Assembly: GCF_900143215.1 (NCBI RefSeq)
Contig: NZ_FRDM01000020.1
Coordinates: 1 to 64,000 of the forward strand
Reading direction: 5' to 3'
DNA length: 64,000 bases
Source of the DNA: Geodermatophilus obscurus
GTDB taxonomy: Bacteria; Actinomycetota; Actinomycetes; Mycobacteriales; Geodermatophilaceae
Positions within the stretch are counted from its first letter, which is position 1. Each line of letters opens with the position of its first letter. A model generated the notes under the pieces. The model had not been told where the DNA came from. It worked only from the letters and a program-made list of their open reading frames with translations, and ran no database searches. Shown here one piece after another: positions 1-64,000 of the stretch. Both the position numbers and the translations under genes were made by a program.

Positions 1-414
1 GTCGTCGGCCGGGACGTCTCCGGGCCGACCACCGACGAGGCGATGACCCGCTCGGAGGAGCGGCTCAACGTGGGCACCCGCACCGAGGAGACCGGCCGGG
101 CCCGGCTGCGCAAGTACGTGGTCACCGAGAACGTGACCGAGACGGTGCCGGTCTCCCGCGAGGAGGTCCGGGTCGAGCGCGAGCCGATCACCGACGCCAA
201 CGTGGGCAACGCGCTGGACGGGCCGGCGATCTCCGAGGAGGAGCACGAGGTCACCCTGCACGCCGAGCGTCCGGTGGTGGACAAGGAGGCCGTGCCGGTC
301 GAGCGGGTGCGCCTGGACAAGGAGACCGTCACCGACCAGGAGCGGGTGTCGGAGGACGTCCGCAAGGAGGAGATCGAGGTCGACGGGCCGGGTACCACCG
401 ACCGTCGCATCTGA
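1..414 (+). CDS. DUF2382 (YsnF/AvaK-type) stress protein, 3' part
   Basis: The reading frame is open from base 1, so the gene begins before the window; the ATG at 43 is internal. The visible 137 residues are very acidic and Glu/Val/Arg-rich, with alternating charged strands (EERLNVGTRTEETGRARL, then YVVTENVTETVPVSREEVRVERE). That is the pattern of the DUF2382 domain found in actinobacterial general-stress proteins, often behind a PRC-barrel domain. The domain appears complete at its C-terminus, ending EIEVDGPGTTDRRI. A strong inverted repeat follows the stop. The domain's biochemical role is not established; stress association is family knowledge, not visible here. Confidence 0.85.
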   Translation, partial: VVGRDVSGPTTDEAMTRSEERLNVGTRTEETGRARLRKYVVTENVTETVPVSREEVRVEREPITDANVGNALDGPAISEEEHEVTLHAERPVVDKEAVPVERVRLDKETVTDQERVSEDVRKEEIEVDGPGTTDRRI

Positions 415-444
415 GGGAGGACCCTGCTGCAGGGTCACCCACAC

Positions 445-492
445 CACGACGAGGCCCCGCCGGCGCATCTGCGCCGGCGGGGCCTCGTCGTG
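445..492. terminator. bidirectional terminator hairpin
   Basis: A perfect 23-bp inverted repeat (arms 445-467 and 470-492, core GAGGCCCCGCCGGCGCA) lies between the convergent DUF2382 gene and the small minus-strand gene ending at 504. There is no T-run, as is usual for high-GC actinobacterial terminators. It can serve both strands. Confidence 0.8.
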
Positions 493-503
493 TGCCGGGC
501 CGG

Positions 504-773
504 TCAGCTGCCGGTGGGGGTGACGCCGAACATCAGGACCCGGCGCTCGACGTCGTAGTGCACCGTCGCGGTGTTGGCCAGCAGGTCCTGCAGGTTGTCC
601 GCGTCGTCGGGGTCGAGGGTCAGGACCTCCTCCCAGGCCCCCTGGTCGAGCACCAGCTGCAGGGTGTAGGTGCCCGGCTTCCCGGGCTCACCGGCCACCC
701 AGCTGAACTGGTAGTGGCTGAGCTGGCGGACCTTGACGCTGTTGTCGGTGACCGGCTGCGGTACCTCGGGCAC
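504..773 (-). CDS. small hypothetical protein (89 aa)
   Basis: I place the start at the GTG at 773 because GGGAGA sits six bases upstream of it; the longer frame from 857 adds a low-complexity Arg/Pro stretch. The protein begins VPEVPQPVTDNSVKVRQLSH and has no signal peptide or membrane segment. It contains a probable beta-rich stretch (YQFSWVAGEPGKPGTYTLQL) and ends DVERRVLMFGVTPTGS. I do not recognise a named domain. It is monocistronic, convergent with the DUF2382 gene and divergent from the kinase-like gene at 936. Confidence 0.7.
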   Translation of the reverse strand: MPEVPQPVTDNSVKVRQLSHYQFSWVAGEPGKPGTYTLQLVLDQGAWEEVLTLDPDDADNLQDLLANTATVHYDVERRVLMFGVTPTGS

Positions 774-876
774 GGCATCTCCCTTCGTCGGGCCGCGCGG
801 AACTGCGCGGCCGCTCGACCTGCACCTACCCGCTGCCACGGTCGGCACCCCCGTCATCCGGCGTGTCCCGCCCAGG

Positions 877-890
877 TGAGAGCGCCCTCA
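877..890. promoter_or_regulatory. LacI-operator-like site, copy 1
   Basis: TGAGAGCGCCCTCA is a 14-mer with one mismatch to a perfect palindrome, in the gap between the divergent genes starting at 773 (minus) and 936 (plus). The identical 14-mer recurs at 2169-2182, at the other end of the kinase-like gene. It resembles the TGGGAGCGCTCCCA operator of actinobacterial LacI-family regulators such as CebR. Regulator unknown. Confidence 0.4.
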
Positions 891-935
891 TCCGTCCCTC
901 ACGACGTCGTCACCGGCCGGGCGCAGCATGGTGCG

Positions 936-2171
936 GTGCCCACCCCGCTGCTGTCGTCCCCGGTCCCGGCGCTGCGGCACGACTGGCCGCCGTCCCTCCA
1001 GCTGCTGCTGGGCGAGGCGGCGGGCGACATCTGGACGACGGTGCTGGACGCCACCGGCGGCCGGCTGCGCGGCCTGCGCGCCACCTCGACCGCGCTGCAG
1101 TCCGACGGCGCGGCGGTCGTGCAGTACGCCGCCGAGGTCGGGTGGGCCGACGGCCACACCACCCGGGAGGTGCTGGCGGCCGCCACCGGCGCGCGGATCC
1201 CCCCGGGCGCGGCCGTGCTGGAGGGCGAGGCCGACGGCGAGGTCGTCCGCGTCGGTCTGTGGCGCTGGCCGCTGGACCCGGCCCTGCCCGGCCTGGCGTG
1301 GGCGAGCTCCTCCGCCGACGTGGCCGGGCGGCTGGCCGAGCTGGGCCTGCCCGGCGGACGCCCCCGGCTGCGGCTGCGCGCCTACCGGCCGGGCCGCCGC
1401 GCGGTGGTGGAGGCGACGACGACGGCCGGCCGGCTGTTCCTCAAGGTGGTCGCGCCCTCGGCCGTGACCCGCCTGGCGGAGCGGCACGCAGCCCTGGCGG
1501 GCGCCGTCCCCGTGCCGCCGGTGCTCGCCGCGACGCCCGATGGCGTGCTGGTGCTGCCCGGACTCCGCGGGACGCCGATGCGCACGCTGCTGGCCAGGGA
1601 CGGCGCCGGCCTGCCCGACCCCGCGCACCTCGACGCCCTGCTCGACGCGCTGCCCCCGGCGGTCGCCGGCCTCCCGGGGGGCCGGCGGGCACCCGGCGAC
1701 GCGCTGGCCCGCGCCGGCGGCCACGCCCGCGTGCTCGCCGCCGCCGTCGCCCCGCTGCGCCCGCGGCTGGAGGCGCTCACCGCCGTCCTGGCCGCGGTCG
1801 ACCCCGGGGAGCACGAGCAGGTCCCCGTGCACGGCGACTTCTACGAGTCCCAGCTGCTGGTGGACGCCGGCGCGGTGATCGGGCTGCTCGACGTCGACAC
1901 CGCGGGCCGCGGCGCGCGGATCGACGACTGGGCGACGCTGCTCGCCCACCTGGTGCTGCTCGAGCGCGTGCTGCCCCGCCCCGGCACCGTCGTGCGCTAC
2001 CGGCGGGACGTCGAGGCCGCGCTGCTGCGCCGCTGGCCGGCCGGGCAGCTGCGGCCGCGGGTCGCAGCGGTGCTGCTCGGGCTGGCCACCGGCCCCTTCC
2101 GCGTGCAGCAGGTGGAGTGGCCGTCGCGGACCGACGAGCGGCTCGACCTCGCCGAGGCGTGGGCCACGTGA
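936..2171 (+). CDS. aminoglycoside-phosphotransferase-fold kinase
   Basis: A 411-residue protein of the APH/choline-kinase superfamily. The catalytic-loop signature VPVHGDFYESQLLV is followed by the metal-binding LLDVDTAGRGARIDDWA. The N-terminal half has a nucleotide-binding-lobe pattern, with GRRAVVEATTTAGRLFLKVV supplying the probable ATP-contacting Lys. I chose the GTG at 936 (AVPTPLLSSPVPALRHDW); an in-frame GTG at 876 is possible but would put the operator-like site at 877-890 inside the coding sequence. The substrate cannot be read from sequence; sugar, amino alcohol and antibiotic kinases share this fold. No neighbour suggests a pathway. Confidence 0.75.
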   Translation: MPTPLLSSPVPALRHDWPPSLQLLLGEAAGDIWTTVLDATGGRLRGLRATSTALQSDGAAVVQYAAEVGWADGHTTREVLAAATGARIPPGAAVLEGEADGEVVRVGLWRWPLDPALPGLAWASSSADVAGRLAELGLPGGRPRLRLRAYRPGRRAVVEATTTAGRLFLKVVAPSAVTRLAERHAALAGAVPVPPVLAATPDGVLVLPGLRGTPMRTLLARDGAGLPDPAHLDALLDALPPAVAGLPGGRRAPGDALARAGGHARVLAAAVAPLRPRLEALTAVLAAVDPGEHEQVPVHGDFYESQLLVDAGAVIGLLDVDTAGRGARIDDWATLLAHLVLLERVLPRPGTVVRYRRDVEAALLRRWPAGQLRPRVAAVLLGLATGPFRVQQVEWPSRTDERLDLAEAWAT

Positions 2172-2182
2172 GAGCGCCCTCA
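2169..2182. promoter_or_regulatory. LacI-operator-like site, copy 2
   Basis: A second exact TGAGAGCGCCCTCA overlaps the TGA stop of the kinase-like gene and lies about 80 bp before the secreted-protein gene at 2263. The two copies share 15 bases including the preceding G. Confidence 0.35.
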
Positions 2183-2262
2183 CCGCGGACTCCTCGGGTC
2201 CTCACGCCCGGGGGACGCCCTCGATGACGTCGGAGAGAGACCGATCGAGAGGGAGCACCCCC

Positions 2263-2592
2263 ATGAGCAACCGCCCCGCCACCTGGAAGGTCGTCACCCT
2301 CGGCGCCGCGCTGGCCGGACTCGGTGTCGCCGGTGCCGGCGTCGCCGACGCCGTCGCCGACGACGAGCCGCGCAACCAGCAGCCGGACAGCGTCGTCGTC
2401 GACGCCGCCGAGGGGGACGCGACCGCCACCCCCGCCGACGCCTCGCCCGCCGACGCCTCGCCCGCCGACGCCTCGCCCGCCGACGCCTCGCCCGAGAGCG
2501 CGGACTCGCCGAACGAGAGCGTCGCCGACTCCCCGGAGGACACCCCCGGGGTCGACGCCACCCCCGCCGACGCCACCCCCGATGACGACTGA
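2263..2592 (+). CDS. secreted or membrane-anchored Pro/Ala/Asp/Ser-repeat protein
   Basis: The start is the ATG at 2263, preceded by GAGAGGGAG; an in-frame ATG at 2224 has no such site. The product (109 aa) opens MSNRPATWKVVTLGAALAGL, a hydrophobic segment consistent with an N-terminal signal or anchor. The rest is disordered and acidic, with four exact PADAS repeats encoded by a 15-bp tandem repeat, ending ATPADATPDDD. I do not recognise a family. It could be a wall-spanning spacer or small exported protein. A hairpin follows the stop. Confidence 0.6.
   Translation: MSNRPATWKVVTLGAALAGLGVAGAGVADAVADDEPRNQQPDSVVVDAAEGDATATPADASPADASPADASPADASPESADSPNESVADSPEDTPGVDATPADATPDDD
2431..2490 (+). 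repeat. 15-bp tandem repeat, 4 perfect copies
   Basis: The unit CCCGCCGACGCCTCG is repeated four times without a mismatch inside the secreted-protein gene. Each unit adds PADAS in frame, so length changes by slippage would keep the reading frame. Confidence 0.95.
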
Positions 2593-2612
2593 TCCCCCCG
2601 GCGACGGCAGGC

Positions 2613-2642
2613 GGCCCCCGGACGCGGTGTGCGTCCGGGGCC
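2613..2642. terminator. bidirectional hairpin terminator
   Basis: GCCCCGGACGC and GCGTCCGGGGC pair around a GGTGT loop, with one bulged C, between the convergent genes ending at 2592 and 2662. Confidence 0.7.
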
Positions 2643-2661
2643 TGCTGTTGCGCGGGCCGGC

Positions 2662-3324
2662 TCAGTCCGCGACGAGGCGGTAGCCCATCCCCCGGACCGT
2701 CTCGATCCGGGCGGCGCCGAGCTTGCGGCGCAGGTAGCGGACGTAGACGTCGACGACGTTGGAGCCGGGGTCGAAGTCGTAGCCCCACACGTGGCTGAGC
2801 AGCTGCTCCCGGGCCAGCACCTGACCGGGGTGGCGCAGGAAGGTCTCGGCCAGCGCGAACTCGCGGGCGGACAGGTCGACGGTGCGGCTGCCCGCCTGGG
2901 CGCGCCGGGTCCGCAGGTCCAGCGACAGGTCGCCACAGGCGAGCACGGTGGTCTCGGTCTGCCGGCCGCCGGAGAGCCGCAGCCGCACGCGGGCCAACAG
3001 CTCCTCGAAGCGGAACGGCTTGGGCATGTAGTCGTCGGCGCCACCCTCCAGCGCGGCCACCGTGTCCTGGACGCTGTCCCGCGCGGTGAGGATGACGACC
3101 GGGATGGTCACCCGGTCGGCCCGCAGCGCCCGCAGCACCTCGAAGCCGTCCATCCCGGGCAGTCCGATGTCGAGGATCATCAGGTCGAAGTCGCCGCTGG
3201 TCGCGGCGTCCCGGGCAGCGCGACCGTCGGCGACGACGGCCGTGGCGAAGCCGTTGGCCCGCAGCCCCTTCTCCACGAAGGCAGCGATGCGGGCCTCGTC
3301 CTCGGCGATGAGCACGCGGCTCAC
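2662..3324 (-). CDS. OmpR-family response regulator
   Basis: A 220-aa two-domain regulator. The receiver domain (about 1-118) has the acidic pair E8/D9, phospho-acceptor D52 in LILDIGLPGMDG, T80 and K102 (DDYMPKPFRFEEL). The C-terminal winged helix (about 125-218) is OmpR-type, with LSAREFALAETFLRHPGQVL and VDVYVRYLRRKLG. The GTG start overlaps the kinase stop by four bases (GTGA), so translation is coupled and the kinase upstream is the partner. Overall it resembles the MprA/TcrX/CseB group of actinobacterial envelope-stress regulators; the signal is unknown. Confidence 0.93.
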   Translation of the reverse strand: MSRVLIAEDEARIAAFVEKGLRANGFATAVVADGRAARDAATSGDFDLMILDIGLPGMDGFEVLRALRADRVTIPVVILTARDSVQDTVAALEGGADDYMPKPFRFEELLARVRLRLSGGRQTETTVLACGDLSLDLRTRRAQAGSRTVDLSAREFALAETFLRHPGQVLAREQLLSHVWGYDFDPGSNVVDVYVRYLRRKLGAARIETVRGMGYRLVAD

Positions 3325-4868
3325 GACGGACCTCCTCGGGTTCCGCTGGGCAGCCGGCCGGCTGCGGGGTCGAGTTCCGGGGTGGCGTCGTCGTCCACCG
3401 TCGTCGCGTCCTCGGCCAGTGGCGGCGCCAGCCGGGCGGGCAGGACCAGGCCGACCGTCGTCCCCCGGCCCGGCACGCTGTCGAGCACCGCGCGCCCGCC
3501 GTGGGCGACGGCGATGGCCCGGACGACGGAGAGCCCGAGGCCGGCGCCGTCGGAGCGCCGGGCACCGGACGTGCCACGGGCGAAGCGGTCGAAGACCCGC
3601 GCCTGCTCGGACTCCGGGACACCCGGTCCGGTGTCGGAGACCCAGAAGCGCAGCTCACCGCCGCTGAGCTGGCTGCCGAGGGAGATCCGGTCGCCGGGGC
3701 CGGTGTAGCGGACGGCGTTGTCGGCGAGGGCGACCAGCGCCTGGGTGACCCGCTGGGTGTCCAGCTCCGCGTCCACGTCGGCGGCGGTCTCCAGCAGCCA
3801 CTCCCGGTCGCCCAGCCGCCGGACCTTGTCGAACACCGCGGCGGTCAGCGCGGCGACGTCCACCGGCTGGGGACGGACGAACTGCGGCTGCTCGGCGCGG
3901 GCGAGCAGCAGCAGGTCGGACACGATCCGGTTCATCCGGTCCAACTCGTCGTCGACCAGTGCCACCGTGTCCCGGACGTCGCCGGGGTCGGTCGCGTCGA
4001 CCACCTCCAGGTGGCCGCGGACGATGGTGATCGGCGTCCGCAGCTCGTGCCCGGCGTCGTCGAGGAAGCGGCGCTGCGCGGCGGCGCCGGCCTCGAGCCG
4101 GTCGAGCATCTCGTTGACCGAGGCGGCGAGGTCGGTGAGCTCGTCGGCCGGGCGGCCGTCGAGGGGGATGCGCCGGGACAGGTCGGTCTCGGTGATGCTG
4201 TGGGCGGTGGCGGCCACGTCGCGGACCGGTCGCAGGATCCGGCCGGCCACCACCCAGGCGCCGCCGGCCGCGAGCAGCACGGTGCCGGCGCCGACGGCGA
4301 GCATGAGCCGGGCGGCGTCGTCGGCGGCCTGCCGTTCCTGGTCGGCGAAGAAGGCGACGACGGCGACGCCGCGGGACGGGTCGCCGTCCAGGATCACCGG
4401 GACGGCGAGGTAGCGGACCTCCCCGGCGCCGCTGTCGTAGCGGCCCCACGTCGGTTCGGCGACCGCGCCGACCTGCCGGGTGAACTCCGCGTCCCGGCTG
4501 AGCAGCACCGGGGCCTCGATCCGGCTCTGGTAGCGGTACTCGCCGTCGACGTAGCCGAGGAACTTCTCGTTCGGCCGGGCCAGGTTGTAGGTGATCAGGG
4601 TCTGCAGCACGTCCTCGACCGAGCCGAACTGCTCGCCGGTGCGAGGGTCGACGTCGCCCTCGAGGATCCGCCGGAACTCCTCGATCTCGGCCTCGAGGGT
4701 GATGTCGATCCGCTCGTCGGTGGCGGCGATGAGCAGCCGCCAGGTCACGAGGGTGACGATTCCCAGGGCCAGGAGGACGAGCAGCAGGACCCAGCCGATG
4801 ATCCGGGTGCGGGCGGCACGGGGGACCCAGCTCCGGCGCCGCGCACCCGCATCAGCCGTCCCCGCCAT
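3321..4868 (-). CDS. membrane sensor histidine kinase
   Basis: A 515-aa kinase starting MAGTADAGARRRSWVPRAAR at 4868. Order: first membrane helix (RIIGWVLLLVLLALGIVTL), an extracytoplasmic sensor of about 140 residues, second helix (LMLAVGAGTVLLAAGGAWVV), HAMP linker, phospho-acceptor box DDAGHELRTPITIVRGH, N box ALADNAVRYTG, G boxes DTGPGVPE and GAGLGLSVV. The start overlaps the end of the preceding membrane-protein gene by 17 bp, and its own end overlaps the response regulator start. The longer upstream frame is low-complexity and is out-of-frame translation of that membrane-protein gene. Sensor ligand unknown. Confidence 0.92.
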   Translation of the reverse strand: MAGTADAGARRRSWVPRAARTRIIGWVLLLVLLALGIVTLVTWRLLIAATDERIDITLEAEIEEFRRILEGDVDPRTGEQFGSVEDVLQTLITYNLARPNEKFLGYVDGEYRYQSRIEAPVLLSRDAEFTRQVGAVAEPTWGRYDSGAGEVRYLAVPVILDGDPSRGVAVVAFFADQERQAADDAARLMLAVGAGTVLLAAGGAWVVAGRILRPVRDVAATAHSITETDLSRRIPLDGRPADELTDLAASVNEMLDRLEAGAAAQRRFLDDAGHELRTPITIVRGHLEVVDATDPGDVRDTVALVDDELDRMNRIVSDLLLLARAEQPQFVRPQPVDVAALTAAVFDKVRRLGDREWLLETAADVDAELDTQRVTQALVALADNAVRYTGPGDRISLGSQLSGGELRFWVSDTGPGVPESEQARVFDRFARGTSGARRSDGAGLGLSVVRAIAVAHGGRAVLDSVPGRGTTVGLVLPARLAPPLAEDATTVDDDATPELDPAAGRLPSGTRGGPS

Positions 4869-5247
4869 CGTCGTCCCCACCGTCGTCGTCTCGATCGTCG
4901 TCCGCGTCGTCGTCCGCGTCATCGTCCGGCAAGGGCGGCGGCGGCACGACATCCGCGAGCCCGGGGGCGTCCGCGCTGCTGGGAGGCGCGGCGGGTGGTG
5001 CGGGGACGTCGCCGGCGCCGGACCCTGGCGCCGCGGGGTCGGGCGCCGAGGGCGGTTGCGGGTCCGGCCCGGGGCCGGGCACGGCACCGGGTGCCGAGCT
5101 CGTCCCGATCCGGATGGGCTCGGGCAGGGGGTCGCGCTCGCTCGCGGCCGGGCGCAGCGCCGTCCAGCCCGCCACGACGGCGGCCACCAGGACCGCCGCC
5201 GCGACGATCACCACGAGAGCCGCGTGCCGGCGCAGTCGAGATCCCAC
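4852..5247 (-). CDS. single-pass membrane protein with Pro-rich stalk and Asp-rich tail
   Basis: A 131-aa protein. The GTG at 5247 has GGGGAG nine bases upstream; an ATG at 5307 lies inside a perfect palindrome and is less likely. A short basic start (GSRLRRHAAL) precedes one membrane helix (VVIVAAAVLVAAVVAGW). Then follow about 70 Pro/Ala/Ser residues and a tail that is almost only Asp and Gly (DDDADDDADDDRDDD). It is the first gene of the sensor-kinase operon and its 3' end overlaps the kinase start. By position it may be an extracytoplasmic accessory of the kinase, perhaps cation-binding (inference). No family recognised. Confidence 0.65.
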   Translation of the reverse strand: MGSRLRRHAALVVIVAAAVLVAAVVAGWTALRPAASERDPLPEPIRIGTSSAPGAVPGPGPDPQPPSAPDPAAPGSGAGDVPAPPAAPPSSADAPGLADVVPPPPLPDDDADDDADDDRDDDGGDDDGGDG

Positions 5248-5289
5248 ACCCGCACGCTCCCCGTCCGGCCGCAGTTCTCGGTGAGAGGC

Positions 5290-5309
5290 GCATGAGAGGC
5301 CTCTCATGC
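5290..5309. promoter_or_regulatory. 20-bp perfect palindrome before the two-component operon
   Basis: GCATGAGAGGCCTCTCATGC is a perfect palindrome 43 bp upstream of the operon's GTG start. Its half site TGAGAGGC also appears as a direct repeat at 5282-5289. This is a good candidate operator, possibly for autoregulation by the response regulator. The rest of 5310-5490 holds no gene I can support. Confidence 0.55.
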
Positions 5310-5490
5310 CCGGACCCCCTCGCGGCGAGCACGTCCGCGTCCCTGCCCGAGCGCACCGGTGTCGTGGCGTCCGCGGAGGACGCCCCGCTCGCCACCGTCT
5401 TCGCCGACCACTCGCTGCTGCCGCTGGTGCTCGCTGCGTCTGCCTGATCCGCCCTCGGCACCGCCGCGACAGGGGACGCCCCTCAGAGAA

Positions 5491-7557
5491 TCAGTACGGG
5501 GGTGGTTCGGTGACGGCGGTCAGGCCGGTGGGTGTGGTGACGGCGAGGGTGCCGTCGGGGGTCATGGTGTAGGTCCAGCCGGGGGCCTGGTGTTTGCCGC
5601 GGTGGTCGGTCGTGCAGAAGCCGGCCAGGTTGGCCGCGGCGGTGGGCCCGTGCGGATGGGCGGTGACGTGGTCCAGTTCGCCGGCGGCGGGAATGCGGCG
5701 GCGGCAGCCGGGAAAGCGGCAGTGCCGGTCGCGGGCCCGGGTGAAGCGGTCCAGCGCCGCGGCGGGCCGGTACCCCGGCGTGGATGCCGGAGCGCCCAGG
5801 CCGGGGCGGCCGGTCAGGTCGTGGCCGCAGGTCTGCGGTCGCCGCCGGCACGCCGGAGCTCCGCAGCTGCCGGCCCGGCGCAGGGCGGGCAGGTCGGTCA
5901 GCGCCAGCAGCGCGCCGCTGACCGCGTCGGTGACCGCGATCCGCGGCCGGTCGGCCAGCCCGCCCTCGGCGGTGGCCATGAGCAGGGCGGCCAGCTCGTC
6001 GCGCTGGGTGTCGGCCGCGGCGGCCAGCGCGGCCAGCGCGTCCTCGGCGGCGGTCACCCGCCCGGCGGTGCCGGTCTGCCAGGCGGCCTCGTCGGCGGCG
6101 TCGGCGCGCGACCGGGGCGGGACCTCGGCATCGGGTCCGAGCAGGTCGGCACCGGAGCCGTAACCGGAGTCGTAGCCGTAGCCGTAGCCGTAGCCGTGGT
6201 CGTGGCCGTAGCCGTAGCCGTAGCCGTAGCCGTAGTCGTGGTCGTCGAGCCACTGGCAGGGGTCGTGCCAGGGGCCGGCGTCCCAGCCGCCCGGCTCGGG
6301 CGGTCCGCCGGGCTCCCAGCCCGGCTCCCCGGGTGCAGGGGCGTCGCCGAAGCCGTCGCGCACCAGCTCGTCCAGCCACCGGTCGAAGTCGGCGGCGTTC
6401 AGCTCGGCCGCGGCCCGCTCGACCGGGCCGCCCGCGACGTCGACCGGCTCGAGAGCGCCGCCGACGGAGCACCTGGCATCTGCGGCGTCGGCGTCCCCGG
6501 CCGAGGTCGCGGCGTCACCGGCCGACGTGGCGGTGTCGCCGGGGACGGGATCGCCGGGGGCGGGATCGCCGGGGGTGGGGTCGTCGGGGGTGGGGTCGTC
6601 GGCGGCGACGGGGTCCAGGCCGGCGAAGGCGCGGGCCAGCTGGCGGGCCATCTCCGCCGGCACCGGCCGGCCGTCGACCTCACCCACGGCGTCCCCACCC
6701 AGCGCGGTGTGCACCGAGGCCACGATCGTCAGCAGCGCCTGCACCGGCGGCAGCTCGGCCTCTCCCGGGCGCAGCACCAGATCCAGCAGGCAGTCCACCA
6801 GCTGCTGCCCCCGGCTGCGCTCCTCCCCCAGCCCGGTCTCCAGCGCGTCCACGTAGCCGCACAGCGCCCGGTAGAACGCCTGCGCCTCCGGCGTGCTGCA
6901 CACCACCGTCACCACCGACAGGCCCAGCGTGCGGTCCTCCCGCAGCGAGATGCCGCGCCGCTGCAGCGCCCGGGCCAGCTCCCGCGCCGCGTTCCGCGCG
7001 TTCAACCCGGCCACCACCCGGCGCACCCGATCGGCCAGCGCCGCCGGCGTGGTCACCCGGCGCCGCGCGGCCAGCCAGGCCAGCAGCTCGGCCTCCACCC
7101 GGGCGCGCAGCGCATCGTCGGCGATCGGCGCCACGTGCTCCAGCAGGCACCACAGGTGCCGCTCGTGCAGCAGCCCGCTCTGCAGCGCGTCCAGCACCCG
7201 CGGCAGCCGGGACACCAGCGTCAGCGACCGCGCCAACTCCGCCTCCGCGGCCGGCACGGTGAGGTTCAGCGCGATCGACAGCTCCTGGGCGGCCCACTCA
7301 CTCACCGGCCACAGCACCGCCGCCCGCGCCGCCCACCGCTGCGCCGACATCGCTCCGCGCTCCCCCTGCACCCGATCGGCGGCCGCCGGCCGGCTGGCCG
7401 CGAACGCCGCCACCGCCCGCACCCGCAACGCCGCCTGCCGGCTCATCTCCCGGGCCGCGGCCTGCACCGCACCCAACGGCCCCTCCGCCCAGCCCACCGA
7501 CGGCGCAGCAGCACCCACAGCCCCGGTCCACGCCTCACCGCCCACGCGTTCGATCAT
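5491..7557 (-). CDS. DUF222 / HNH endonuclease (13E12-repeat family)
   Basis: A 688-aa protein. The N-terminal 300 residues form the helical DUF222 region typical of 13E12-repeat proteins (WPVSEWAAQELSIALNL; LSVVTVVCSTPEAQAFYRAL). The C-terminus carries an HNH nuclease with paired cysteines (RDRHCRFPGC) and ELDHVTAHPHGPTAAANL...CTTDHRGKH. Between them lies a low-complexity stretch of Tyr-Gly dipeptides (coded by 6171-6243). The family is a multicopy actinobacterial group, probably mobile or self-propagating; its substrate is not settled. The start ATG sits inside a SOS-box-like site, and a GTG four codons later is the alternative start. Single gene; nothing suggests an operon. Confidence 0.9.
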   Translation of the reverse strand: MIERVGGEAWTGAVGAAAPSVGWAEGPLGAVQAAAREMSRQAALRVRAVAAFAASRPAAADRVQGERGAMSAQRWAARAAVLWPVSEWAAQELSIALNLTVPAAEAELARSLTLVSRLPRVLDALQSGLLHERHLWCLLEHVAPIADDALRARVEAELLAWLAARRRVTTPAALADRVRRVVAGLNARNAARELARALQRRGISLREDRTLGLSVVTVVCSTPEAQAFYRALCGYVDALETGLGEERSRGQQLVDCLLDLVLRPGEAELPPVQALLTIVASVHTALGGDAVGEVDGRPVPAEMARQLARAFAGLDPVAADDPTPDDPTPGDPAPGDPVPGDTATSAGDAATSAGDADAADARCSVGGALEPVDVAGGPVERAAAELNAADFDRWLDELVRDGFGDAPAPGEPGWEPGGPPEPGGWDAGPWHDPCQWLDDHDYGYGYGYGYGHDHGYGYGYGYDSGYGSGADLLGPDAEVPPRSRADAADEAAWQTGTAGRVTAAEDALAALAAAADTQRDELAALLMATAEGGLADRPRIAVTDAVSGALLALTDLPALRRAGSCGAPACRRRPQTCGHDLTGRPGLGAPASTPGYRPAAALDRFTRARDRHCRFPGCRRRIPAAGELDHVTAHPHGPTAAANLAGFCTTDHRGKHQAPGWTYTMTPDGTLAVTTPTGLTAVTEPPPY

Positions 7558-7565
7558 ACGTTCGA
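7550..7565 (-). promoter_or_regulatory. LexA (SOS) box-like site over the HNH gene start
   Basis: Read on the minus strand, TCGAACGTATGATCGA matches the mycobacterial SOS box TCGAAC-N4-GTTCGA at 11 of 12 fixed positions. The start ATG lies across the spacer, so bound LexA would block initiation. Confidence 0.6.
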
Positions 7566-7685
7566 ATGACGAGGTGATGCAAGAGGAAACCGCAGCTCAA
7601 CGCGGCAATGCGATTCAGCCGTCCACACGAGACGCGCACCGAACCCGAGCAGGATGGCCACCGGGCTCGTGCCCGGGGCTGGGCG

Positions 7686-8387
7686 TCAGCGCGTGTTGGC
7701 CGCCAGCGAGGCGGACAGGGTGAGCCGGAGGGTCTCGGGGACCTCGTCCGCGGCACGCCGCGGGGTGGGCACGAGGTCGATGACCAGGCGGGTCGGCGCG
7801 AAGGCCTCCGCGTAGCCGATGCGGGCCTGGGCGCCCCAGTGCCGGGCCGAGGCCACCACGGCGTCGGGCTCCACCATCGCCGACATCTCCACCTGGGAGA
7901 CGTGCGCGCCGAGAGCGGCGAGCTTGCCGGAGAGGTAGGCGGTCACGTCGACGAAGGTCGTCGGGGAGAACGACAGCGTGGACGGGCTCTGGTAGTGCAT
8001 GACCCGGGAGAGCCGGCGGGCCGCGGACAGGGTCGCGGCGGCGACGGCGCGGTGGTCCTGGTGGCTGTCGTCGGGGGCGTGCACGTAGACGATGTCGGCG
8101 TCGGTCTCCTCGATCGCCCGCTCGACGATCGCGACCGTGGCAGCGTCGGGCACGACGGTGCAGTCGACCTGGCCGCCCCACTGCAGCCGGGCGCCCAGGG
8201 TGCGGGCGGCCTGCTCCTGCTCGAGACGCCGGCCGATGACCACCTCGTCGTCCCCGGGGCCGTTCTCGCCACCGGTCATGACCAGCATGGTGACGGCGTC
8301 GCCGGCGGCGGAGTGGGCCAGCAGGGTGGCGCCGCAGCCGAGTTCGATGTCGTCGGGGTGCGCCCCGACCGCGAGGACCCTACGCAT
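7686..8387 (-). CDS. PIG-L family (LmbE-like) N-deacetylase
   Basis: A 233-aa zinc deacetylase. The start is MRRVLAVGAHPDDIELGCGA, with the metal-binding HPDD at residues 10-13 and the second motif SHQDHRA around 109-112, both diagnostic of PIG-L/LmbE/MshB enzymes that remove acetyl from GlcNAc-type substrates. It is not obviously mshB itself, which is usually longer. The start overlaps the stop of the 56-aa gene upstream by eight bases, so it is the last gene of a short operon. Its neighbours are a surface protein and sugar-nucleotide/glycan enzymes, which suggests action on a surface amino sugar (inference). Confidence 0.88.
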   Translation of the reverse strand: MRRVLAVGAHPDDIELGCGATLLAHSAAGDAVTMLVMTGGENGPGDDEVVIGRRLEQEQAARTLGARLQWGGQVDCTVVPDAATVAIVERAIEETDADIVYVHAPDDSHQDHRAVAAATLSAARRLSRVMHYQSPSTLSFSPTTFVDVTAYLSGKLAALGAHVSQVEMSAMVEPDAVVASARHWGAQARIGYAEAFAPTRLVIDLVPTPRRAADEVPETLRLTLSASLAANTR

Positions 8388-8550
8388 CGTCGCGGCTCGC
8401 AGCGGCCCGGGCGCGTGCGCGCCGGTCGGCGGCCGAGGCCGTACCCGGCGCCGCGAGCAGCGCCACCGGGGCGATGACCGCGACCAGGGCGCCGCGGGAG
8501 GCACGTGCGCGCAGGCGCCGTGCCGTCGAAGACCTCGTGGGGCCGTGCAT
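8380..8550 (-). CDS. internally deleted paralogue of the neighbouring surface protein (56 aa)
   Basis: The product has a basic N-terminus, a hydrophobic signal (ALVAVIAPVALLAAPGTASA) and only 16 more residues (ADRRARARAAASRDDA). Both ends match the 180-aa protein encoded next door: its signal ends LLALPGTASA and its last residues are RRARALATAAQDGA. Everything between is missing, including the extracellular domain and the C-terminal membrane helix. The leader DNA upstream is also duplicated. It is probably a remnant left by duplication and deletion. It may persist because its stop overlaps the PIG-L gene's start and could couple that gene's translation. Confidence 0.6.
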   Translation of the reverse strand: MHGPTRSSTARRLRARASRGALVAVIAPVALLAAPGTASAADRRARARAAASRDDA

Positions 8551-8615
8551 GACGTCAGTCCTCGTGTCCGGGGCGGCCGACCCGCCCGACGAGGTCCCAT
8601 CGGCACGTCCCGGCC
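8551..8615 (-). repeat. duplicated leader, copy B
   Basis: Read on the minus strand it begins GGCCGGGACGTGCCGATGGG and contains a GGGCGG-loop-CCGCCC stem and CCCCGGACACGAGGAC before the ATG. It aligns with 9210-9276. It may be a simple duplication or a conserved cis-regulatory leader. Confidence 0.6.
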
Positions 8616-8666
8616 GTTCCCGTAGCCCCATCGGCCACGTCTCCCCCCAAGAGGTGGGACGGGGGC

Positions 8667-9209
8667 CTACGCACCGTCCTGCGCCGCGGTCGCCAGGGCG
8701 CGGGCGCGCCGGTTGGCACGGTGGACCAGGACGGCACCGACGACGCCGGCGGCCGCGAGCCCGATGGCCGGGCCGGTCCCGTTGCCCTCCTCCGGCAGCT
8801 CCGTGGCCGGGGGACAGGCCGTCGCGGTGCCGCGGCGCGCGGCGAGGTTGGTGCCGTCCAGGTGCCACATCGGGCCCGCACCACGGGTCACGGGAACCGT
8901 GAAGGCTCCGTGGTGGGTCCCCGGCCGGAAGGTGGTCGGCTGCGGAGTGCCGTAGGGAACGGGGGTGACCTTGTTCCGCGCGCCCGTCGGGATCGTCACC
9001 GTGGAGGGCGAGGTGTTCTCGTAGCCGAACACGGCGGTCCAGGAGCCGTCGCGGTTGAGCACGACGCAGTCCAGCAGCGGCACCACGGTGCCCTTCGCCG
9101 AGGCCGTGCCGGGCAGGGCGAGCAGCCCGCCCACGGCGATGAGCGCGACCAGCGCGGCACGGGTGACACGGATGCGGGCGCGCCGCACCGCCGATGACCT
9201 GCCGTTCAT
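8667..9209 (-). CDS. exported surface protein with sorting-signal-like C-terminus
   Basis: A 180-aa protein starting MNGRSSAVRRARIRVTRAAL with a signal peptide ending GTASA. An extracellular domain of about 100 residues follows (VVPLLDCVVLNRDGSWTAVF, GYENTSPSTVTIP, TGARNKVTP), rich in Thr/Gly with one Cys near each end. This resembles short beta-domains seen in actinobacterial surface proteins. The C-terminus is tripartite: LPEEG, a hydrophobic helix (AIGLAAAGVVGAVLV), then HRANRRARA. That layout fits a sortase or exosortase substrate or a simple membrane anchor. It lies just downstream of the exosortase operon and upstream of its own deleted copy. Confidence 0.75.
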   Translation of the reverse strand: MNGRSSAVRRARIRVTRAALVALIAVGGLLALPGTASAKGTVVPLLDCVVLNRDGSWTAVFGYENTSPSTVTIPTGARNKVTPVPYGTPQPTTFRPGTHHGAFTVPVTRGAGPMWHLDGTNLAARRGTATACPPATELPEEGNGTGPAIGLAAAGVVGAVLVHRANRRARALATAAQDGA

Positions 9210-9276
9210 GAGCCCTGCGTCCTCGCGTCCGGGGCGGCTGTCCCGCCCGTCGGGAACGCATCGGCAGGTCCCGGCC
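9210..9276 (-). repeat. duplicated leader, copy A
   Basis: Minus-strand leader of the surface-protein gene. GGCCGGGACCTGCCGATG, a GGGCGG-GACAG-CCGCCC stem and CCCCGGACGCGAGGAC match copy B at 8551-8615 almost base for base. GAGGAC is the likely ribosome binding site in both. A further palindrome, GGTCCCGGCCGGGACC, overlaps its 5' edge. Confidence 0.6.
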
Positions 9277-9320
9277 GGGACCACAGCGCTCCAGGACCGG
9301 AACCGCCCGAAAGAGGGACG

Positions 9321-10034
9321 TCAGGCCCGGACCGGCGCCCCCAGCAGGGACAGGGCCAGCTCGGCGGCCGCCGGAAAGGTGTCGACGACGGCCCAGGCGC
9401 GCGGCTGGTCGGGGGCAGTGGCGTACTCGCCCTGCCGGACGCGGATCGCCCGCGCACCCACGGCCGCCGCCACCGCGACGTCCTTGCCGGGCCGGTCGCC
9501 GATCACCAGCAACCGCTCCGGCGGCACACCGAGCCGTGCGGCGACGGCGACCAGGCCGGCCGGGTGCGGCTTGCGGACGGCGCGGCCGCCGAGGGCGTCG
9601 GTGACGACGACGACCGGCAGCAGCGGCCCGAGCCCGGTCGCGGCCACCTTCGCCGCCTGGATGGCCGGGTTGCCGTCGGTCAGGCAGGCCAGCGGGGCGG
9701 CCGCGGCCAGCGCGCGCAGGGCGTCCTCGGCGCCCGGGTACGGCGACAGCCGCGGCGGTGTGTGCTGCGTGAACGCCGCCACGAGCGGTGGCACCAGCTC
9801 GGCCAGCGACGATCCCGGGACGCCGACCGCGAGCAGTGCCCGGTCGATCGTCCCGCCCGCATCGGAGCCGGCGGCCAGCTCGGACCGCAGCGCGGCGTGC
9901 ACCGCGGCGCCCTGCAGCCCCGCGAGCCCGGCCGCGACCCCGACCGCCGCGGCGGCGGAGGCCAGGTAGTCGGCCTGGGGGTAGAGGGTGTCGTCGAGAT
10001 CCACGACCACACCCAGCGGCGCAGGCCGGCTCAC
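9321..10034 (-). CDS. HAD-superfamily hydrolase
   Basis: A 237-aa phosphatase-type HAD protein. Motif I is VVDLDDTLYP (nucleophile plus acid/base Asp), motif II ACLTDGNP, the motif III Lys lies in RAVRKPHP, and motif IV is LVIGDRPGKD. The GTG at 10034 overlaps the epimerase stop by four bases (GTGA); the GTG one codon earlier is an alternative. It is the last gene of the glycosyltransferase/exosortase/epimerase operon, so a sugar-phosphate or phospho-glycan substrate is plausible, but sequence alone does not show it. Confidence 0.85.
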   Translation of the reverse strand: MSRPAPLGVVVDLDDTLYPQADYLASAAAAVGVAAGLAGLQGAAVHAALRSELAAGSDAGGTIDRALLAVGVPGSSLAELVPPLVAAFTQHTPPRLSPYPGAEDALRALAAAAPLACLTDGNPAIQAAKVAATGLGPLLPVVVVTDALGGRAVRKPHPAGLVAVAARLGVPPERLLVIGDRPGKDVAVAAAVGARAIRVRQGEYATAPDQPRAWAVVDTFPAAAELALSLLGAPVRA

Positions 10035-11179
10035 CACGGCAGCCGCCCGCCGGTGAAGTCGGGCTCGTCGAGGGCCAGCAGGGCGTCGGTCCGCTCGTCG
10101 GCGAGGACGGCGGCCACCCGCGGCCCCGTCGTCCCGTCGCCGTACGGGCAGGGCACCGTCGCGGCGCGCTCCTGCCCCTCCGGGCTGGTGTGCCTGGCCG
10201 CGGCGGACAGCACGGCGGCGGCCGCGCGGTCGTCGGCCAGACCGGCGAGCGTCGTCGTCCCGGCCTCCACGCCCTCCCAGCGCGGCGTCGAGCCGCGGAG
10301 CACCACCACCGGGACGCCGAGGTACGCCGCCTCCTCCTGGATGCCGCCGGAGTCGGTGACCGCCAGCCGGGCCGAGGCCAGCGCGCCCACGAGGACGGAG
10401 TGGTCGACGGGACCGGTCAGCCGAACGCCCGGGTGCTCCAGCCGCGCTCCCAGCCCGGTCTCCGCGAGGCGCGCGGCGGTGCGGGGGTGCACCGGGAAGG
10501 TGACCGGCCCGACCTGGTCGGCCAGCGCCCGCACCACGCCGACCAGGCGGGCCAGGCGGACCAGGTCGTCGACGTTGGTCGGCCGGTGCGCGGTGACCAG
10601 CACGCCGGCGCGCTCGGCGACCGGCACCCGCTGCACACCGCGGGCGACGAGGGTGTCGATGACGGGGTTGCCGACGACGAACACCCGCTCGGCGGCGACG
10701 CCCTCGTCGGCGAGGAAGGCCGCCGCCCGCTCGGTCGGCGCGAGGTGCAGCTGGGCGGTGGCCGCGGCGACCCGCCGGTTGACCTCCTCGACGCTGCGCG
10801 GGTTGAGGCTGCGCAGCCCTGCCTCGAGGTGGGCGAACGGCACCCCGGCGGCGCGGGCGGCCAGCGCGTAGGCCGGCACGGTGTTGGTGTCGCCGAGCGC
10901 GAGCACCAGGTCGGGGTCGAGCAGGCGCAGCGCCCGGAACGCGTCGGCGTGCAGCGCGCCGGTCCGCTCGGCCGGGTCGGTCGGCAGCGCGAAGCGGTGC
11001 CCGGGGGTCAGCCCGAGCGCCGCCTGCAGCTGCGAGCCCATCTGCGGGTCGGTGTGCTGGCCGGTGTCGACCACGCTGACCCGGTGGCCGGCGGCGGTCA
11101 GGGCGGTGACGACGGGGGCGAGCTTGACCACCTCCGGCCGGGTGCCGAACGGCACCAGCACGTGCCGGCTGCGGCTCAC
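10031..11179 (-). CDS. wecB: UDP-N-acetylglucosamine 2-epimerase (non-hydrolysing type)
   Basis: A 382-aa protein of the WecB/MnaA family, which converts UDP-GlcNAc to UDP-ManNAc for surface polysaccharide synthesis. Landmarks are FGTRPEVVKLAPVV at the N-terminus, VVDTGQHTD, ALGDTNTV, HLEAGLRS, the ligand loop TDSGGIQEEA and VLRGSTPRWEGVEAG. Length is normal for the family. The start is a GTG at 11179 overlapping the upstream stop (GTGA), and its own stop overlaps the HAD gene start. The product would supply ManNAc precursors for the family-2 glycosyltransferase at the head of the operon (inference). Confidence 0.92.
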   Translation of the reverse strand: MSRSRHVLVPFGTRPEVVKLAPVVTALTAAGHRVSVVDTGQHTDPQMGSQLQAALGLTPGHRFALPTDPAERTGALHADAFRALRLLDPDLVLALGDTNTVPAYALAARAAGVPFAHLEAGLRSLNPRSVEEVNRRVAAATAQLHLAPTERAAAFLADEGVAAERVFVVGNPVIDTLVARGVQRVPVAERAGVLVTAHRPTNVDDLVRLARLVGVVRALADQVGPVTFPVHPRTAARLAETGLGARLEHPGVRLTGPVDHSVLVGALASARLAVTDSGGIQEEAAYLGVPVVVLRGSTPRWEGVEAGTTTLAGLADDRAAAAVLSAAARHTSPEGQERAATVPCPYGDGTTGPRVAAVLADERTDALLALDEPDFTGGRLPW

Positions 11180-13359
11180 GCCGTCACCGCCACCGGCGCG
11201 CACGGATCGGCGACGGGGCTGCCGTCCGCGCTGCTGTAGGTCTCGGCGAAGTAGCGGCTCATCGCCACACCCGGCCGGAAGGACAGCTCCGGCAGCGGGG
11301 CGCCGCGGACGCCGGCCAGGTAGGCGCTGACCACGTCGGCACCGGCGGCGAGCGTCAGCGGCAACCCGCCGGAGAAGCGCGGGTTGATCTCCACGACCGT
11401 CGCGGTGCCGTCGTCGGCGACGAAGCCCTGCACGTTGGCCGGACCGGTGAGCCCGACCGCCGCCAGCGCCGCGGCGACGACCTCGGTCACCGCCTCGGAG
11501 GCGAAGGTGCGGCCCTTGACCGAGATGCCGGCCTTGGTCTCCTCGCGCCAGCGCGGCACGACCACGCGCAGGCCGCCGTTCCGGTCGACCAGGGCGTCGG
11601 CGGTGAACTCCCGGCCGGTCAGGCGGGTCTGGGCGATGAGCCCGTCGTCCTCGCGGAGCGCCTGCACCACGGGAGCGCGCTCGTCGAGCAGCCGGACGCC
11701 GCGGCTGCCGCGGCCGGCCACCGGCTTGACCACCCACGGTCCCGGGACGCCGGCCACCTCGTCGGCCGACGTGGCGGTCGCCGGGTGCGGCACGCCCGCG
11801 GCGGCCATGGCCCGGGCGAAGGCCGCCTTGTCGCAGCACCCGTCCACCGCAGCGGCGTCGGGCAGCCAGGTGGCGATCCCGGCCGCGGCCAGGCGGGCGG
11901 CGCCGGCGGCCAGGTGCGGCAGCTCCTCGGCGACCGTGCTGACCAGCGCGTCGACGCCGTAGACGGCGCAGACGCCGAGCAGCGCCTCCACGAACCGGGG
12001 GTGGTCGCCGCGCGGCAGGACGACGGCCGTGTGCGCCAGCGCGCCTCCGGCGGCGGCCACGTCGGCGTCGCCGGCCACGACCCGGTGGCCGAGGGCGACC
12101 AGCCGGCGGACCACGGCCACGCCGGCGGGGCCACCGGCTCCGGTGACGAGGACGGCGGGGCCGTCGGCCGCGGGCGGGCGGGGCTGGGGCAGCGAGGAGG
12201 GCATCGGTCGTCCTGGGTCGTCGGGGCGGGCCCGGGGTCGGGACCGCGGCGGCACGGGCACCGGCGGTCGGGGGACCGGGCGGTCGGCGGGAGGCCACAG
12301 CCGCTGGGTGGGCGGCTCGCGCTCGTCGGGCCGGGCCCCGGAGGCGGGCTCCCGCTCGGGGTGCTGCAGCAGCCAGCCGCGCGCCCACAGCCGCAGCGCG
12401 GCGACCCGGTGGTTGGTCACCGGTTCCCACTGCCGCGCGGCGATGGACTCGGCGAGCGCGTCGAGGACGGCCGGGTCGTCGTCGTAGGTCGCCACCGCGA
12501 CCAGCGAGGCAGCGTGCGCCCCCAGGCCGTCGCCGGCCAGCGCGCGCACCCGTGCGGCCCGCTCGGCGGAGGGCAGGTGCCCGATCCGGTAGTCGATGCG
12601 CTCCGCCTCGCGGCGCGCGCCCATCCATCGGGCGACCCGGTCCGGCAGCACGTAGCGGTACACGAGGCCGGTCAGGTTCAGCCGGCGGGAAGGGGCGCGC
12701 GGGTCGTCGTCCGCCGGCCGGTAACCCAGGCCCGGGCGCGCCCAGCTGTCGGGCCGGCGGGCGGTGTGCCGGCCGGCGACGTCCTGCTCGGCACGCTCGG
12801 CGGTCGGCAGCGTGATGCAGACCATGAGCAGGAAGCCGCCGAGCGTGGCGGCGAGGTTCCACACCGTGCCGACCCAGTCGTGGAAGAGCACCAGCGCCGG
12901 CGTCCCCCACACCAGGCCGGCGACCGTGGAAGCGGCCAGCCGCAGGTGGTTGAGCACGAGCAGCGCGGCGACGGCGACGACGAGCCCGGCCACCGCGTGC
13001 TGGCGCCGGCCGCGCAGGACGACGGCGGTCAGCGCGGTGAGGCCGAGGACCGACAGGATCGAGGAGCAGGACTCGGTGACCTCGGCCAGGATGACCTCGC
13101 CGTCGGGGCGGAAGACCAGGATGTGCCGTTCCAGGGACCACGAGACCGAGTCGACGCCGACCAGGTCCAGCACGTGGGCGACCCAGCGGGCCTCGTGCAC
13201 CTGCAGGAAGCCGGCGCCGTAGCGGAAGCCGACGGCGCAGATGACCACCGCCAGCAGCAGGTCCAGCAGCACCGGGACCAGCCGGCGACCGCTGCGCAGG
13301 GGGCGCCGGGCCCGCCGGTACGGGCTCCCCCCGAGCAGCACGGCCGCGCCGACCGTCAC
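11176..13359 (-). CDS. exosortase-like membrane protein fused to an ATP-grasp ligase
   Basis: A 727-aa protein with no stop between two very different halves. Residues 1-185 are a multi-helix membrane domain carrying the exosortase/archaeosortase triad: C98 in TESCSSILSVL, R140 in LNHLRLAAS and H160 in LFHDWVGTVWN. Residues 190-335 are a helical cytoplasmic region, and 336-400 a Pro/Arg-rich linker. Residues 400-727 form an ATP-grasp enzyme of the carbamoyl-phosphate-synthase-like type (VTGAGGPAGVAVVRRL; PWVVKPVAGRGSRGVRLL; ATVVEINPRFSGGLPLTLAA). The start is a GTG overlapping the glycosyltransferase stop (GTGA). An internal ATG at 12204 with AGGA upstream could also yield free ATP-grasp protein. 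The exosortase half has no stop of its own, so the fusion is forced unless the sequence contains an error. Confidence 0.8.
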   Translation of the reverse strand: MTVGAAVLLGGSPYRRARRPLRSGRRLVPVLLDLLLAVVICAVGFRYGAGFLQVHEARWVAHVLDLVGVDSVSWSLERHILVFRPDGEVILAEVTESCSSILSVLGLTALTAVVLRGRRQHAVAGLVVAVAALLVLNHLRLAASTVAGLVWGTPALVLFHDWVGTVWNLAATLGGFLLMVCITLPTAERAEQDVAGRHTARRPDSWARPGLGYRPADDDPRAPSRRLNLTGLVYRYVLPDRVARWMGARREAERIDYRIGHLPSAERAARVRALAGDGLGAHAASLVAVATYDDDPAVLDALAESIAARQWEPVTNHRVAALRLWARGWLLQHPEREPASGARPDEREPPTQRLWPPADRPVPRPPVPVPPRSRPRARPDDPGRPMPSSLPQPRPPAADGPAVLVTGAGGPAGVAVVRRLVALGHRVVAGDADVAAAGGALAHTAVVLPRGDHPRFVEALLGVCAVYGVDALVSTVAEELPHLAAGAARLAAAGIATWLPDAAAVDGCCDKAAFARAMAAAGVPHPATATSADEVAGVPGPWVVKPVAGRGSRGVRLLDERAPVVQALREDDGLIAQTRLTGREFTADALVDRNGGLRVVVPRWREETKAGISVKGRTFASEAVTEVVAAALAAVGLTGPANVQGFVADDGTATVVEINPRFSGGLPLTLAAGADVVSAYLAGVRGAPLPELSFRPGVAMSRYFAETYSSADGSPVADPCAPVAVTA

Positions 13360-14801
13360 GACCCCACCCCCGCGGGCGCGACCACGGGCGGGTCGACCCG
13401 CACCGTCGAGGTGGCCCCCGACCGCGAGGTCTTCACCCAGGTGTAGGGGCGGCCGAGCATGCCGTCGACGTAGGCGCGCGTGGTGATCCAGATGGACAGC
13501 GCGAAGGCGGGCAGGAAGCCCAGCAGCCGCCACGCCGACCGCCGCTCCACCCGGCCGATGAGCAGGCCGACGGAGAGCTCGGCCAGCGGGCCGACGAACA
13601 GCAGCATCGACAGCGGCAGCAGCGCGACGACCGGCAGGTCGCCGATGCCGAAGGCGCGCAGCACGGTCAGCACCAGGCCCAGCCCGCTGAGCAGGGGCAC
13701 GTGGTAGACGAGCAGGAAGAGCGTCGTCTCGACCTTCTCGACCGGGCTCAGGTGCGGCGAGCGCATGAGCGGGCGCCAGTAGTCGCGGAAGCACTTCTGG
13801 TGGCCGCGGGCCCACCGGTACCGCTGCTTCCAGAACCGCTGGGCGCTGACCACCGCCTCCTCGAAGTCGACGGCGGAGAGGTCGTAGCGCACGCGCTGGC
13901 CGGCCATGAGCACGCGGAGGGTGAGGTCGGTGTCCTCGGTGACGGTGTGCGGGTTCCACCCACCGAGGCCGCGCAGCGTGGACATGCGGACCGCGCAGTT
14001 GGCCCCGCCGTACGCGGGCAGCTCGAACAGCGCCTGCCGGCCGTACTCGTTGACCAGGTAGCCGGAGAGGAAGTCGACGAAGACGGTCGAGGCCATCGGC
14101 GAGTCGCGGCCGTTGCGGATGACGCAGCGGCCCATCACCGCGCCGACGACCGGGTCGCGGAAGTGCCGGACCAGCCGCCGCAGCGCCGTGGGGTCCGGCT
14201 CGTGGTCGGCGTCGAAGACGACGGCGATCTCGGCGTCGACCAGGTGCAGGGCGTCGTTCAGCGCACCGGACTTGCCGCCGCCGGAACCCGGCGGGCGGTG
14301 CAGCACGCGCAGCCGCCGCTCGCGGACCGCCCAGGCGTCCAGCCGGGCGCCGGTGCTGTCGTCGGAGCCGTCGTCGACCACGACCAGGGTGAGCCGGTCG
14401 GCCGGGTAGTCCAGCGCGAGCAGCGCGGTGACCATCCCGTCGACGACGAGCTCCTCGTTCTTGCAGCCGACGAAGACCGCGACCGAGGGCGTGTAGCCGG
14501 ACAGCCCGACGTCGGCGGCGAGCATGTCGTTCTCGGCCCAGCGTGCCGCGGCGACGGCGAAGGCGAGGTGCCGGCAGAAGTAGACGCCGAAGACGACGTT
14601 GAGCACGCCGGCGACCACGCCGAGGATTTCGTCGAGGCCGGAGAAGAGCGCCACCATCGTGAAGCCGCAGACGTAGGCCAGCAGCACCAGGGGCCGGCCC
14701 TCGGGCCGGCTGTCGTGGGGATCGCCGGCGGGTGCGACGGCGGCCGTAGGGACGCCGGCCGGCGGGAACCCGGTGCCGGGCGTGGTCGCCCCGCTGACCA
14801 C
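13356..14801 (-). CDS. processive family-2 glycosyltransferase, membrane-bound
   Basis: A 481-aa GT2 enzyme of the cellulose/hyaluronan/PNAG-synthase type. Two N-terminal helices (LVLLAYVCGFTMVALFSGL; ILGVVAGVLNVVFGVYF) precede the catalytic domain with VVVDDGSDDST, FDADHEP (DxD), TEDTDLTLR and QRFWKQRYRWARGH (Q/RxxRW). Three or more C-terminal helices follow. The GTG at 14801 has GGAGG seven bases upstream. First gene of the operon. In Gram-positive XrtG loci an exosortase is paired with a GT2 of this kind, and the same pairing is seen here. Polymer identity unknown. Confidence 0.9.
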   Translation of the reverse strand: MVSGATTPGTGFPPAGVPTAAVAPAGDPHDSRPEGRPLVLLAYVCGFTMVALFSGLDEILGVVAGVLNVVFGVYFCRHLAFAVAAARWAENDMLAADVGLSGYTPSVAVFVGCKNEELVVDGMVTALLALDYPADRLTLVVVDDGSDDSTGARLDAWAVRERRLRVLHRPPGSGGGKSGALNDALHLVDAEIAVVFDADHEPDPTALRRLVRHFRDPVVGAVMGRCVIRNGRDSPMASTVFVDFLSGYLVNEYGRQALFELPAYGGANCAVRMSTLRGLGGWNPHTVTEDTDLTLRVLMAGQRVRYDLSAVDFEEAVVSAQRFWKQRYRWARGHQKCFRDYWRPLMRSPHLSPVEKVETTLFLLVYHVPLLSGLGLVLTVLRAFGIGDLPVVALLPLSMLLFVGPLAELSVGLLIGRVERRSAWRLLGFLPAFALSIWITTRAYVDGMLGRPYTWVKTSRSGATSTVRVDPPVVAPAGVGS

Positions 14802-14903
14802 CGCCCCACCTCCCCGCCGTCCGCGACCTGCGGCGGAGCGCGGACTCCACCGTGCTGGTGCATCGGCACCGGGGAGTCCGTCCTGAAGCCGAAGCCGCGC
14901 AGG

Positions 14904-16226
14904 TCAGGCCGCCGGGTCCAGCACGCGCAGCTCGCGGACGTAGACCGCGGTGCCGTGGCCGAAGCCCGACACCAGCGGCTGGACGCGGGGCGCGACGGCC
15001 GCAACCAGGCCGCGCGGGGTCACCGGCACCCGCAGCGCGTCCCCGGCGACCGACAGCGCCAGCACGGTGGCGACCAGCGCGAGCAGCGGGACCGTCGCCA
15101 GCGCCGCGGGCAGCCCGGCGTGCTCGGCCAGCAGGCCGATCAGCGGCGGCCCGCCCAGCAGGCCGGTGTAGCCGACGGTGGTCGCCAGCGCGATGCCGCG
15201 GGCGCCGCCGAGGAGGCCGGCCCGCGAGATGGCCAGCGGGAAGACGTTGGCCAACCCGAGGCCCACCAGCACGAACCCGCCCAGGGCCGTCGGCACCGTG
15301 GTCGCCGTCAGCGCCGCGACGCCCCCGGCCGCGGCCAGCACGGTGCCGCCGGCGAGCAGCCGCCGCTCCCCCAGGGCCGCCACCAGCCGGGCCCCGGCGA
15401 GGCGGCCGCAGGCCATGGCCAGGGAGAACCCGGCGTACCCGGCGGCGGCCAGCGCCGTCGGAGCCCCGAGCTGCTCGCGCAGGTGCAGCGCCCCCCAGTC
15501 CGAGAGCGCGCCCTCGCCGAAGGCGGTGCAGCCGGCGACGGCGCCGAGGACGACGAGCACCGCGGTCGGCCGCGACCGATCCGCCTCCCGGGGGCGGCCG
15601 GGCGTCGCGGAGCGGGGGCCGTCCGCGCCGGCGAGGGCCCGCGCGACCCAGGCGGTGACCAGCAGGCCGAGGGCGCCGACGAGCACCAGGTGGGCGGCGA
15701 CACCCGCGACCGTGGCCAGCAGCCCGCCGAGCAGCGCGCCGGCCAGGCCGCCGAAGCTGAAACCGGCGTGCAGGCCGGACAGCAGCGGCCTGCCGAGCCG
15801 GCCCTCGACGGTGACGCCGACGGCGTTGGCCGCCACGTTGACCGTGCCGGTGGCCGCGCCGAAGACGAGCAGGGCGGCGCACAGCCCGGGCATCGACGTC
15901 GCCAGGCCGGGCAGCACCACCGACACGCTGAGCAGGAACGCCCCGAGGGTGGTCACCACCCCGGCGCCGAGCCGGGCGCACAGCGCGCCGGTGACCTGCA
16001 TGGCCGCCAGCGCGCCGATGGACAGGCAGAGCAGGGCGACGCCGAGGGCGCTGTGCCCGGCGCCCACCACGGCGGCGACGTCGGGCACGCGGGCGGCCCA
16101 GCTGCCGAAGACGGCGCCGTCCAGGGCGAAGACGGCGGCGACGGCGGCCTGCTGCCGGGACAGCGACGGCGGCACCGGTGGCGACACCGTCGTCCGGGCA
16201 CGCGCGAGCAGCGGAGAAGTGGGCAC
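14904..16226 (-). CDS. major facilitator superfamily transporter
   Basis: A 440-aa protein with about twelve hydrophobic segments, rich in Gly/Ala, and the inter-domain charged loop near the middle (GPRSATPGRPREADRSRP). The pattern FALDGAVFGSWAARVPDVAA and GALSDWGALHLREQLG resembles the YbjJ/fucose-permease-like group. I chose the GTG at 16226 with GAGG just upstream; it begins VPTSPLLARARTTVSPP. The gap to the glycosyltransferase gene is 102 bp, so co-transcription with the glycan operon is possible but not shown. Substrate unknown. Confidence 0.85.
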   Translation of the reverse strand: MPTSPLLARARTTVSPPVPPSLSRQQAAVAAVFALDGAVFGSWAARVPDVAAVVGAGHSALGVALLCLSIGALAAMQVTGALCARLGAGVVTTLGAFLLSVSVVLPGLATSMPGLCAALLVFGAATGTVNVAANAVGVTVEGRLGRPLLSGLHAGFSFGGLAGALLGGLLATVAGVAAHLVLVGALGLLVTAWVARALAGADGPRSATPGRPREADRSRPTAVLVVLGAVAGCTAFGEGALSDWGALHLREQLGAPTALAAAGYAGFSLAMACGRLAGARLVAALGERRLLAGGTVLAAAGGVAALTATTVPTALGGFVLVGLGLANVFPLAISRAGLLGGARGIALATTVGYTGLLGGPPLIGLLAEHAGLPAALATVPLLALVATVLALSVAGDALRVPVTPRGLVAAVAPRVQPLVSGFGHGTAVYVRELRVLDPAA

Positions 16227-16363
16227 GGGGACCTCGCAAGGGGGGAGACACGGGCCACCGCGCAGGGTGGCCGCTCGAGGGGCGGGGAGAGCACACGACC
16301 TCGGGCACCCGTCTCCACGGTTGCAGCTCGTGCCGCCGCCCGCCGTCCGCACGGGTGTGCAGG

Positions 16364-16623
16364 TCACCACAGCACCGGCTCAAACGTCACGGTGGTCACG
16401 TCGCGCCCCAGTGACGGCCACCGTCGGGCTGGTTCCCCGGCTCCGGGGGGCAGCGCAGCGAGGCCGAGCTCGACCCGGCTGCTGGCCCAGCGGGACGTGG
16501 CGCCCGGCCCGGGCCGACCGACCAGCCGGCGGGCCCGACGTCCGGAGCCGTCGAGAGGTGGACCGTGGACCCGCCCGCCTGCGGCGTGCACAGCTGCAGC
16601 AGCGCCGGCCGGTCGGCCACCAT
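16364..16623 (-). pseudogene. small gene apparently broken by a frameshift
   Basis: From the ATG at 16623 the frame starts MVADRPALLQLCTPQAGGST with near-total G/C third positions, as in real genes here. Around 16510-16520, in a CGGCCCGGGCCGG run, that bias disappears from this frame and appears in another. The second frame continues TSRWASSRVELGLAALP and ends TTVTFEPVLW at 16364. Joined, the product would be about 85 aa, without recognisable domain. It is either a true pseudogene or one sequencing error. Apart from this, 16227-16676 shows no gene. Confidence 0.4.
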
Positions 16624-16676
16624 CCGGGCGGCGGGCGACGCTCGGCGCGCGCCCTCTGCGCGGAGCGCCGCGGGGG

Positions 16677-18227
16677 TCAGCCGGTCCGGGCCTCGACCAC
16701 GGCCATCATCCCGGCGTCCTCGTGGTCGTTGATGTGGCAGTGGTGGACGGTGCGGCCGTCGAAGTCCTCGAAGGGGATGCGCACCGTCGTCTCACCCCCG
16801 GCCGACACCCGGACGACGTCCTGGTAGACGACGCCCTCGACCGGCCGGCCGTCGACGGCGACGACCTGCATCGGCCACACGTGCAGGTGCATCGGGTGGT
16901 CCATCCCGGTGTGGTTGACGTAGGTCCACTCCTCGACCGTCCCCAGCCGGGTGACCACGTCGGTGCGGGCGTGGTCGAAGGGCCGGCCGTCGATGGTCAT
17001 GACCATCCCGCCCGTGCCGTGCCCGCCGGCGTGGTCCTCGTGCCCTCCGCCGGACCGGTCCAGGCCGAGGACCATGGTGCGTCGGGCGGCGGGCTCGACC
17101 CCGCGCAGGTCCGGGAGCTGCGGGTACGCCGGCACCGGTGGCAGGGCGGGGACGGGGCTGCCGCTCACCTGCAACGTCGCGAGCGCACCCGGGGCCCCGG
17201 AGGGGCCGTCGTCGCCCCGCGTGCGCGGGTTGGCCAACCCCTGCAGCTCGCCGGTCTGCTCTCCCACGGTCACCAGGACGTCGACCCGGCCGCTGTTGAG
17301 GACCTCGACCTCCTCCACCCGGCGGGGCTCGGCGAGCCGGCCGATGTCGGTGGCCAGCAGGTCCAGCTGGTGCCCGTCGAGCCGCAGCTTGAGGAACCGG
17401 GACGTGCAGGTGTTGATGATCCGCCACCGCTCCCGCTCCCCCGGGCGGGCCTCGATCGTGGGCGTCAGCTGCCCGTTCACCAGGACCAGCCGGCCCTCGC
17501 GGCCCTTCATCCGCTCCCGCTCGGAGACGTGCACCGGGTGGCCGGCGTCGTCCAGGGTGGTGTCCGAGACGACCAGGACGCGGTCCCGGGTGACCGGGAC
17601 CTCCGGGCCGGCGTCCTCCACCACGATGCCGCCGTAGAGACCGCTCCAGATCTGGTCGGCCGTCAGGTGGTGCTCGTGCGGGTGGTACCAGAACGGCCCG
17701 GGCGGGTGGTCGTCGGGCAGCTGGATGTCGTACTGGAAGGACTCCCCCGGCTGCACGTGGACGTCGAGGGTGTTGTCGGCGTTGCCCTTCGGGGAGACGT
17801 GCAGCCCGTGCGTGTGCAGGTTCGTCGGGTCGGAGAGCCGGTTGACCAGCTCGACCTGCAGCCGGTCACCGGGACGCAGCCGCAGCGTGGGCCCGGGCAC
17901 GGTGCCGTTGTAGGTCAGCATGTGCGCCGGCCGGCCACCGAGGGTCACGGAGGTCTCGGCGACCTCGAGCCGGACCCGCAGCAGGCCGTTCTCGCTGTGC
18001 AGCGTCTCGGGCTCGGAGAGGAACTCGGCTGCGGCGAGGGCCAGCCCGGCGGACGGCCTCCACCCCGGAGCGCCGATCGCGACCCCGAGCAGGCCCAGCC
18101 CACCCAGCTGCAGTGCCCGGCGGCGGCTGAGCCCGGGGACGAGGCGCCTGCCGGCGACGTCGTCCGGAGGAGGGACCGGAGCCGGGGTCCGCACCGGACC
18201 GGTTCGGGGTGAGTCGGGACCAGTCAT
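16677..18227 (-). CDS. multicopper oxidase, Tat-exported
   Basis: A 516-aa three-cupredoxin oxidase. The ATG at 18227 has AGGAAGG upstream. A twin-arginine signal (SRRRALQLGGLGLLGVAIG) precedes the mature part. Copper ligands: LHTHGLH and FWYHPHEHH in domain 1, HPMHLHVW and HHCHINDHEDAGMM in domain 3, the last with the type-1 Cys, His and axial Met. It belongs to the bacterial CueO/CotA-like class; copper tolerance or phenol/metal oxidation is typical, and sequence does not decide. A His/Met/Gly-rich insert (GGGHEDHAGGHGTGGMVM) may bind copper. Apparently monocistronic. Confidence 0.92.
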   Translation of the reverse strand: MTGPDSPRTGPVRTPAPVPPPDDVAGRRLVPGLSRRRALQLGGLGLLGVAIGAPGWRPSAGLALAAAEFLSEPETLHSENGLLRVRLEVAETSVTLGGRPAHMLTYNGTVPGPTLRLRPGDRLQVELVNRLSDPTNLHTHGLHVSPKGNADNTLDVHVQPGESFQYDIQLPDDHPPGPFWYHPHEHHLTADQIWSGLYGGIVVEDAGPEVPVTRDRVLVVSDTTLDDAGHPVHVSERERMKGREGRLVLVNGQLTPTIEARPGERERWRIINTCTSRFLKLRLDGHQLDLLATDIGRLAEPRRVEEVEVLNSGRVDVLVTVGEQTGELQGLANPRTRGDDGPSGAPGALATLQVSGSPVPALPPVPAYPQLPDLRGVEPAARRTMVLGLDRSGGGHEDHAGGHGTGGMVMTIDGRPFDHARTDVVTRLGTVEEWTYVNHTGMDHPMHLHVWPMQVVAVDGRPVEGVVYQDVVRVSAGGETTVRIPFEDFDGRTVHHCHINDHEDAGMMAVVEARTG

Positions 18228-18593
18228 GACCGCGTCCTTCCTGACCTCGGCGGGGAGCCGCACCGGTACGGGACCCGGCGTCGAGGTCGCCTGTGACGCG
18301 GGAGGGGAACGCGGAGCGGCGCGGGAGGTCGCGGGAGGTCATCGCCCATCGGGGAGGGCGGACGGCTCGCTGTGTGCTCAGCGAGGAGTCGGCGGCCCGG
18401 GCTCCCAGGTGCTGGGCCGGGCGCCGTTCGCGTGACGTGCAGCGGCAGCCTAACCACGGTGCGTGCGCAGCCACCACGCAACGGCCACTTGCGGTGACGC
18501 TGCGACGTCTTCGCCCGGGGCCGCCCCGGGCGTCCGAGCTGCACGTCCACGCAGCGCCCGCCCCCCGACAGGTCGGGCCCCGTCGCTCCGGCG
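18228..18593. other. no gene recognised
   Basis: This 366-bp stretch holds the leader of the oxidase gene. A GCGGGAGGTC pair repeats in tandem near 18319-18339. Minus- and plus-strand frames across it have no coding-type third-position bias. I see no RNA gene. Confidence 0.5.
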
Positions 18594-19391
18594 TCAGGCC
18601 GCAGACGCCGACTGCTGGTCGGCGGCGACCAGGTGGCACCCGCTCGCCCCGACGGGCGTGACGGGGAAGCCCAGCTCGGTCAGGACGTCGGCGATCGCGG
18701 CGTTCATCGTGCGCTCGACCGCCGCCTCCACCGCGGCGCCCCGGACGCGCTCCAGGCTCATGCGGTCGTGCTGGCGCCAGGTGACGAGGATGCCGTGGCG
18801 GGCCGGGTCGGGGGTCAGGCACACCCCGCCGGCCGGGCTGTCGCCGGCGGCGTCGTGCAGGGTGAGCCCGGCCTCGACGAGCGCCGCACTGACCTCCACG
18901 AGGAGAGTGGTGAGCGCGTCGGCGTCCGACAGCAGCTCGTCCCAGTCGTCGGCCAGCCGATCCAGCTGATCGCCGAGCTCGGCGAGCCAGGCCCGCTCCA
19001 GCGGCGACTGCCGCCGGACCAGCACGCCGTCGGCCCGGCGGGCGCCGTAGACCACCTGCGCCGAGGCGGGCAGGTCGCCGGTGGCCGCGGCCCAGGCCGC
19101 CTCGATCCGGTCGGGGAACGGGCCGGCCAGGACCACCGGGCCCGGCTCGTCCCCGGGCTCGTCGACGAGCCACCACGCCGACGTCCCCCACCCGGCCGGG
19201 TGGGGCCCGGCCTCACGGTCGGGTCGCCCCTGCTCCACCGAGGGCGCCGGGGCGACGGCGGACTGCGCCGACCGCTGCGCCTCCCGTGCGCGCTCGCGTT
19301 CGTACCGCGCCGTCGAGCTCCTGCCCAGCGCGATGACCAGCCCGGTCAGCGCGACGAAGCCCAGCACGGCCATCGCGGGCGACACGATCAC
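18594..19391 (-). CDS. membrane-anchored protein of unknown function
   Basis: A 265-aa protein with an N-terminal helix (AMAVLGFVALTGLVIALG), a charged linker (RYERERAREAQRSAQS) and a cytoplasmic domain of about 200 residues starting GWGTSAWWLVDEPGDEPGPV. The domain is acidic with a helical middle (LAELGDQLDRLADDWDELL) and an alternating beta/alpha end. GAGAGG precedes the chosen GTG at 19391; other GTG/ATG codons lie within six residues. I do not recognise the family. It is tandem with a small unknown gene on the same strand. Confidence 0.7.
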   Translation of the reverse strand: MIVSPAMAVLGFVALTGLVIALGRSSTARYERERAREAQRSAQSAVAPAPSVEQGRPDREAGPHPAGWGTSAWWLVDEPGDEPGPVVLAGPFPDRIEAAWAAATGDLPASAQVVYGARRADGVLVRRQSPLERAWLAELGDQLDRLADDWDELLSDADALTTLLVEVSAALVEAGLTLHDAAGDSPAGGVCLTPDPARHGILVTWRQHDRMSLERVRGAAVEAAVERTMNAAIADVLTELGFPVTPVGASGCHLVAADQQSASAA

Positions 19392-19469
19392 GACTCCACC
19401 TCTCCGCACCGGGGTCCGACCGCCACGGAGGCTGCGGACCGCGTCATCGACTCCGGCCCGAGCCCGCGC

Positions 19470-19700
19470 TCACCAGGCACGCCAGGCCCCCCGTGGACCG
19501 GCGCCCCAGAGGGCCGCGCGACGCGTCCAGAGCTGCACGCGCGCCCAGGGGCCGGCCCGGTGCCGGCCGCCCGCCGGGCACAGCGGCTCCTCCGCGGGCT
19601 CGAGCACGAACAGGCCCAGCAGCACGGCCAGCCCGTCGTCCGCCGGGATCTGCTGGACGTCGGTGGACGTGCGGGTGGGGGTGACGGTGGGCGCGCTCAC
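19470..19700 (-). CDS. small hypothetical protein (76 aa)
   Basis: The GTG at 19700 has GGAGAA five bases upstream. The product starts VSAPTVTPTRTSTDVQQIPA, has a short hydrophobic stretch (GLAVLLGLFVLEP) and ends in a basic Trp/Arg/Ala-rich tail. No family recognised. 19701-19974 upstream contains no further gene that I can support. Confidence 0.5.
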   Translation of the reverse strand: MSAPTVTPTRTSTDVQQIPADDGLAVLLGLFVLEPAEEPLCPAGGRHRAGPWARVQLWTRRAALWGAGPRGAWRAW

Positions 19701-19974
19701 GCAGGTTCTCCTCAGGCGGTCCCGTCGCGGCTGGGGAAGTGCCGCGGACAGCCCGAAAAGTAGGGCTCCACCAGGCCCGATCCGCGCCGTCGGCAGCCAC
19801 GCGGACGGCCTCGTCACCGCATCGTTGTGGAGGCCCTCCCCGACGGCCGGTGACCCGGTCCTGCGGACGCCGCCTTGTCGACAAGATCCCCGGATCCCAG
19901 CGTGGGACCGCTGCCGGCGCCGCTCGGTCACGCCGCGCGGCGCGCCCCCGAGCGCGTGTCGCAGGATGTCGAGG

Positions 19975-20047
19975 TGGGCCCCGTGGGGATCGAACCCACA
20001 ACCCGCGGATTAAAAGTCCGCTGCTCTGCCAGTTGAGCTAGAGGCCC
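19975..20047 (-). tRNA. tRNA-Lys (TTT)
   Basis: Complete 73-nt cloverleaf on the minus strand: acceptor GGGCCTC/GGGGCCC (one G-U), D arm GCTC/GAGC, anticodon arm GCGGA-CTTTTAA-TCCGC with anticodon TTT, T arm GTGGG-TTCGATC-CCCAC. The CCA end is not encoded. Confidence 0.97.
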
Positions 20048-20083
20048 GGTACCAGCCGCGAGGCTACTCGGGCGGGCGGCCGC

Positions 20084-20182
20084 TCAGATGACGTCGAAGA
20101 CGAGCAGGAGCAGCAGGGTCAGCAGCGCGGAGACGGCCAGCGAGCCCAGGCAGCCGAGCCGGCTGGAGAAGAGGAAGAACAC
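20084..20182 (-). CDS. conserved mini membrane protein (32 aa)
   Basis: A GTG start at 20182 gives a 32-residue product beginning VFFLFSSRLGCLGSLAVSAL, continuing as an all-hydrophobic helix and ending LVFDVI. Short proteins of this kind, with FLFS-RLGCLGS followed by a Leu-rich helix, occur widely in actinobacteria without an assigned role (from memory, not a search). It lies 37 bp from tRNA-Lys on the same strand. Third positions are almost all G/C. No clear ribosome binding site, so translation may be leaderless or weak. Confidence 0.6.
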   Translation of the reverse strand: MFFLFSSRLGCLGSLAVSALLTLLLLLVFDVI

Positions 20183-20253
20183 GGACGCCGGGTGCCCCGC
20201 GGGGCCGACTCCGAACCGCGGTGTCACGTTGCGTGGCGGAGGCTCCGGACATG

Positions 20254-20269
20254 TCACCTGGTCAGGTGA
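20254..20269. promoter_or_regulatory. palindrome upstream of the mini-gene
   Basis: TCACCTGGTCAGGTGA has perfect 7-bp arms with a 2-bp spacer, 72 bp before the start of the 32-residue gene. It is a candidate repressor site; regulator unknown. Confidence 0.35.
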
Positions 20270-20386
20270 TCGTTGGAGGGCCTCACGTCACCTACCGTCA
20301 CTCCTGCCCGGTGAAGCCCCGGGCCCGAGGCTCCGGCCCGGCCCTCGCGTTCCCCCCGCGGCGGCCGGGCCGGACTGCGTTCCGCC

Positions 20387-21217
20387 TCAGCACACCCGGC
20401 CGAGCAGGTCCCACAGCAGCGCCTGCTGGGCGGGGTCGACCGACAGCGGCACCGGTACCGGCTCGGCGTCCCCCACCTCGATCCACACCGGGAAGACGAA
20501 CGGCTGCTTGGTGTCGGCCAGCACGTGCGGCTCGCAGGACGCCGGGGTGAAGGAGACCCCCGCCGTCGCCCGCTCCTCCCCCGGCCGCAGCTCCAGCGGC
20601 AGCCCGTCCACGGCGAGGTCCAGGACGACGCTGCGCCGGGCGTCGACCACCGTGACCGCGCGGTCGTCGTCCCCGGTCCGGGTGAGGACGACGGTGCCGG
20701 TGACCGAGTCCCCCGCCGCCGCGAGGTCGGTCAACCCGACGCCGGCGACGGCGAGCACCCCGGCGACCGCGCACGCCTCGCGGTGGACGACGTCCAGGTC
20801 GTCACCGGCCAGCGGCACCCGCAGCTCCTCGACCGTGCCGTCCGGCCGGGCCACGGTCAGCCGCGCCGCCAGGGGGCCGGGCTGGGCGGCGCAGTCCGGC
20901 TCGCCGAAGGCGGTGCGCAGGTCGATCGTCCGGCCGGGCTCGAAGGCGGCGGTCAGCGCGGTCGACGGCAGCGGTGCGAACCCCGGCGAGTCGATCGCCA
21001 CGGCCGTCACCGTGAACGGCTGGTCGCCGGTGCCGGTGACCCGGACGTGCACCCGCCCGGCGACGGGCACGTCGGTGCGGTGACGCACCACCTCGGCCTC
21101 GATCCCGGGCACGGGGGGCAGCGCCGCCGAGGTGGTCGACGGGGCCGCGCCGGCAGCGCCGTCCCCGCCGGAGCACGCGGCGCACAGCAGCGCGAGAGCC
21201 AGCACCGTCCGCCGCAT
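20387..21217 (-). CDS. lipoprotein of unknown function
   Basis: A 276-aa protein starting MRRTVLALALLCAACSGGDG, with a lipobox (LCAAC) for lipid attachment. The mature part looks all-beta: about two repeats of a segment with VRVTGTGDQPFTVTAVAI and VVLTRTGDDDRAVTVVDARR, suggesting two immunoglobulin-like modules. Four Cys in the mature part could form disulfides. No catalytic motif seen. Its start lies 38 bp after the end of the Rieske gene on the same strand, so the two may be co-transcribed. Confidence 0.8.
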   Translation of the reverse strand: MRRTVLALALLCAACSGGDGAAGAAPSTTSAALPPVPGIEAEVVRHRTDVPVAGRVHVRVTGTGDQPFTVTAVAIDSPGFAPLPSTALTAAFEPGRTIDLRTAFGEPDCAAQPGPLAARLTVARPDGTVEELRVPLAGDDLDVVHREACAVAGVLAVAGVGLTDLAAAGDSVTGTVVLTRTGDDDRAVTVVDARRSVVLDLAVDGLPLELRPGEERATAGVSFTPASCEPHVLADTKQPFVFPVWIEVGDAEPVPVPLSVDPAQQALLWDLLGRVC

Positions 21218-21255
21218 GGCCCGCAGGGTAGGGACGGCGGCGCCGCCCGGGAGCC

Positions 21256-22137
21256 CTACCGGTCGCGCCCGGGCAGCCGGGCCATGACGCGGCCGGCCTG
21301 CATGCGGATCTCGAGCTTGTCCTGCGGGTTGGCCGCCGGACCACGCCGCGGCTGGCCGTCGTCCAGGTTGAACGCCGAGCCGTGCCACGGGCAGACCAGG
21401 CAGTCGGTGCCGCGCACCTGCTCCACCGAGCCCTCGTACAGCGGGCCCGAGAGGTGCGAGCAGACACCGATGAAGGCGTCCACCTTCGTCCCACGGCGGA
21501 CGACGGCCAGCGGGACGTCGGCGCTGCCGCCCTTGCCGGTCCGCAGCGCCGCCCGGCCCTCGGGCAGGTCGTCCAGCGGGCCGAGGTCGATCCACTCCGA
21601 GCTGAGCGCGCGGGCCGCCGTCGCGGCGTGGGAGGCGCCGGAGGACTGGGCGTAGGACATGTGCCCGCCGATGGCCGCCGATCCGCTCGCGACGCCCAGG
21701 CCCGCGTAGGACAGCACCCGGCCCAGCCCGCCGCGGCCCTGGGCGCGAGCGACCAGCGAGCCCACGTACAGGCCGAGCGCGACGGTGTTGCCCGCGGCGT
21801 GCAGCAGGCCCAGCCGCCGGACCCCGATGCCCTGCTCCGACCAGTCGGCCGCGCCGGACATCGCCGCCGGGACGGCGACGGCGACGCCCGTGCCGATGAG
21901 GACGGTGGCGGCCGGCCGCAGCGGGGGGATGGCGTCGAGCAGGCCGGCCGATATCCAGCCGCCGACCGGTACCTGCACCAGGATCGGGTGCAGCGGGTGC
22001 CCCAGCCAGGTCCCGTGCAGCAGGTCCCTGAGGGCCTGCGGCCTGAGAGCGGCCTGCACGGCGCGCTGGGCCGGCCCGATCGCCTTGTCGAAGGTCGCCT
22101 TGTCTGCGACCCGGTCGAGGATCCCCAAGAGGCTCAT
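21256..22137 (-). CDS. DUF2231 membrane domain fused to a Rieske [2Fe-2S] domain
   Basis: A 293-aa protein. Residues 1-165 are a four-helix DUF2231 membrane domain (LHGTWLGHPLHPILVQVPVG, with conserved His). Residues 190-290 are a Rieske domain with cluster ligands CSHLSGPL and CPWHGSAF. It has two Cys and two His as expected; the short loop pattern is of the ferredoxin type rather than the bc1 type. It is probably a membrane electron-transfer protein facing an unknown partner. This domain fusion is common in actinobacteria. The ATG start at 22137 is clear. Confidence 0.88.
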   Translation of the reverse strand: MSLLGILDRVADKATFDKAIGPAQRAVQAALRPQALRDLLHGTWLGHPLHPILVQVPVGGWISAGLLDAIPPLRPAATVLIGTGVAVAVPAAMSGAADWSEQGIGVRRLGLLHAAGNTVALGLYVGSLVARAQGRGGLGRVLSYAGLGVASGSAAIGGHMSYAQSSGASHAATAARALSSEWIDLGPLDDLPEGRAALRTGKGGSADVPLAVVRRGTKVDAFIGVCSHLSGPLYEGSVEQVRGTDCLVCPWHGSAFNLDDGQPRRGPAANPQDKLEIRMQAGRVMARLPGRDR

Positions 22138-22349
22138 GGCGGCGTCCTACCCCCGCTGATCGGTGGCGATGCCGACTCCCATCAGCGGTGACGAGAGCGG
22201 GTCCGAGAGTGACGGCCACGCCGGACACCCCGTCCGTGGTGATCGACCGCACAGCGGTTCCGTCGGTTCCCAGGGGAATAACCACTGGTGTCCAGCCGAT
22301 GCCCAGGTGCAACGTGCAGAAAGACCTGGTGGCCAGCAGAGGAGGCGTC

Positions 22350-22829
22350 GTGACCTGCCCGTCTCTGTTGACCCGCCGTCCGGCGGTCGGCGACGCCGTG
22401 GGCAGCCTCGCGGCCCGGGTCCGCGCGGAGGACACGCTCGGCCAGTTCGCCCGCTTCGTGCTCGTCGGCGCCTCCACGACGCTCGTGTACGCCGCCTTCT
22501 TCGCCACCCTGGAGGGCCTGGGCTACCTGCCCGCGCACGTCGTGGCCACCGCGGTCTCGACCCTGCTCGCGAACGAGATGCACCGCCGGCTCACCTTCCA
22601 CGCCGGTGAGCGGGTGAACTGGCTCACCGCCCAGCTCGAGGCCGGCGGCGTCTCGGTCATCGGCCTGCTGCTCACCAGCGCCTCCCTCGGCGTGCTGAAC
22701 TCGACGGTCGCCGACGCGAGCGTCGTCACCCAGGTCGCCCTCGTCGTCACGGTGACCGGCCTGGTCGGCCTCATGCGCTTCATCGCGCTGCGCTGGCTGT
22801 TCCGCCCGCGGACGGTCTCGACCGCCTGA
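22350..22829 (+). CDS. GtrA-family membrane protein
   Basis: A 159-aa protein with four membrane helices and the GtrA signature start (LGQFARFVLVGASTTLVYAA) and middle (LLANEMHRRLTFH). GtrA proteins are thought to help move lipid-linked sugars across the membrane or assist glycosyltransferases. The GTG at 22350 with AGAGGAGG upstream is chosen over the longer frame from 22188, whose extra N-terminus is low-complexity. Monocistronic. Confidence 0.82.
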   Translation: MTCPSLLTRRPAVGDAVGSLAARVRAEDTLGQFARFVLVGASTTLVYAAFFATLEGLGYLPAHVVATAVSTLLANEMHRRLTFHAGERVNWLTAQLEAGGVSVIGLLLTSASLGVLNSTVADASVVTQVALVVTVTGLVGLMRFIALRWLFRPRTVSTA

Positions 22830-22897
22830 CGGCGTCGCGCCGCTGGGCTCGTCGTGTGACACCGGCACCGGCCCCGCCCGCGGCTAGGTTGGCGCGG

Positions 22898-24424
22898 GTG
22901 ACCGAGCCGACCACCGCCACGCGAGCGGACCTGCACGCGGTCGCCCGCGAGGTGGGCCGCTGGGTGGTCCGGCTGGCCGTCGTCCTGGCCGGCGCCTGGC
23001 TCGGGATCCTGCTGCTCGGCCGCGTGTCCGCGCCGATCGGCCCGTTCGACGCCACGGTGGCGTTCCGCCCGTTCGGCGGCGGCGCCGCCCTGGACATCCC
23101 CCCGCTGGGCGCGCTGCAGGTCGACGCCTACGACGGGCCGCTGCGGCTGGAGATCCAGCTCAGCCGGGTCGACGAGATCCGGGCGACGCAGCTGGCCACC
23201 GACCCGACCCGGCTGGACGGCGTCGTCGACCAGGTCAGCGCCGACCTGCGGAACGCCGTCGAGCGGGTGGCGTGGCTGACCGCGCTGGCCGCCGTCGGCG
23301 GGGCGACGGCGACGTCCCTGCTGGTGCTGCGCCGCCGCCGGGAACCACTGATCGCCCTGGGCCTGTCCACCGCGCTCGTCGCCACGACCGGCGGCGTCGC
23401 CGCGGCCACCTGGCGCCCCGCGGCGCTGTCCCAGCCGACGTACACCGGGCTGCTGGTCAACGCCAACAACCTCATCGGCAGCGCGCAGGACATCGTGGCC
23501 AGGTTCGACGCCTACCGCGCCTCGTTGGAGGACCTGGTCGCCAACGTGAGCACCCTGTACTCGACGCTGTCCACGCTGCCCCCGACGGGCGACGCCGACG
23601 GCAGCGTGGCCCTGCTGCACGTCTCCGACGTCCACCTCAACCCCGCCGGCTTCGACCTGGTGCAGCAGGTGGTCACCCAGTTCGACGTGGACGGCGTCCT
23701 CGACACCGGGGACCTCACCGACTGGGGCAGCCAGCCGGAGAACGCCCTGGTGAGCCGGGTGGGCACGCTCGGCGTCCCGTACGTCTTCACCCGCGGCAAC
23801 CACGACTCCACCGTCACCGTCCAACTGGTCGCCGCACAGCCGAACGCGACCGTGCTCGACGACTCGGCCGTGACGGTGGCCGGGATCGAGGTCGTCGGGA
23901 CGCCGGACCCCCGCTTCACCCCCGACCCGGACGCCGACGACGGCCCGGAGTCGCTGGAGGAGACCGGCGCGGGCCTCGCCGCGTTCGCCCGGGCGCTGCC
24001 CGAGCCGCCGGCGATCGCGATGGTGCACGACCCGGAGCAGGCGCCGCCGCTGGACGGCGTCGTCCCGCTGGTGCTGGCCGGGCACACGCACGAGCGGGAG
24101 GTCACCCGGCTCGACGGGGGCACCCTGCTCATGGTCCAGGGCTCGACCGGCGGGGCCGGGCTGCGCGCCCTGCAGGGCGAGTTCCCCGAGCCGCTGACCT
24201 GCACGGTGCTCTACCTCGATCCGGGGACCGGTGCGCTCACCGCCTACGACCAGATCACCCTCGGCGGCCTCGGGCGCACCGAGGTGACCATCGACCGGCA
24301 GCTCGTCGCCCCGACCGTCCCCACCGGTGGGGACGGCGCCGGTGGGGACGGCGCCGTTCCGGGCCCGGCGCCGACCGTGCCCGCTCCGGCGGCGCCCCCT
24401 GCACCCGCCTCCCCGACGGGCTGA
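22898..24424 (+). CDS. membrane-anchored metallophosphoesterase
   Basis: A 508-aa protein. Two N-terminal helices (around 20-40 and 125-145) flank an extracytoplasmic segment, and a third lies near 150-175. The calcineurin-like domain follows with all metal motifs: LLHVSDVHLNP, DTGDLTDWG, TRGNHDST and LAGHTHER. A disordered Gly/Pro/Ala tail ends the protein. TAGGTT at 22884-22889 lies where a -10 box would give a leaderless message starting at the GTG at 22898; a GTG at 22856 is the alternative. Substrate unknown. Confidence 0.87.
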   Translation: MTEPTTATRADLHAVAREVGRWVVRLAVVLAGAWLGILLLGRVSAPIGPFDATVAFRPFGGGAALDIPPLGALQVDAYDGPLRLEIQLSRVDEIRATQLATDPTRLDGVVDQVSADLRNAVERVAWLTALAAVGGATATSLLVLRRRREPLIALGLSTALVATTGGVAAATWRPAALSQPTYTGLLVNANNLIGSAQDIVARFDAYRASLEDLVANVSTLYSTLSTLPPTGDADGSVALLHVSDVHLNPAGFDLVQQVVTQFDVDGVLDTGDLTDWGSQPENALVSRVGTLGVPYVFTRGNHDSTVTVQLVAAQPNATVLDDSAVTVAGIEVVGTPDPRFTPDPDADDGPESLEETGAGLAAFARALPEPPAIAMVHDPEQAPPLDGVVPLVLAGHTHEREVTRLDGGTLLMVQGSTGGAGLRALQGEFPEPLTCTVLYLDPGTGALTAYDQITLGGLGRTEVTIDRQLVAPTVPTGGDGAGGDGAVPGPAPTVPAPAAPPAPASPTG

Positions 24425-24447
24425 CCCCGCCCACCTACCCTCGGCTC

Positions 24448-24783
24448 ATGCCCACGACGACGTCGCGTGCCTCCCGGCGAGCGGCCGGGCTCCTCGCCGG
24501 GAGCCTCGCCCTGCTGCCGCTGACCGCCTGCTCGTTCAGCTCGGACACCCTCTCCTGCAGCGGCAGCGAGTGCTCGGTGACGCTGTCCGGCAACGGGGCG
24601 GAGGTGGAGATCCTCGGGACGTCGCTGGCCTTCGGCGGTGTGCAGGACGGGCGGGCCTCCCTCAGCGTGGGCAACGTCGGCGTCTCGTGCGCGCAGGGTG
24701 AGACCGTGAGCGCCGGCCCGCTGACGCTGACCTGCACCACCGTCCAGTCCGACTCGGTGGAGCTGACCGCCTCCCTGGGCTGA
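24448..24783 (+). CDS. small lipoprotein
   Basis: A 111-aa product starting MPTTTSRASRRAAGLLAGSL with a lipobox (PLTACSF). The mature region is small, Ser/Gly/Thr-rich and beta-like, with five further Cys (SCSGSECSV, SCAQG, TCTT) likely to form disulfides. A TACCCT box seven bases before the ATG suggests leaderless transcription. No family recognised. Confidence 0.7.
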   Translation: MPTTTSRASRRAAGLLAGSLALLPLTACSFSSDTLSCSGSECSVTLSGNGAEVEILGTSLAFGGVQDGRASLSVGNVGVSCAQGETVSAGPLTLTCTTVQSDSVELTASLG

Positions 24784-24786
24784 TGC

Positions 24787-24837
24787 AGGACCCTCCTGCC
24801 CCCCACCATGGAAGGACCCCCTGCAGGAGGGCCGGTC
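24787..24837. repeat. AGGACCC hairpin repeat, copy 1 (also terminator-like)
   Basis: Arms GGACCCTCCTGC and GCAGGAGGGCCGGTCC enclose CCCCCCACC and an inner GGACCC. It lies between the convergent genes ending at 24783 and 24839. It shares the frame AGGACCC-N7-CCCACC ... GGACCC-N7-GGGCC (one base variation) with 39941-40000 and 50604-50663. Confidence 0.65.
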
Positions 24838-24838
24838 C

Positions 24839-25462
24839 TCAGCCCAGGTCGGCCACCTCGATGACGACGCGGGTGGGGCCCTCGAGGGCGTAGACGCGGA
24901 AGGGTGCCTCGCCCGTCGTCCCGACGAAGGCCACCGAGGTGCCCTCGAAAGTCGCGTCCCAGGCGACCTCGGTGACCGTCTGGGTGCCGTTGCCGGGCAG
25001 CGGGTCGGGGCCGGACCACTCCTCGACGCCGGTGTCGAACGGGTAGCCGGCGCCGGTGATCGTCACCTGCAGGACGGCGTCACCCGCGACCTCGACCGGC
25101 GCGCCGGTGCCCTGCGCGTACGCCTCGTCCACGTACCGGACGTCCCAGCCCGGCGTGCCGGTGCCGCCCGTCTCGAGGACCACGCGGTCGTAGCCGTCCT
25201 GTCGGCCGGTCCGGACGTCCGAGACGGTCACCAGGGCGTCGGCCGAGGCCTCCTGGGTCGCCGGCTGCGTGTCGCCCTCGAACGGCGGTGCGTCGGTCCC
25301 CGAGGTCGCCGCCGCGGAGCTCGGCGCGGCGGACTCCGGAGCCGTCGACGAGACCTCCCCCGTGCTGGCGGACGGCGAGGTGGCCGGGTCGCCGCTCCCG
25401 CAGGCGGCGAGCAGCGCGGCGGTGAGCAGCAGGGACGGGCAGCGGGCGGCGCGGCGGATCAC
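24839..25462 (-). CDS. lipoprotein with AMIN-like domain
   Basis: A 207-aa lipoprotein. The start (GTG, VIRRAARCPSLLLTAALLAA) leads to a lipobox (LLAACGSG), then a Ser/Ala/Thr linker of about 60 residues, then a C-terminal beta-domain (VTVSDVRTGRQDGYDRVVLE; DAVLQVTITGAGYPFDTG; RVYALEGPTRVVIEVADLG). That layout matches the actinobacterial AMIN-like family, related to AMIN domains that bind peptidoglycan. Role probably in the envelope. Convergent with the small lipoprotein gene. Confidence 0.8.
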   Translation of the reverse strand: MIRRAARCPSLLLTAALLAACGSGDPATSPSASTGEVSSTAPESAAPSSAAATSGTDAPPFEGDTQPATQEASADALVTVSDVRTGRQDGYDRVVLETGGTGTPGWDVRYVDEAYAQGTGAPVEVAGDAVLQVTITGAGYPFDTGVEEWSGPDPLPGNGTQTVTEVAWDATFEGTSVAFVGTTGEAPFRVYALEGPTRVVIEVADLG

Positions 25463-25620
25463 CCGCTGAGGGTGACAGCCGGGAGCCGCTCCACCCGCGA
25501 GCACGCCGGCCGTGTCGCGCCCGTCGACCGGACTCGGACCGCGTGGCGAGGGACACCGCCCCCTGCGTCAGGAGCACTCCGCCGACCATGTAGAGTTCTC
25601 GCTGCCCCCGGCGAACACGA

Positions 25621-25693
25621 GCCCCCATCGTCTAGCGGTCCAGGACGCCGCCCTTTCAAGGCGGTAGCACGGGTTCGAACCCCGTTGGGGGCA
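25621..25693 (+). tRNA. tRNA-Glu (TTC)
   Basis: 73-nt cloverleaf: acceptor GCCCCCA/TGGGGGC, anticodon arm CCGCC-CTTTCAA-GGCGG with anticodon TTC, T arm CGGGG-like stem around TTCGAAC. First of three clustered tRNAs. A TAGAGT box about 20-25 bp upstream (near 25591) is a possible -10. Confidence 0.97.
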
Positions 25694-25707
25694 CGGCACC
25701 ACAGCAA

Positions 25708-25781
25708 GGCCCTGTAGCGCAGTTGGTTAGCGCGCCGCCCTGTCACGGCGGAGGTCGCGGGTTCGAGTCCCGTCAGGGTCG
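25708..25781 (+). tRNA. tRNA-Asp (GTC)
   Basis: 74-nt cloverleaf: acceptor GGCCCTG/CAGGGTC (one G-U), anticodon arm CCGCC-CTGTCAC-GGCGG with anticodon GTC, T loop TTCGAGT. Fourteen bases after tRNA-Glu. Confidence 0.97.
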
Positions 25782-25804
25782 CTCTCCGGTGGAGACACCG
25801 GGAG

Positions 25805-25878
25805 GGGCAGGTAGCTCAGTCGGTACGAGCGCTCGCCTGAAAAGCGAGAGGTCGGCGGTTCGACCCCGCCCCTGCCCA
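25805..25878 (+). tRNA. tRNA-Phe (GAA)
   Basis: 74-nt cloverleaf: acceptor GGGCAGG/CCTGCCC, anticodon arm CTCGC-CTGAAAA-GCGAG with anticodon GAA, T arm GGCGG-TTCGACC-CCGCC. Last of the Glu-Asp-Phe cluster. Confidence 0.97.
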
Positions 25879-25925
25879 CACCATCGTCCTGCAGGCCCGC
25901 CGCACCGGCCGGGCAGACTGCCGCG

Positions 25926-26408
25926 GTGACCCCACTCCCCACCACGCTGACCGCCGGCGACACCACCGTCGGCCTGCGCCGCGCGACCGCGGACGACGTC
26001 CCCGCGCTCGTGGCGCTGCTGACCGACGACCCGCTCGGCCGGCATCGGGAGAGCCCCGACCTGGCGCCCTACCGCCGGGCCTTCGCCGCCGTCGACGCCG
26101 ACCCCGCCCAGCTGCTGCTCGCCGTCACGCAGGGTCCGGACGTCGTCGGCACGGCTCAGCTCACCGAGATCCCCGGCCTGTCCCGCGGTGGCACGACGCG
26201 GCTGCAGATCGAGGCCGTGCGGGTGCGGGCCGACCTGCGCGGGCAGGGCGTCGGCGCGGCGCTGTTCGGGTGGGCCGTCGACGAGGCCCCCCGGCGCGGC
26301 TGCGGGCTCGTGCAGCTCACCACGGACACCCGGCGCCCGGAGGCGCACCGCTTCTACGAGCGGCTCGGCTTCACCGCCTCGCACGTGGGGTTCAAGCTGC
26401 AGCTCTGA
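25926..26408 (+). CDS. GNAT-family N-acetyltransferase
   Basis: A 160-aa acetyltransferase covering the whole GNAT fold. Motif A (EAVRVRADLRGQGVGAALF) carries the R/QxxGxG/A acetyl-CoA loop. A late Tyr (AHRFYERLGF) fits the general acid position. GTG start at 25926, no clear ribosome binding site, possibly leaderless. Substrate unknown. It directly follows the tRNA cluster but has no evident functional link. Confidence 0.87.
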   Translation: MTPLPTTLTAGDTTVGLRRATADDVPALVALLTDDPLGRHRESPDLAPYRRAFAAVDADPAQLLLAVTQGPDVVGTAQLTEIPGLSRGGTTRLQIEAVRVRADLRGQGVGAALFGWAVDEAPRRGCGLVQLTTDTRRPEAHRFYERLGFTASHVGFKLQL

Positions 26409-26414
26409 GCGGCC

Positions 26415-27413
26415 TCAGCCGGCGCGGTCGGCGACCACCTGGGCGTAGACCTGGGCGTGCACGGCCCGGACGGCGGCCTTCTGCTCCGCTCGCCAGCCCC
26501 GGTCCGCCGGCCGCGGCGCCGGGCGGGTGAGCGCGGCGGCGACGGCGCCGTCCAGCGACACCGGGTCCAGGCCGCGCTCCTCGTCGTTGCCGTAGGTGAC
26601 GACGTCGGACCACTGGTCGGCGAACCACCCGCAGCTGGGCGCCACGACCCGCGTGCCGACGTCGCGGCAGACCTCCAGCTCCGGCGAGTGGGTGCCCCAG
26701 CTCTCGGGCAGGACGACGGCGTGCAGCTCCTGCAGCTGCGCGGCCCACGAGTCGGCCTTGCGCGGCAGGTACTCCAGGCTGTCCCCGGCAGCGAAGACCG
26801 GCGGCGCCTCGACGCCGTCATCGAGGAACACCCGCAGCCGCCCGCCGCCGTTGACCGCGCCCGACAGCGCGGCGCGGACCAGCCCCGCGGGGTCGGGCAC
26901 GGCGGCACGCTGCGCCCGCAGGGCCAGGCCCACCAGGCCGCGCTCGGCGCCCAGCCCGGGCACCGGCTCGGCGATCGAGGGGTGGGCCGCCACGATCGCC
27001 GTCCGGCCGAAGCGCTCGGCGATCTCGTCGGCCGCCCCGGGGGTCAGCGTCAGCACCACCTCGGCGGTCGCCAGCAACGCCCTCAGGTGGGCGTCGTGGC
27101 GGCGCGGGGTCGCCTGCTGCGGATCCCGCAGCTGGTGCACGGTCAGCACCAGGGGGACGCCGGTCCGGCGGACCGTCTCGGCCCAGCTGACCACCTCGTC
27201 CTCGGGCAGGTGCCCGTAGCCGGAGTGCAGGTGCACCACGTCGACGCCGCCGGCGTTGGCGGCGAGGTAGGCCGGGTCCAGCCAGGGGCTGGCGCGCTGG
27301 ACCGGGCCGACCCGGACGACGTCCTCCGGTAGGACGGCGTCGACGTAGGGGTCGACGTACGGCACCGTTCCCACCCGGATCCCGGGAGCTGCCGGGGGCT
27401 CGGCGGCGTTCAC
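26415..27413 (-). CDS. glycosyltransferase, GT4-like
   Basis: A 332-aa GT-B type protein. The N-terminal half has VDVVHLHSGYGHLPEDEV and LVLTVHQLRDPQ, as in GT4 enzymes. The C-terminal half has HAVVLPESWGTHSPELEVCR, the usual donor-binding E-x7-E region in altered form, then GTRVVAPSCGWFADQW. It begins VNAAEPPAAPGIRVGTVPY at the GTG at 27413, behind GGAGGAG. It is short for the family. Acceptor and donor unknown. Convergent with the acetyltransferase; no sugar operon around it. Confidence 0.75.
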   Translation of the reverse strand: MNAAEPPAAPGIRVGTVPYVDPYVDAVLPEDVVRVGPVQRASPWLDPAYLAANAGGVDVVHLHSGYGHLPEDEVVSWAETVRRTGVPLVLTVHQLRDPQQATPRRHDAHLRALLATAEVVLTLTPGAADEIAERFGRTAIVAAHPSIAEPVPGLGAERGLVGLALRAQRAAVPDPAGLVRAALSGAVNGGGRLRVFLDDGVEAPPVFAAGDSLEYLPRKADSWAAQLQELHAVVLPESWGTHSPELEVCRDVGTRVVAPSCGWFADQWSDVVTYGNDEERGLDPVSLDGAVAAALTRPAPRPADRGWRAEQKAAVRAVHAQVYAQVVADRAG

Positions 27414-27551
27414 GTGGTGCTGCTCCTCCTGCGGCCGCACGCACTGCGACGGCAGGGGCGGAACTCCGATCAGAACTGACTGGTACCGGTGGCTCTACCC
27501 ACCGGCACCCCGATCATTCCGAGCGGCGGTGCGCAGCACCGGGGTGAGGGG

Positions 27552-27980
27552 TCAGCCGAAGTCGGCGGGCGTGAAGTCCCGGCGCTCGACCAGCACCAGC
27601 CAGTTCCCGGACACGTCGCGCATCACGGCCTCGACACCGTAGGGGCGCTCCGCCGGCTCCTGCAGGAAGGCGACCCCCTTGGCCGACAGCTCCTCGTAGG
27701 TCTGCCGGCAGTCGTCGACGGCCAGTCCGAGCCCACCCATCGAGCCCTTCTCCAGCTGCCCGCGGACGAAGGCGGCGGCGTCCTCGTCCAGCGGCGGGCC
27801 GGGGGTCATGAGCGTGATCTCGAGCTCGGGCTGGCTGGGGTGGGACAGGGTGACCCAGCGGAAGCCCTCCCCCATGGTGATGTCGGTCCGGGCCTCGAAA
27901 CCGAGGACGTCGACGTAGAACTCCTTCGCCCGGTCCTGGTCGAGGCAGTAGACGGTGACCAGCGAGATGTCGGTGATCAT
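27552..27980 (-). CDS. VOC (glyoxalase-like) family protein
   Basis: A 142-aa protein of the vicinal-oxygen-chelate fold: two beta-alpha-beta-beta-beta modules, MITDISLVTVYCLDQDRAKE and LGLAVDDCRQTYEELSAKG, ending MRDVSGNWLVLVERRDF. Metal-binding His are largely absent, so it may be a binding protein rather than a classical glyoxalase. The ATG overlaps the AraC-type gene's stop by four bases (ATGA), so the two form an operon, a common arrangement of an AraC regulator with a VOC protein. Confidence 0.87.
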   Translation of the reverse strand: MITDISLVTVYCLDQDRAKEFYVDVLGFEARTDITMGEGFRWVTLSHPSQPELEITLMTPGPPLDEDAAAFVRGQLEKGSMGGLGLAVDDCRQTYEELSAKGVAFLQEPAERPYGVEAVMRDVSGNWLVLVERRDFTPADFG

Positions 27981-28450
27981 GGCGCCGACCCTAGGGACGG
28001 CGGCCGCGGCGGGCTTCTCCGCGGTTGCGCACCGCGCCCCGTCGTCCCCCCGAGGTCCACCACGCCGCGCATGAACAGGAAGCAGCCCGGCACGTGCGCC
28101 GCACCGCGCGCCGCCCAGCGGTCCCGGTAGGCGACCGGCGACTCGCCGGTCAGGGCGCGGAAGCGCGTGGAGAACGAACCGAGGCTGGCGTACCCCACGG
28201 CCATGCACACCTCGGTCGCGGTGAGGTTCGCCGAGCGCAGCAGGTCCTGCGCCCGCTCGATCCGCCGCCGGGTGAGGTACCGGATCGGCGTCTCGCCGTA
28301 GGCGGCCTCGAAGCAGCGCACGAAGTGGTACCTCGACACGCCAGCCACCCGGGCCAGCCGGTCGAGGTCGAGGTCGTCGGCGAAGTGCCGGTCCACGTGG
28401 TCCCGCGCCCGGCGCAGGTGCACCACCAGGTCGGGGGACACCGGAGGCAC
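27977..28450 (-). CDS. AraC-family transcriptional regulator
   Basis: A 157-aa regulator consisting mainly of the two helix-turn-helix units of AraC proteins: LARVAGVSRYHFVRCFEAAYGE at residues 32-53 and TEVCMAVGYASLGSFSTRFR at 77-96, with PIRYLTRRRIERAQDLL between. No N-terminal ligand domain; a 40-residue Pro/Arg tail follows. GTG at 28450, with TAGGGT seven bases upstream suggesting a leaderless message. Coupled to the VOC gene. Confidence 0.88.
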   Translation of the reverse strand: MPPVSPDLVVHLRRARDHVDRHFADDLDLDRLARVAGVSRYHFVRCFEAAYGETPIRYLTRRRIERAQDLLRSANLTATEVCMAVGYASLGSFSTRFRALTGESPVAYRDRWAARGAAHVPGCFLFMRGVVDLGGTTGRGAQPRRSPPRPPSLGSAP

Positions 28451-28459
28451 CGGCCGACC

Positions 28460-29158
28460 CTACGAGGCGTCCCGCGCCTGCTGCGCCGCCGCGTAGGCCG
28501 GCGCCCGGAAGCGGGCCATCGGCCCGTCGGGGACCAGGCCCGGCGGGGGGTTGCGGACGGCGTCGAAGCGCAGGTCGGGGTCGACCTCGGGCACCGGGGC
28601 GAGCAGCCGCAGCCGGGCGAACGGCTGCCACTCGCCCGGTCCGCGGGCGGCGGCCAGGGTGAAGGCCAGCCGGCCGGCCCGGGCCGCCGCGGCGATCGGT
28701 CCGGGTTCCGCGGTCACCGGCGGGGCGCCGGGGTCGGGCAGCGCCGCCAGGAACACCGGCCCGGCGACCGTGCGGTAGCCCATGAGCGAGGAGTACGTGG
28801 CCCCGGCGTCCCACCGGAGGGTCAGCACCCAGCGGGTGAGCCGGCCTCGCCCGGTGGTCGACAGCAGCAGGTCCACCGGGCCCTCCGCCTCCGCGGTCCC
28901 CGGCAGGCGGACGGCGAGGCCGAGCAGGTCCGGCAGCGGCCGGGGCAGCCCCGCTCCGCGGGACAGCCGGACCAGCGCCGGCTGCTCACCGGCGCCTGCC
29001 AGCCAGGGCACGCCCCACCCGGCCGGGCCGCCGGTGCGCTCCAGCACGGCGTCGAGCACCACACCGCGGGGGTGCATCGGCTTGCCGCGGCGCCGGCGGG
29101 CCAGTGCCCCCAGCGGGACGGCGACGGCACGGCCGGCCGTCCGGGGGAGATCGGTCAC
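28460..29158 (-). CDS. hypothetical protein, catalase-like N-terminal pattern
   Basis: A 232-aa soluble protein. GTG at 29158 with AAGGAGG six bases upstream. The segment KPMHPRGVVLDAVLERTG followed by ALVRLSRGAGLPRPLPDLLG and LAVRLPG recalls the substrate-entry part of catalase-related proteins, but the heme Tyr region is not evident. Probably not an active catalase. It ends nine bases before the AraC gene's start on the same strand, so it may be transcribed with it. Confidence 0.65.
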   Translation of the reverse strand: MTDLPRTAGRAVAVPLGALARRRRGKPMHPRGVVLDAVLERTGGPAGWGVPWLAGAGEQPALVRLSRGAGLPRPLPDLLGLAVRLPGTAEAEGPVDLLLSTTGRGRLTRWVLTLRWDAGATYSSLMGYRTVAGPVFLAALPDPGAPPVTAEPGPIAAAARAGRLAFTLAAARGPGEWQPFARLRLLAPVPEVDPDLRFDAVRNPPPGLVPDGPMARFRAPAYAAAQQARDAS

Positions 29159-29344
29159 GGGGAGCCTCCTTCGACGGGTGCCGGCCCCATACCCCGTGCG
29201 GCGGGACCACGTCCAGCTGTGGCGATCCGCCCGTGACGGGTGTGACGGGAGCGATCGACTCGGCAGAACCTGTCCGAGTTCGCGTCGGACCTCGGTGCAC
29301 TTCCGCCACGTGACACGGACCGGTCCTCTGCCTACGTTCTGTAC

Positions 29345-29539
29345 ATGCTCACGACGCTGATGGTGATCGCTGGTGTCCTCCTCGGACTCGTCGGCCTGCT
29401 CGCCCTCATCGTGAGCCTCAGCGCCCGCCCGGCCACCCGCCCCAGCAGCGGGTGGGTCGCCGACACCGGCCGCCGGCACCCCGACGCCTGGTCCGCGCCG
29501 GGGAACCCCGCGACCTCGGAGCTGCCGACCGCCCGCTGA
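29345..29539 (+). CDS. small single-pass membrane protein (64 aa)
   Basis: The ATG at 29345 gives a membrane helix (MVIAGVLLGLVGLLALIVSL) and a polar tail ending GNPATSELPTAR. TACGTT about seven bases before the ATG resembles a -10 box, suggesting leaderless expression. G/C third positions support coding. Function unknown. Confidence 0.6.
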   Translation: MLTTLMVIAGVLLGLVGLLALIVSLSARPATRPSSGWVADTGRRHPDAWSAPGNPATSELPTAR

Positions 29540-29700
29540 GGCACCCCTCGACCGCCGTCCCGGCGGCTGCGCACGGCGCGCCGCCGGGACGCGCCGCTGA
29601 CCGCGCCCTTCCGGGTGTTCCGGATCGTCCCCGTGCGCAATGCTCTCGGCACGGCGTGGTGCTCCCCCGCACGCCGGAGCCCGAGCGCGGCGAGGACGAC

Positions 29701-31743
29701 ATGGCACGGTCGCACAGGTCAGGCCACCGCAACCCCCGGCTGCGCGCGGCCGGCGGGCTCCTGCTGGCCCTCCCGCTGAGCGGGGCGCTGCTCGCCGCGC
29801 TGCTGGTGCCCTGGGTCGTCGGGCCGGGTCTGGCCGCCCGCACCTCGGCCACGCTGCTCGCCCCGCTGCCGGTCGAGCTGACCGACGCGACGCCCCCCGG
29901 CAACACCGTCGTCCTGGCCTCGGACGGATCGGTGATCACGTACTACTACCGGAACAACCGGACGCCGGTGGGCGCGGACCGGATCGCCGACGTCATGGAA
30001 CAGGCGCTCGTCGCCATCGAGGACGAGCGCTTCTACGAGCACAACGGCCTCGACGTGCAGGGCACGCTGCGGGCCCTGGCGCGCAACGTGAGCTCCGGGG
30101 ACGTCGAGGAGGGCGGGTCGACGATCACCCAGCAGCTGGTCAAGCAGACGCTGCTGCAGACCGCCGTCACCCCCGAGGACCGGCAGGCGGCCACGGAGCA
30201 GACGGTGGGCCGCAAGCTGCGGGAGGCGCGGCTGGCCCTGGCGCTGGAGGAGACCCACCCCAAGGAGGAGATCCTCACCCGGTACCTGAACACCGTGTAC
30301 TTCGGCGAGGGCGCGTACGGCGTCCAGGCCGCCGCGCAGGCCTACTTCGGCGCCGACGCCGCCGACCTCACCCTGCCGCAGGCGGCGATGCTGGCCGGCC
30401 TGGTGCAGACACCGACGTCGGACAGCCCGCTGGTCGACCCCGAGCGCGCCCGGGAGCGGCGCAACGTGGTGCTCGAGCGGATGCAGGCAGTCGGGTACAT
30501 CAGCGAGGACGAGCGCGCCGAGGCCGCCGCGGGCCCGGTGGAGACGAACCCGGCGCCGGCCCCGCCCAACGGCTGCGCCGGCGAAGGCGTCCTCGGTGGG
30601 TTCTTCTGCGACTTCCTGCAGCAGCACCTCCTCGGCACCCTCGGCATGACCCAGGAACAGCTCGAGGACGGCGGGCTGACCATCCGCACCACGCTGCGCG
30701 CCGACCTGCAGCGCTCCGCGGACGCCGCCGTGCTGGCGACCCAGCCGATGGGCGACCCGGTGGCCGCGATGTTCACCGCGGTCGAGCCGGGCACGGGCAA
30801 CGTGCTCGCGATGAGCGCGAACCGGGTCTTCGGCTTCGACGCCGAGGACCCGGCCCAGTCGTCGGTCAACCTCAACGTGGTCGCCAGCAAGGGCTCCGGC
30901 TCCACGTACAAGGTCTTCGTGGCCACCGCGGCCCTGGAGCGCGGCCTCCCGCCCTCGCACACGATCACCACGAGCGACCCCTACACCTCGCGGGTGTACC
31001 GCAACGGGCTCGATCCCTACACGGTCAGCAACGTCGGGGACGGCGGGTTCCCGCCGAGGCTCACCATGTACGAGGCGCTGGTCCGCTCCTCCAACACCTA
31101 CTTCGTGGCCCTGGAGGACGACCTGGGCAGCGTGGAGGGGCCGGTGCGGGTGGCGCAGCGGCTGGGCCTGACCTCGCTCGACCCGGTGGCCGACACCGTG
31201 ATCGCGCAGAACCGCGGCTCGTTCACCCTCGGTCCGGAGGCGACCAGCCCGCTCGCGCTCGCCAGCGCCTACTCGACGCTGGCCGCCGACGGCACCCGGT
31301 GCACCCCGGTCCCGGTCGTGGAGGTGCTCGACCGGGACGGGCGACCGCTGACCCGCGAGGACGGCAGCCCGCTGGGCACCGGCGCTGCCTGCACGCCGGA
31401 GGTGGTGTCGCCGCAGATCGCCACGACGGTGACCCAGATGATGGTCGGCGGCTCCTCGCTGCCGTACGGCACGGGCCGGCGGGCCGCGATCCCCGGCCAC
31501 CAGATCGCCACCAAGACCGGCACCGCCCAGGACCGCGCGTCGGTGTCCTTCGTCGGCTCCACGCCGCGGTACACCGCCAGCGTCATGCTGTTCAACCCGA
31601 CGGCGAACGTGGACGTCGGCGGGTTCGGCGGCAGCCGCGGCGGCCAGATCTGGCACGACGCGTTCCTGCCGGTCCTGTCGGCCGAGGAACCGGTCTTCTT
31701 CCCGCCGCCGGGCATCCCGCTCCCGCCGCTGCCGGGCGGGTGA
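29701..31743 (+). CDS. bifunctional penicillin-binding protein (class A)
   Basis: A 680-aa murein synthase. N-terminal anchor (LLLALPSGALLAALLVP region), then a GT51 transglycosylase with catalytic E107 in IEDERFYEHNGLD and GGSTITQQLVKQ, then a transpeptidase with S401 in STYK, SSN, and K605-T606-G607 (ATKTGTAQD). It polymerises and cross-links peptidoglycan at the outer face of the membrane. The ATG at 29701 follows GCGAGGACGAC. The C-terminus ends in a Pro-rich tail (FFPPPGIPLPPLPGG). Resembles PonA-type actinobacterial enzymes. Confidence 0.95.
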   Translation: MARSHRSGHRNPRLRAAGGLLLALPLSGALLAALLVPWVVGPGLAARTSATLLAPLPVELTDATPPGNTVVLASDGSVITYYYRNNRTPVGADRIADVMEQALVAIEDERFYEHNGLDVQGTLRALARNVSSGDVEEGGSTITQQLVKQTLLQTAVTPEDRQAATEQTVGRKLREARLALALEETHPKEEILTRYLNTVYFGEGAYGVQAAAQAYFGADAADLTLPQAAMLAGLVQTPTSDSPLVDPERARERRNVVLERMQAVGYISEDERAEAAAGPVETNPAPAPPNGCAGEGVLGGFFCDFLQQHLLGTLGMTQEQLEDGGLTIRTTLRADLQRSADAAVLATQPMGDPVAAMFTAVEPGTGNVLAMSANRVFGFDAEDPAQSSVNLNVVASKGSGSTYKVFVATAALERGLPPSHTITTSDPYTSRVYRNGLDPYTVSNVGDGGFPPRLTMYEALVRSSNTYFVALEDDLGSVEGPVRVAQRLGLTSLDPVADTVIAQNRGSFTLGPEATSPLALASAYSTLAADGTRCTPVPVVEVLDRDGRPLTREDGSPLGTGAACTPEVVSPQIATTVTQMMVGGSSLPYGTGRRAAIPGHQIATKTGTAQDRASVSFVGSTPRYTASVMLFNPTANVDVGGFGGSRGGQIWHDAFLPVLSAEEPVFFPPPGIPLPPLPGG

Positions 31744-31746
31744 CCC

Positions 31747-33333
31747 TCACTCCGAGAGCAGCAGTTCCGCGGCGCGCTCGCCGATCGCCACCGCCGTCGC
31801 CGCCGGTCCGCGCGAGGTGACCGTGGGCATCACCGAGGTGTCGACCACCCGCAGCCCCTCGACCCCGCGGACCCGCAGGTGCTGGTCGACCACGGCGCCG
31901 GGATCCGAGTCCGGTCCCATCCGCGCCGTTCCGGCCAGGTGGACGGCGGTGGCCAGAGAGCGCCGGATCCAGCGGTCGAGCTCCCGGTCGGAGGCCAGGA
32001 CGTCGTCGGGCAGCCCGGTCCGCCCGGCGACCAGCGGGGCCATCGCCGCCGTCCGCAGCAGCTCGGCCGCCAGCCGCACCCCCTGCCGCATCCGCCGCCG
32101 GTCGGAGTCGGTGGACAGGTAGCGGTACTCCAGCCGCGGCTGCACGCCCGGGTCGGAACTGGTCAGGGTGAGCCGGCCGCGGCTGTCCTCCCGCTGCAGC
32201 GCGACGCCCAGGAACAGGTCGTCGCGGCGCCGGGCGGTGTCGAGCAGCCGGTGCAGCGAGGCGCCGCGCAGCGCCCTCGCCGTGGCGCGGGGCCGGCGCA
32301 GCACCCGGGCCACGCCCACCGACGTCCGGGGCACCACGACCCGGCTGAACGGCTTGAGCCAGGGCAGCACCTCGAGGTCGTCCGGGGTGTTCAGGACGCC
32401 GGACAGCGGGTGCAGGTCGCGCGGCATCGGCAGCCGCCGGGCCGGCCACCAGGGAACGTAGACGTCGGGGTGGTCGGTGTAGTCCGCGCCCACGCCGGGG
32501 ACGTCGACCACCACCTCGACGCCCAGCGCGCGCAGGTCGTCGGCCGGTCCGATGCCCGAGAGCAGCAGCAGCTGCGGTGACCCGACGGCGCCGGCGGACA
32601 GCACCACCTCGTGCGCGCGGACGACGCCGTCGGCCGTCTCGACGCCCACCGCGCGCCCGCCCTCGACCAGCACCCGGCGCACGTGCACGCCGCCGCGCAC
32701 GGTCAGCCCGGGGTGGCCGCGGCGCGGGGAGAGGTAGGCCATGGCGGTGTTCACCCGCACCCCGCCGGCCACGTTGAGCGGTACCGGCCCCCAGCCGGGC
32801 GCCCCGTCGGCGTTCTTGTCCGGCTCGTCGGGGGCACCGAGCTCCGCGGCGGCGGCGGCGAGCGCGTCGGCCAGCGGGTGCCCGTGCCGGGGGCGCCGCA
32901 CCGGCACCGGCCCGTCGGCGCCGTGGCCCGGCCGGTCGCCGTACTCGCGGTCGGCCTCCAGCCGGACGAACGACGGCAGGACGGCGTCGTAGGACCACAG
33001 GTCGTTGCCCGCGGCGGCCCAGCCGTCGAGGTCCGCGCGGGTACCCCGGACGAAGTAGCCGCCGTTGAGCGCGCTCGACCCGCCGACCACCCGCCCCCGC
33101 GGCACCGGGAAGGTCACCTCCTCGGTCAGCACCCCGGTGAGGTCCCAGTTCGCCGGGTGCCCGGGGACGGCGGCGGCCATGCGGGCGGCGTCCCGCAGGT
33201 CGGCCGGGAACTCCACGTGGTCCGCGCCGGCCTCCAGCAGCAGCACCCGCCGTCCGGCATCGGCCAGCCGCGCCGCCAGCGGGGCGCCGGACGTGCCGGC
33301 CCCCACCACGACGACGTCGAACTCGGGGATCAC
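31747..33333 (-). CDS. GMC-family FAD oxidoreductase
   Basis: A 528-aa flavoenzyme. The FAD fold is VVVVGAGTSGAPLAARLADA, followed by PRGRVVGGSSALNGGYFVRG, the second GMC signature GAVGSPQLLLLSGIGPADDL, the catalytic His region ATAVHLAGTARMG, and the C-terminal SVMPTVTSRGPAATAVAIGE. The NGGYFVRGT wording recalls the mycofactocin-associated GMC group, but no other mycofactocin gene is in view. The GTG start overlaps the stop of a 41-aa frame (GTGA), which is itself coupled to the MBL hydrolase gene. An alcohol substrate is likely; identity unknown. Confidence 0.88.
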   Translation of the reverse strand: MIPEFDVVVVGAGTSGAPLAARLADAGRRVLLLEAGADHVEFPADLRDAARMAAAVPGHPANWDLTGVLTEEVTFPVPRGRVVGGSSALNGGYFVRGTRADLDGWAAAGNDLWSYDAVLPSFVRLEADREYGDRPGHGADGPVPVRRPRHGHPLADALAAAAAELGAPDEPDKNADGAPGWGPVPLNVAGGVRVNTAMAYLSPRRGHPGLTVRGGVHVRRVLVEGGRAVGVETADGVVRAHEVVLSAGAVGSPQLLLLSGIGPADDLRALGVEVVVDVPGVGADYTDHPDVYVPWWPARRLPMPRDLHPLSGVLNTPDDLEVLPWLKPFSRVVVPRTSVGVARVLRRPRATARALRGASLHRLLDTARRRDDLFLGVALQREDSRGRLTLTSSDPGVQPRLEYRYLSTDSDRRRMRQGVRLAAELLRTAAMAPLVAGRTGLPDDVLASDRELDRWIRRSLATAVHLAGTARMGPDSDPGAVVDQHLRVRGVEGLRVVDTSVMPTVTSRGPAATAVAIGERAAELLLSE

Positions 33334-33455
33334 CGGCCGAGCGCCTCCGGCGGGCCCGGCCGGCGCACCTCGCCGGTCGGGTTGCGCGGCAGCTCGCCCG
33401 CCGGGTGCAGGCTCTCGGGCCGCTCGGCCCGGGCCCGCCGCTCGCGGACCGTCAC
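33330..33455 (-). pseudogene. 41-residue remnant resembling an acyl-CoA-synthetase C-terminus
   Basis: Starts at a GTG overlapping the MBL gene's stop (GTGA) and ends overlapping the GMC gene's start (GTGA). The product contains HPAGELPRNPTGEVRR. Adenylate-forming CoA ligases end in L-P-R-N-x-x-G-K with the catalytic Lys; here Glu stands at that position. It is probably the last piece of a lost ligase gene, now acting mainly as a translational bridge. It could also be a genuine short protein. Confidence 0.4.
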
Positions 33456-34327
33456 GGCAGGCTCACCCGGTCGCTCTCGAGCACCACGTGCCCCTCCGCG
33501 GCGAGCTTGTCCAGCGTCGCCCGCGTCGACTGGGCCGCCGCCGGCCACACCTCCCGCGGTACCTCGGCGTAGACGTCGGACACCAGCTCGTCCACCGTCC
33601 CGGCGCCCCGCACCATCGCCGCGAGCAGCTGCTGCTCCCGGAACGCCCGGTGGGCCAGGTAGAAGTCCAGCACCGCGCCCGGGTCCTCGGTCAGCTCCGG
33701 GCCGTGCCCGCAGTACAGCGCGCTGGGGCCCAGGTCGTGCACCCGGCGCAGCGACGCCAGGTAGGCCCGCACGTCGCCCTCCGGGTGGGTCACCACCGAG
33801 GTGCCGCGACCCAGCACGTGGTCGCCGACGAGCACCGCGCCGGACTCCAGCCGGAAGGCCAGGTGGTCGGCGGTGTGCCCGGGCGTGGGGACGACGTGGA
33901 GCGCCGTCCCGGCCAGCGCCAGGCGATCCCCCGGCTCCAGCACCCGGCCGGCCGGCCCGGCGACGCGGGCGTCGGCGGCCGCCACCTGAGCGGCGAACCG
34001 CATCCCCCACGGCAGCGCCGCCTCCGCGTGGTCGCCGTGGTGGTGGGTGACCAGCACGGCGACGCAGCGGGCGTCCCGCGCGGCCAGCGCCGCCTCGACC
34101 GCGGCCAGGTGCGCCGGGTCGTCCGGCCCCGGGTCGACCAGCACGGCCTGCCCGCTGCCCGGGGCGCCGACCAGGTAGGTGTTGGTGCCGTCCAGCGTCA
34201 TCGGCGAGGGGTTGGGCGCCAGCACCCGGGTGACCAGCGGCTCGAGGTCCGCGGTCCGCGGCATGGCCCCCGGAGCCGGGAGGTCCCAGGTGGCGCGGGG
34301 GTCGACCGGGGTTCTCACGTCCGGCAC
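33452..34327 (-). CDS. MBL-fold metallo-hydrolase (LACTB2-like)
   Basis: A 291-aa protein. Metallo-beta-lactamase motifs: VTHHHGDHAEAA, VPTPGHTADHLAF, VLVGDHVLGRG and CGHGPELTEDPG. A C-terminal helical/winged region (RAFREQQLLAAMVRGAGTVD) is as in LACTB2-type ribonuclease or thioesterase-like proteins. The GTG at 34327 is used; another GTG three codons later is possible. First gene of the operon ending in the GMC oxidoreductase. The divergent lipoprotein gene starts 48 bp away, so the promoters are back to back. Confidence 0.88.
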   Translation of the reverse strand: MPDVRTPVDPRATWDLPAPGAMPRTADLEPLVTRVLAPNPSPMTLDGTNTYLVGAPGSGQAVLVDPGPDDPAHLAAVEAALAARDARCVAVLVTHHHGDHAEAALPWGMRFAAQVAAADARVAGPAGRVLEPGDRLALAGTALHVVPTPGHTADHLAFRLESGAVLVGDHVLGRGTSVVTHPEGDVRAYLASLRRVHDLGPSALYCGHGPELTEDPGAVLDFYLAHRAFREQQLLAAMVRGAGTVDELVSDVYAEVPREVWPAAAQSTRATLDKLAAEGHVVLESDRVSLP

Positions 34328-34374
34328 GGTAGCCGCGCCCGGGCGCCGCGGCGCGCGGCAACTACCGTCGGGCC

Positions 34375-34893
34375 ATGCGCTCCCCCGCTCCGCTGCTCCG
34401 CTCGGCCCTCGCCGGTGCCGCCGCCGTGGTCCTGCTCACCGCCTGCGGCGGGGCCGGGGGCGAGGAGCCCGCGGCCGCGCCGAGCACGTCGGCCCCGGCG
34501 GCCTCGTCGTCCGCCCCGTCGGGCGGGACGGCGGCACCCGACCCGGCCGCCCAGGAGTTCTGCGGCCAGATCACCACCGCGTTCACCGAGCTGGAGACCA
34601 CGCTGGGCGCGACCGGCCCCGAGGAGATGGCCGCCCGACTGCCCGAGGTGGTCACCCGGCTGGACCAGGTGCAGGCCCCGGCCGAGATCTCCGGCGACTG
34701 GGGCGCGCTCGTCGACGGGCTGCGCCGGCTCGCCGAGACCGCGGCCACCCTCGACCTCGGCACCCCGGAGGGCCAGCAGGCCTACACCGCGGCCGAGGCC
34801 GAGATCGGCCAGGGTCTGGGCCCGGCGCAGTCCGCGCTCTCGGAGTACGTCGTCGCCAACTGCGGCCTCACCGCGGCGTCCCCGACCGGCTGA
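34375..34893 (+). CDS. lipoprotein of unknown function
   Basis: A 172-aa product starting MRSPAPLLRSALAGAAAVVL with a lipobox (LLTACGG). A Ser/Ala/Pro linker of about 35 residues follows, then a helical domain (EFCGQITTAFTELETTLGAT; GLRRLAETAATLDLG) with two Cys that may pair. ATG at 34375; TACCGT about 13 bases upstream may be a -10, suggesting a very short leader. No family recognised. Confidence 0.75.
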   Translation: MRSPAPLLRSALAGAAAVVLLTACGGAGGEEPAAAPSTSAPAASSSAPSGGTAAPDPAAQEFCGQITTAFTELETTLGATGPEEMAARLPEVVTRLDQVQAPAEISGDWGALVDGLRRLAETAATLDLGTPEGQQAYTAAEAEIGQGLGPAQSALSEYVVANCGLTAASPTG

Positions 34894-34988
34894 CCGGCGC
34901 GCGAGGCCGGTGACGGCCGGGCGCCGGCTCGGGACCATGTCGGGACCATGGCGGCACGACCGCGACACCCGGCCGAGAGCGAGGTCCC

Positions 34989-35369
34989 ATGACCGCCACG
35001 ACCACGACGTCAGCGCGCTGGCCCCGTGCTCTGCTCCCCTGGAGCTGGCTGGCCTCCGCCGCGGCGGTCGGCGGCCTGGGCTACCTGCTGTTCGCCGTCT
35101 CGGACTGGCCGCACGAGCGCACCGCCGGGGGCCTGCTGCTGGGGGTGGCCGTCATCGGCCTCGTCGCGTCCGCCCGCACCCGGCGGGATGCCGCGGACCC
35201 GCGCCGGTCGTCGCTGGTCGCCAGCGCCATCGGAGCGGTGGGCGGGCTGGCCGCCGCCCTCGTCGCAGCGGCGAGGCCGGCGGGCGCCGGGGACCTGTGG
35301 CTCGTCGGCGGTGTGCCCCTGGCCTGCGCCGGCCTCACGGCTCTGCTGGCCTTGGGCGCCCGTCGCTGA
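34989..35369 (+). CDS. four-helix membrane protein
   Basis: A 126-aa protein with four hydrophobic segments (WLASAAAVGGLGYLLFAV, GGLLLGVAVIGLVASA, VASAIGAVGGLAAALVAAAR, GGVPLACAGLTALLALGA) joined by short charged loops. GAGG precedes the ATG. No recognised family. A GC-rich hairpin follows. Confidence 0.7.
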   Translation: MTATTTTSARWPRALLPWSWLASAAAVGGLGYLLFAVSDWPHERTAGGLLLGVAVIGLVASARTRRDAADPRRSSLVASAIGAVGGLAAALVAAARPAGAGDLWLVGGVPLACAGLTALLALGARR

Positions 35370-35374
35370 GCACC

Positions 35375-35420
35375 GGCGGGACGACGACGGCCCGCCGCCC
35401 CGGGGAGGGGTGACGGGCCG
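35375..35420. terminator. hairpin cluster between convergent genes
   Basis: Alternative stems GGCGGG/CCCGCC (35375-35396) and CGGCCCG/CGGGCCG (35388-35420) lie downstream of the membrane-protein gene and about 65 bp from the end of the convergent peptidase gene. Confidence 0.4.
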
Positions 35421-35485
35421 CCGCGGCCACCCTCCGGCGTCCCGCGCCGAGCGAGCGGGGCGTGGCGGGAAGGCTGGTCCTCTGC

Positions 35486-36862
35486 TCAGCAGCCGCTGAT
35501 GGACACGCCGCGGGCGCGCATCCACGGCACCGGGTCGGCCTGGCCGCCGTACATGGCCCCGCCGGGGTGCACCTCGAAGTGCAGGTGCGGGCCGGTGGAC
35601 TGGCCGCGGTTGCCGACCTCGGCGATCCGCTCGCCGGCGACGACCCGCTCGCCGGCGCGGACGAAGTACTGGTTGACGTGCCCGTAGACGGTGACCGCGC
35701 CGTCGTCGCCGCGGATGTAGACGGCGGAGCCGAAGCCGGTGGCCGTCCCGGCGCGCGCGACGACGCCCGAGTGCACGGCGTAGATCGGCGTCCCGATCGG
35801 AGCGGCGATGTCCACGCCACCGTGCAGGGCGCCCCAGCGCGAGCCGTAGCAGCTGGAGGTGCGACCCGAGGTCGGCTTGACGTAGGGGCCCGAGCCGCCG
35901 GAGCTGCCGGCGCTGACGGAGCCGCTGCTGCTGGACCCGGAGCCCTGGCTGCGGGCGGCGGCGCGGGCCGCGGCGGCCGCGGCGGCGGCCTCCTCCTCGG
36001 CCCGGCGGGCGGCCGCGGCGGCGGCGGCCTCCTCGGCGGCCTTCTGCTGCTGCCAGGCCTGGAAGGCGTCGCGGGCGCCCTGCAGGCGCAGCAGCTCGAT
36101 CTCGGCGGCCTGCAGCTGCTGGTCGTAGCCGGCCTTCTCCGCGGCGACCCGGTCGTAGGCGGCGCGCTGGGCGGCCAGCTGCTGGTCGGCGGTGGCCTTG
36201 GCGGCGGCCGCGGCGGCCTCGGCCGCGGCGGTCCTGTCGCGTGCGGCGCGGGCCGCGGAGTCGGCGTTGGCCTGCTTGACCTGGGCGACCTCCAGCTGGC
36301 CGAGGACGTCGAGCTGGTTGGCCGAGACGTAGTCGAGCATCGCGGCCCGCTCGATCAGCTCGGCCGGCCCGTCGGCGTCGAGCAGGGCCGCGGCGGTGGA
36401 GAGGGTGTTGCCGCTCATGTAGCTGTCGCGGGAGAAGCCGGCGATGCGGGCGAGGGACGCGTCCACGGCCGCGGTGGCGGCTGCCAGCTCCAGCGCCGTC
36501 CGCTCGGCCTCGGCCTGCGCCTGGAGGAGGGCCTCCTCCGCGGCGAGGTAGGCCGCGCCGGCGGCCTCGGCCTGGACGGCGTAGCCCTCGAGCTGGGACT
36601 CGGCCTGGGCGACCAGGGCGGCGATCCGGCCGACCTCGGCGGCGGCGGCGTCCTGCGCCGACTGCGCCTGCCCGATCTGCTCGTCGGTGGGGTTGGGCGG
36701 CGGCTCGGGAGCGGCGCTCGCCGGAGCCGCCCCGGTCAGCACCACCGTCCCGGCGACGACGCCGGCCAGCAGGCTGCGCACCACGCCGGGGCGCGTCCGC
36801 GAGCGGTGCGCCGGGATCGCGGCGGTCCCGGTCGTGCGCCGGCGACGACGGCTCTGCAGCAT
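35486..36862 (-). CDS. secreted M23 peptidase with coiled-coil N-terminus
   Basis: A 458-aa exported protein. Signal peptide (SLLAGVVAGTVVLTGAAPASA), then about 250 residues of Ala/Glu-rich coiled coil, a Ser/Gly linker, and a C-terminal LytM/M23 domain with HGGVDIAAPIGTPIYAV, VTVYGHVN and the catalytic HLHFEVHPGG. It cleaves peptidoglycan cross-bridges or regulates an amidase, like EnvC/RipA-type divisome hydrolases with similar coiled coils. The ATG at 36862 has GGGAG upstream. The 235-bp leader contains several strong inverted repeats. Confidence 0.92.
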   Translation of the reverse strand: MLQSRRRRRTTGTAAIPAHRSRTRPGVVRSLLAGVVAGTVVLTGAAPASAAPEPPPNPTDEQIGQAQSAQDAAAAEVGRIAALVAQAESQLEGYAVQAEAAGAAYLAAEEALLQAQAEAERTALELAAATAAVDASLARIAGFSRDSYMSGNTLSTAAALLDADGPAELIERAAMLDYVSANQLDVLGQLEVAQVKQANADSAARAARDRTAAAEAAAAAAKATADQQLAAQRAAYDRVAAEKAGYDQQLQAAEIELLRLQGARDAFQAWQQQKAAEEAAAAAAARRAEEEAAAAAAAARAAARSQGSGSSSSGSVSAGSSGGSGPYVKPTSGRTSSCYGSRWGALHGGVDIAAPIGTPIYAVHSGVVARAGTATGFGSAVYIRGDDGAVTVYGHVNQYFVRAGERVVAGERIAEVGNRGQSTGPHLHFEVHPGGAMYGGQADPVPWMRARGVSISGC

Positions 36863-36900
36863 GTCGCTCCCTGGGGAAGTGGGTGCGGGGGGCTGACGCA

Positions 36901-37016
36901 GCGTGACAGGGTCACGCCAGGCTCGGAAGTTCCCACGCGGCACGACTGTCTCGCCGTGCACACGGGGCACTCGCCCCACTCCTGTCCCTTCTCTTCTCGT
37001 CACCCGCACGGGTGAC
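36901..37016 (-). promoter_or_regulatory. structured leader of the M23 peptidase gene
   Basis: Two strong hairpins lie in the untranslated region: GCGTGAC/GTCACGC (36901-36917) and GTCACCCG/CGGGTGAC (36999-37016). M23 and RPF-type wall hydrolase genes in actinobacteria are often preceded by a c-di-AMP (ydaO) riboswitch. I cannot match its consensus here, so I claim only a structured leader. Confidence 0.4.
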
Positions 37017-37097
37017 CTTGAGGGCTGGCCGCGACCTTTCCGGTGACACCGCCCACTGGCGACGCAGCCCGATGGACGTGCGCCGGACGGGACGGAC

Positions 37098-37826
37098 TCA
37101 GCGGCCGACGAGCGTCGTCTCGAAGTCGTACCGCGAAGCCCGGTAGAGATGGCGCCCGTACTCGACGGCCATGCCCTGGTCGTCGAAGGCGGTGCGCTGC
37201 ATCGTGAGCAGCGCCGAGCGCGGAGGCTCGTCGAGCAGCCGGGCCTCCTCGGCCCGGGCCAGCCGTGCGCCGATGCGCTGGTGCGCGACACGCAGGTGCA
37301 CGCCATGGGTCCGCAGGTACTGGTAGAGGCCCCGCTCGGAGAGCTCCTCCACGGTCGGGCGGAACCGGCCCGGGAGGTGGTTGGTCATGAGCGCCAGAGG
37401 TTCGCCGTGTGAACGCCGCAGCCGGCGGACGACGACGATCTCGTCCCCCTCGGGCAGGTCGAGTTCCTCGGCCACGTCCGCGGGTGCCGGCACCCGTTCC
37501 AGCGAGAGGACCTCGGTGGTCGGTGCCTCGCCGGCCCGGGCGAGGTCGTCGTACAGGCTGGTGAGCTCCACCGAACGACGCACGTGCGGCTGGATCACCT
37601 GGGTGCCCACGCCGCGCTTCCGGACCAACAGCCCCTTGTCGACCAGCTCCTGCACCGCTCGTCGGACGGTCGGCCGGGACAGGCCGTAGCGCTGGGCGAG
37701 CAGCACCTCGTTCTCGAGCTTGGAGCCGGACGGCAGCGCGCCGCCCGCGATGGCCCCCTCGATCGCCTGGGCGAGCTGGAAGTACAGCGGGGTCGGGCTG
37801 GATCGGTCGATGTCGAAGGTGGGCAC
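37098..37826 (-). CDS. GntR-family regulator (HutC/UTRA type), probable inositol repressor
   Basis: A 242-aa regulator. The N-terminal winged helix (PLYFQLAQAIEGAIAGG; RYGLSRPTVRRAVQELV) and the C-terminal UTRA ligand domain (LYQYLRTHGVHLRVAHQRIG) give the usual HutC-subfamily size. The GTG at 37826 follows AGGAGG; longer frames add an unconserved Arg-rich stretch. It is divergent from iolC across 215 bp that include an AT-rich inverted repeat. By position it should control the iol operon, as the GntR-type IolR does in Corynebacterium and Streptomyces (inference). Confidence 0.87.
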   Translation of the reverse strand: MPTFDIDRSSPTPLYFQLAQAIEGAIAGGALPSGSKLENEVLLAQRYGLSRPTVRRAVQELVDKGLLVRKRGVGTQVIQPHVRRSVELTSLYDDLARAGEAPTTEVLSLERVPAPADVAEELDLPEGDEIVVVRRLRRSHGEPLALMTNHLPGRFRPTVEELSERGLYQYLRTHGVHLRVAHQRIGARLARAEEARLLDEPPRSALLTMQRTAFDDQGMAVEYGRHLYRASRYDFETTLVGR

Positions 37827-37955
37827 GGGAGCCTCCTGGGGAGCGGGCGCCGCACGGAGCCCAGCCTGCGTCCCGGCCATGGTCCCACCTCGTCGTGCCG
37901 TCATGTCCTCATCCCGTCGAGGGTGACCCGACATCATCACGTCACCATGCACTAA

Positions 37956-37976
37956 TGTCTTTACAAAGTATTGACA
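37956..37976. promoter_or_regulatory. candidate GntR operator / iol promoter region
   Basis: An AT-rich island, unusual in this window, contains TGTC at 37956 and GACA at 37973-37976 as outer inverted arms and the near-palindrome CTTTACAAAG inside. TTGACA (37971-37976) is a perfect -35 for the iol operon; the -10 is not clear. Confidence 0.5.
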
Positions 37977-38041
37977 CGGAAGTGTGTCCCGGAGCACAGT
38001 CGTCGGGAGCCGGAGATGACGACCCAGGGGACGGGAGAGCC

Positions 38042-39004
38042 GTGGCACACGCCCTCGACGTGCTGGTGATGGGACGCAGCGGGGTGGACCTCTATCCCCT
38101 GCAGGTCGGCGTCGGGCTGGAGGACGTCGAGACGTTCGGCAAGTTCCTCGGTGGCAGCGCGGCGAACGTGGCGGTCGCCGCCGCGCGGCTCGGCCACTCG
38201 ACCGCACTGGTCACCGGAGTCGGGGACGACCCGTTCGGCCGGTTCGTCCGGCGTACGCTGCGCGACCTCGGCGTCGACGACGGGCTCGTGGTCGTCGACC
38301 CGGCCCACCCCACGCCGGTCACCTTCTGCGAGATCTTCCCGCCTGACGACTTCCCCCTGTACTTCTACCGCCGCCCCACCGCCCCGGACCTCCAGCTACG
38401 GCCCGAGGACCTGGACCCGGCCGCGATCCGGGACGCCGGGCTGTTCTGGGCCACGGTCACCGGCCTGTCGGAGGAGCCCAGCCGGTCGGCCCACCACGCT
38501 GCGTGGGAGGCCCGGGGACGCCGACGGCACACCGTGCTCGACCTGGACTACCGGCCGATGTTCTGGTCGTCCCGCGAGGAAGCGACCACGCAGGTGCGAG
38601 CTGCCCTACCCCACGTGACCGTCGCCGTGGGCAACCGCGAGGAGTGCGAGGTGGCGGTGGGCGAGACCGACCCCGACCGCGCCGCGGACGCGCTGCTGGA
38701 CGCCGGGATCCAGCTCGCCGTCGTCAAGCAGGGCCCACGCGGGGTGCTCGGCAAGACGCGGACCGAGCGGGTCGTCGTCCCGCCCACGCCGGTCGAGGTG
38801 GTCAACGGGCTCGGGGCGGGCGACGCCTTCGGCGGCTCGCTCGCCCACGGTCTGCTCACCGGGCTCCCCCTCGAGCAACTGCTGCGCAACGCCAACGCCG
38901 CCGGCGCGATCGTCGCCTCGCGACTCGAGTGCTCCACGGCCATGCCGACCGCCGCCGAGATCGAGCAGCACGTCGCCACGTCCCTGGAGAGCACCCGTGT
39001 CTGA
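38042..39004 (+). CDS. iolC: 5-dehydro-2-deoxygluconokinase
   Basis: A 320-aa PfkB-family kinase that phosphorylates 2-deoxy-5-keto-gluconate in inositol catabolism. The N-terminal GKFLGGSAANVAVAAARLGH and the C-terminal signature VNGLGAGDAFGGSLAHGLL with the catalytic Asp are present, as is DYRPMFWSS, typical of IolC. The GTG at 38042 has GGGAGAG upstream. First gene of the plus-strand iol operon; its end overlaps the next gene by eight bases. Assignment is strengthened by iolB and iolD downstream. Confidence 0.92.
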   Translation: MAHALDVLVMGRSGVDLYPLQVGVGLEDVETFGKFLGGSAANVAVAAARLGHSTALVTGVGDDPFGRFVRRTLRDLGVDDGLVVVDPAHPTPVTFCEIFPPDDFPLYFYRRPTAPDLQLRPEDLDPAAIRDAGLFWATVTGLSEEPSRSAHHAAWEARGRRRHTVLDLDYRPMFWSSREEATTQVRAALPHVTVAVGNREECEVAVGETDPDRAADALLDAGIQLAVVKQGPRGVLGKTRTERVVVPPTPVEVVNGLGAGDAFGGSLAHGLLTGLPLEQLLRNANAAGAIVASRLECSTAMPTAAEIEQHVATSLESTRV

Positions 39005-39935
39005 CACCGCACTGTCCCCCGCCGAGGCCCCCACCCCCGACACCGGCACCCCCCGGCCGGTGTGCGCCACGTACGCCGAGGTCACCGAGGTGCGCAGCCG
39101 GGACCCGCAGGCCATCCGACGGGCGCTGGCCGCGCGCCGCCGGCGGCCGGCCTTCCTCCCCGAGGACGGGCGGCTGATGCTCGTCGCAGCCGACCACCCC
39201 GCCCGGGGCGCGCTGGCGGCCCAGGGACGGCCGACGGCGATGAACAGCCGCACCGACATGCTCGACCGGCTGCGGGCTGCGCTGGCCCGCCCGGGCGTGG
39301 ACGGCCTGCTGGCCTCCGCTGACATCGCCGAAGACCTGCTGCTGCTCGGTGCGCTCGAGGACAAGGTCGTCGTCGCGTCGATGAACCGCGGCGGCCTCGC
39401 CGGGGCCAGCTTCGAGCTCGACGACCGGATGACCGGGTACGACGTCGCCGGCGTCGTCGAGGCTCGCTTCGACGCGGCCAAGATGCTCAACCGGATCGAC
39501 CTGGACGACCCCGGCACGGTGCGGATGCTGGAGACCTCGGGCCGGGCGGTCACCGAACTGGCCCGCGCCGGCGTCGTGGCGATGCTCGAGCCGTTCCTCT
39601 CGCGGCGGGTCGACGGCCGGGTCACGAACGACCTCAGCCCGGACGCGGTCATCAAGTCGGTGCACATCGCGCAGGGCCTCGGCGCCACCTCCGCCTACAC
39701 CTGGCTGAAGCTGCCGGTGGTCGCCGAGATGGCGCGCGTGGTGGACGCCACCACCCTGCCCACCCTGCTGCTCGGCGGGGACCCCTCCCGCCGGCCCGAG
39801 GAGACCTACGCCAGCTGGCGCGACGCCCTGGACCTCCCCTCTGTGCGCGGCCTGGTCATCGGCCGCACCCTGCTCTACCCGCCGGATGACGACGTCGCCA
39901 AGGCCGTGGACACCGCGGTCGGCCTCGTCCACTGA
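38997..39935 (+). CDS. class I aldolase-like (beta/alpha)8-barrel protein
   Basis: A 312-aa barrel with MLVAADHPARGALAAQGRPT near residue 60, KVVVASMNRGG, and a putative Schiff-base Lys in YTWLKLPVV. It resembles the DeoC/LacD/FbaB-type proteins seen in actinobacterial iol operons (Cgl0158 family). By position it is a good candidate for the 2-deoxy-5-keto-gluconate-6-phosphate aldolase step (the role of IolJ), which no other gene here covers; that role is inference. The GTG has GGAGAG upstream and overlaps iolC. Confidence 0.8.
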   Translation: MSDTALSPAEAPTPDTGTPRPVCATYAEVTEVRSRDPQAIRRALAARRRRPAFLPEDGRLMLVAADHPARGALAAQGRPTAMNSRTDMLDRLRAALARPGVDGLLASADIAEDLLLLGALEDKVVVASMNRGGLAGASFELDDRMTGYDVAGVVEARFDAAKMLNRIDLDDPGTVRMLETSGRAVTELARAGVVAMLEPFLSRRVDGRVTNDLSPDAVIKSVHIAQGLGATSAYTWLKLPVVAEMARVVDATTLPTLLLGGDPSRRPEETYASWRDALDLPSVRGLVIGRTLLYPPDDDVAKAVDTAVGLVH

Positions 39936-39940
39936 AGTAG

Positions 39941-40000
39941 AAGGACCCCGTCCTCCCCACCCTTCGCGAGCTCAGGGCGGGACCCGGGACGGGGCCGGGG
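39941..40000 (+). repeat. AGGACCC hairpin repeat, copy 2 (inside the iol operon)
   Basis: AGGACCCCGTCCTCCCCACC, then CTTCGCGAGCTCAGGGCG, then GGACCCGGGACGGGGCCGG. The arms CCCCGTCC and GGACGGGG pair. It lies in the 110-bp gap between the aldolase gene and iolB, so it could attenuate or stabilise the message. Confidence 0.65.
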
Positions 40001-40045
40001 GCCTGCATGAGGGCCGCCGTCCTCCCCATAGTCGAGGAGCAGCCG

Positions 40046-40957
40046 ATGACCGCGACCACCAAGTCGCTGCACCTGCCCGCCGGCAGCGCCGCGGCCGAGC
40101 CCTACGCCCTCGAGGTGACGCCCGAGTCCGCAGGCTGGGGACACACCAGCCTGCGGGTGCTCGAGCTCTCCGCCGGAGGCGCCCACACCCTCGACACCGG
40201 CCCGGACGAGGTCGTCGTCGTCCCGCTGGAGGGCGGCCTGATCGTCGAGTGCGAGGGCGCCGTGCTGACCCTCGCCGGTCGCAGCGGCGTCTTCGCCGGC
40301 CCGACCGACTTCGCCTACCTGCCCCTCGGAGCGACGGCGACGCTCTCCAGCCGGGGCGGCGGGCGGTTCGCCCTGTGCGGCGCCCGGGCCCGCCGGCGGC
40401 TGCCGGTGCGCTACGGCCCGGCCGCGGACGTCCCGGTCGAACTCCGGGGTGCCGGACGGTGCAGCCGCCAGGTGAACAACTTCGCGACCGCGGGGGTCTT
40501 CGAGGCCGACGCCGTCATCGCCTGTGAGGTCCTGACCCCGGGCGGCAACTGGTCGTCGTACCCGCCGCACAAGCACGACGAGACCTCCGAGGTGGAGAGC
40601 GAGCTCGAGGAGGTCTACTACTTCGAGGTCGCCCCCGGACCGGAGGGCCGGCCCGGCCTGGCCTACCACCGCGTCTACGGCACCGCCGACCGCCCCATCG
40701 ACGTCCTCGCCGAGGTCCGCGACCGCGACGTCGTCCTGGTCCCCCACGGCTGGCACGGCCCGTCCATCGCCGCTCCCGGGCACGACCTCTACTACCTCAA
40801 CGTCATGGCCGGCCCCGGTCCGGAACGGGACTGGCGGATCGTCGACGACCCCGACCACGCCTGGATCCGCGGCACCTGGGCCGACGAGCCGGTCGACCCC
40901 CGGCTGCCCCTGCACGCCCCCGTCGGCACCGCTCAGAACGGAGAGTTCCGACAGTGA
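40046..40957 (+). CDS. iolB: 5-deoxy-glucuronate isomerase
   Basis: A 303-aa bicupin enzyme that converts 5-deoxy-glucuronate to 2-deoxy-5-keto-gluconate. The C-terminal cupin has the metal ligands in SSYPPHKHDE, the conserved ELEEVYYFEV and VLVPHGWHGPS. The ATG at 40046 follows GAGGAG; a longer frame from 40007 is not needed. Its stop overlaps the iolD start (GTGA). Confidence 0.93.
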   Translation: MTATTKSLHLPAGSAAAEPYALEVTPESAGWGHTSLRVLELSAGGAHTLDTGPDEVVVVPLEGGLIVECEGAVLTLAGRSGVFAGPTDFAYLPLGATATLSSRGGGRFALCGARARRRLPVRYGPAADVPVELRGAGRCSRQVNNFATAGVFEADAVIACEVLTPGGNWSSYPPHKHDETSEVESELEEVYYFEVAPGPEGRPGLAYHRVYGTADRPIDVLAEVRDRDVVLVPHGWHGPSIAAPGHDLYYLNVMAGPGPERDWRIVDDPDHAWIRGTWADEPVDPRLPLHAPVGTAQNGEFRQ

Positions 40958-42888
40958 GCCAGCCCCTCCCGCCGCCGGCCGCTCCCGAGACCGTGCGGCT
41001 GACCGTCGCCCAGGCCGTCGTCCGCTTCCTGGCGCAGCAGCACACCGAGCGCGACGGGCAGCGGCAGCGGCTGTTCGCCGGCTGCTTCGGCATCTTCGGC
41101 CACGGCAACGTCGCCGGCCTCGGCCAGGCGCTGCTGCAGGCCGAGATCGACACCCCCGGCGCGCTGCCCTACGTGCTCGGCCGCAACGAGCAGGCCGTCG
41201 TGCACACCGCGGTCGCCTACGCCCGCGCCAAGGACCGGCTGCAGACCTGGGCGATCTCGACCAGCGTCGGGCCGGGCTCGACCAACACGCTCACCGGCGC
41301 CGCGCTGGCCACGATCAACCGGCTGCCGGTGCTGCTGCTGCCGGCCGACACCTTCGCCACCCGCTCGGCCGGGCCGCTGCTGCAGGAGCTCGAGCGTCCG
41401 GACAGCGGCGACGTGACCGTCAACGACGCCTTCCGGCCGGTGTCGCGCTACTTCGACCGCATCTGGCGGCCCGAGCAGCTGCCCGGCGCCCTGCTCGGCG
41501 CCATGCGGGTGCTCACCGACCCCGCCGAGACCGGCGCGGTCACCCTGTGCTTCCCGCAGGACGTGCAGGCCGAGGCGTTCGACTGGCCCGTGGAGCTGTT
41601 CGCCGAGCGCACCTGGCACGTCGGCCGGCCGCTGCCCGAGGCGGCCGCGCTGGCCCGCGCGGTGGAGGTGATCCGCTCCGCCCGGCGGCCGCTGGTCGTG
41701 GCCGGCGGCGGGGTCGTCTACTCGCAGGCCACCGAGGCGCTGGACGCGTTCGCCTCCGCGACCGGCATCCCGGTCGGGCAGACCCAGGCCGGCAAGGGCG
41801 CACTCCCCTACGACCACCCGCAGTCGGTGGGCGCGATCGGCTCCACCGGCACGACGGCGGCCAACGCCCTGGCCCGCGAGGCCGACGTCGTCATCGGGAT
41901 CGGCACGCGGTACCAGGACTTCACCACGGCCTCGCACACCGCCTTCAACGACCCCGGCGTGCGCTTCGTGAACGTCAACGTCGCCGCGATGGACGCCGCC
42001 AAGCACGCCGGCGTCACCGTGCAGGCCGACGCCCGCGAGACCCTCACCGCCCTGTCCGACGCGCTGGCCGGATGGTCGGTCGACGACTCCTACCGCGCCC
42101 GCACCGCGGAGCTCGCCGCGGAGTGGGAGGCCACCGTGCAGGCCGCCTACCACCCGCAGACCCCGAGCGCCGGCGAGGGCGGCCGGCTGACCCAGAACGA
42201 GGTCATCGGACTGGTCAACGAGGTGTCCGGTCCGCGGGACGTCGTGGTCTGCGCCGCGGGGTCGATGCCCGGCGACCTGCACAAGATGTGGCGGGTGCGC
42301 GACCCCAAGGGCTACCACGTCGAGTACGGCTACTCGACCATGGGCTACGAGATCCCCGGCGGCATCGGGATCCGGATGGCCAGCCCGGACCGCGACGTCT
42401 TCGTCATGGTCGGTGACGGCTCCTACCTGATGATGCCGACCGAGCTGGTCACCGCCGTGCAGGAGGGCGTCAAGATCATCGTCGTCCTGGTGCAGAACCA
42501 CGGCTTCGCCTCGATCGGCGCCCTCTCGGAGTCCCTCGGCTCCCAGCGGTTCGGCACCCGCTACCGGTACCGCTCGTCCTCCGGCCGACTCGACGGCGAC
42601 GTGCTGCCGGTCGACCTCGCCGCCAACGCCGCGAGCCTCGGCGTCGACGTCCTGGTCGCGCAGGACGGCCCCAGCTTCGAGGCAGCCCTGCGCAAGGCCA
42701 AGGCCGGCGACCGGACGACGGTCGTGCACGTGGAAACCGACCCGCTGATCGACGCGCCGTCCAGCGAGTCCTGGTGGGACGTCCCGGTCAGCGAGGTCTC
42801 GACGCTGTCGAGCACCCAGCGGGCCCGCGCGGTCTACGACCGCTGGAAGGCCGTCCAGCGCCCCTACCTCGCCCCGCCCCAAGCCTGA
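40954..42888 (+). CDS. iolD: 3D-(3,5/4)-trihydroxycyclohexane-1,2-dione hydrolase
   Basis: A 644-aa ThDP-dependent enzyme that opens the ring in inositol breakdown. N-terminal pyrimidine domain with FGIFGHGNVAGLG and the catalytic Glu in GRNEQAVVHTA, middle domain VVAGGGVVYSQA, C-terminal ThDP motif VGDGSYLMM followed by LVQNHGFASIG. Length is normal for IolD. Translation is coupled to iolB by GTGA. Confidence 0.95.
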   Translation: MSQPLPPPAAPETVRLTVAQAVVRFLAQQHTERDGQRQRLFAGCFGIFGHGNVAGLGQALLQAEIDTPGALPYVLGRNEQAVVHTAVAYARAKDRLQTWAISTSVGPGSTNTLTGAALATINRLPVLLLPADTFATRSAGPLLQELERPDSGDVTVNDAFRPVSRYFDRIWRPEQLPGALLGAMRVLTDPAETGAVTLCFPQDVQAEAFDWPVELFAERTWHVGRPLPEAAALARAVEVIRSARRPLVVAGGGVVYSQATEALDAFASATGIPVGQTQAGKGALPYDHPQSVGAIGSTGTTAANALAREADVVIGIGTRYQDFTTASHTAFNDPGVRFVNVNVAAMDAAKHAGVTVQADARETLTALSDALAGWSVDDSYRARTAELAAEWEATVQAAYHPQTPSAGEGGRLTQNEVIGLVNEVSGPRDVVVCAAGSMPGDLHKMWRVRDPKGYHVEYGYSTMGYEIPGGIGIRMASPDRDVFVMVGDGSYLMMPTELVTAVQEGVKIIVVLVQNHGFASIGALSESLGSQRFGTRYRYRSSSGRLDGDVLPVDLAANAASLGVDVLVAQDGPSFEAALRKAKAGDRTTVVHVETDPLIDAPSSESWWDVPVSEVSTLSSTQRARAVYDRWKAVQRPYLAPPQA

Positions 42889-42928
42889 CCCACACCCACT
42901 GATCCACCCGTCCCAGGAGGAGGACCGC

Positions 42929-43933
42929 ATGAGCGCGGACAACCAGCTGGCCCCCGCACCGCAGGAGAACGCCGGCGACGGCCGGGGCCGCAGCCGGATC
43001 CGGGTGGGGTCGGCACCCGACTCGTGGGGCGTCTGGTTCCCCGACGACCCGCAGCAGGTCCCCTGGCAGCGGTTCCTCGACGAGGTGAGCACCTGCGGGT
43101 ACGAGTGGATCGAGCTCGGCCCCTACGGCTACCTCCCCACCGACCCGGCGCGGCTGTCCGACGAGCTCGGCGCGCGCGGGCTGCGGGTCTCGGCCGGGAC
43201 GGTGTTCGAGCACCTGCACCGGCCGGACTCCTGGGACGCGGTGTGGAGCCAGGTGAAGGACGTCGCCGCGCTGACCGCGGCGATGGGCGGCACCCACGTC
43301 GTCGTCATCCCCGGGATGTTCCGCGACGAGAAGACCGGGGCCGACATCGAGCCCCGGCGGCTGACCCCCGAGGCCTGGCAGGCCAAGACCACGGGCGTCG
43401 AGCGGCTGGGCCGCGCGATGCAGGAGGAGTACGGCCTGTCCATCGCCTACCACCCGCACGCGGAGAGCCACGTCGGGTACCAGGAGGATATCGAGCGCTT
43501 CCTCGCCGACACCGACCCGGCGTTCGTGCCGCTGTGCCTGGACACCGGGCACGTCAGCTACTACCGGGGCGACAACCTGCACCTGATCCGCACCTACCCG
43601 GAGCGGATCGGCTACCTGCACCTCAAGCAGGTCGACCCGGCGGTCATCGACGAGGTGCTGGAGAAGGACGTCGTCTGGCCCGAGGCCGTGCGGATGGGCG
43701 CCATGGTCGAGCCGCCGAACGGCGTGCCCGCCTACCCGCCACTGTTCGAGGCGATCGAGGAGCACGGCCTCGACGTGTTCGCGATCGTCGAGCACGACAT
43801 GTACCCGTGCCCACCCGACCAGCCGTTCCCCATTGCGCAGCGCACCCACCGCTACATCGGCAGCTGCGGCCACCCGTCGCTGCAGATCGGCGCGCCGAGC
43901 ACCGCGGCGACCGGATCGGAGGCCCGGGCGTGA
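42929..43933 (+). CDS. iolE: inosose dehydratase-like TIM-barrel protein
   Basis: A 334-aa protein of the xylose-isomerase-like fold. The start (GSAPDSWGVWFPDDPQQVPW) is characteristic of IolE, which dehydrates 2-keto-myo-inositol. Metal-site regions include IAYHPHAESHVG, LCLDTGHVSYY and YLHLKQVDP. AGGAGG precedes the ATG. Its stop overlaps the iolG start (GTGA). Between iolD and iolG it fits the dehydratase step. Confidence 0.9.
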   Translation: MSADNQLAPAPQENAGDGRGRSRIRVGSAPDSWGVWFPDDPQQVPWQRFLDEVSTCGYEWIELGPYGYLPTDPARLSDELGARGLRVSAGTVFEHLHRPDSWDAVWSQVKDVAALTAAMGGTHVVVIPGMFRDEKTGADIEPRRLTPEAWQAKTTGVERLGRAMQEEYGLSIAYHPHAESHVGYQEDIERFLADTDPAFVPLCLDTGHVSYYRGDNLHLIRTYPERIGYLHLKQVDPAVIDEVLEKDVVWPEAVRMGAMVEPPNGVPAYPPLFEAIEEHGLDVFAIVEHDMYPCPPDQPFPIAQRTHRYIGSCGHPSLQIGAPSTAATGSEARA

Positions 43934-45003
43934 CGACCGCCGAGACCCGCGCCGGGGCGCTTCCCGACCTCGCCGACATCCCGGCGCGCGACCTGCGGGT
44001 CGCCGTCCTCGGCGTCGGGATGATGGGTGCCGACCACGTGTCGCGCCTCTACAGCCGCATCTCGGGGGGCTCCGTGGTGGCGGTCAGCGACGCTTTCCCG
44101 GAGAAGGCCGAGCAGGTGGCGGCCGCGGTGCCCGGCTGCCGGGTGATCGGCGACCCGCTGGCCGCGATCAACGACGACGACGTCGACGCCGTCCTGATCG
44201 CCACGCCCGGCCGGTTCCACGAGGAGCAGGTGCTCGCCTGCATCGAGCAGGGGAAGCCGGTGCTGTGCGAGAAGCCGCTGACCATGGACGCCGCCAGCTC
44301 CCTGGGGATCGTGCGGGCCGAGGATGCGTACACCGCCCGCACCGGCCGCCGTCTGGTCACCGTGGGGTTCATGCGCCGCTTCGACCCCGAGTACGCCGAG
44401 CTCAAGGCGCTGATCGACTCCGGCGGGCTCGGCGAGCCGCTGGTCGTGCACTGCGCGCACCGCAACGCCGCCGTCCCCCCGCACTTCACCAGCGAGATGA
44501 TGGTCAACGACTCGGTGGTCCACGAGGTCGACGTGACCCGGTTCCTCCTCGACGAGGAGATCGCCGCGGTCACCGTGCTGCGGCCGCGGGCGACCCGGCA
44601 CGCGGTCGCCGGCCAGTCCGACCCGCTGCTGGTGGTCTTCGAGACCACGGGCGGCCGGATGGTCGACGTCGAGTGCTTCGTGAGCACCGGGGTCGGCTAC
44701 GAGGTGCGCACCGAGGTCGTCGGCGAGGACGGCAGCGCGATGATCGGCCTCGACGCCGGCCTGGTCCGCACCTCCGGTGGGCCGACCGGCGCGGCCCGGT
44801 CCAGCGGCATCGCGCCGGACTTCCGCCAGCGGTTCGGGCGGGCCTACGACATCGAGCTGCAGCGCTGGATCGACGCCGCCCGCCGCGGGGAGATCGACGG
44901 GCCGGGCGCGTGGGACGGCTACGCCGCCCAGGCCGTCTGCGCGGCCGGCGTCGAGGCGCTCCGCACCGGTCAGCGCACCGAGATCCGGCTGGAGCCGCGG
45001 TGA
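43930..45003 (+). CDS. iolG: inositol 2-dehydrogenase (Gfo/Idh/MocA)
   Basis: A 357-aa NAD-dependent dehydrogenase. Rossmann motif VAVLGVGMMGADHVSRL, the EKP motif VLCEKPLTMDAA with catalytic Lys, and HCAHRNAAVP and HEVDVTRFLL for the remaining active-site Asp/His. It has an N-terminal extension of about 20 residues. Coupled at both ends by GTGA overlaps (43930-43933 and 45000-45003). One of four such dehydrogenases in the island; its operon position makes it the most likely true IolG. Confidence 0.92.
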   Translation: MTTAETRAGALPDLADIPARDLRVAVLGVGMMGADHVSRLYSRISGGSVVAVSDAFPEKAEQVAAAVPGCRVIGDPLAAINDDDVDAVLIATPGRFHEEQVLACIEQGKPVLCEKPLTMDAASSLGIVRAEDAYTARTGRRLVTVGFMRRFDPEYAELKALIDSGGLGEPLVVHCAHRNAAVPPHFTSEMMVNDSVVHEVDVTRFLLDEEIAAVTVLRPRATRHAVAGQSDPLLVVFETTGGRMVDVECFVSTGVGYEVRTEVVGEDGSAMIGLDAGLVRTSGGPTGAARSSGIAPDFRQRFGRAYDIELQRWIDAARRGEIDGPGAWDGYAAQAVCAAGVEALRTGQRTEIRLEPR

Positions 45004-45956
45004 GGATCGCCCTGGACCCGCAGATGCTGCGGACGACGCCGCTGCTGGAGCTGCCGGACGTGGTGGCCGGCATGGGCTACGAGTGGATCGAGCTCTCGCC
45101 CCGGGAGGACTTCGTCCCGTTCTTCAAGCACCCCCGGGTCGACACCGCCACGGTGCGCGCGTTGCGGTCGAAGCTCGCCGACGCCGGCGTGGGCGTCACC
45201 TCGCTGCTTCCGGTCATGCGCTGGTCGGGACCCGGCGAGGTCGAGCGGCAGGCCGCCGTCCGCTACTGGAAGCGGGCGATCGAGATCGCCGTCGAGCTCG
45301 GCGTGCATACGATGAACTCCGAGTTCAACGGACGCCCCGAGGCCCCGGAGCTCGCCGAGGCGATGTTCTGGCGGTCGATGGAGGAGCTGCTGCCGGTCCT
45401 CGAGCGCGAGGGCGTGAAGCTGGCGCTCGAGCCGCACCCGGACGACTTCATCGAGCTCGGCCACCCGGCGGTCGACATGGTGCGCGGCATCGACTCGCCG
45501 TGCGTCTCCTTCCTGTACTGCCTGCCGCACACGTTCCACCAGGGCGACGACGCGGCCGGGATCATCGCGCACGCCGGCGAGCTGCTCACCCACGTGCACG
45601 TCGCCGACTCGATGGACCACCGGGCCTCCGACGGGCTGCGCTACATCACCAACCCGCCCGGCAACAGCACCCGCGTGCACCAGCACGCGGAGATCGGCCG
45701 CGGGGACGTCGACTTCGACGAGGCCTTCGCCGCGCTGGCCGGGATCGGCTTCGACGGTGTGCTGACCACGTGCGTCTTCGGCTGGGACGACCAGGCCCGC
45801 GAGTCCGGCATCCGCATGCTCGACGGGATCCGCCGGCTGGTCGCCAAGCACTTCCCCGCCGGGTCGCTCCCCGACGCCGACGCCGCCCGGCCCGAGGGCG
45901 GCACGAACCGGCCGAACTTCCCGCAGACCCCGCTCCCCGACGACACCGCTCCCTGA
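45000..45956 (+). CDS. IolH-like sugar phosphate isomerase/epimerase
   Basis: A 318-aa TIM-barrel protein of the xylose-isomerase-like family: MGYEWIELSPREDFVPFFKH, LALEPHPDDFIELGHPAVDM, HVHVADSMDHR and HQHAEIGRGDVDF carry the usual Glu/Asp/His metal ligands. It matches the IolH type found in actinobacterial iol operons, whose precise reaction is unsettled. The GTG overlaps the iolG stop. A 40-residue polar tail ends the protein. Confidence 0.85.
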   Translation: MRIALDPQMLRTTPLLELPDVVAGMGYEWIELSPREDFVPFFKHPRVDTATVRALRSKLADAGVGVTSLLPVMRWSGPGEVERQAAVRYWKRAIEIAVELGVHTMNSEFNGRPEAPELAEAMFWRSMEELLPVLEREGVKLALEPHPDDFIELGHPAVDMVRGIDSPCVSFLYCLPHTFHQGDDAAGIIAHAGELLTHVHVADSMDHRASDGLRYITNPPGNSTRVHQHAEIGRGDVDFDEAFAALAGIGFDGVLTTCVFGWDDQARESGIRMLDGIRRLVAKHFPAGSLPDADAARPEGGTNRPNFPQTPLPDDTAP

Positions 45957-45965
45957 GAGGTAGCC

Positions 45966-47459
45966 ATGCCCACGCACATCCCGCACTGGATCGACGGCGC
46001 CCGCCGGAACGGCGCCAGCGGCCGCACCGGAGAGGTGACCGACTCGGCGACCGGCGAGGTCATCGGCGAGGTGGCGCTCGCCGATGCCTCCGAGGTCGAC
46101 GCGGCCGTCGCCGCCGCCACCGCGGCGTTCCCGGGCTGGCGCGACACGTCGCTGGCCAAGCGGACGGCGGTGCTCTTCCGCTTCCGCGAGTTGCTCAACA
46201 CCCGCAAGCCCGAGCTGGCCGCGATCATCACCGCCGAGCACGGCAAGGTCCTCGACGACGCACTCGGCGAGGTCTCCCGCGGCCAGGAGGTCGTCGAGTA
46301 CGCCTGCGGCGTGCCCTCGCTGGTGCGGGGCGGCTTCACCGAGAACGCATCGACCAACGTCGACGTGTACTCGATCCGCCAGCCGCTCGGCCCGGTGGTG
46401 ATCATCAGCCCGTTCAACTTCCCGGCGATGGTGCCGATGTGGTTCTTCCCGATCGCGATCGCGACCGGCAACACCGTCGTCCTCAAGCCCAGCGAGCAGG
46501 ACCCCTCGGCCGCGCTGTGGATGGCCGAGCTGTGGAAGGAGGCCGGCCTGCCCGACGGCGTGTTCAACGTCGTCCAGGGCGACAAGGTCGCCGTCGACCG
46601 GCTGCTGGAGCACCCCGAGATCCGGTCGGTGTCCTTCGTCGGCTCCACCGCGATCGCCCGCTACGTCTACGAGACCGGCACCCGCAACGGCAAGCGGGTG
46701 CAGGCCCTGGGCGGGGCGAAGAACCACATGGTCGTGCTGCCCGACGCCGACCTCGACCTGGCCGCCGACGCGGCGGTGAACTCCGGGTTCGGGTCGGCCG
46801 GCGAGCGGTGCATGGCGATCAGTGCGGTGGTCGCCGTCGGCGGGATCGGCGACGACCTGGTCGCCCGCATCGCCGAGCGCACCGCGACCCTGCGCACCGG
46901 CGACGGCCGCAAGGGCAGCGACATGGGCCCGCTGATCAGCAAGCGGCACCGCGACCGGGTGGCCTCCTACGTCGAGGCCGGCGAGAAGGAGGGCGCGAAG
47001 CTGGTCGTGGACGGTCGCCAGGTGACCCCCGACGGCAGCGAGGACGGCTTCTGGCTCGGCCCGACCCTCGTCGACCACGTCGAGCCGCCGATGAGCGTGT
47101 ACACCGACGAGATCTTCGGGCCGGTGCTCTCGGTGCTGCGGGTGGACACCTACGAGCACGCCGTCGAGCTGATCAACCGCAACGAGTACGGCAACGGCAC
47201 CGCCATCTTCACCAACGACGGCGGCGCCGCCCGGCGCTTCCAGCACGAGGTGCAGGTCGGGATGATCGGCATCAACGTGCCCATCCCGGTCCCGATGGCC
47301 TATTACTCCTTCGGCGGGTGGAAGAGCAGCCTCTTCGGCGACTCCCACGCCCACGGCGCCGAGGGTGTGCACTTCTTCACCCGCGGCAAGGTCATCACCA
47401 GTCGCTGGCTGGACCCCAGCCACGGCGGCCTGAACCTCGGCTTCCCCCAGAACGCCTGA
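45966..47459 (+). CDS. mmsA: (methyl)malonate-semialdehyde dehydrogenase, CoA-acylating
   Basis: A 497-aa aldehyde dehydrogenase of the MmsA/IolA class, the last step of the pathway, forming acetyl-CoA from malonate semialdehyde (or propionyl-CoA). ISPFNFPAMVPMWFFPIAIA, ALGGAKNHMVVLPDAD and the catalytic C282 in GSAGERCMAIS are diagnostic of MmsA, where the usual Glu of ordinary ALDHs is replaced. GAGAGG precedes the ATG. Last gene of the operon; two hairpins follow. Confidence 0.95.
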   Translation: MPTHIPHWIDGARRNGASGRTGEVTDSATGEVIGEVALADASEVDAAVAAATAAFPGWRDTSLAKRTAVLFRFRELLNTRKPELAAIITAEHGKVLDDALGEVSRGQEVVEYACGVPSLVRGGFTENASTNVDVYSIRQPLGPVVIISPFNFPAMVPMWFFPIAIATGNTVVLKPSEQDPSAALWMAELWKEAGLPDGVFNVVQGDKVAVDRLLEHPEIRSVSFVGSTAIARYVYETGTRNGKRVQALGGAKNHMVVLPDADLDLAADAAVNSGFGSAGERCMAISAVVAVGGIGDDLVARIAERTATLRTGDGRKGSDMGPLISKRHRDRVASYVEAGEKEGAKLVVDGRQVTPDGSEDGFWLGPTLVDHVEPPMSVYTDEIFGPVLSVLRVDTYEHAVELINRNEYGNGTAIFTNDGGAARRFQHEVQVGMIGINVPIPVPMAYYSFGGWKSSLFGDSHAHGAEGVHFFTRGKVITSRWLDPSHGGLNLGFPQNA

Positions 47460-47465
47460 GACCGG

Positions 47466-47501
47466 CCGGCGCCGGCGAGACCCGTCTCCGCCGGCGCCGG
47501 C
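47466..47501 (+). terminator. hairpin after the iol operon
   Basis: CCGGCGCCGGCGAGA and TCTCCGCCGGCGCCGG pair around CCCG with one bulged C, directly after the mmsA stop. Confidence 0.7.
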
Positions 47502-47511
47502 CCCGCACGCG

Positions 47512-47546
47512 GATCAGCCCCGCGGTGCTCCACCGCGGGGCTGATC
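47512..47546. terminator. second hairpin, perfect 16-bp stem
   Basis: GATCAGCCCCGCGGTG and CACCGCGGGGCTGATC are perfect arms with a CTC loop. A strong terminator between the convergent mmsA and isomerase genes. Confidence 0.8.
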
Positions 47547-47604
47547 GCTGTGCTCGCACAGTGCCGCAACCGCCCGGACCCTGCTCGCGTCATCCGAACC
47601 CCGC

Positions 47605-47670
47605 GACGATCACGGAGCCGCGGTGGCGACACGCCCGCGGGCTTGTCGCCTCCCCAGGTCCATGATCGTC
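47605..47670. repeat. GACGATCA nested-hairpin repeat, copy A
   Basis: Outer arms GACGATCA (47605) and TGATCGTC (47663-47670); inner arms GGCGACA (47625-47631) and TGTCGCC (47644-47650). The left 29 bases align with 61004 onward (GACGAYCACGGAG ... GTGGCGACACGC). Confidence 0.65.
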
Positions 47671-47689
47671 GGGAGGACCTGCCGGGTCG

Positions 47690-48469
47690 TCAGAGCGTGA
47701 ACGCGGCGCGGAACCGGTCGAGGGCCACGGCCGGGTCTCCGGCGGCCCAGCCCTCCAGGGCGACGACCCCCGCGTAACCGAGCCGGTCGAGCGCGGCGGC
47801 GATCGCCGGGTGGTGGATCTCCCCGGTGCCCGGCTCGCACCGGCCGGGGACGTCGGCCACCTGGATCTCGCCCACCAGCGGCAGCGCCCGCTCCACCAGC
47901 TGGACGAGGTTCCCCTCGCCGATCTGCGCGTGGTAGAGGTCCAGGTTGAGCCGCAGGTGCGGGCTGCCCACGGCCTCGACCAGCGCGATGGTGTCCGCTG
48001 CAGGGGCGAACGGAGTCCCCGGGTGGTCGACGGCGGTGTTGAGGTTCTCCAGCGTGAAGACCCGGCCGGCCCGCTCACCCAGCGCCGCCAGCCGCTCGAG
48101 CGTGCGGGCCGCGGTGAGCCACATCGCCGGGGTGACGACCTCGGTCGGCACCACCGGCAGCCCGCGGCCGTCCAGCCCGGTCCCGTGCACGTTGAGCCGC
48201 GGGCAGTCCAGCCGCTCGGCGACGGCGAGGGACTGCTCGGCGGTCCGCAGCAGCTCCTCGGCGCCGTCGGGGTCCGCGAGCGTGCCGGTGACGTACCCGG
48301 TCATCGAGGAGAACGTCGCGCCGGTCGCGACGAGCTCGTCGACGTCCTTCGCCGTCCAGTCCCAGATTTCCACCTCGAACCCGAGGTCGGCTATGCGCCG
48401 CACCCGCTCGGCGAACGGCAGGTCGCGGAAGAGCATCTCGGCGGAGGCGGCGAGTCGGAACGGCGTCAC
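47690..48469 (-). CDS. hydroxypyruvate-isomerase-like TIM-barrel protein
   Basis: A 259-aa protein of the Hyi/OtnI type: RLAASAEMLFRDLPFAERV, EIWDWTAKDVDEL, TLENLNTAVDHPGTPF and LNLDLYHAQIGEGNL provide the metal ligands (Glu, Asp, His). In this setting an inosose or ketose isomerisation is likely. The GTG overlaps the upstream dehydrogenase stop by four bases, making a two-gene operon that starts beside paired LacI operators. Confidence 0.87.
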   Translation of the reverse strand: MTPFRLAASAEMLFRDLPFAERVRRIADLGFEVEIWDWTAKDVDELVATGATFSSMTGYVTGTLADPDGAEELLRTAEQSLAVAERLDCPRLNVHGTGLDGRGLPVVPTEVVTPAMWLTAARTLERLAALGERAGRVFTLENLNTAVDHPGTPFAPAADTIALVEAVGSPHLRLNLDLYHAQIGEGNLVQLVERALPLVGEIQVADVPGRCEPGTGEIHHPAIAAALDRLGYAGVVALEGWAAGDPAVALDRFRAAFTL

Positions 48470-49476
48470 TTATCGACCCGCACCGGGCCGCCGGTGCGCA
48501 CCGACTCCGCCGCGGCCAGCGCGATGGCCAGCGCCGCGCGCGCGTCCTCGCCGGTCACAGGGGCCGGGCGCCCCACCCGGACCGCCTCGACGAAGGCGGC
48601 CAGCTCGGCGGTGTAGGCCTCGGGGAACAGCTCCTGGTCCCCGCGGACCGTCTCGACGAGCCGCCCGGCCGGCCCGGAGAAGGCCATCCCGCTGCGGCGG
48701 CCGTCGCCCATGGTGGCCATGCCGCCGGAGCCGAGCACCTCGCCACGGACGTCGTAGCCGTAGGCGGCCTCGAAGCAGGCCTCGGCCAACGCCATCGCGC
48801 CGTTGTCGAACCGCACCGTGACCACCGCGGTGTCCAGCAGGCCGCTGTCCCGCCAGTCCGGCTCCACCAGCGCGTCGCCGACGGCGGAGACCTCGACGGC
48901 CTCGGCGCCGGGGTTGAGGAAGCGCAGCGTGTCGAAGTCGTGGATCAGCGTCTCGAGGAAGATCGTGTCCGGCAGCACGCGGGATGGGTCGAAGCCGCCG
49001 GGGTCACGGGTCAGCGAGCGCAGCAGGCGCGGGGTGCCGAGCGTCCCGGCGTCGAGCAGGGCCCGGGCGGCCCGCCAGTCCGCGGCGAAGCGGCGGTTGA
49101 AGCCCACCTGCAGGACGACGCCCGCGGAACGGGCGGCGTCGATGGCCCGGTCGGCCTCCGGGAGCGTGACCGCCATCGGCTTCTCGCAGAACACGTGCCG
49201 GCCCGCACCCGCGGCGGCGACGACCAGGTCGGCGTGCGACCGGGCCGGCGCCGCGATCACTACGGCCTGCACAGCGAGGTCGTCCCAGGCCTGGTCGACG
49301 GTGGTGTACGCCCGGTCCGCCCCGAGCGTGCCGGCAAGCCGTTCCGCGGCCCCCGGTGCGGGGTCGACGACGGCGGCCAGCCGCGCGTGCGGCAGTCGCC
49401 GGGCGAGCGTCTCGGCGTGGAAGGCCCCCATCCGCCCCGATCCGATCAGGGCCACACCCACGGTCCCAGTCGCCAT
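48466..49476 (-). CDS. Gfo/Idh/MocA dehydrogenase, inositol dehydrogenase-like
   Basis: A 336-aa NAD(P)-dependent dehydrogenase: VALIGSGRMGAFHAETLA, VFCEKPMAVTL with catalytic Lys, QVGFNRRFAADW, ETLIHDFDTLRF. Close in design to inositol 2-dehydrogenases. ATG with AGAGGAG upstream; a CTAGAACGTTCTAG palindrome lies 14 bp before the start, so the LacI regulator at 49588 probably represses it. Substrate may be another inositol isomer or inosose. Confidence 0.88.
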   Translation of the reverse strand: MATGTVGVALIGSGRMGAFHAETLARRLPHARLAAVVDPAPGAAERLAGTLGADRAYTTVDQAWDDLAVQAVVIAAPARSHADLVVAAAGAGRHVFCEKPMAVTLPEADRAIDAARSAGVVLQVGFNRRFAADWRAARALLDAGTLGTPRLLRSLTRDPGGFDPSRVLPDTIFLETLIHDFDTLRFLNPGAEAVEVSAVGDALVEPDWRDSGLLDTAVVTVRFDNGAMALAEACFEAAYGYDVRGEVLGSGGMATMGDGRRSGMAFSGPAGRLVETVRGDQELFPEAYTAELAAFVEAVRVGRPAPVTGEDARAALAIALAAAESVRTGGPVRVDK

Positions 49477-49489
49477 CCCGACTCCTCTG

Positions 49490-49503
49490 CTAGAACGTTC
49501 TAG
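49490..49503. promoter_or_regulatory. LacI operator O1
   Basis: CTAGAACGTTCTAG, a perfect 14-bp palindrome just upstream of the dehydrogenase gene. An identical copy is centred exactly 62 bp away. Confidence 0.8.
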
Positions 49504-49551
49504 GCCACCGTCAGCGTGACGCCGACCACCTCCCCCGTCAAGGGCACTGAG

Positions 49552-49565
49552 CTAGAACGTTCTAG
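49552..49565. promoter_or_regulatory. LacI operator O2
   Basis: The second perfect CTAGAACGTTCTAG, just upstream of a TACGCT -10 (49576-49581) for the LacI-type gene, consistent with autorepression. The 62-bp spacing, about six helical turns, suits looping. Confidence 0.8.
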
Positions 49566-49587
49566 GTTGTCGGACTACGCTCCCCCC

Positions 49588-50595
49588 GTGCCCTCGCCGA
49601 GTTCCGACCGGCGGCCGACCCTGGCCGACGTCGCGGCCCGCGCCGGGGTCTCCACGGCGCTCGTCTCGATCGTGATACGCGACGCCCCCGGCGCCAGCAG
49701 CGCGACCCGCGAGCGGGTACGACGCGCCGCCGACGAGATCGGCTACCGCGCCGACACCCGCGCCCGCCTGCTGCGCAGCTCCCGCAGCCGGCTGATCGGC
49801 GTCGTGTTCGGGGTCCAGCACGCCTTCCACGGCGACCTGCTGACCTGGCTCTACGACGCCGCCGGGAAGGTCGGGTACGAGCTGGCACTGAGCGCCGTCA
49901 CGCCGGGACGCGGGGAGCAACGGGCGGTCGACAGCCTGCTGGGGGACCGCTGCGAGGCGCTGGTGCTGCTCGGCCCAGCGTCGCCCACCGCACACCTCAC
50001 CCACCTGGCCACCCGCCTGCCGGTCGTGGTCGTCGCCCGCTCCGTGCGGTCCACCGCGGTCGACGTCGTCCGGACCGCCGACGACGAGGGCATGCACCTG
50101 GCGCTGGACCACCTGGTGGCGCTCGGCCACCGCGACGTGGTGCACGTCGACGGCGGGCGGGCACCGGGCGCCGCCGAGCGCCGGCGGGGCTACCGCGAGG
50201 CGGTGCGTCGGCACGGGCTCACCCCGCGCGTCCTGCCCGGCGGGCTCACCGAGGACGACGGCGCCGTCGCGGCACGCGCCCTCCTGGCCGGCCCCCTGCC
50301 CGGTGCGGTCACGGTCTTCAACGACCGGTGCGCCCTGGGCCTGCTCGACGTCCTCCGCCGAGCGGGGCGCACGGTGCCCGGGGACGTCAGCGTGGTCGGC
50401 TACGACGACAGCCGGATCGCCCGGCTCTCCTCGGTCGACCTCACCTCCGTCGCCCAGGACGTCGGGCAGCTGAGCACGCTGGCCGTGCGGCGGGCCCTCG
50501 ACCGGCTGGACGGGGTCCCCGTCGAGCAGCGCGAGCTGGTGGTCCCGCCCCGGCTCGTCGTCCGGAGCACCACCGCCCCACCCCGCTCCCGGTGA
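49588..50595 (+). CDS. LacI-family repressor 1
   Basis: A 335-aa regulator. Helix-turn-helix TLADVAARAGVSTALVSIVI, hinge LLRSSRSRLIGVVF and a periplasmic-binding-protein-like ligand domain (VFNDRCALGLLDVLRRAG; VVGYDDSRIARL). A GTG start at 49588, seven bases after TACGCT, suggests a leaderless message. It shares many segments with repressor 2 (53096), for example RCEALVLLGP, so the two are paralogues. Likely controls the divergent dehydrogenase/isomerase pair. Confidence 0.92.
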   Translation: MPSPSSDRRPTLADVAARAGVSTALVSIVIRDAPGASSATRERVRRAADEIGYRADTRARLLRSSRSRLIGVVFGVQHAFHGDLLTWLYDAAGKVGYELALSAVTPGRGEQRAVDSLLGDRCEALVLLGPASPTAHLTHLATRLPVVVVARSVRSTAVDVVRTADDEGMHLALDHLVALGHRDVVHVDGGRAPGAAERRRGYREAVRRHGLTPRVLPGGLTEDDGAVAARALLAGPLPGAVTVFNDRCALGLLDVLRRAGRTVPGDVSVVGYDDSRIARLSSVDLTSVAQDVGQLSTLAVRRALDRLDGVPVEQRELVVPPRLVVRSTTAPPRSR

Positions 50596-50603
50596 CGTCG
50601 TGG

Positions 50604-50663
50604 AACGGCCCTCCTCCAGGGTCCCGCCGCGAGCTCGTGAACGGTGGGGGCAGGAGGATCCTT
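50604..50663 (-). repeat. AGGACCC hairpin repeat, copy 3
   Basis: Minus-strand reading: AGGATCCTCCTGCCCCCACC, GTTCACGAGCTCGCGGCG, GGACCCTGGAGGAGGGCCG. Same layout as 24787 and 39941 with a different stem. It sits between the convergent LacI and P450 genes. Confidence 0.65.
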
Positions 50664-50665
50664 CT

Positions 50666-52939
50666 TCAGAGGTCCAGCACCAGCCGATCCGTACGGGCAC
50701 GGGACACGCAGATCATCATGCAGTCGTCGGCCTCCCTCTCCTCCGGGCTCAGGACGGAGTCCCGGTGGTCCGGCACGCCGCCGAGGACGGCGGTCTCGCA
50801 AGTGCCGCAGGTGCCCTCCGCGCACGAGGACAGGACGCCGATGCCTGCCTCCTCGACGACCGACAGGATCGACCGGTCGGGCGGGACGGTGAGGGTCAGT
50901 TCGCTCTGCGCCAGCTCGATCTCGAAGGCCTCGGTCCGCACCGGCTCGGTCTGCGGCCGGGGCGCGAACCGCTCCACGTGCAGCGCCCCGCGCGGCCAGC
51001 CGGCACAGCGCCGCTCGACCGCCGCCAGCAGCGGCTCGGGGCCGCAGCAGTAGACGAGGGTGTCCGGCCGGGGGGTGCCGAGCAGGGCGTCGAGGTCGAG
51101 CAGCCCGGTCTCGTCCTGGGGGCGGACCGAGACCCGGTCGCCGTACTGCGCGAGCTCGTCGAGGAAGGCCATCGACGCGCGGCGCCGGCCGCCGTAGACC
51201 AGCTCCCAGTCGGCGCCCGCCGCCTCCGCGGCCCGGATCATGGCCAGGACCGGGGTGATGCCGATGCCACCGGCGATGAACAGGTACCGCGGCGAGGCCA
51301 CCAGCGGGAAGTTGTTGCGCGGGCCGCGGATGCGGACGGCGTTCCCTTCCTGCAGCCGGTCGTGGACGAAGAGGGAGCCGCCGCGTCCCTCCGGGTCACG
51401 CAGGATGCCCAGCCGGTAGGCGGAGTGGTCGGCCGGGTCGCCGCACAGCGAGTACTGCCGGGTGGGCGCCCCGTCCAGGACCAGGTCGACGTGCGCGCCC
51501 GGCTCCCAGGCGGGCAGCGGCCGGCCGCCGGCCTCCCGCAGGGTCAGGGCGACGACGCCGTCGGCCGCCTCCTGCTTGGCGACCACCGTCGCCCCGGCCT
51601 CGAACTCCGAGGTGGCGAGGGTGACGGTCGTCGTCCGGTGGGAGACGGCCTCGACGTGCGGCCGGCGGCTCGAGCGGCCGAAGGTGATCGGCAGGTTCTT
51701 CCAGACGTACATGTTCGGCGAGCTCGGGTAGAAGGTCGGCGGACCGGCCAGCTCGTAGTCGCCCAGCACGGGCAGGGCCTCCTCGAGGGCGATCCGCGCC
51801 TCCAGGCGGGCCAACGGCGCGCCCAAGCACCCGTGCACGCCCTCACCGAACCCCAGGTGCCGACCGCGGGGCCGGGTGATGTCGAAGCGGGCCGGGTCGG
51901 GGAACTGGCGCTCGTCCCGGTTGGCCGCCCCCATCACCAGCACGACCCGGCCGCCCTTCGGGATGGTGACCCCGTGCAGGGTGACCTCGCGCGACGTGGT
52001 CCGGGCGGTGAGCTGCAGGGGCGTGATGAGGCGCATCGCCTCCTCGACCGCGGCCGGGATGAGCGACGGGTCGGCCTGCAGCAGCGCCCGCTGGTCGGGG
52101 TTCTCGGCGAGCAGCTCGAACAGCGTGCCGGTCAGCCCGGCGGTGGACTCCACGCCGCCGAGGAAGAGGATCATCATCAGACCGCTGACCTCGGAGGCCG
52201 GCGTCACCTGCGCGTCGACGAACGGCACCCCGCCGATGTCGGCCTGCACGAACCGGGTGACCAGGTCCTCGCGGGCGCGGCGGCGGCGGTCCTCGAGCAG
52301 GTCGATGAAGTACTGCTGGACGGCCGCGGTGGCCGCCTTCGCCACCGGGGTCAGGTGCGGGGTGCCGGGCACGCGGTCCTTGAGCTCGTGCGTCCAGTGC
52401 TCCAGCTGCTGGCGCCGCGCCTGCTCGACGGGGTCCTCGGCGTGCCGGCTCGGCAGGCCCATGAGGTGGAAGAAGACGTCGAAGGGCATCGGCCAGGCCA
52501 GCTCCTGGGCGATGTCCACCGTTGCGCGGCCCCCCGCGCCGCGGTCCCGCCAGGAGCCGACCAGGTCGCGCACCACGGCGCGGATGCCGTCCTCGAGCTC
52601 GGCGATCCGGCGCGGCACGAAGTAGGGCTGCACCACCGAGCGGACCTGGTCGTGCCGGGGGTTGTCCATGCTGCCGATCGAGCCGGGCGGCACCTGCTCC
52701 AGGCGGCTGTCGTCGATGTCCATGCCTTCGAAGCTGCGGAACGTGTCCGCGTCGAGCGCCGCCGCCCGCACGTCCTCGAAGCGGGTCAGGACCCACCAGC
52801 CCCACCGCTCGTTGTAGGCGACGGGCGCCTCGTCGCGCAGCCGGCGGTACACCTCGAACGGGTGGGACGTGTAGAAGTCCGGCCGGAACGGGTCGTAGTC
52901 CAGCGCGGTGCTGAGCGGGGTGGTGGCGGTCTCGGCCAT
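50666..52939 (-). CDS. self-sufficient cytochrome P450 fused to phthalate-dioxygenase-type reductase
   Basis: A 757-aa fusion of the CYP116B type. P450 domain (1-400): I-helix GGVESTAGLT around 261-270, E300-x-x-R303, heme ligand C371 in FGEGVHGCLGA. FMN/NAD(P)H reductase (about 440-660): RQYSLCGDP and AGGIGITPVLAM. C-terminal plant-type [2Fe-2S] ferredoxin: SSCAEGTCGTC and a late Cys. The I-helix has Glu-Ser-Thr instead of the usual Asp/Glu-Thr-Thr. It needs no separate redox partner. ATG at 52939 with GGAG; an AAGCGCTT operator lies 31 bp upstream, so repressor 2 probably controls it. Confidence 0.93.
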   Translation of the reverse strand: MAETATTPLSTALDYDPFRPDFYTSHPFEVYRRLRDEAPVAYNERWGWWVLTRFEDVRAAALDADTFRSFEGMDIDDSRLEQVPPGSIGSMDNPRHDQVRSVVQPYFVPRRIAELEDGIRAVVRDLVGSWRDRGAGGRATVDIAQELAWPMPFDVFFHLMGLPSRHAEDPVEQARRQQLEHWTHELKDRVPGTPHLTPVAKAATAAVQQYFIDLLEDRRRRAREDLVTRFVQADIGGVPFVDAQVTPASEVSGLMMILFLGGVESTAGLTGTLFELLAENPDQRALLQADPSLIPAAVEEAMRLITPLQLTARTTSREVTLHGVTIPKGGRVVLVMGAANRDERQFPDPARFDITRPRGRHLGFGEGVHGCLGAPLARLEARIALEEALPVLGDYELAGPPTFYPSSPNMYVWKNLPITFGRSSRRPHVEAVSHRTTTVTLATSEFEAGATVVAKQEAADGVVALTLREAGGRPLPAWEPGAHVDLVLDGAPTRQYSLCGDPADHSAYRLGILRDPEGRGGSLFVHDRLQEGNAVRIRGPRNNFPLVASPRYLFIAGGIGITPVLAMIRAAEAAGADWELVYGGRRRASMAFLDELAQYGDRVSVRPQDETGLLDLDALLGTPRPDTLVYCCGPEPLLAAVERRCAGWPRGALHVERFAPRPQTEPVRTEAFEIELAQSELTLTVPPDRSILSVVEEAGIGVLSSCAEGTCGTCETAVLGGVPDHRDSVLSPEEREADDCMMICVSRARTDRLVLDL

Positions 52940-52969
52940 GTGGGTCTCCGCGGTCGGGAGCGGCTCGGC

Positions 52970-52983
52970 TTGAAGCGCTTGAA
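52970..52983. promoter_or_regulatory. AAGCGCTT-type operator before the P450 gene
   Basis: TTGAAGCGCTTGAA shares TT-AAGCGCTT-AA with the perfect palindrome at 54173-54186. LacI-type regulators typically bind such sites. Confidence 0.6.
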
Positions 52984-53095
52984 GACTCGCGGGTGACCCA
53001 GGCCACTGTCAACCGCTTGTCAGGACAAACTCCTCCGGACACGGCGTCGGATGGGGCACCCCCGCAGGAGATCGCCCATCCTGCCGATGCGGGAC

Positions 53096-54139
53096 TCAGT
53101 CCCCTCCCGGCGGCGGACCGGTCGTCCCCCGCACGACCAGCCGCGGGGGGACGACGACCTCGCGACGCTCGGTGCGGCCACCGTCCAGCCGTTCGACCAC
53201 CGCGGCGACCGCGTGCCGCACCAGCTGCCGGGACTCCTGGCTGACCGTGGTGAGGTCGACGTGCGCCAGCCGCGAGAGGGGGCTGTCGTCGTAGCCCACC
53301 ACCGATACCCGGCCCGGGACGTCCACCCCGCGGCGCAGCAACGCGTCGAGCAGCCCTACCGCGGAGGCGTCGTTGTAGGCCACGACCGCGGTCGGGGGCG
53401 CGTCCGACGCGAGCAGCGTCCGCGCCGCCCGCGCTCCGGCCGCCTCGCCGTGGTCCCCTTCCACGACCTGCACGCGCGACGCGAGCCGGTGCCGGCGCAT
53501 GGCCCGCTGGTAGCCGCGCCGCCGGCCGGCCGCGATGACCCCGGGCCCGCCGTCGACGTGGGCGATGCGGCGGTGTCCGAGGCCGACGAGGTGGTCCACG
53601 GCAAGCGCGACGCCGTCGTCGTCCGCGGCCCGGACGACGTCGACGCCGTCGGCCGACACCGGGCGTCCGACGGCGATCACCGGCAGCTGCCGAGCCAGCG
53701 CGCTCAGCCGGGCGACGGGCGCGTCCGGCCCCAGCAGGACCAGCGCCTCGCAACGCGAGTCGAGCAGCGTCTCGACCGCCCGCCCCTCGTCCCGGGTGCG
53801 GGTCACGGTGCTCAGCACCAGGTCGTACCCGTGCTCCTCGGCCGCCTCGTGGACGTCCTCGACGAGCTGGGCGTGGAAGGTGCTGCGGACGTCCATCAGG
53901 ACGCCGATGAGCCGACTGCGCCGGCGGGCCAGCAGGCTGGCCGCGCGGTCGGGCCGGTATCCCAGCCGGCCCGCCGCGTCCAGCACGCGCTCGCGGGTGG
54001 CGCTGCTCGGCCCCGGGGCGCCGCGCAGCACGAGCGACACCGTCGCCGGGGAGACCCCCGCCTCGGCCGCGACGTCCTGCAGCCGGGGACGACGCGCCGA
54101 CTCCTCCGCGCTCAGGTCGTCCACCTCCTCCCTTGACAC
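53096..54139 (-). CDS. LacI-family repressor 2
   Basis: A 347-aa regulator. Helix-turn-helix RLQDVAAEAGVSPATVSLVL, hinge LLARRRSRLIGVL, ligand domain ending VVGYDDSPLSRLAHVDLTTV. GTG at 54139; a second GTG five codons on lacks proper ribosome spacing. A perfect TTAAAGCGCTTTAA lies 34 bp upstream, between it and the divergent dehydrogenase gene. A weaker copy precedes the P450 gene transcribed behind it. Paralogue of repressor 1. Confidence 0.92.
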   Translation of the reverse strand: MSREEVDDLSAEESARRPRLQDVAAEAGVSPATVSLVLRGAPGPSSATRERVLDAAGRLGYRPDRAASLLARRRSRLIGVLMDVRSTFHAQLVEDVHEAAEEHGYDLVLSTVTRTRDEGRAVETLLDSRCEALVLLGPDAPVARLSALARQLPVIAVGRPVSADGVDVVRAADDDGVALAVDHLVGLGHRRIAHVDGGPGVIAAGRRRGYQRAMRRHRLASRVQVVEGDHGEAAGARAARTLLASDAPPTAVVAYNDASAVGLLDALLRRGVDVPGRVSVVGYDDSPLSRLAHVDLTTVSQESRQLVRHAVAAVVERLDGGRTERREVVVPPRLVVRGTTGPPPGGD

Positions 54140-54172
54140 GACCGCGGCCCCCTGCTGTGATCTGCGCCATCA

Positions 54173-54186
54173 TTAAAGCGCTTTAA
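54173..54186. promoter_or_regulatory. LacI operator, perfect palindrome
   Basis: TTAAAGCGCTTTAA, AT-rich flanks in a GC-rich genome, in the 128-bp divergent gap between repressor 2 and the dehydrogenase at 54268. Confidence 0.8.
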
Positions 54187-54267
54187 GGCCGTCCGGGCGA
54201 CTCGCCCAGCGCGCAGCGTGCCACGTCGGCGGGATCGCGCCCGCCCCACCGCCGGAGGGGAACAGCC

Positions 54268-55467
54268 ATGTCACTCCAGCCACTGTCCGTGGCGGTCATC
54301 GGGGCCGGGATGGCCGGCCGCAGCCACGCCTCCGGCTACCGCCAGGTGAACACCGTCTTCGGTGAGGGCCTGCCACCCGTCCGGCTGGCCGCGATCGCCG
54401 ACGCCAACGAGCAGCTCGCCCGGGACGCGGCCCGCCGCTACGGGTTCGAGAAGGCGGTGTCCAGCTGGGAGGAGGTCGTCGAGGACCCCTCGATCGACGT
54501 GATCAGCATCGTCGTCGGCAACTCCCTGCACCGGCCGATCGCCGAGGCGGCCATCGCCGCCGGCAAGCACGTGCTCTGCGAGAAGCCACTGGCCGGCTCG
54601 ATGGAGGACGCGCAGGCGATGGTCGCCGCCGAGCAGTCCGCGGACGTGGTGACCGCCGTCGGCTACACCTACCGCCGCTCCCCGGCGATCGCCGCCATCC
54701 GCGACCACGTGCAGAACCGCGAGCTGGGTGAGCTGACCCTGTTCGACGGCCGCTACTGGTGCGACTACGCCTGCGACCCGCGCGGCCCGCTCACCTGGCG
54801 GTACAGGGGCGGACCCGGCAGCGGTGCCCTCGGCGACATCGGGGCCCACGTCATCGATGTCGGCCAGTTCCTCTGCGGGCCGGTCGTGTCGGTGTCCGGA
54901 GCGGTGCTGTCCACCCAGATCGCCGAGCGGCCGCTGCCGCTCGGCGCCGTGGTCGGCCACCATGCCGCCCCGGTGAGCGAGGAGATGGGCGAGGTCGAGA
55001 ACGAGGACACCGCCGTGTTCACGGCCCGGTTCGAGTCCGGACTGTCCGCGTCGTTCTCGGTGTCACGCACCGCCTTCGGCATGCCCAACGGGCTGGCCTT
55101 CGACGTGTACGGGCTGGACGGACGCGCCTCCTTCGACTGGCACCGGCCCTCGGAATACCTCGTCGACGACCGTCAGACCGAGGCCCGCACCCGCGGCGTC
55201 CGGCAGGTCATCGTCGGCCCGCAGATGCCCTACTTCGCCGGCGGCTACCCCATGGAGGCGCCGGGCGTGGGCGGCGGCAACGCCGAGATGTTCGTCTACC
55301 AGTGCCGCGCCTTCCTGGACCAGATCGTCGGCACTCCCGACCCGCTGCCGCGCAACGCCACTTTCGCGGACGCCTTCCACACCATGCAGATCGTCCAGGC
55401 CGTCGTGGAGTCCGCGCAGTCCGACGGCGCGGCCACCGAGGTCCCCACCGCCGTCCCCACCCACTGA
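54268..55467 (+). CDS. Gfo/Idh/MocA dehydrogenase
   Basis: A 399-aa dehydrogenase: SVAVIGAGMAGRSHASGYR, HVLCEKPLAGSMEDA with catalytic Lys, GSGALGDIGAHVIDVGQFLC for the substrate His. It is longer than IolG and has a large C-terminal beta-sheet insert, as in myo-inositol/glucose dehydrogenases of the YrbE/levoglucosan type. The ATG has GGAGGGG upstream. It forms an operon with the TIM-barrel gene 19 bp downstream, under the TTAAAGCGCTTTAA operator. Confidence 0.88.
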   Translation: MSLQPLSVAVIGAGMAGRSHASGYRQVNTVFGEGLPPVRLAAIADANEQLARDAARRYGFEKAVSSWEEVVEDPSIDVISIVVGNSLHRPIAEAAIAAGKHVLCEKPLAGSMEDAQAMVAAEQSADVVTAVGYTYRRSPAIAAIRDHVQNRELGELTLFDGRYWCDYACDPRGPLTWRYRGGPGSGALGDIGAHVIDVGQFLCGPVVSVSGAVLSTQIAERPLPLGAVVGHHAAPVSEEMGEVENEDTAVFTARFESGLSASFSVSRTAFGMPNGLAFDVYGLDGRASFDWHRPSEYLVDDRQTEARTRGVRQVIVGPQMPYFAGGYPMEAPGVGGGNAEMFVYQCRAFLDQIVGTPDPLPRNATFADAFHTMQIVQAVVESAQSDGAATEVPTAVPTH

Positions 55468-55485
55468 CCGGAAGGCCCATCCCCG

Positions 55486-56484
55486 ATGTCCCTGAAGCTG
55501 GGCGCCTACACCGCCTGCCTGCACGACCGACCGCTGGAGCAGGCCCTCGACGTGCTGCAGGCCGACGGCCTGACCTCCGTCGAGGTCAACACCGGCGGCT
55601 TCATCCCCTCCCCGCACTGCCACGTCGACCTGCTGCTCGCCTCCGAGCAGGCCCGGCGCGACTACCTGGAGACCTTCACCCCCCGCGGGATGGAGCTGAC
55701 CGGGCTCAACTGCAACGGCAACCCGCTCAACCCGCTGCCCGGCGTCGGCCCCAAGCACGCCGACGACCTGCGCCGCACCATCGAGCTGGCCGGGCTGCTC
55801 GGCGTCCGGAACGTCGTGACCATGTCGGGCACGCCCGGCTCCGACCCCGACGCCAGGTATCCGTCCTGGGTGGTCAACCCCTGGGACGGCGTCTACCTGG
55901 ACGTCCTGGACTACCAGTGGGGCGTCGCGGCGGAGTTCTGGACCGGGATCGACGCCCTCGCCCGCGCCAACGACGTCCGGGTGGCCATCGAGATGCACCC
56001 GCACAACCTGGTGTTCTCCCCGGTGACCCTGCGCCGGCTGGTCGACACCATCGGCGCCACGAACATCGGCGCCGAGATGGACCCCTCGCACCTGATGTGG
56101 CAGGGCATGGACGTCGTCGCCTGCATCCGCGACCTCGGCCCGCTGGTGTTCCACGCCGCGGCCAAGGACGCGGCCATCTTCCCCGGCGTCGACATCCGGG
56201 GCGTGCTGGACACCTCGTTCACCCGGGTGCCCGCCGACGCCCCGGGCAGGGTCCCCACCGGCTACGGCTCCTGGTGCAACGCGTGGCCGGAGAACCCGGC
56301 GTGGCGGTTCGTCGCCGTCGGCGTCGGCCACGACGTCGACTGGTGGACCGGGTTCCTCCGCGCGCTGGCCGAGGTCGACCCGGACATGGCGGTCAACATC
56401 GAGCACGAGGACGCCACCTACGACCGCCTCCAGGGCCTCGCGCTGGCCGCGGAGAACCTGCGGGCGGCGGCCGAGAAGCTGTAG
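55486..56484 (+). CDS. sugar phosphate isomerase/epimerase (TIM barrel)
   Basis: A 332-aa xylose-isomerase-like protein: LKLGAYTACLHDRPLEQAL, VAIEMHPHNLVFSP, GAEMDPSHLMWQGMD, FHAAAKDAAIFPG and AVNIEHEDATYDRL provide Glu, Asp, His and Glu metal ligands. ATG 18 bp after the dehydrogenase stop. It probably acts on the ketone product of that dehydrogenase. Confidence 0.88.
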   Translation: MSLKLGAYTACLHDRPLEQALDVLQADGLTSVEVNTGGFIPSPHCHVDLLLASEQARRDYLETFTPRGMELTGLNCNGNPLNPLPGVGPKHADDLRRTIELAGLLGVRNVVTMSGTPGSDPDARYPSWVVNPWDGVYLDVLDYQWGVAAEFWTGIDALARANDVRVAIEMHPHNLVFSPVTLRRLVDTIGATNIGAEMDPSHLMWQGMDVVACIRDLGPLVFHAAAKDAAIFPGVDIRGVLDTSFTRVPADAPGRVPTGYGSWCNAWPENPAWRFVAVGVGHDVDWWTGFLRALAEVDPDMAVNIEHEDATYDRLQGLALAAENLRAAAEKL

Positions 56485-56495
56485 CGGCGGGTCAC

Positions 56496-56552
56496 GCCCC
56501 GGCCCGGTGCGGCTCGAGCGCCGCCCCCGCGGCCGGGACGGCGGGCCGGGGC
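56496..56552. terminator. bidirectional terminator
   Basis: GCCCCGGCCCG (56496-56506) and CGGGCCGGGGC (56542-56552) are perfect arms around a GC-rich loop, between convergent genes ending at 56484 and 56605. Confidence 0.65.
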
Positions 56553-56604
56553 GACGCGGGTGACCCCAGGACCCCGATCCGGAGAGGCCCGGCCCCGTCC
56601 GTCG

Positions 56605-57612
56605 TCACCGGTAGAGCTCGGGCCGCCCGGGGAGCTCCACCGCCACCCGGCCCCCGGCGTGCAACGACTGCAGCGCCGCGTCCGAGACGACCTGCGCGGC
56701 GTAGCCGTCCCAGGCGCTCGACCCCTGCGGTGGCCGCGCGGCGACGACCGAGTCGACCCACTCGCGGAGCTCGACGTCGTAGGACAGCGTGAACCGCTCC
56801 CGCCAGTCGGCCGGGACGAGACCGGCGACGGTGCCCTCGCGGCGGATCCGCACCGGTGCCGGTTCGGCCAGTTCGACGGTGCCGGTCTCCCCCGACACCT
56901 CGCAGCGGATCTCGTAGCCGTAGTGCACGTTGACCGACACCTCGAGGTCGACGAGGACGCCGTCCGCCATCTCGAAGAGCACGAGCAGCGGGTCCTGCAG
57001 TTCGCCGCCGCGGCTGCTCCTGCGGGGCGTGAACACCTGGGCGGCGACGATCTCCTGGCCGAACAGCCAGCGCAGCTCGTCGATCTCGTGGATCGCGGTG
57101 TCGGCGATGGACATGTCGCGGGTGTAGTGCGCGGGCACCGAGGCGTTGCGGTGGGCGCAGTGCACGAGCAGCGGGGCGCCGATGACCCCGTCGTCCACTG
57201 CCTGCCTGAGGGCCCGGTGCGCGGGGTCGAAGCGCCGGTTGAAGCCGACCTGCACCAGCCGCCGGCCGGCGGCGACCTCGGCGTCGACGACCCGCCGGCA
57301 GGCCTCCTGCGTCGTGGCCAGCGGCTTCTCGCAGAACACCGGCTTGCCGGCGGCGATGCACGCCAGCACGTACGGCTCGTGCGTCGGCCCCCACGAGGTG
57401 ACGACGACGGCGTCGACCGCATCCGATGCGATGACGTCCTCGCCGCTGGGCAGCGCCTTGGCGGCGGGGAGCTGCGCAGCCACGGTCGCAGCGCGTCCGG
57501 CGTCCGCGTCGGCCACCGCGACCACCCGGCTGCCCCCGGGACCGCCGTCCAGCCGGCGGATGTGCTCCTGGCCGATCATGCCGACCCCGATGACCCCGAC
57601 GTCCAGCGCCAC
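56605..57612 (-). CDS. inositol 2-dehydrogenase-like protein (Gfo/Idh/MocA)
   Basis: A 335-aa dehydrogenase: VGVIGVGMIGQEHIRRL, VFCEKPLATTQEA, QVGFNRRFDPAHRAL, HCAHRNASVPAHYT and IHEIDELRWL. The HCAHRNA segment is shared with the iolG at 43930, so this is a close paralogue. The GTG at 57612 has GAGGAGGGG upstream. A matched promoter (TTGACC-18-CAGCCT) and an 18-bp operator lie upstream at 57661-57718, shared in design with the genes at 58827 and 59767. Confidence 0.9.
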   Translation of the reverse strand: MALDVGVIGVGMIGQEHIRRLDGGPGGSRVVAVADADAGRAATVAAQLPAAKALPSGEDVIASDAVDAVVVTSWGPTHEPYVLACIAAGKPVFCEKPLATTQEACRRVVDAEVAAGRRLVQVGFNRRFDPAHRALRQAVDDGVIGAPLLVHCAHRNASVPAHYTRDMSIADTAIHEIDELRWLFGQEIVAAQVFTPRRSSRGGELQDPLLVLFEMADGVLVDLEVSVNVHYGYEIRCEVSGETGTVELAEPAPVRIRREGTVAGLVPADWRERFTLSYDVELREWVDSVVAARPPQGSSAWDGYAAQVVSDAALQSLHAGGRVAVELPGRPELYR

Positions 57613-57660
57613 GACCCCTCCTCGGTCCCGTCCGGCCCGGCGCAGCGCAGGGCCGTGTCG

Positions 57661-57718
57661 AGGCTGTGCGCCGGACCACGGCCAGGTCAACGGCACAGGT
57701 CCGTCAAGAACCCCTCAA
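57661..57718 (-). promoter_or_regulatory. operator plus promoter A
   Basis: Minus strand: operator TTGAGGGGTTCTTGACGG (57718-57701), ten bases, -35 TTGACC (57690-57685), 18-bp spacer, -10 CAGCCT (57666-57661). The same design recurs at 58773 and 59674. Confidence 0.7.
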
Positions 57719-57722
57719 CGGG

Positions 57723-58763
57723 TCACCGCGCTGACAGGAGCTCTGCCGGGATGTTGTGCGGCGTCACCACCTGGACGCCGGAGTGCCAGGACCGCGGGGT
57801 GCCGGGCAGCGCGCCGTGGGCCTGCATCACGACGTGGCAGGCGCGGCGCAGGTCGAGTGCGAGGTCGTGGTGCAGCACCGCGGACAGCCGGCCCTCCCGC
57901 AGCAGGGCGAGGTTCTCGGCGTCCAGGTCGTGGGCGACGAACGCGCGGCAGCTGCGCCCGGCATCGGCGAAGGCCGCGACGGTCGCGGCGTTGCCGCCGG
58001 CGGCGTACATCGAGTACACGGCGGCGATGTCCGGGTCGGCGGCGATCGCGTCGCGGACGAGTCCGCGCAGCACGTCGTCGTCCCCGGTCACGTCCACCAG
58101 GTCGACCTGCCGCCGACCCGGACGCAGCGCGCGGGCGGTGGCCCGGAAGCCCATCTCCCGGTCGTCCTCGCCACGGAAGGACCCGGTGCCCCGGGTGACG
58201 AGGACTGCGGCGTCGTCGGGCAGCCACTGGTCGAGCAGGTAGGCGGCGGTCGCGCCGGCCGCCCGGTTGTCCAGGCCGACGTAGGCGACCCGGCGGCTGG
58301 TCGGCAGGTCCGTCACCAGCGTGGTGACGGGGATCCCGGCCTCGGCCAGCCGCTCGACCGCCGCGACGACCAGCGGGTGGTCTGGGGCCTTGAGGACGAC
58401 GCCCTGCGACCCGCGCCGGGCGATCCCGTCGAGCGTGGCCGCCAGCCCGGTCACCGGTGGGGCCTCGGCGAGGTGGAACCGGGCCCGGAACGTCGCCGGG
58501 CGGACCACCGGCAGCTGGGACTCCAGGGCCGCCCGCACCGCGGCGGAGAACCGGGCCGGCGCGTCGACGACCAGGTCGAGGAAGAACGTCCGCCCGGTCA
58601 GCCGCACCTGCGAGCGCTGCCGGTGCAGGTCGGCGATGGCGCGGTGCACCTCCTGCACCGTGCTCGCGCGGACCCCGCCCCGGGCGTTGAGGACGCGGTC
58701 GACCGTCGCCTCGGACAGGCCGGCCTGGCGGGCGATCTCGCGGATGGGGTAGGGGTGCGGCAC
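57723..58763 (-). CDS. LacI-family regulator 3 (RbsB-like ligand domain)
   Basis: A 346-aa regulator: helix-turn-helix YPIREIARQAGLSEATVDRV, then a ribose-binding-protein-like domain (VYSMYAAGGNAATVAAFADA; AFVAHDLDAENLALLREGRL). The ligand domain resembles the binding proteins of sugar/inositol importers more than repressors 1 and 2 do. GTG at 58763; its 5' region overlaps the operator at 58773-58790, so it is probably autoregulated. It lies at the centre of a regulon with three similar sites. Confidence 0.9.
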   Translation of the reverse strand: MPHPYPIREIARQAGLSEATVDRVLNARGGVRASTVQEVHRAIADLHRQRSQVRLTGRTFFLDLVVDAPARFSAAVRAALESQLPVVRPATFRARFHLAEAPPVTGLAATLDGIARRGSQGVVLKAPDHPLVVAAVERLAEAGIPVTTLVTDLPTSRRVAYVGLDNRAAGATAAYLLDQWLPDDAAVLVTRGTGSFRGEDDREMGFRATARALRPGRRQVDLVDVTGDDDVLRGLVRDAIAADPDIAAVYSMYAAGGNAATVAAFADAGRSCRAFVAHDLDAENLALLREGRLSAVLHHDLALDLRRACHVVMQAHGALPGTPRSWHSGVQVVTPHNIPAELLSAR

Positions 58764-58772
58764 GGCACCAGT

Positions 58773-58820
58773 TTGAGGGGTCTCTGAGGGTTGACCGCGT
58801 GCCCGCGGGCTCACCAGGCT
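58773..58820 (+). promoter_or_regulatory. operator plus promoter B
   Basis: Operator TTGAGGGGTCTCTGAGGG (58773-58790) abuts -35 TTGACC (58791-58796), an 18-bp spacer and -10 CAGGCT (58815-58820). The expected transcription start coincides with the ATG at 58827, so the message is probably leaderless. Confidence 0.7.
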
Positions 58821-58826
58821 GACGGG

Positions 58827-59663
58827 ATGACCACGGTCCCCTCCGTCTCCCTGGACGACGGCGTCACGATCCCCCAGCTCGGCCTGGGCACCGCCCGGCT
58901 CCCCGACGAGGAGACGCGGCGGATCGTCCGCGAGGCACTCGAGGTCGGCTACCGGTTCGTCGACACCGCGGCCAGCTACGAGAACGAGCGCGGCGTCGGC
59001 CAGGGCATCGCCGACTCCGGACTGCCGCGCGAGGAGGTCTTCGTCTCCACCAAGCTGCGCGGCCGTGACCAGGGGTACGAGACGGCCAAGGCCGCGCTGC
59101 GGGCCAGCCTGGACCGCCTGGGCACCGACCACGTGGACCTCTACCTGATCCACTGGCCGCTCCCCCGGCTCGACCGCTACGTCGAATCGTGGCGGGCGAT
59201 GGAGGAGCTCCTCGACGAGGGACTCACCCGCGCCATCGGCGTCTCCAACTTCCTGCCCGCGCACCTCGACCGGCTCGCCGCCGCCTCGTCGACGGTGCCG
59301 GCGGTCAACCAGATCGAGTGCCACCCCCGCGCCCCCCAGCTCGAGCAGCGGGCCGACGACGCCCGCCGCGGCATCGTCACCGAGTCGTGGTCGCCGCTGG
59401 CCAACGGCGGGGAACTGCTGCGGCAACCGGTGCTCACGGAAATCGGGGCGCGCCACGGCCGGACACCCGCGCAGGTGGTGCTGCGCTGGCACGTGCAGCA
59501 GGGCCTGGTGACCTTCCCCAAGGCGTCGTCCCGCAGCCGGCTGGTCGAGAACCTCGACGTCTTCGGCTTCGAGCTCGACGGCGAGGACATGGCCGGCATC
59601 GCCACGCTGGCCGACGGCACCCGCGTCAACGGCCAGCACCCGGACGTCTGGGAGGAGTTCTGA
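58827..59663 (+). CDS. aldo-keto reductase
   Basis: A 278-aa AKR barrel: QLGLGTARLPDEETRRIV, VDTAASYENE (catalytic Asp and Tyr), VSTKLRG (Lys), YLIHWPLP (His), and the NADPH-binding FPKASSRSRLVENL. AKR5/AKR3-like; it reduces aldehydes or ketoses, here perhaps an inosose or sugar ketone. The ATG at 58827 is the predicted transcription start. Its 3' end lies upstream of operator C. Confidence 0.92.
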   Translation: MTTVPSVSLDDGVTIPQLGLGTARLPDEETRRIVREALEVGYRFVDTAASYENERGVGQGIADSGLPREEVFVSTKLRGRDQGYETAKAALRASLDRLGTDHVDLYLIHWPLPRLDRYVESWRAMEELLDEGLTRAIGVSNFLPAHLDRLAAASSTVPAVNQIECHPRAPQLEQRADDARRGIVTESWSPLANGGELLRQPVLTEIGARHGRTPAQVVLRWHVQQGLVTFPKASSRSRLVENLDVFGFELDGEDMAGIATLADGTRVNGQHPDVWEEF

Positions 59664-59673
59664 GCCCCACCCG

Positions 59674-59731
59674 ATGACGGGTTCTTGAGGGATCGGCGGC
59701 CTTGTGGACGCGGTATCCCGATCGCCAGGCT
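59674..59731 (+). promoter_or_regulatory. operator plus promoter C
   Basis: Operator ATGACGGGTTCTTGAGGG (59674-59691), ten bases, -35 TTGTGG (59702-59707), 18-bp spacer, -10 CAGGCT (59726-59731). Confidence 0.65.
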
Positions 59732-59766
59732 CGGGAGTGCCCGCCCCGCTCAGGAAGGACGACGCC

Positions 59767-60966
59767 ATGACCGCACCCCTCGCGGCCCGGACCGCTCCCG
59801 GCTGGTTCACCGCGGACGACTGCCGTCTGGAGGACTTCCGCGCGCTCGTCGAGACGACCACCGACCTGGCCGAGTACCCCTCCGCCGACGAGGTGCGCGA
59901 GAACGTCCTCGTCTACGGCCCACGGCTGCGCGACTCCGTCGCCAGCCCCGAGGGGCGTCGGGCGGTGCAGGCCGAGCTGGCCCGTGCGCTCGCCGACGGC
60001 CCGGGGATCGTCGTGTTCGCCGGCGCCTTCCCCGACACCGCGGTCGTCGACCGGGCGACGGCGGTGTGCCAGGCGATGATCGACGAGCAGAAGGCGGCCG
60101 GCGTCGTCGGCGGCGACCACTTCGCCAAGCCGGGCGCCAACGACCGCATCTGGGGCGCGCTGGACAAGTTCGCCGTCCGGGACCCGGAGGCCTTCGCCGC
60201 CTACTACGGCAACGACGTCATCGCGCTGGTCTCCGAGGCGTGGCTCGGCCGCGGCTACCAGCTCACCAGCCAGGTCAACGTGGTGAACCCCGGAGGGCAG
60301 GCCCAGGTCGCCCACCGCGACTACCACCTGGGCTTCATGTCCGAGGAGCAGGCCCTGGCCTACCCGGCGCACGTGCACCGGCTCTCCCCGGTGATGACGC
60401 TGCAGGGCGCGGTGGCGCACTGCGACATGCCGGTGGAGACCGGGCCGACGATGTACCTGCCGCACTCGCAGAAGTACCCCCCCGGTTACGTCGCCTTCCA
60501 CCGGCCGGAGTTCACCGCCTACTTCGACCAGCACTTCGTCCAGTTGCCGCTGCGCACGGGTGACGCCGCCTTCTTCAACCCGGCGCTCTTCCACGGGGCG
60601 GGCACCAACCGCTCGGCCGCCGTGCGCCGCATGGCCAATCTGCTGCAGGTCTCCTCCGCCTTCGGCCGGGCCATGGAGACCGTCGACCGGACGGCGATGG
60701 TCCGGGCGCTCTACCCGGTGCTGCTGGCGCAACGGGCCGCCGGCGCCGACGAGCGCACGCTGCGCAACGTGTTCGCCGCCTCGGCGGAGGGCTACGCCTT
60801 CCCGACCGACCTCGACCGTGACCAGCCGATCGGCGGCCTGGCGCCGGAGACCCAGGCCGAGCTGGTGTGGCGCGCCCTGCAGGAGGACTGGTCTCCCGAA
60901 GACCTCCACCGGGAGCTGGCCGAGCAGGCCGGGCGCCGCACCAGTGGGGCGCGCCGGGACAGCTGA
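59767..60966 (+). CDS. phytanoyl-CoA dioxygenase family protein
   Basis: A 399-aa Fe(II)/2-oxoglutarate oxygenase of the PhyH family. The facial triad is visible: AHRDYHLGF (His and Asp) and FHGAGTNRSAAVR (distal His and the 2-oxoglutarate-binding Arg). AGGAAGG precedes the ATG. Controlled by promoter C. PhyH-like enzymes sometimes accompany inositol clusters; hydroxylation or demethylation of a cyclitol derivative is possible but unproven. Confidence 0.87.
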   Translation: MTAPLAARTAPGWFTADDCRLEDFRALVETTTDLAEYPSADEVRENVLVYGPRLRDSVASPEGRRAVQAELARALADGPGIVVFAGAFPDTAVVDRATAVCQAMIDEQKAAGVVGGDHFAKPGANDRIWGALDKFAVRDPEAFAAYYGNDVIALVSEAWLGRGYQLTSQVNVVNPGGQAQVAHRDYHLGFMSEEQALAYPAHVHRLSPVMTLQGAVAHCDMPVETGPTMYLPHSQKYPPGYVAFHRPEFTAYFDQHFVQLPLRTGDAAFFNPALFHGAGTNRSAAVRRMANLLQVSSAFGRAMETVDRTAMVRALYPVLLAQRAAGADERTLRNVFAASAEGYAFPTDLDRDQPIGGLAPETQAELVWRALQEDWSPEDLHRELAEQAGRRTSGARRDS

Positions 60967-61003
60967 CACCGCCCCGACCGGCTCCGGGCGTTCCCCGTCG
61001 AAC

Positions 61004-61075
61004 GACGACCACGGAGGAGCAGTGGCGACACGCGGGCCGACAGCCGCGTGTCGCCACGACCCCCTCGTGATCGTC
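61004..61075. repeat. GACGATCA nested-hairpin repeat, copy B
   Basis: GACGACCACGGAGGAGCAGT at 61004, inner perfect 14-bp arms GTGGCGACACGCGG (61022-61035) and CCGCGTGTCGCCAC (61044-61057), and closing TGATCGTC (61068-61075). Same plan as 47605-47670. It also serves as a terminator between the convergent PhyH and ABC genes. Confidence 0.65.
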
Positions 61076-61121
61076 ACGGATCGGCGCCGTGGCCCCGTCC
61101 CGGGGCCCGCGCCGTCCTTGC

Positions 61122-61937
61122 TCAGCGCTTGAGCTCGTGGGAGAGCTCGGCGAGCTCCTGGCCCCCCGCCATCTCGGCGGTGAGCTCCTCGAGCGTGACC
61201 TCGGAGCGCTTCTTGTCCAGCACCCGGCGACCGAGCTTCAGGATGACGAAGTGGTCGCCGACCATGTAGGCGTGGTGGGGGTTGTGCGTGATGAAGACGA
61301 CCCCCAGGCCGGCGTCGCGGGCAGCGGCGGTGTACTTGAGCACCACGCCCGACTGCTTGACACCCAGTGCTGCGGTGGGCTCGTCCAGGATCAGCACCCG
61401 CGCACCGAAGTAGACCGCCCGGGCGATCGCGACGCACTGCCGCTGACCGCCGGAGAGCGTGCCGATCGGCTGGTTGATGTCCTTGACGTGGATCCCCATC
61501 TTCTGCAGCTCGGTGTCGGCGATCTCCCGCATGGCCTTGATGTCCAGCGGTGCGAGGGGGTAGTTGCCCTTCCGGATCTCCGAGCCGAGGAAGAAGTTGC
61601 GCCAGACCTCCATCAGACCCACGACGGCGAGGTCCTGGTAGACGGTGGCGATCCCGGTGTCGAGGCTCTCGCGCGGTGAGGAGAAGTGCCGCTCCTTCCC
61701 ATCGACGCGGAGCGTCCCCTCGGAGTGCGGGTGGAGGCCTGAGATGATCTTGATCAGGGTGGACTTGCCGGCGCCGTTGTCCCCGAGGACGCAGGTCACC
61801 TCGCCGGCGTTGACGGTGAGATTGACGTCCTCCAGCGCCCGGATGGCGCCGTAGGCCTTGCCGACCCCGTCCATCTCGACCAGGGGTTCACCCTTGTGCA
61901 GGTCGCGCGCGGCGTGCTCGGCGATGGTGTCGGTCAT
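61122..61937 (-). CDS. sugar/inositol ABC transporter ATP-binding protein
   Basis: A 271-aa single-domain ATPase: Walker [14 protein letters not shown]-loop [13 protein letters not shown], signature [15 protein letters not shown], Walker [12 protein letters not shown]. Unlike RbsA it has only one cassette, like FrcA-type ATPases, so it should act as a homodimer. ATG two bases after the permease stop, with AGGAAGTG. Part of a binding protein-permease-ATPase operon transcribed from beyond the right edge. Confidence 0.93.
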
Positions 61938-61939
61938 GG

Positions 61940-63019
61940 TCACTTCCTCCGGGCGGCGTAGTTCTTGACGTACAGGTTGACCAGGACGGCGAGCAGCAGC
62001 ATCACGCCGAGGAAGGTGCGGAACCAGTTCGGGTCCCAGCCGGCGAAGACGATGCCCTGGGTGGTCATGCCGAAGATGAGGGCACCCAGCGCCGACCCGA
62101 CCGCCGAGCCGTAGCCGCCGGTGAGCAGCGCCCCGCCGACGACCGCGGCGATGATGTAGACGAACTCGTTGCCCACGCCGATGCCGGCCTGCACGGTGCT
62201 GAAGTTCATCAGCAGGTGCATGCCGAGGAACCAGGCCAGGAAGCCGACGGCCATGAACAGGCCGATCTTGACCTTGCGGACGGGGACGCCGACCGCGCGG
62301 GCGCTGGCCTCGTTGCCGCCGGAGGCGAAGATCCAGTTGCCGACCCGGGTGCGCAGCAGGACCCACGTGCCGACGGCCACGAACAGCGCCCACCACAGGA
62401 TGGTGATGTTCAAGGTGATCAGGCCCAGGTTCACATCGGAGGCGAACACGGCCCGTGCGGAGTCGAAGCCGTCCAGCTGGTTGATGTTGGGCGTCGCGAC
62501 GGCACCGGTGATCAGCCTCGTGACGCCGAGGTTCAGCCCCTGCAGCACGAAGAACGTGGAGAGCGTCACCAGGAAGCTGGGGATGCCGGTGCGCACCACC
62601 AACCAGCCGTTGAGGAAGCCGATGGCCAGGGCGACGACCAGGCTGACCACGACGCCGACCCACACGTTGAGGCTCAACTGGTAGCACAGCATCGCCGCGG
62701 TCAGCGCCGCCGTGGTCACCGCGACACCGGCGGACAGGTCGAACTCGCCGCCGATCATGAGCAGGGCCACGCCGACGGCCACGATGCCGATCGTCGCGCT
62801 GGCGTACAGGTAGGTCGACGCCGCGGGCAGGGACCGGAAGGTCGGGGCGGCCGCGTAGAAGAAGAGGAAGACGGCGATGGCGGCTGCGAGGGCGCCGACC
62901 TCGGGGCGGGCGAGCACCCGGGACACCAGCGACCGCTGCTGGCGGGCCGGTGCGGCGGGCGCACCGGCGCCGGGTGGGGACGGTTGCGATGAGGGCTGTG
63001 TCGCCACGGGCGAGCTCAT
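61940..63019 (-). CDS. sugar/inositol ABC transporter permease (RbsC family)
   Basis: A 359-aa permease with about ten membrane helices. [19 protein letters not shown] is the family EFDLS motif, and [18 protein letters not shown] is the cytoplasmic ATPase-coupling loop. It has a Pro/Ala-rich cytoplasmic N-terminus of about 30 residues. The position between binding protein and ATPase fits an importer for inositol or a related polyol. Confidence 0.93.
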
Positions 63020-63044
63020 GGCCTTGCTCCCAGGGGGTGTGGGC

Positions 63045-63075
63045 GGGGGAGCCGGGCCGGACGCCCGGCTCCCCC
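63045..63075 (-). terminator. intra-operon hairpin between binding protein and permease
   Basis: GGGGGAGCCGGGC and GCCCGGCTCCCCC form a perfect 13-bp stem with a 5-base loop. It would cause partial termination or 3' protection, giving more binding protein than permease. Confidence 0.7.
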
Positions 63076-63083
63076 GGACGGAA

Positions 63084-64000
63084 CTAGCGGGTGTTGTTCT
63101 CCGTGAACGGCAGGATCGCGTCGATGTTGCTCGAGTCGACGATCGACGGGCCCGTCAGGACCGGACCACCACCTCCGATGTCGTTCCCGTTGGTGATGTT
63201 GAGCCACAGCGAGGTCACGGCCATGTAGCCCTGCACGAAGGGCTGCTGGTCGACCGAGAACGCGATGCCGCCGCTCTGGATCTGCTGGGCCACGTCCTGG
63301 TTCAGGTCGAAGGTGGCGATGGCGGCCTGGCTGCCGACGTCGTCCTTGGACTGCTGTGATGCCAGCGCGATGTCCGCACCCAGCGCCACGATCGCGGTGA
63401 CCGACGGGTCCTGCTGCAGCTTGGCCCCGATCGTCTGCTGGACCGACGGGAGGTCGCGCCCGTTGACGTAGAGGATCTCGGTGTCGGGGTAGGTCTTGGC
63501 CACGCCGGCGCAGCGGGTCTCCAGCTGCACCTGGCCCTGCTCCTGGATGACGCAGACGGTCTTCCCGGTCGACCCGGTCTCGGCGAGCTGCGTGCCGACG
63601 GCCTGCCCGGCGAGGTCCTCGTTCGAACCGAAGTACATGGAGACGCCGAAGTCGCGGTACGCATCCCCACCGGCGTTGAACGCCACGACCGGGATGCCGG
63701 CGTCGACCGCGTCCTGCGCGGCCGGCCCGATGGCGTCGGGCGTGGGCAGGGTGACCGCCAGGCCGTCGACCCCACTGTCGATGGCGTTCTGCACGAGCGT
63801 GGCCTGCCGGCCGGCGTCCGGGTCCGCGGAGTAGTTCAGCGTGATGTTGTGGTTGGCGGCCGCGGCCTCGGCCCCGTTGCGGATCTTGTCCCAGAACGTG
63901 TCACCCGGCGCCTCGTGGGTGACCATCGCGATGGTGTACTCCTCGCCGGCGGCGGCGGCGCCGCCGTCGTCCTGCGCACCGCCCTGGCTGCTGCACCCGG
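63084..64000 (-). CDS. sugar/inositol ABC substrate-binding lipoprotein, 5' end beyond the window
   Basis: About 305 residues are visible; the start lies beyond 64000. The visible N-terminus reads GCSSQGGAQDDGGAAAAGEE, where the Cys is the likely lipidated residue. The RbsB-like fold follows: YTIAMVTHEAPGDTFWDKIR, VDGLAVTLPTPDAIGPAA, IPVVAFNAGGDAYRDFGVSM, AIVALGADIALASQQ, ATFDLNQDVAQQIQSGG. First gene of the import operon in view. Its ligand domain is related to that of LacI regulator 3, consistent with a shared ligand. Confidence 0.93.
   Translation of the reverse strand, partial: GCSSQGGAQDDGGAAAAGEEYTIAMVTHEAPGDTFWDKIRNGAEAAAANHNITLNYSADPDAGRQATLVQNAIDSGVDGLAVTLPTPDAIGPAAQDAVDAGIPVVAFNAGGDAYRDFGVSMYFGSNEDLAGQAVGTQLAETGSTGKTVCVIQEQGQVQLETRCAGVAKTYPDTEILYVNGRDLPSVQQTIGAKLQQDPSVTAIVALGADIALASQQSKDDVGSQAAIATFDLNQDVAQQIQSGGIAFSVDQQPFVQGYMAVTSLWLNITNGNDIGGGGPVLTGPSIVDSSNIDAILPFTENNTR

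Follow-up and report, generated by a model that had tools for sequence, protein, structure and literature searches.

The window analyzed here, a 64,000-nucleotide stretch of the Geodermatophilus obscurus genome, carries on its minus strand a single open frame at 11176-13359 that runs from a GTG at 13359 to a TGA at 11176 (727 codons plus the TGA). From its N terminus, the 727-aa product consists of a four-TM exosortase domain and a HEAT-like domain in the middle, joined by a Pro-rich, disordered linker to an ATP-grasp domain. The initial annotation gave the coordinates, the length, and an internal start at 12204 correctly and left the strand unstated; its claim that exosortase and ATP-grasp lie in one frame with no stop between them is borne out by the open frame and by profile searches. 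The exosortase/ATP-grasp fusion is real. GTGA overlaps are found at both ends of the gene, with a glycosyltransferase upstream and an epimerase downstream.

12808..13359, minus strand: exosortase domain, residues 1-184 (TIGR04178, catalytic triad, AlphaFold2 model, hydropathy and loop charges)
12718..12792, minus strand: juxtamembrane motif AEQDxxGRHTAxRPxxWxRPGxGxR, residues 190-214, predicted cytosolic (invariant columns in alignments A4 and A3)
12355..12675, minus strand: HEAT-like middle domain, residues 229-335, motif RQWEPV..ALRLWARxW (all-helical model)
12172..12342, minus strand: Pro-rich linker, residues 340-396, disordered and weakly conserved (pLDDT about 35)
12202..12214, minus strand: Shine-Dalgarno sequence AGGA (12211-12214) and ATG (12202-12204) of the ancestral ATP-grasp gene (conserved in the junction alignment)
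11215..12159, minus strand: ATP-grasp domain, residues 401-715, with a PylC-like N-terminal subdomain (Pfam, PDB, Foldseek, conserved residues)

Exosortase and ATP-grasp domains

The exosortase domain matches TIGR04178 (exo_archaeo) at 33.3 bits against a cut-off of 23 in a profile search of the fusion protein and at 38.8 bits in a genome search, in which it is the one exosortase of the window genome. It shares with the exosortase/archaeosortase family this signature, a Cys-Arg-His triad, a multi-TM topology, and a co-encoded, C-terminally tagged substrate, and differs from it in its HEAT-like domain and, in many lineages, its ATP-grasp domain. The nearest named subfamilies are XrtS (NF033767; 29.7 bits, cut-off 145) and XrtR (20.3 bits, cut-off 150), and the domain scores far below both thresholds. 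Falling under the cut-off of every named exosortase subfamily, the domain is divergent, as might be expected if it were a polymerase, flippase, or scaffold of glycan synthesis and the neighboring secreted protein an accessory. We consider that reading quite improbable: C98, R140, and H160 sit where the initial annotation placed them and are invariant in 32/32 exosortase-bearing homologues, TIGR04178 matches all 32 of these rows, and the linked candidate substrate has a tripartite tail and a matching phylogenetic profile. AlphaFold2 models the exosortase confidently at residues 28-183, and prediction places its beta hairpin and catalytic residues outside. Along the domain, loop charges (K+R/D+E) are 7/0 inside, 3/8 outside, 3/0 inside, and 0/1 outside, and the predicted topology is N-in with four TM segments, the catalytic residues outside, and the C-terminal domains cytosolic.

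The ATP-grasp domain, which AlphaFold2 places at residues 401-720 (with a pTM of 0.53, the relative placement of the domains is uncertain), retains intact ATP-binding and Mg-binding (E657-N659) motifs. It scores 60.1 bits with Pfam ATP-grasp_3 (cut-off 23.2) and is matched by PRK12767-type models in the profile search. PDB entry 2pn1 is found both by sequence (E 2.5e-23) and by Foldseek (E 8.5e-18, TM 0.82 by target), the latter also finding 3vot (E 1.8e-14). Fold and active-site signature are shared over the whole domain with these two proteins, a PRK12767-type ATP-grasp (‘carbamoyl phosphate synthase-like’, 2pn1) and an L-amino acid ligase (3vot); what sets the window domain apart from them is its attachment to a membrane exosortase, by tether or by fusion. 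It lies under the curated cut-off of each NCBIfam equivalog matched, PRK12767 included (best 163.9 against 390 bits), and the modeled fold would also be compatible with biotin carboxylase-like and other ATP-grasp reactions.

Fused and split forms across lineages

The pairing of exosortase and ATP-grasp recurs across dozens of genomes, far beyond chance, and its form varies by lineage, the fusion being neither absent elsewhere nor unique to the window. The initial annotation regarded two separate genes in relatives as evidence against the fusion; most Geodermatophilaceae do encode two genes with an ATGA overlap, but fusions are fixed in other families, namely in Micromonosporaceae and several Acidimicrobiia metagenome-assembled genomes (MAGs). 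Apart from the window genome itself, a 60-genome class sample yielded three matches, of which one was marginal. In one Actinoplanes the fusion extends to the next gene, WecB (L032 is a triple fusion with WecB), homologues L033 and L034 are TM-HEAT-ATP-grasp genes, and a divergent group is split at another domain boundary. The stretch of L033 that matches our middle domain scores 37.1 bits with Pfam HEAT_2 (cut-off 27.7), so that the helical region originally noted here is present, corrected to a separate HEAT-like domain found with either partner. Between lineages the three domains are fused or separated at varying points, which argues for a physical complex. No description of an exosortase/ATP-grasp fusion was found in the open-access literature searched, in keeping with the initial annotation.

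The window fusion arose recently from two genes that had been translationally coupled, and the linker, where GC content by codon position dips, is the place of the frame change that merged them. In relatives the start-codon context of the ATP-grasp gene reads ATGA, which includes the stop of the exosortase gene, whereas the window reads ATGC. Because the Shine-Dalgarno sequence and start of the ancestral ATP-grasp gene stay conserved, a free ATP-grasp product from the ATG at 12204 is still likely in the window genome.

Could there really be two overlapping genes, merged in the window sequence by an indel that arose in sequencing or assembly? A one-base indel in the GC-rich linker would suffice to merge the frames, close relatives have the ATGA overlap, and a candidate fusion in Blastococcus TML/M2B (L036) was rejected as false, its exosortase frame being broken midway by an apparent frameshift. 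In the window, however, the ancestral stop has been lost as well (ATGA to ATGC), so that reversing an indel would let the frame of the exosortase run on deep inside the ATP-grasp gene, and on this ground we rejected a frameshift artifact as the source of the window's fusion. G. pulveris likewise shows a fused frame, and the fusions of Micromonosporaceae and Acidimicrobiia have neither linker nor internal start. We thus judge an artifact very improbable. A DNA tree parts the window from G. pulveris (AU p 0.116) and a protein tree groups them, suggesting one or two recent fusion events within Geodermatophilus; a single origin of the Micromonosporaceae and Acidimicrobiia fusions is not rejected (AU p 0.293).

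Gene cluster and candidate substrate

The fusion gene belongs to a conserved cluster comprising a secreted protein, a PIG-L deacetylase, a GT2 glycosyltransferase, exosortase, HEAT, and ATP-grasp domains, a WecB-type epimerase, and a HAD phosphatase. The order of the cluster is kept in Geodermatophilaceae, Micromonosporaceae, and Acidimicrobiia MAGs, and no further conserved gene outside it appears among the flank homology matches listed.

13356..14801, minus strand: GT2 membrane glycosyltransferase, PgaC/IcaA-like (under the curated cut-off of all named subfamilies; GTGA overlap with the fusion gene)
10031..11179, minus strand: non-hydrolysing UDP-GlcNAc 2-epimerase, WecB type (TIGR00236 at 235.5 bits, cut-off 210.15)
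9321..10037, minus strand: HAD-family phosphatase (Pfam PF00702 and PF13242; conserved in the cluster)
8667..9209, minus strand: secreted protein, likely substrate of the exosortase (an Ig-like beta-sandwich bearing a conserved pair of Cys residues, together with a signal peptide and a sorting-type tail at the C terminus)
8694..8798, minus strand: proposed sorting signal, LPEEGNGTGP, then a hydrophobic helix, then HRANRRAR (alignment A2)
7686..8387, minus strand: PIG-L/LmbE-type N-deacetylase, 233 aa from the ATG at 8387 (PF02585 at 80.1 bits, BshB1-like at 77.5 bits; conserved in the cluster)

A GT2 synthase adjoins the exosortase in XrtP- and XrtG-associated glycosyltransferase systems also, although the window enzyme matches their models weakly (91.0 and 44.7 bits, cut-offs 520 and 363.95) and its cluster additionally has the ATP-grasp, WecB, PIG-L, and HAD genes. 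The PIG-L enzyme could belong to another pathway, though it is retained in the cluster.

We regard the secreted protein as a likely dedicated substrate of the exosortase because of its tripartite tail and its co-occurrence with that enzyme. Homologues share a tail of [LM]PxxGNG, TM segment, and Arg, in which P139 is invariant and G144 and R168 are conserved at 90% or more (alignment A2, 33 homologues); unlinked paralogues (L054-L056) keep the motif. Of 13 same-genus genomes, 11 have both the secreted protein and the exosortase/ATP-grasp pair; the remaining two have neither, nor do eight genomes of other families. The motif differs from the PEP of the PEP-CTERM system, for which the window protein has no NCBIfam match. 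It likewise has no match to the LPXTG anchor model TIGR01167 (the best homologue, L012, reaches 13.2 against 15.9), and no Pfam or NCBIfam family covers it. Foldseek returned nothing at E ≤0.001 for its model, and VIA-align gave Z scores of 5 to 6 to many Ig-like domains, which shows a beta-sandwich and no more. Sortase A/LPXTG systems are comparable in the signal peptide and motif-TM-basic tail of their substrates and in their Cys-Arg-His chemistry, but have no sequence relationship to the proteins described here. On gene context, a sorting role for the exosortase is well supported.

The substrate's cytosolic Arg tail would lie near the tethered ATP-grasp, and RimK type ATP-grasps modify proteins (the RimK-like PDB match, 3vpd, is weak), so the ligase might modify the substrate protein, its tail, or the exosortase as a form of regulation, building no acceptor. 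This is improbable in our view: the small-molecule ligases 2pn1 and 3vot are closer by sequence and fold, the tail is short and variable, and the sugar-nucleotide genes would be left without explanation.

A proposed anchoring mechanism

We propose a dedicated exosortase surface-display system in which an acceptor built with the help of the ligase is joined covalently to the sorted protein, a reading to which we assign a probability of roughly 45%. Sequence and modeling give us the fusion, the cluster, the candidate substrate, and the topology; cleavage, ligation, and acceptor chemistry are what we infer. The small Ig-like protein would be exported first, and the Cys-Arg-His site, judging from family and context, would cut the [LM]PxxGNG-TM-Arg tail outside the membrane. 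The HEAT domain and linker would hold the ligase on the cytosolic face of the same membrane protein or complex. There, the ligase may act with the WecB-type epimerase, PIG-L enzyme, HAD phosphatase, and GT2 to build an amino-sugar acceptor borne by the membrane. The most likely ATP-grasp step is formation of an amide between a carboxylate, whether of an amino acid or of another compound, and the amine freed by the deacetylase. Once the acceptor had moved to the outer face, its amine would serve as the nucleophile that resolves the acyl-enzyme, leaving the protein covalently bound to a glycan or glycolipid. Fusing both catalytic parts would couple acceptor synthesis to acceptor use. The initial annotation suggested that one protein could cut a sorting signal and either activate the acceptor or make it on site. 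Making it on site fits the conserved cluster; with the catalytic residues predicted to lie outside and the ATP-grasp in the cytosol, by contrast, the ligase could not act at the exosortase active site and would prepare a cytosolic precursor.

There is precedent, by analogy only, in the type IX secretion linking-sugar (Wbp/Vim) pathway, in which the acceptor for a sorting enzyme is produced by sugar-nucleotide enzymes together with a deacetylase and an enzyme that adds an amino acid (PMC7468200). Sorted proteins of Porphyromonas and Tannerella are attached via 2-N-seryl or 2-N-glycyl sugars through an epimerase/deacetylase/aminoacyl-transfer pathway, and the same authors suggested this attachment route for exosortase loci (PMC7468200). 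That pathway differs in belonging to an outer-membrane system with an unrelated sortase and in aminoacylation by the GNAT/FemAB-like VimA, not by an ATP-grasp. For exosortases generally, transpeptidation, as against plain cleavage, is unproven (PMC11980579).

The ATP-grasp, GT2, epimerase, and deacetylase might instead serve to decorate an exopolysaccharide or glycolipid to which the sorted protein is not joined, that protein being released or associated non-covalently. Gram-negative exosortases are linked with exopolysaccharide production (PMC1569441) and the GT2 resembles poly-GlcNAc synthases, yet exosortase and ATP-grasp have repeatedly become joined in one polypeptide, in several lineages, which suggests a coupling beyond co-regulation, and we hold a separate glycan to be a serious but unlikely explanation.

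The group that exosortases and archaeosortases attach at the new C terminus of their substrates is not settled in the open-access literature searched. A single dedicated substrate and an exosortase-fused ATP-grasp point at acceptor chemistry, and together they suggest one machine in which the anchor is made intracellularly and the protein attached to it extracellularly. Rather tentatively, we envisage one transmembrane polypeptide whose cytosolic ATP-grasp makes an attachment group that the exosortase uses outside, such that an aminoacylated amino-sugar would anchor the Ig-like protein in an as yet undescribed anchoring system of Actinomycetota. The cluster offers a small, genetically contained system for finding the acceptor in cultured soil actinobacteria, and its fused, split, and re-fused versions provide a natural series of the same complex.

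Domain organization and predicted topology

The fusion gene runs on the minus strand from a GTG start at 13359 to a TGA stop at 11176, and its 727 codons read through without a stop across exosortase and ATP-grasp domains that both score above profile cut-offs, as the initial annotation had proposed. The exosortase triad that it had named, C98/R140/H160, is exact to the residue, and all 32 homologues conserve it without change.

Domains and motif of the fusion protein
Residues 1-184: exosortase domain (TIGR04178, 33.3 bits, cut-off 23)
Residues 190-214 (window 12718-12792, minus strand): cytosolic juxtamembrane motif AEQDxxGRHTAxRPxxWxRPGxGxR, nearly invariant
Residues 401-715: ATP-grasp domain (ATP-grasp_3, 60.1 bits; PRK12767-type)

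The juxtamembrane motif directly follows the last TM helix and is missing from the exosortases of two homologous loci, L033 and L034. An AlphaFold2 model built from a 51-row alignment (mean pLDDT, 82.7) gives a confident exosortase domain that has a beta hairpin before C98, assigns the middle domain seven helices, and leaves linker residues 340-396 disordered ahead of a confidently modelled ATP-grasp domain; its pTM of 0.53 does not fix the mutual placement of these domains. The middle domain of the window has no Pfam match, and the equivalent stretch of L033 is a HEAT_2 repeat (37.1 bits). Among known structures, the ATP-grasp domain comes nearest to 2pn1 and to 3vot, an L-amino acid ligase. 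Loop charges predict that the N-terminus and the C-terminal domains lie inside and that the outer face carries the hairpin together with the triad residues C98, R140, and H160.

Fused and split states across lineages

The possibility had been raised that relatives carry two separate genes, and a comparison of 37 loci bears this out for most Geodermatophilaceae but not for Geodermatophilus pulveris, the Micromonosporaceae, or four Acidimicrobiia/Actinomycetes MAGs; the Micromonosporaceae and the MAGs are fused without a Pro-rich linker or internal start. In split Geodermatophilaceae loci, the exosortase frame usually closes with ATGA or GTGA; the ATG or GTG within this overlap, preceded by a Shine-Dalgarno sequence, starts the ATP-grasp gene. 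An indel in the Pro-rich tail, arising in one or two events, merges both frames in the window and in G. pulveris, and in the window the ancestral exosortase stop is lost (ATGA to ATGC). Because AGGA-N6-ATG is intact at 12214-12202, a separate ATP-grasp protein may still be produced alongside the fusion protein.

Among 20 genomes related to that of the window, 10 of 12 congeners carry the system, one of them (G008) in fused form. Actinoplanes sp. KI2 encodes an exosortase-HEAT-ATP-grasp-WecB triple fusion in one 1075-aa frame (L032:4971-8198), while L033 and L034 are split at another boundary, into a short exosortase and a TM-HEAT-ATP-grasp protein; genomes G058 and G065, judged by separate matches to the exosortase and the middle domain, are also split elsewhere, likewise after a short exosortase. 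The tree requires a minimum of three transitions from one state, fused or split, to the other, and such movable boundaries would be expected of parts of one complex.

At about 5600-5800 of the Blastococcus sp. TML/M2B locus (L036), an apparent frameshift within the exosortase creates a misleading long open frame.

The conserved cluster and its candidate substrate

Neighbors of the fusion gene in the window
13356-14801, minus strand: GT2 glycosyltransferase, upstream, GTGA overlap with the fusion gene
10031-11179, minus strand: WecB-type epimerase, downstream, GTGA overlap with the fusion gene
9321-10037, minus strand: HAD phosphatase, downstream
8667-9209, minus strand: small secreted protein, downstream
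7686-8387, minus strand: PIG-L deacetylase, downstream

Outside Geodermatophilaceae the order is secreted protein, PIG-L, GT2, exosortase, HEAT, ATP-grasp, WecB, HAD; within the family, the secreted protein and PIG-L usually lie at the opposite cluster end. Comparison of the flanks found no conserved gene outside the cluster among the matches listed. The window holds two other frames of note: a 688-aa frame (5491-7557, minus strand) contains a (GY)n-rich tract, has a C-terminus that looks HNH-like (CRFPGCRRR..LDHVTAHPHG), and matches no Pfam family at E 0.1; a small, exported-looking protein (2224-2592, plus strand) carries tandem ADASP repeats, and its tail is rich in Asp.

The secreted protein, our candidate exosortase substrate, is covered by no Pfam or NCBIfam family in the window. 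The 33 aligned members of its family combine a signal peptide with a beta-sandwich that holds an invariant Cys pair, and they end in a C-terminal tail. The tail motif reads [LM]PxxGNG in members from Geodermatophilaceae and Micromonosporaceae and LPVDPLG in those from Acidimicrobiia, and it precedes a hydrophobic helix and then arginines; a divergent group has P-x-x-x-G-S. Secreted protein and exosortase are both present in 11 of 13 genomes of the genus and both absent from eight genomes of other families; the congeners G006 and G007 lack both the secreted protein and the exosortase-ATP-grasp, which suggests loss of the whole system as one unit. Three congeners carry unlinked substrate paralogues (L054, L055, L056) with a longer N-terminal stretch, and because these copies keep the MPxxGNG tail, the exosortase-substrate link is more than mere neighborhood. 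Several relatives keep two full tandem substrate copies; in the window, a remnant second copy (8425-8538, minus strand) joins an intact signal peptide directly to the tail end (MHGPTRSSTARRLRARASRGALVAVIAPVALLAAPGTASA-ADRRARARAAASRDDA), as if its middle had been deleted. The window genome has only one exosortase; the pairing of a single such enzyme with one or two substrates is the mark of a dedicated system.

Proposed mechanism and precedent

Domains, topology, cluster, and candidate substrate rest on sequence and modelling. The exosortase would cut the substrate tail outside via its Cys, while cytosolic enzymes would build the acceptor: the epimerase and GT2 would supply a ManNAc- or GlcNAc-type sugar, PIG-L would free an amine, and the ATP-grasp would add an amino acid or similar carboxylate. 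The acceptor would then reach the outer face and resolve the acyl-enzyme. The initial annotation had suggested that one protein could both cut the sorting signal and activate the acceptor; the predicted topology contradicts this for any one place, because the membrane separates the two active sites. Its alternative, that the acceptor is made on site, survives as coupling across the membrane.

The closest precedent, by analogy and not homology, is the linking-sugar pathway of type IX secretion, in which Wbp enzymes act with VimA and with VimE, a putative deacetylase, to make 2-N-seryl or 2-N-glycyl sugars; the authors suggest an equivalent role for VimA-related genes near exosortases (PMC7468200). 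By this analogy, the ATP-grasp here may take the place of VimA. Exosortases, GT2 neighbors, and ATP-grasp ligases are already known kinds; no description of the fusion, the HEAT linker, the cluster, or the substrate family was found in the open-access papers searched, in Pfam, or in NCBIfam, which for the fusion agrees with the initial annotation. The system offers an unusually direct lead to the exosortase acceptor question.

Follow-up and report, generated by a model that had tools for sequence, protein, structure and literature searches.

The window analysed here is a stretch of 64,000 nucleotides, the first part of a 72,430-base contig from a genome of 5.24 Mb. Four of its genes concern us. 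The first (56605–57612, minus strand, GTG start) encodes an IolG-like Gfo/Idh/MocA dehydrogenase, which scores 394 bits against NF052679, below the cut-off of 540. The gene for regulator 3 (57723–58763, minus strand) encodes a protein with a LacI-type helix-turn-helix (HTH), no YxPxxxAxxL hinge motif and a Peripla_BP_4 sensor domain. On the plus strand are the genes for an aldo/keto reductase (AKR; 58827–59663; PF00248, 5.6e-49) and a PhyH-family dioxygenase (59767–60966; PF05721, 4.2e-29), the latter being the gene that most constantly accompanies the regulator.

Three 18-mers, here called operators 1 to 3, accompany these genes. Operator 1 (57701–57718, minus strand), 5' of the dehydrogenase gene, reads TTGAGGG-N4-TTGACGG, with half-sites at 57712–57718 and 57701–57707. 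Operator 2 (58773–58790, plus strand), TTGAGGG-N4-CTGAGGG, lies between the divergent regulator 3 and AKR genes, and operator 3 (59674–59691, plus strand), ATGACGG-N4-TTGAGGG, lies 5' of the PhyH gene. In all three, the seven-base half-sites are on the same strand and start 11 bp apart. A previous sequence-only reading had described a direct repeat of TTGAGGG with this period; the repeat and its spacing are present where it placed them, but the half-site consensus is TGASGG in the family and TGAKGG in a wider set of genomes. The base preceding TGASGG is unconserved.

The same reading had placed behind each operator a promoter composed of TTGACC or TTGTGG, 18 bp, and CAGGCT or CAGCCT, at distances of 10, 0 and 10 bp, and these strings are indeed there. 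For the dehydrogenase promoter, the -35 TTGACC (57685–57690, minus strand) is 10 bp from operator 1 and 18 bp from the -10 CAGCCT (57661–57666, minus strand). At the AKR promoter, TTGACC (58791–58796, plus strand) abuts operator 2 directly, with 0 bp between them, and after N18 comes CAGGCT (58815–58820, plus strand), 6 nt before the AKR ATG, so placed that the AKR mRNA is predicted to be leaderless. The PhyH promoter consists of TTGTGG (59702–59707, plus strand), 10 bp from operator 3, and, 18 bp further on, CAGGCT (59726–59731, plus strand). A predicted -10 for the regulator 3 gene, CAAACT (58770–58775, minus strand), lies 6 nt before its GTG and overlaps operator 2. A simple scan of the locus for sigma-70 consensus promoters and terminators found nothing; the three putative promoters are weak by consensus and are supported by conservation.

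With up to 3 mismatches allowed, the first 18-mer matches twice within the window; the expectation from shuffles is 0.04. A pattern combining all three 18-mers has 8 matches at the same threshold in the whole 5.24-Mb genome. Operators 1 and 3 are the two best of these, with 0 and 1 mismatch, and operator 2 belongs to the other six, which have 3 mismatches each. Exact TGABGG-N5-TGABGG occurs nine times in the genome, three of these being operators 1 to 3, and its reversed control twice. A chance origin of the 18-mers is ruled out by the shuffles together with the co-occurrence with the regulator gene (see below). The suggestion that an ABC operon beyond position 64000 might carry the same site did not hold: no match with 0 or 1 mismatch occurs near that operon at contig positions 60001–72430, where the single weak match, at 72011, is far from it. 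With the motif absent there, the ABC operon is ruled out as a fourth target.

Conservation and distribution of the tandem repeat

Upstream regions of 13 dehydrogenase, 9 AKR and 13 PhyH genes were compared within the family, Geodermatophilaceae, and each of these regions contains the tandem repeat (the register of two dehydrogenase rows, L032 and L038, was read by eye). Both TGABGG half-sites of operator 1 are present in 12 of 13 orthologs, the 13th (L038) having TAAGGG as its second; one AKR row (L030) has a single mismatched half-site, CGAGGG. Operator 2, seen as the site 5' of the regulator gene, has at most one half-site mismatch in 14/14 family loci, and the repeat of operator 3 is found 5' of PhyH in 13/13. 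Four of those 13 loci have no AKR gene, and there the equivalent of operator 3 is the site between the regulator and PhyH genes.

The promoter strings are kept along with the operators. A -35 TTG lies 10 bp past the operator in most dehydrogenase, AKR and PhyH rows (at the same offset in the dehydrogenase orthologs; missing from the -35 position of PhyH row L032), and the dehydrogenase -10 is CAGCCT or CAACCT-like. [CG]AGGCT-N6-ATG/GTG is present in 9/9 AKR orthologs, and CARACT-N6-7-GTG/ATG precedes the regulator gene in 14/14 loci. The gap between operator and -35 at AKR is 10 bp in 6/9 orthologs and 0 bp in 3/9; as only these three abut, the 0-bp gap is read as the loss of 10 bp within a small clade.

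The regulator is present in 14 of 112 family genomes. Exact TGASGGNTTCTTGASGG occurs in eight of the 112, all eight among the 14 carriers (Fisher 6e-9), and all 10 sites fall in the regulator locus. At the level of the order, 42 of 397 genomes have the regulator and 19 have exact TGAKGGNTTYTTGAKGG, again all among the carriers (Fisher 4e-21, kinship ignored), with 0 for the reversed-pattern control. These strict patterns are missing from 6/14 family and 23/42 order carriers. Among genomes without the regulator, the exact motif occurs in 0/355 of the order and the family pattern in 0/98 of the family. Nineteen of the 20 order sites lie 11–185 bp from the regulator gene; the twentieth is described at the end. 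The earlier proposal, that three operator-promoter units make up a small regulon around regulator 3, is well supported on two counts: within the family each site keeps its place 5' of its gene, and from genome to genome the motif goes with the regulator gene.

A wider set of 80 named loci was chosen by the regulator protein alone, in a scan with 23 aligned orthologs. It includes actinobacteria (Streptomyces, Pseudonocardia, Rhodococcus, Mycolicibacterium, Gordonia, Tsukamurella, Arthrobacter and Nocardioides) as well as rhizobial and burkholderial genomes. A PhyH homolog is present at 68/80 loci, mostly 77–330 bp upstream and divergent. The direct TGABGG repeat with a spacing of 11 is found 5' of the regulator gene, exact, in 61 of the 80, and the remaining 19 have it with one (11 loci), two (6) or three (2) mismatches. 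Direct pairs occur at spacing 22 in 10/80 loci, at 20 in 1/80 and at no other spacing between 7 and 25; shuffled and coding-region controls both gave 0. When the loci are thinned to less than 65% protein identity, 9/14 retain the spacing-11 repeat. Inverted or everted TGABGG pairs occur in no more than 1/80 loci at any single spacing, so that the description of these sites as direct rather than inverted repeats is confirmed. The palindrome, usually CG-centred, that is typical of LacI/GalR operators is not seen here. Judged by these comparisons, there is a real, conserved tandem-repeat operator system that belongs to a hinge-less LacI-type regulator, and regulator 3 very probably binds the three operators. 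A literature search, with subscription papers mostly outside its reach, returned no title or abstract that deals with tandem operators of this clade or with a LacI regulator next to PhyH.

Regulator 3 and related proteins

The LacI-type HTH of regulator 3 (PF00356) scores 36.2 bits against a cut-off of 27, with a match to profile positions 2–41 of 46 only. The YxPxxxAxxL hinge/linker motif of the LacI/GalR family (PMC3877293) is absent from the protein, the linker being LHRQRSQVRLTGR. None of the 23 aligned orthologs has a GYxPNxxARxL-like stretch, and a DRQRxQLRLxGR-like linker takes its place in them. AlphaFold2 predicts regulator 3 with a mean pLDDT of 90.6 and a single helix (33–55) running into the first core strand, the linker block of this single-chain prediction having a pLDDT of about 64. 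The core matches Peripla_BP_4 only (PF13407, 1.1e-24), with no match to Peripla_BP_3 or Peripla_BP_1 in the profile search, and the best structural matches in the PDB are transporter sugar-binding proteins. Of the five loci with L or I at residue 18 of the recognition helix, four have TGAGGT/TGAGGT, although shared descent may explain part of this co-change of half-site and recognition helix.

Canonical LacI/GalR proteins share with regulator 3 the PF00356 HTH, a sugar-type sensor, a local regulon and likely autoregulation, but they have a hinge helix, a Peripla_BP_3/1 core and palindromic sites, all of which regulator 3 lacks. Canonical operators are described as palindromic and mostly centred on CG (even palindromes make up 1251 of 1303), and palindromes are given for all LacI regulators considered, but the underlying motif search sought palindromes (PMC4052901). 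For that reason, this large reconstruction of LacI regulons would miss any clade whose operators are tandem repeats. Exceptions to the contact between hinge helix and central CG are rare (PMC2978694). Regulators 1 and 2 of the window are examples of the canonical kind: they have hinge-like linkers and match Peripla_BP_3 and _1, and close to genes of their cluster there are two palindromes centred on CG (0.22 expected; 2/100 shuffles reach two). A hinge with palindromes (regulators 1 and 2) and a hinge-less protein with tandem sites (regulator 3) stand in contrast within one cluster.

The sequence-only reading had called direct repeats unusual for a LacI protein. Unusual they are, but there is a precedent, since some operators of CytR, a LacI-family protein of Enterobacteriales and Vibrionales, are direct repeats that are conserved among orthologs (PMC3454398); direct-repeat sites are thus already known in the family, and regulator 3 and CytR are alike in this respect. 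By published description, the CytR repeats are octamers with a 1-bp spacer and a period of about 9 bp, as against 11 bp for regulator 3, and CytR works with CRP, whose sites flank the repeats, and has mostly inverted sites, while those of regulator 3 are direct.

A second comparison is provided by FixV (Msi360) of Mesorhizobium loti R7A, a LacI/GalR protein that activates nifA2: a nifA2::lacZ fusion gives 307.5 Miller units with fixV and 15.1 without (PMC3538637). Its orthologs are about 60–76% identical to each other, and its homologs are linked to inositol-derivative genes; the available text of the same paper (PMC3538637) describes no FixV operator at nifA2. Regulator 3 is ruled out as a FixV ortholog by an identity of only about 33% and by Ensifer G815, which carries both orthologs. 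Locus L192 of Mesorhizobium loti CJ3sym, where a NifA-like reading frame follows, is taken here to be fixV. Like regulator 3, this presumed FixV combines a LacI-type HTH with Peripla_BP_4 and a non-canonical linker, the 33% identity applying to residues 7–295. No TGAKGG tandem was found at L192, which rules out extending the same motif to FixV. Relatives of FixV have arrays of TGATR/YATCA with a 10-bp period and mixed orientation, direct in 7/23 loci and as TGATR-N5-YATCA in 7/23 (shuffle maximum 1); in 5/23 of these loci the DNA-binding domain was missed by the first procedure and was placed by a looser rule. The arrays are offered as a lead only.

Promoter geometry and mode of regulation

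From the 72 loci with at most one mismatch, 33 operator-downstream regions less than 65% identical were drawn. Measured from the first half-site, a NANNNT -10 core lies at offset 49–51 in 30 of these 33 divergent promoters, against a mean of 2.1 and a maximum of 5 in other windows of three offsets, and so the -10 core offset seen at the PhyH promoter is nearly constant across phyla. TTG occurs at offset 27 in 11 regions and at 28 in 10. The information content of 31 representatives shows TGA-GG, a spacer with a run of T, a second TGA-GG, and a weaker TG-GG unit at +22 before the -35 (T22 in 22/31, G23 in 25/31, G26 in 21/31), which adjoins the -35 at 27–29. Rhizobial copies have a TATAGT -10 in place, with CTATAA or CTATAT rather than anything TTGACA-like at the -35 position.

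A fixed-distance operator upstream of a weak promoter would be the layout of an activator. In the reading preferred here, a straight helix, in place of the usual hinge helix, connects the LacI-type HTH to a sugar-binding domain like those of ABC transporters. Two protomers would read two alike TGASGG half-sites, 11 bp apart on one face of the DNA helix, either as a dimer whose two HTHs sit on flexible linkers or as two proteins head-to-tail, and the weaker third half-site at +22 would extend this contact into the -35. The centre of the operator would lie near -55 from the predicted start, at a fixed distance 5' of a weak -10, which makes recruitment of RNA polymerase the most likely outcome; the ligand-bound regulator would recruit it to the dehydrogenase, AKR and PhyH promoters. 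At operator 2, bound regulator 3 would also cover the -10 of its own gene, leading to autorepression; this and the stoichiometry are inferred. The ligand is probably a sugar or cyclitol, as indicated by the PhyH, SDR, IolG-like, IolE-like and ABC genes at the loci. The substrate is left unnamed, given that the dehydrogenase and AKR of the window reach no NCBIfam cut-off.

Activation rather than repression is favoured, with reasonable rather than strong confidence, on the basis of the promoter geometry and of FixV, a distant relative and tested activator. Regulator 3 would then be a tandem-binding, probably activating variant of the LacI family. The reading as a whole, comprising binding of the operators by regulator 3, tandem recognition, activation and autorepression at operator 2, is given a probability of about 0.6.

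The same operators and regulator could instead make up a classical ligand-released repressor, in which the bound protein, by its third contact, keeps sigma region 4 off the -35 until the sugar releases it. Most LacI-family members repress (PMC3538637), the degenerate third unit adjoins the -35 and could block sigma, and at the AKR promoter operator 2 directly abuts the -35. A steric block, however, needs no fixed distance to the -10, yet the 30 of 33 promoters hold it to within 1 bp, and the rhizobial TATAGT promoters lack a TTGACA-like -35, as expected if an activator substitutes for it. Repression by this route is accordingly regarded as possible but rather unlikely.

It is improbable that another protein, such as a response regulator of the OmpR/PhoB type, binds the sites and that regulator 3 is merely a neighbour. 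The boxes of such proteins are also 11-bp direct repeats, and a tandem of 7+4 bp with a T-rich spacer is reminiscent of Pho boxes. But among genomes that lack the regulator, the exact motif is absent from all 355 of the order and the family pattern from all 98 of the family; the motif tracks the regulator gene into Proteobacteria, and its half-sites vary with the recognition helix of the regulator.

Two further explanations have very little in their favour. One holds that there is no operator, and that the repeated TTGA/TTGAC strings represent either surplus or lengthened -35 elements or coincidence in GC-rich DNA: the half-sites TTGAGG and TTGACG do resemble -35 hexamers, and the consensus promoters are weak, but the exact 11-bp spacing is conserved over phyla with shuffles at 0, and it is the TTG at offset 27–28, not the half-sites, that is properly distanced from the conserved -10 core. 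The other, that LacI-type binding really takes place at an inverted repeat concealed within the 18-mers or their surroundings, can point to an imperfect dyad in operator 1 (CCGT...ACGG, allowing G-T pairs), but this dyad is not common to operators 2 and 3, and the pair-spacing spectrum, with inverted or everted pairs in at most one of the 80 loci at any spacing, rules it out.

The preferred reading, of an activator on tandem sites, has parallels outside the LacI family. AraC and PhoB/OmpR activators bind directly repeated half-sites that lie in phase with the helix beside the -35, for which they often substitute. They are proteins unrelated to regulator 3, and the likeness is one of layout only. 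The chances are evenly balanced that regulator 3, its orthologs and, more remotely, FixV constitute a separate cross-phylum class of hinge-less LacI-like proteins with tandem half-sites and AraC/PhoB-like activation. More broadly, the comparisons suggest a branch of the LacI family that binds DNA differently, and that may switch genes on rather than off. The finding connects the loss of the hinge helix with that of operator symmetry, and it supplies a concrete model of how FixV may act on nifA2. If such a separate class exists, the rule that LacI means hinge helix, palindrome and repressor would fail for a whole clade, and the control of nitrogen fixation by FixV would rest on a related kind of array.

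The pattern TGABGG-N5-TGABGG with a -10 core at 49–51 can be used to find regulons of this clade in many genomes. An example is the twentieth site of the order, which lies 2.6 Mb from the regulator gene in a carrier genome that has both. It precedes an SDR-GFO operon, whose two products show 69% and 65% identity to their SDR and GFO counterparts encoded behind PhyH in a Streptomyces locus (L098), and TTGACG-N17-AAGGCT is found there at the same offset from the site.

Further tandem sites

In the genome G548, which carries an ortholog of the hinge-less LacI-type regulator 3, a regulon site distant from the regulator gene (2.6 Mb; L094, G548:C1:1401860) precedes an SDR-GFO operon, and the promoter layout that follows it is that of the regulator-linked sites. 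Within the window, the exact motif TGABGG-N5-TGABGG has a fourth match at 885-901 (-); it comes without a matching promoter and probably reflects chance. An additional exact degenerate site, CTGACGGCCTCTTGACGG, lies at L029:14899 in the same-genus genome G056, where it adjoins the palindrome TTTGAAGCGCTTCAAA.

Candidate operators of regulators 1 and 2

Two CG-centred palindromes are likely to represent the canonical operators of regulators 1 and 2. The first, TTGAAGCGCTTGAA (52970-52983), is directly upstream of a gene (50666-52939, -) for a single fusion of 757 aa that joins a cytochrome P450 to a 2Fe-2S (Fer2) reductase part. The second, TTAAAGCGCTTTAA (54173-54186), has regulator 2 on one side and on the other a GFO-family gene (54268-55467, +), whose product is nearest to levoglucosan dehydrogenase (NF052479), at 285 bits, below the cut-off of 650.

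Half-site arrays at fixV-like genes

Upstream of fixV-like genes (L199-L221), related to the Mesorhizobium loti activator gene, TGATR/YATCA half-sites form arrays with a 10-bp period and mixed orientation: the direct arrangement occurs at 7 of the 23 loci and TGATR-N5-YATCA likewise at 7 of 23, compared with at most 1 in shuffles.
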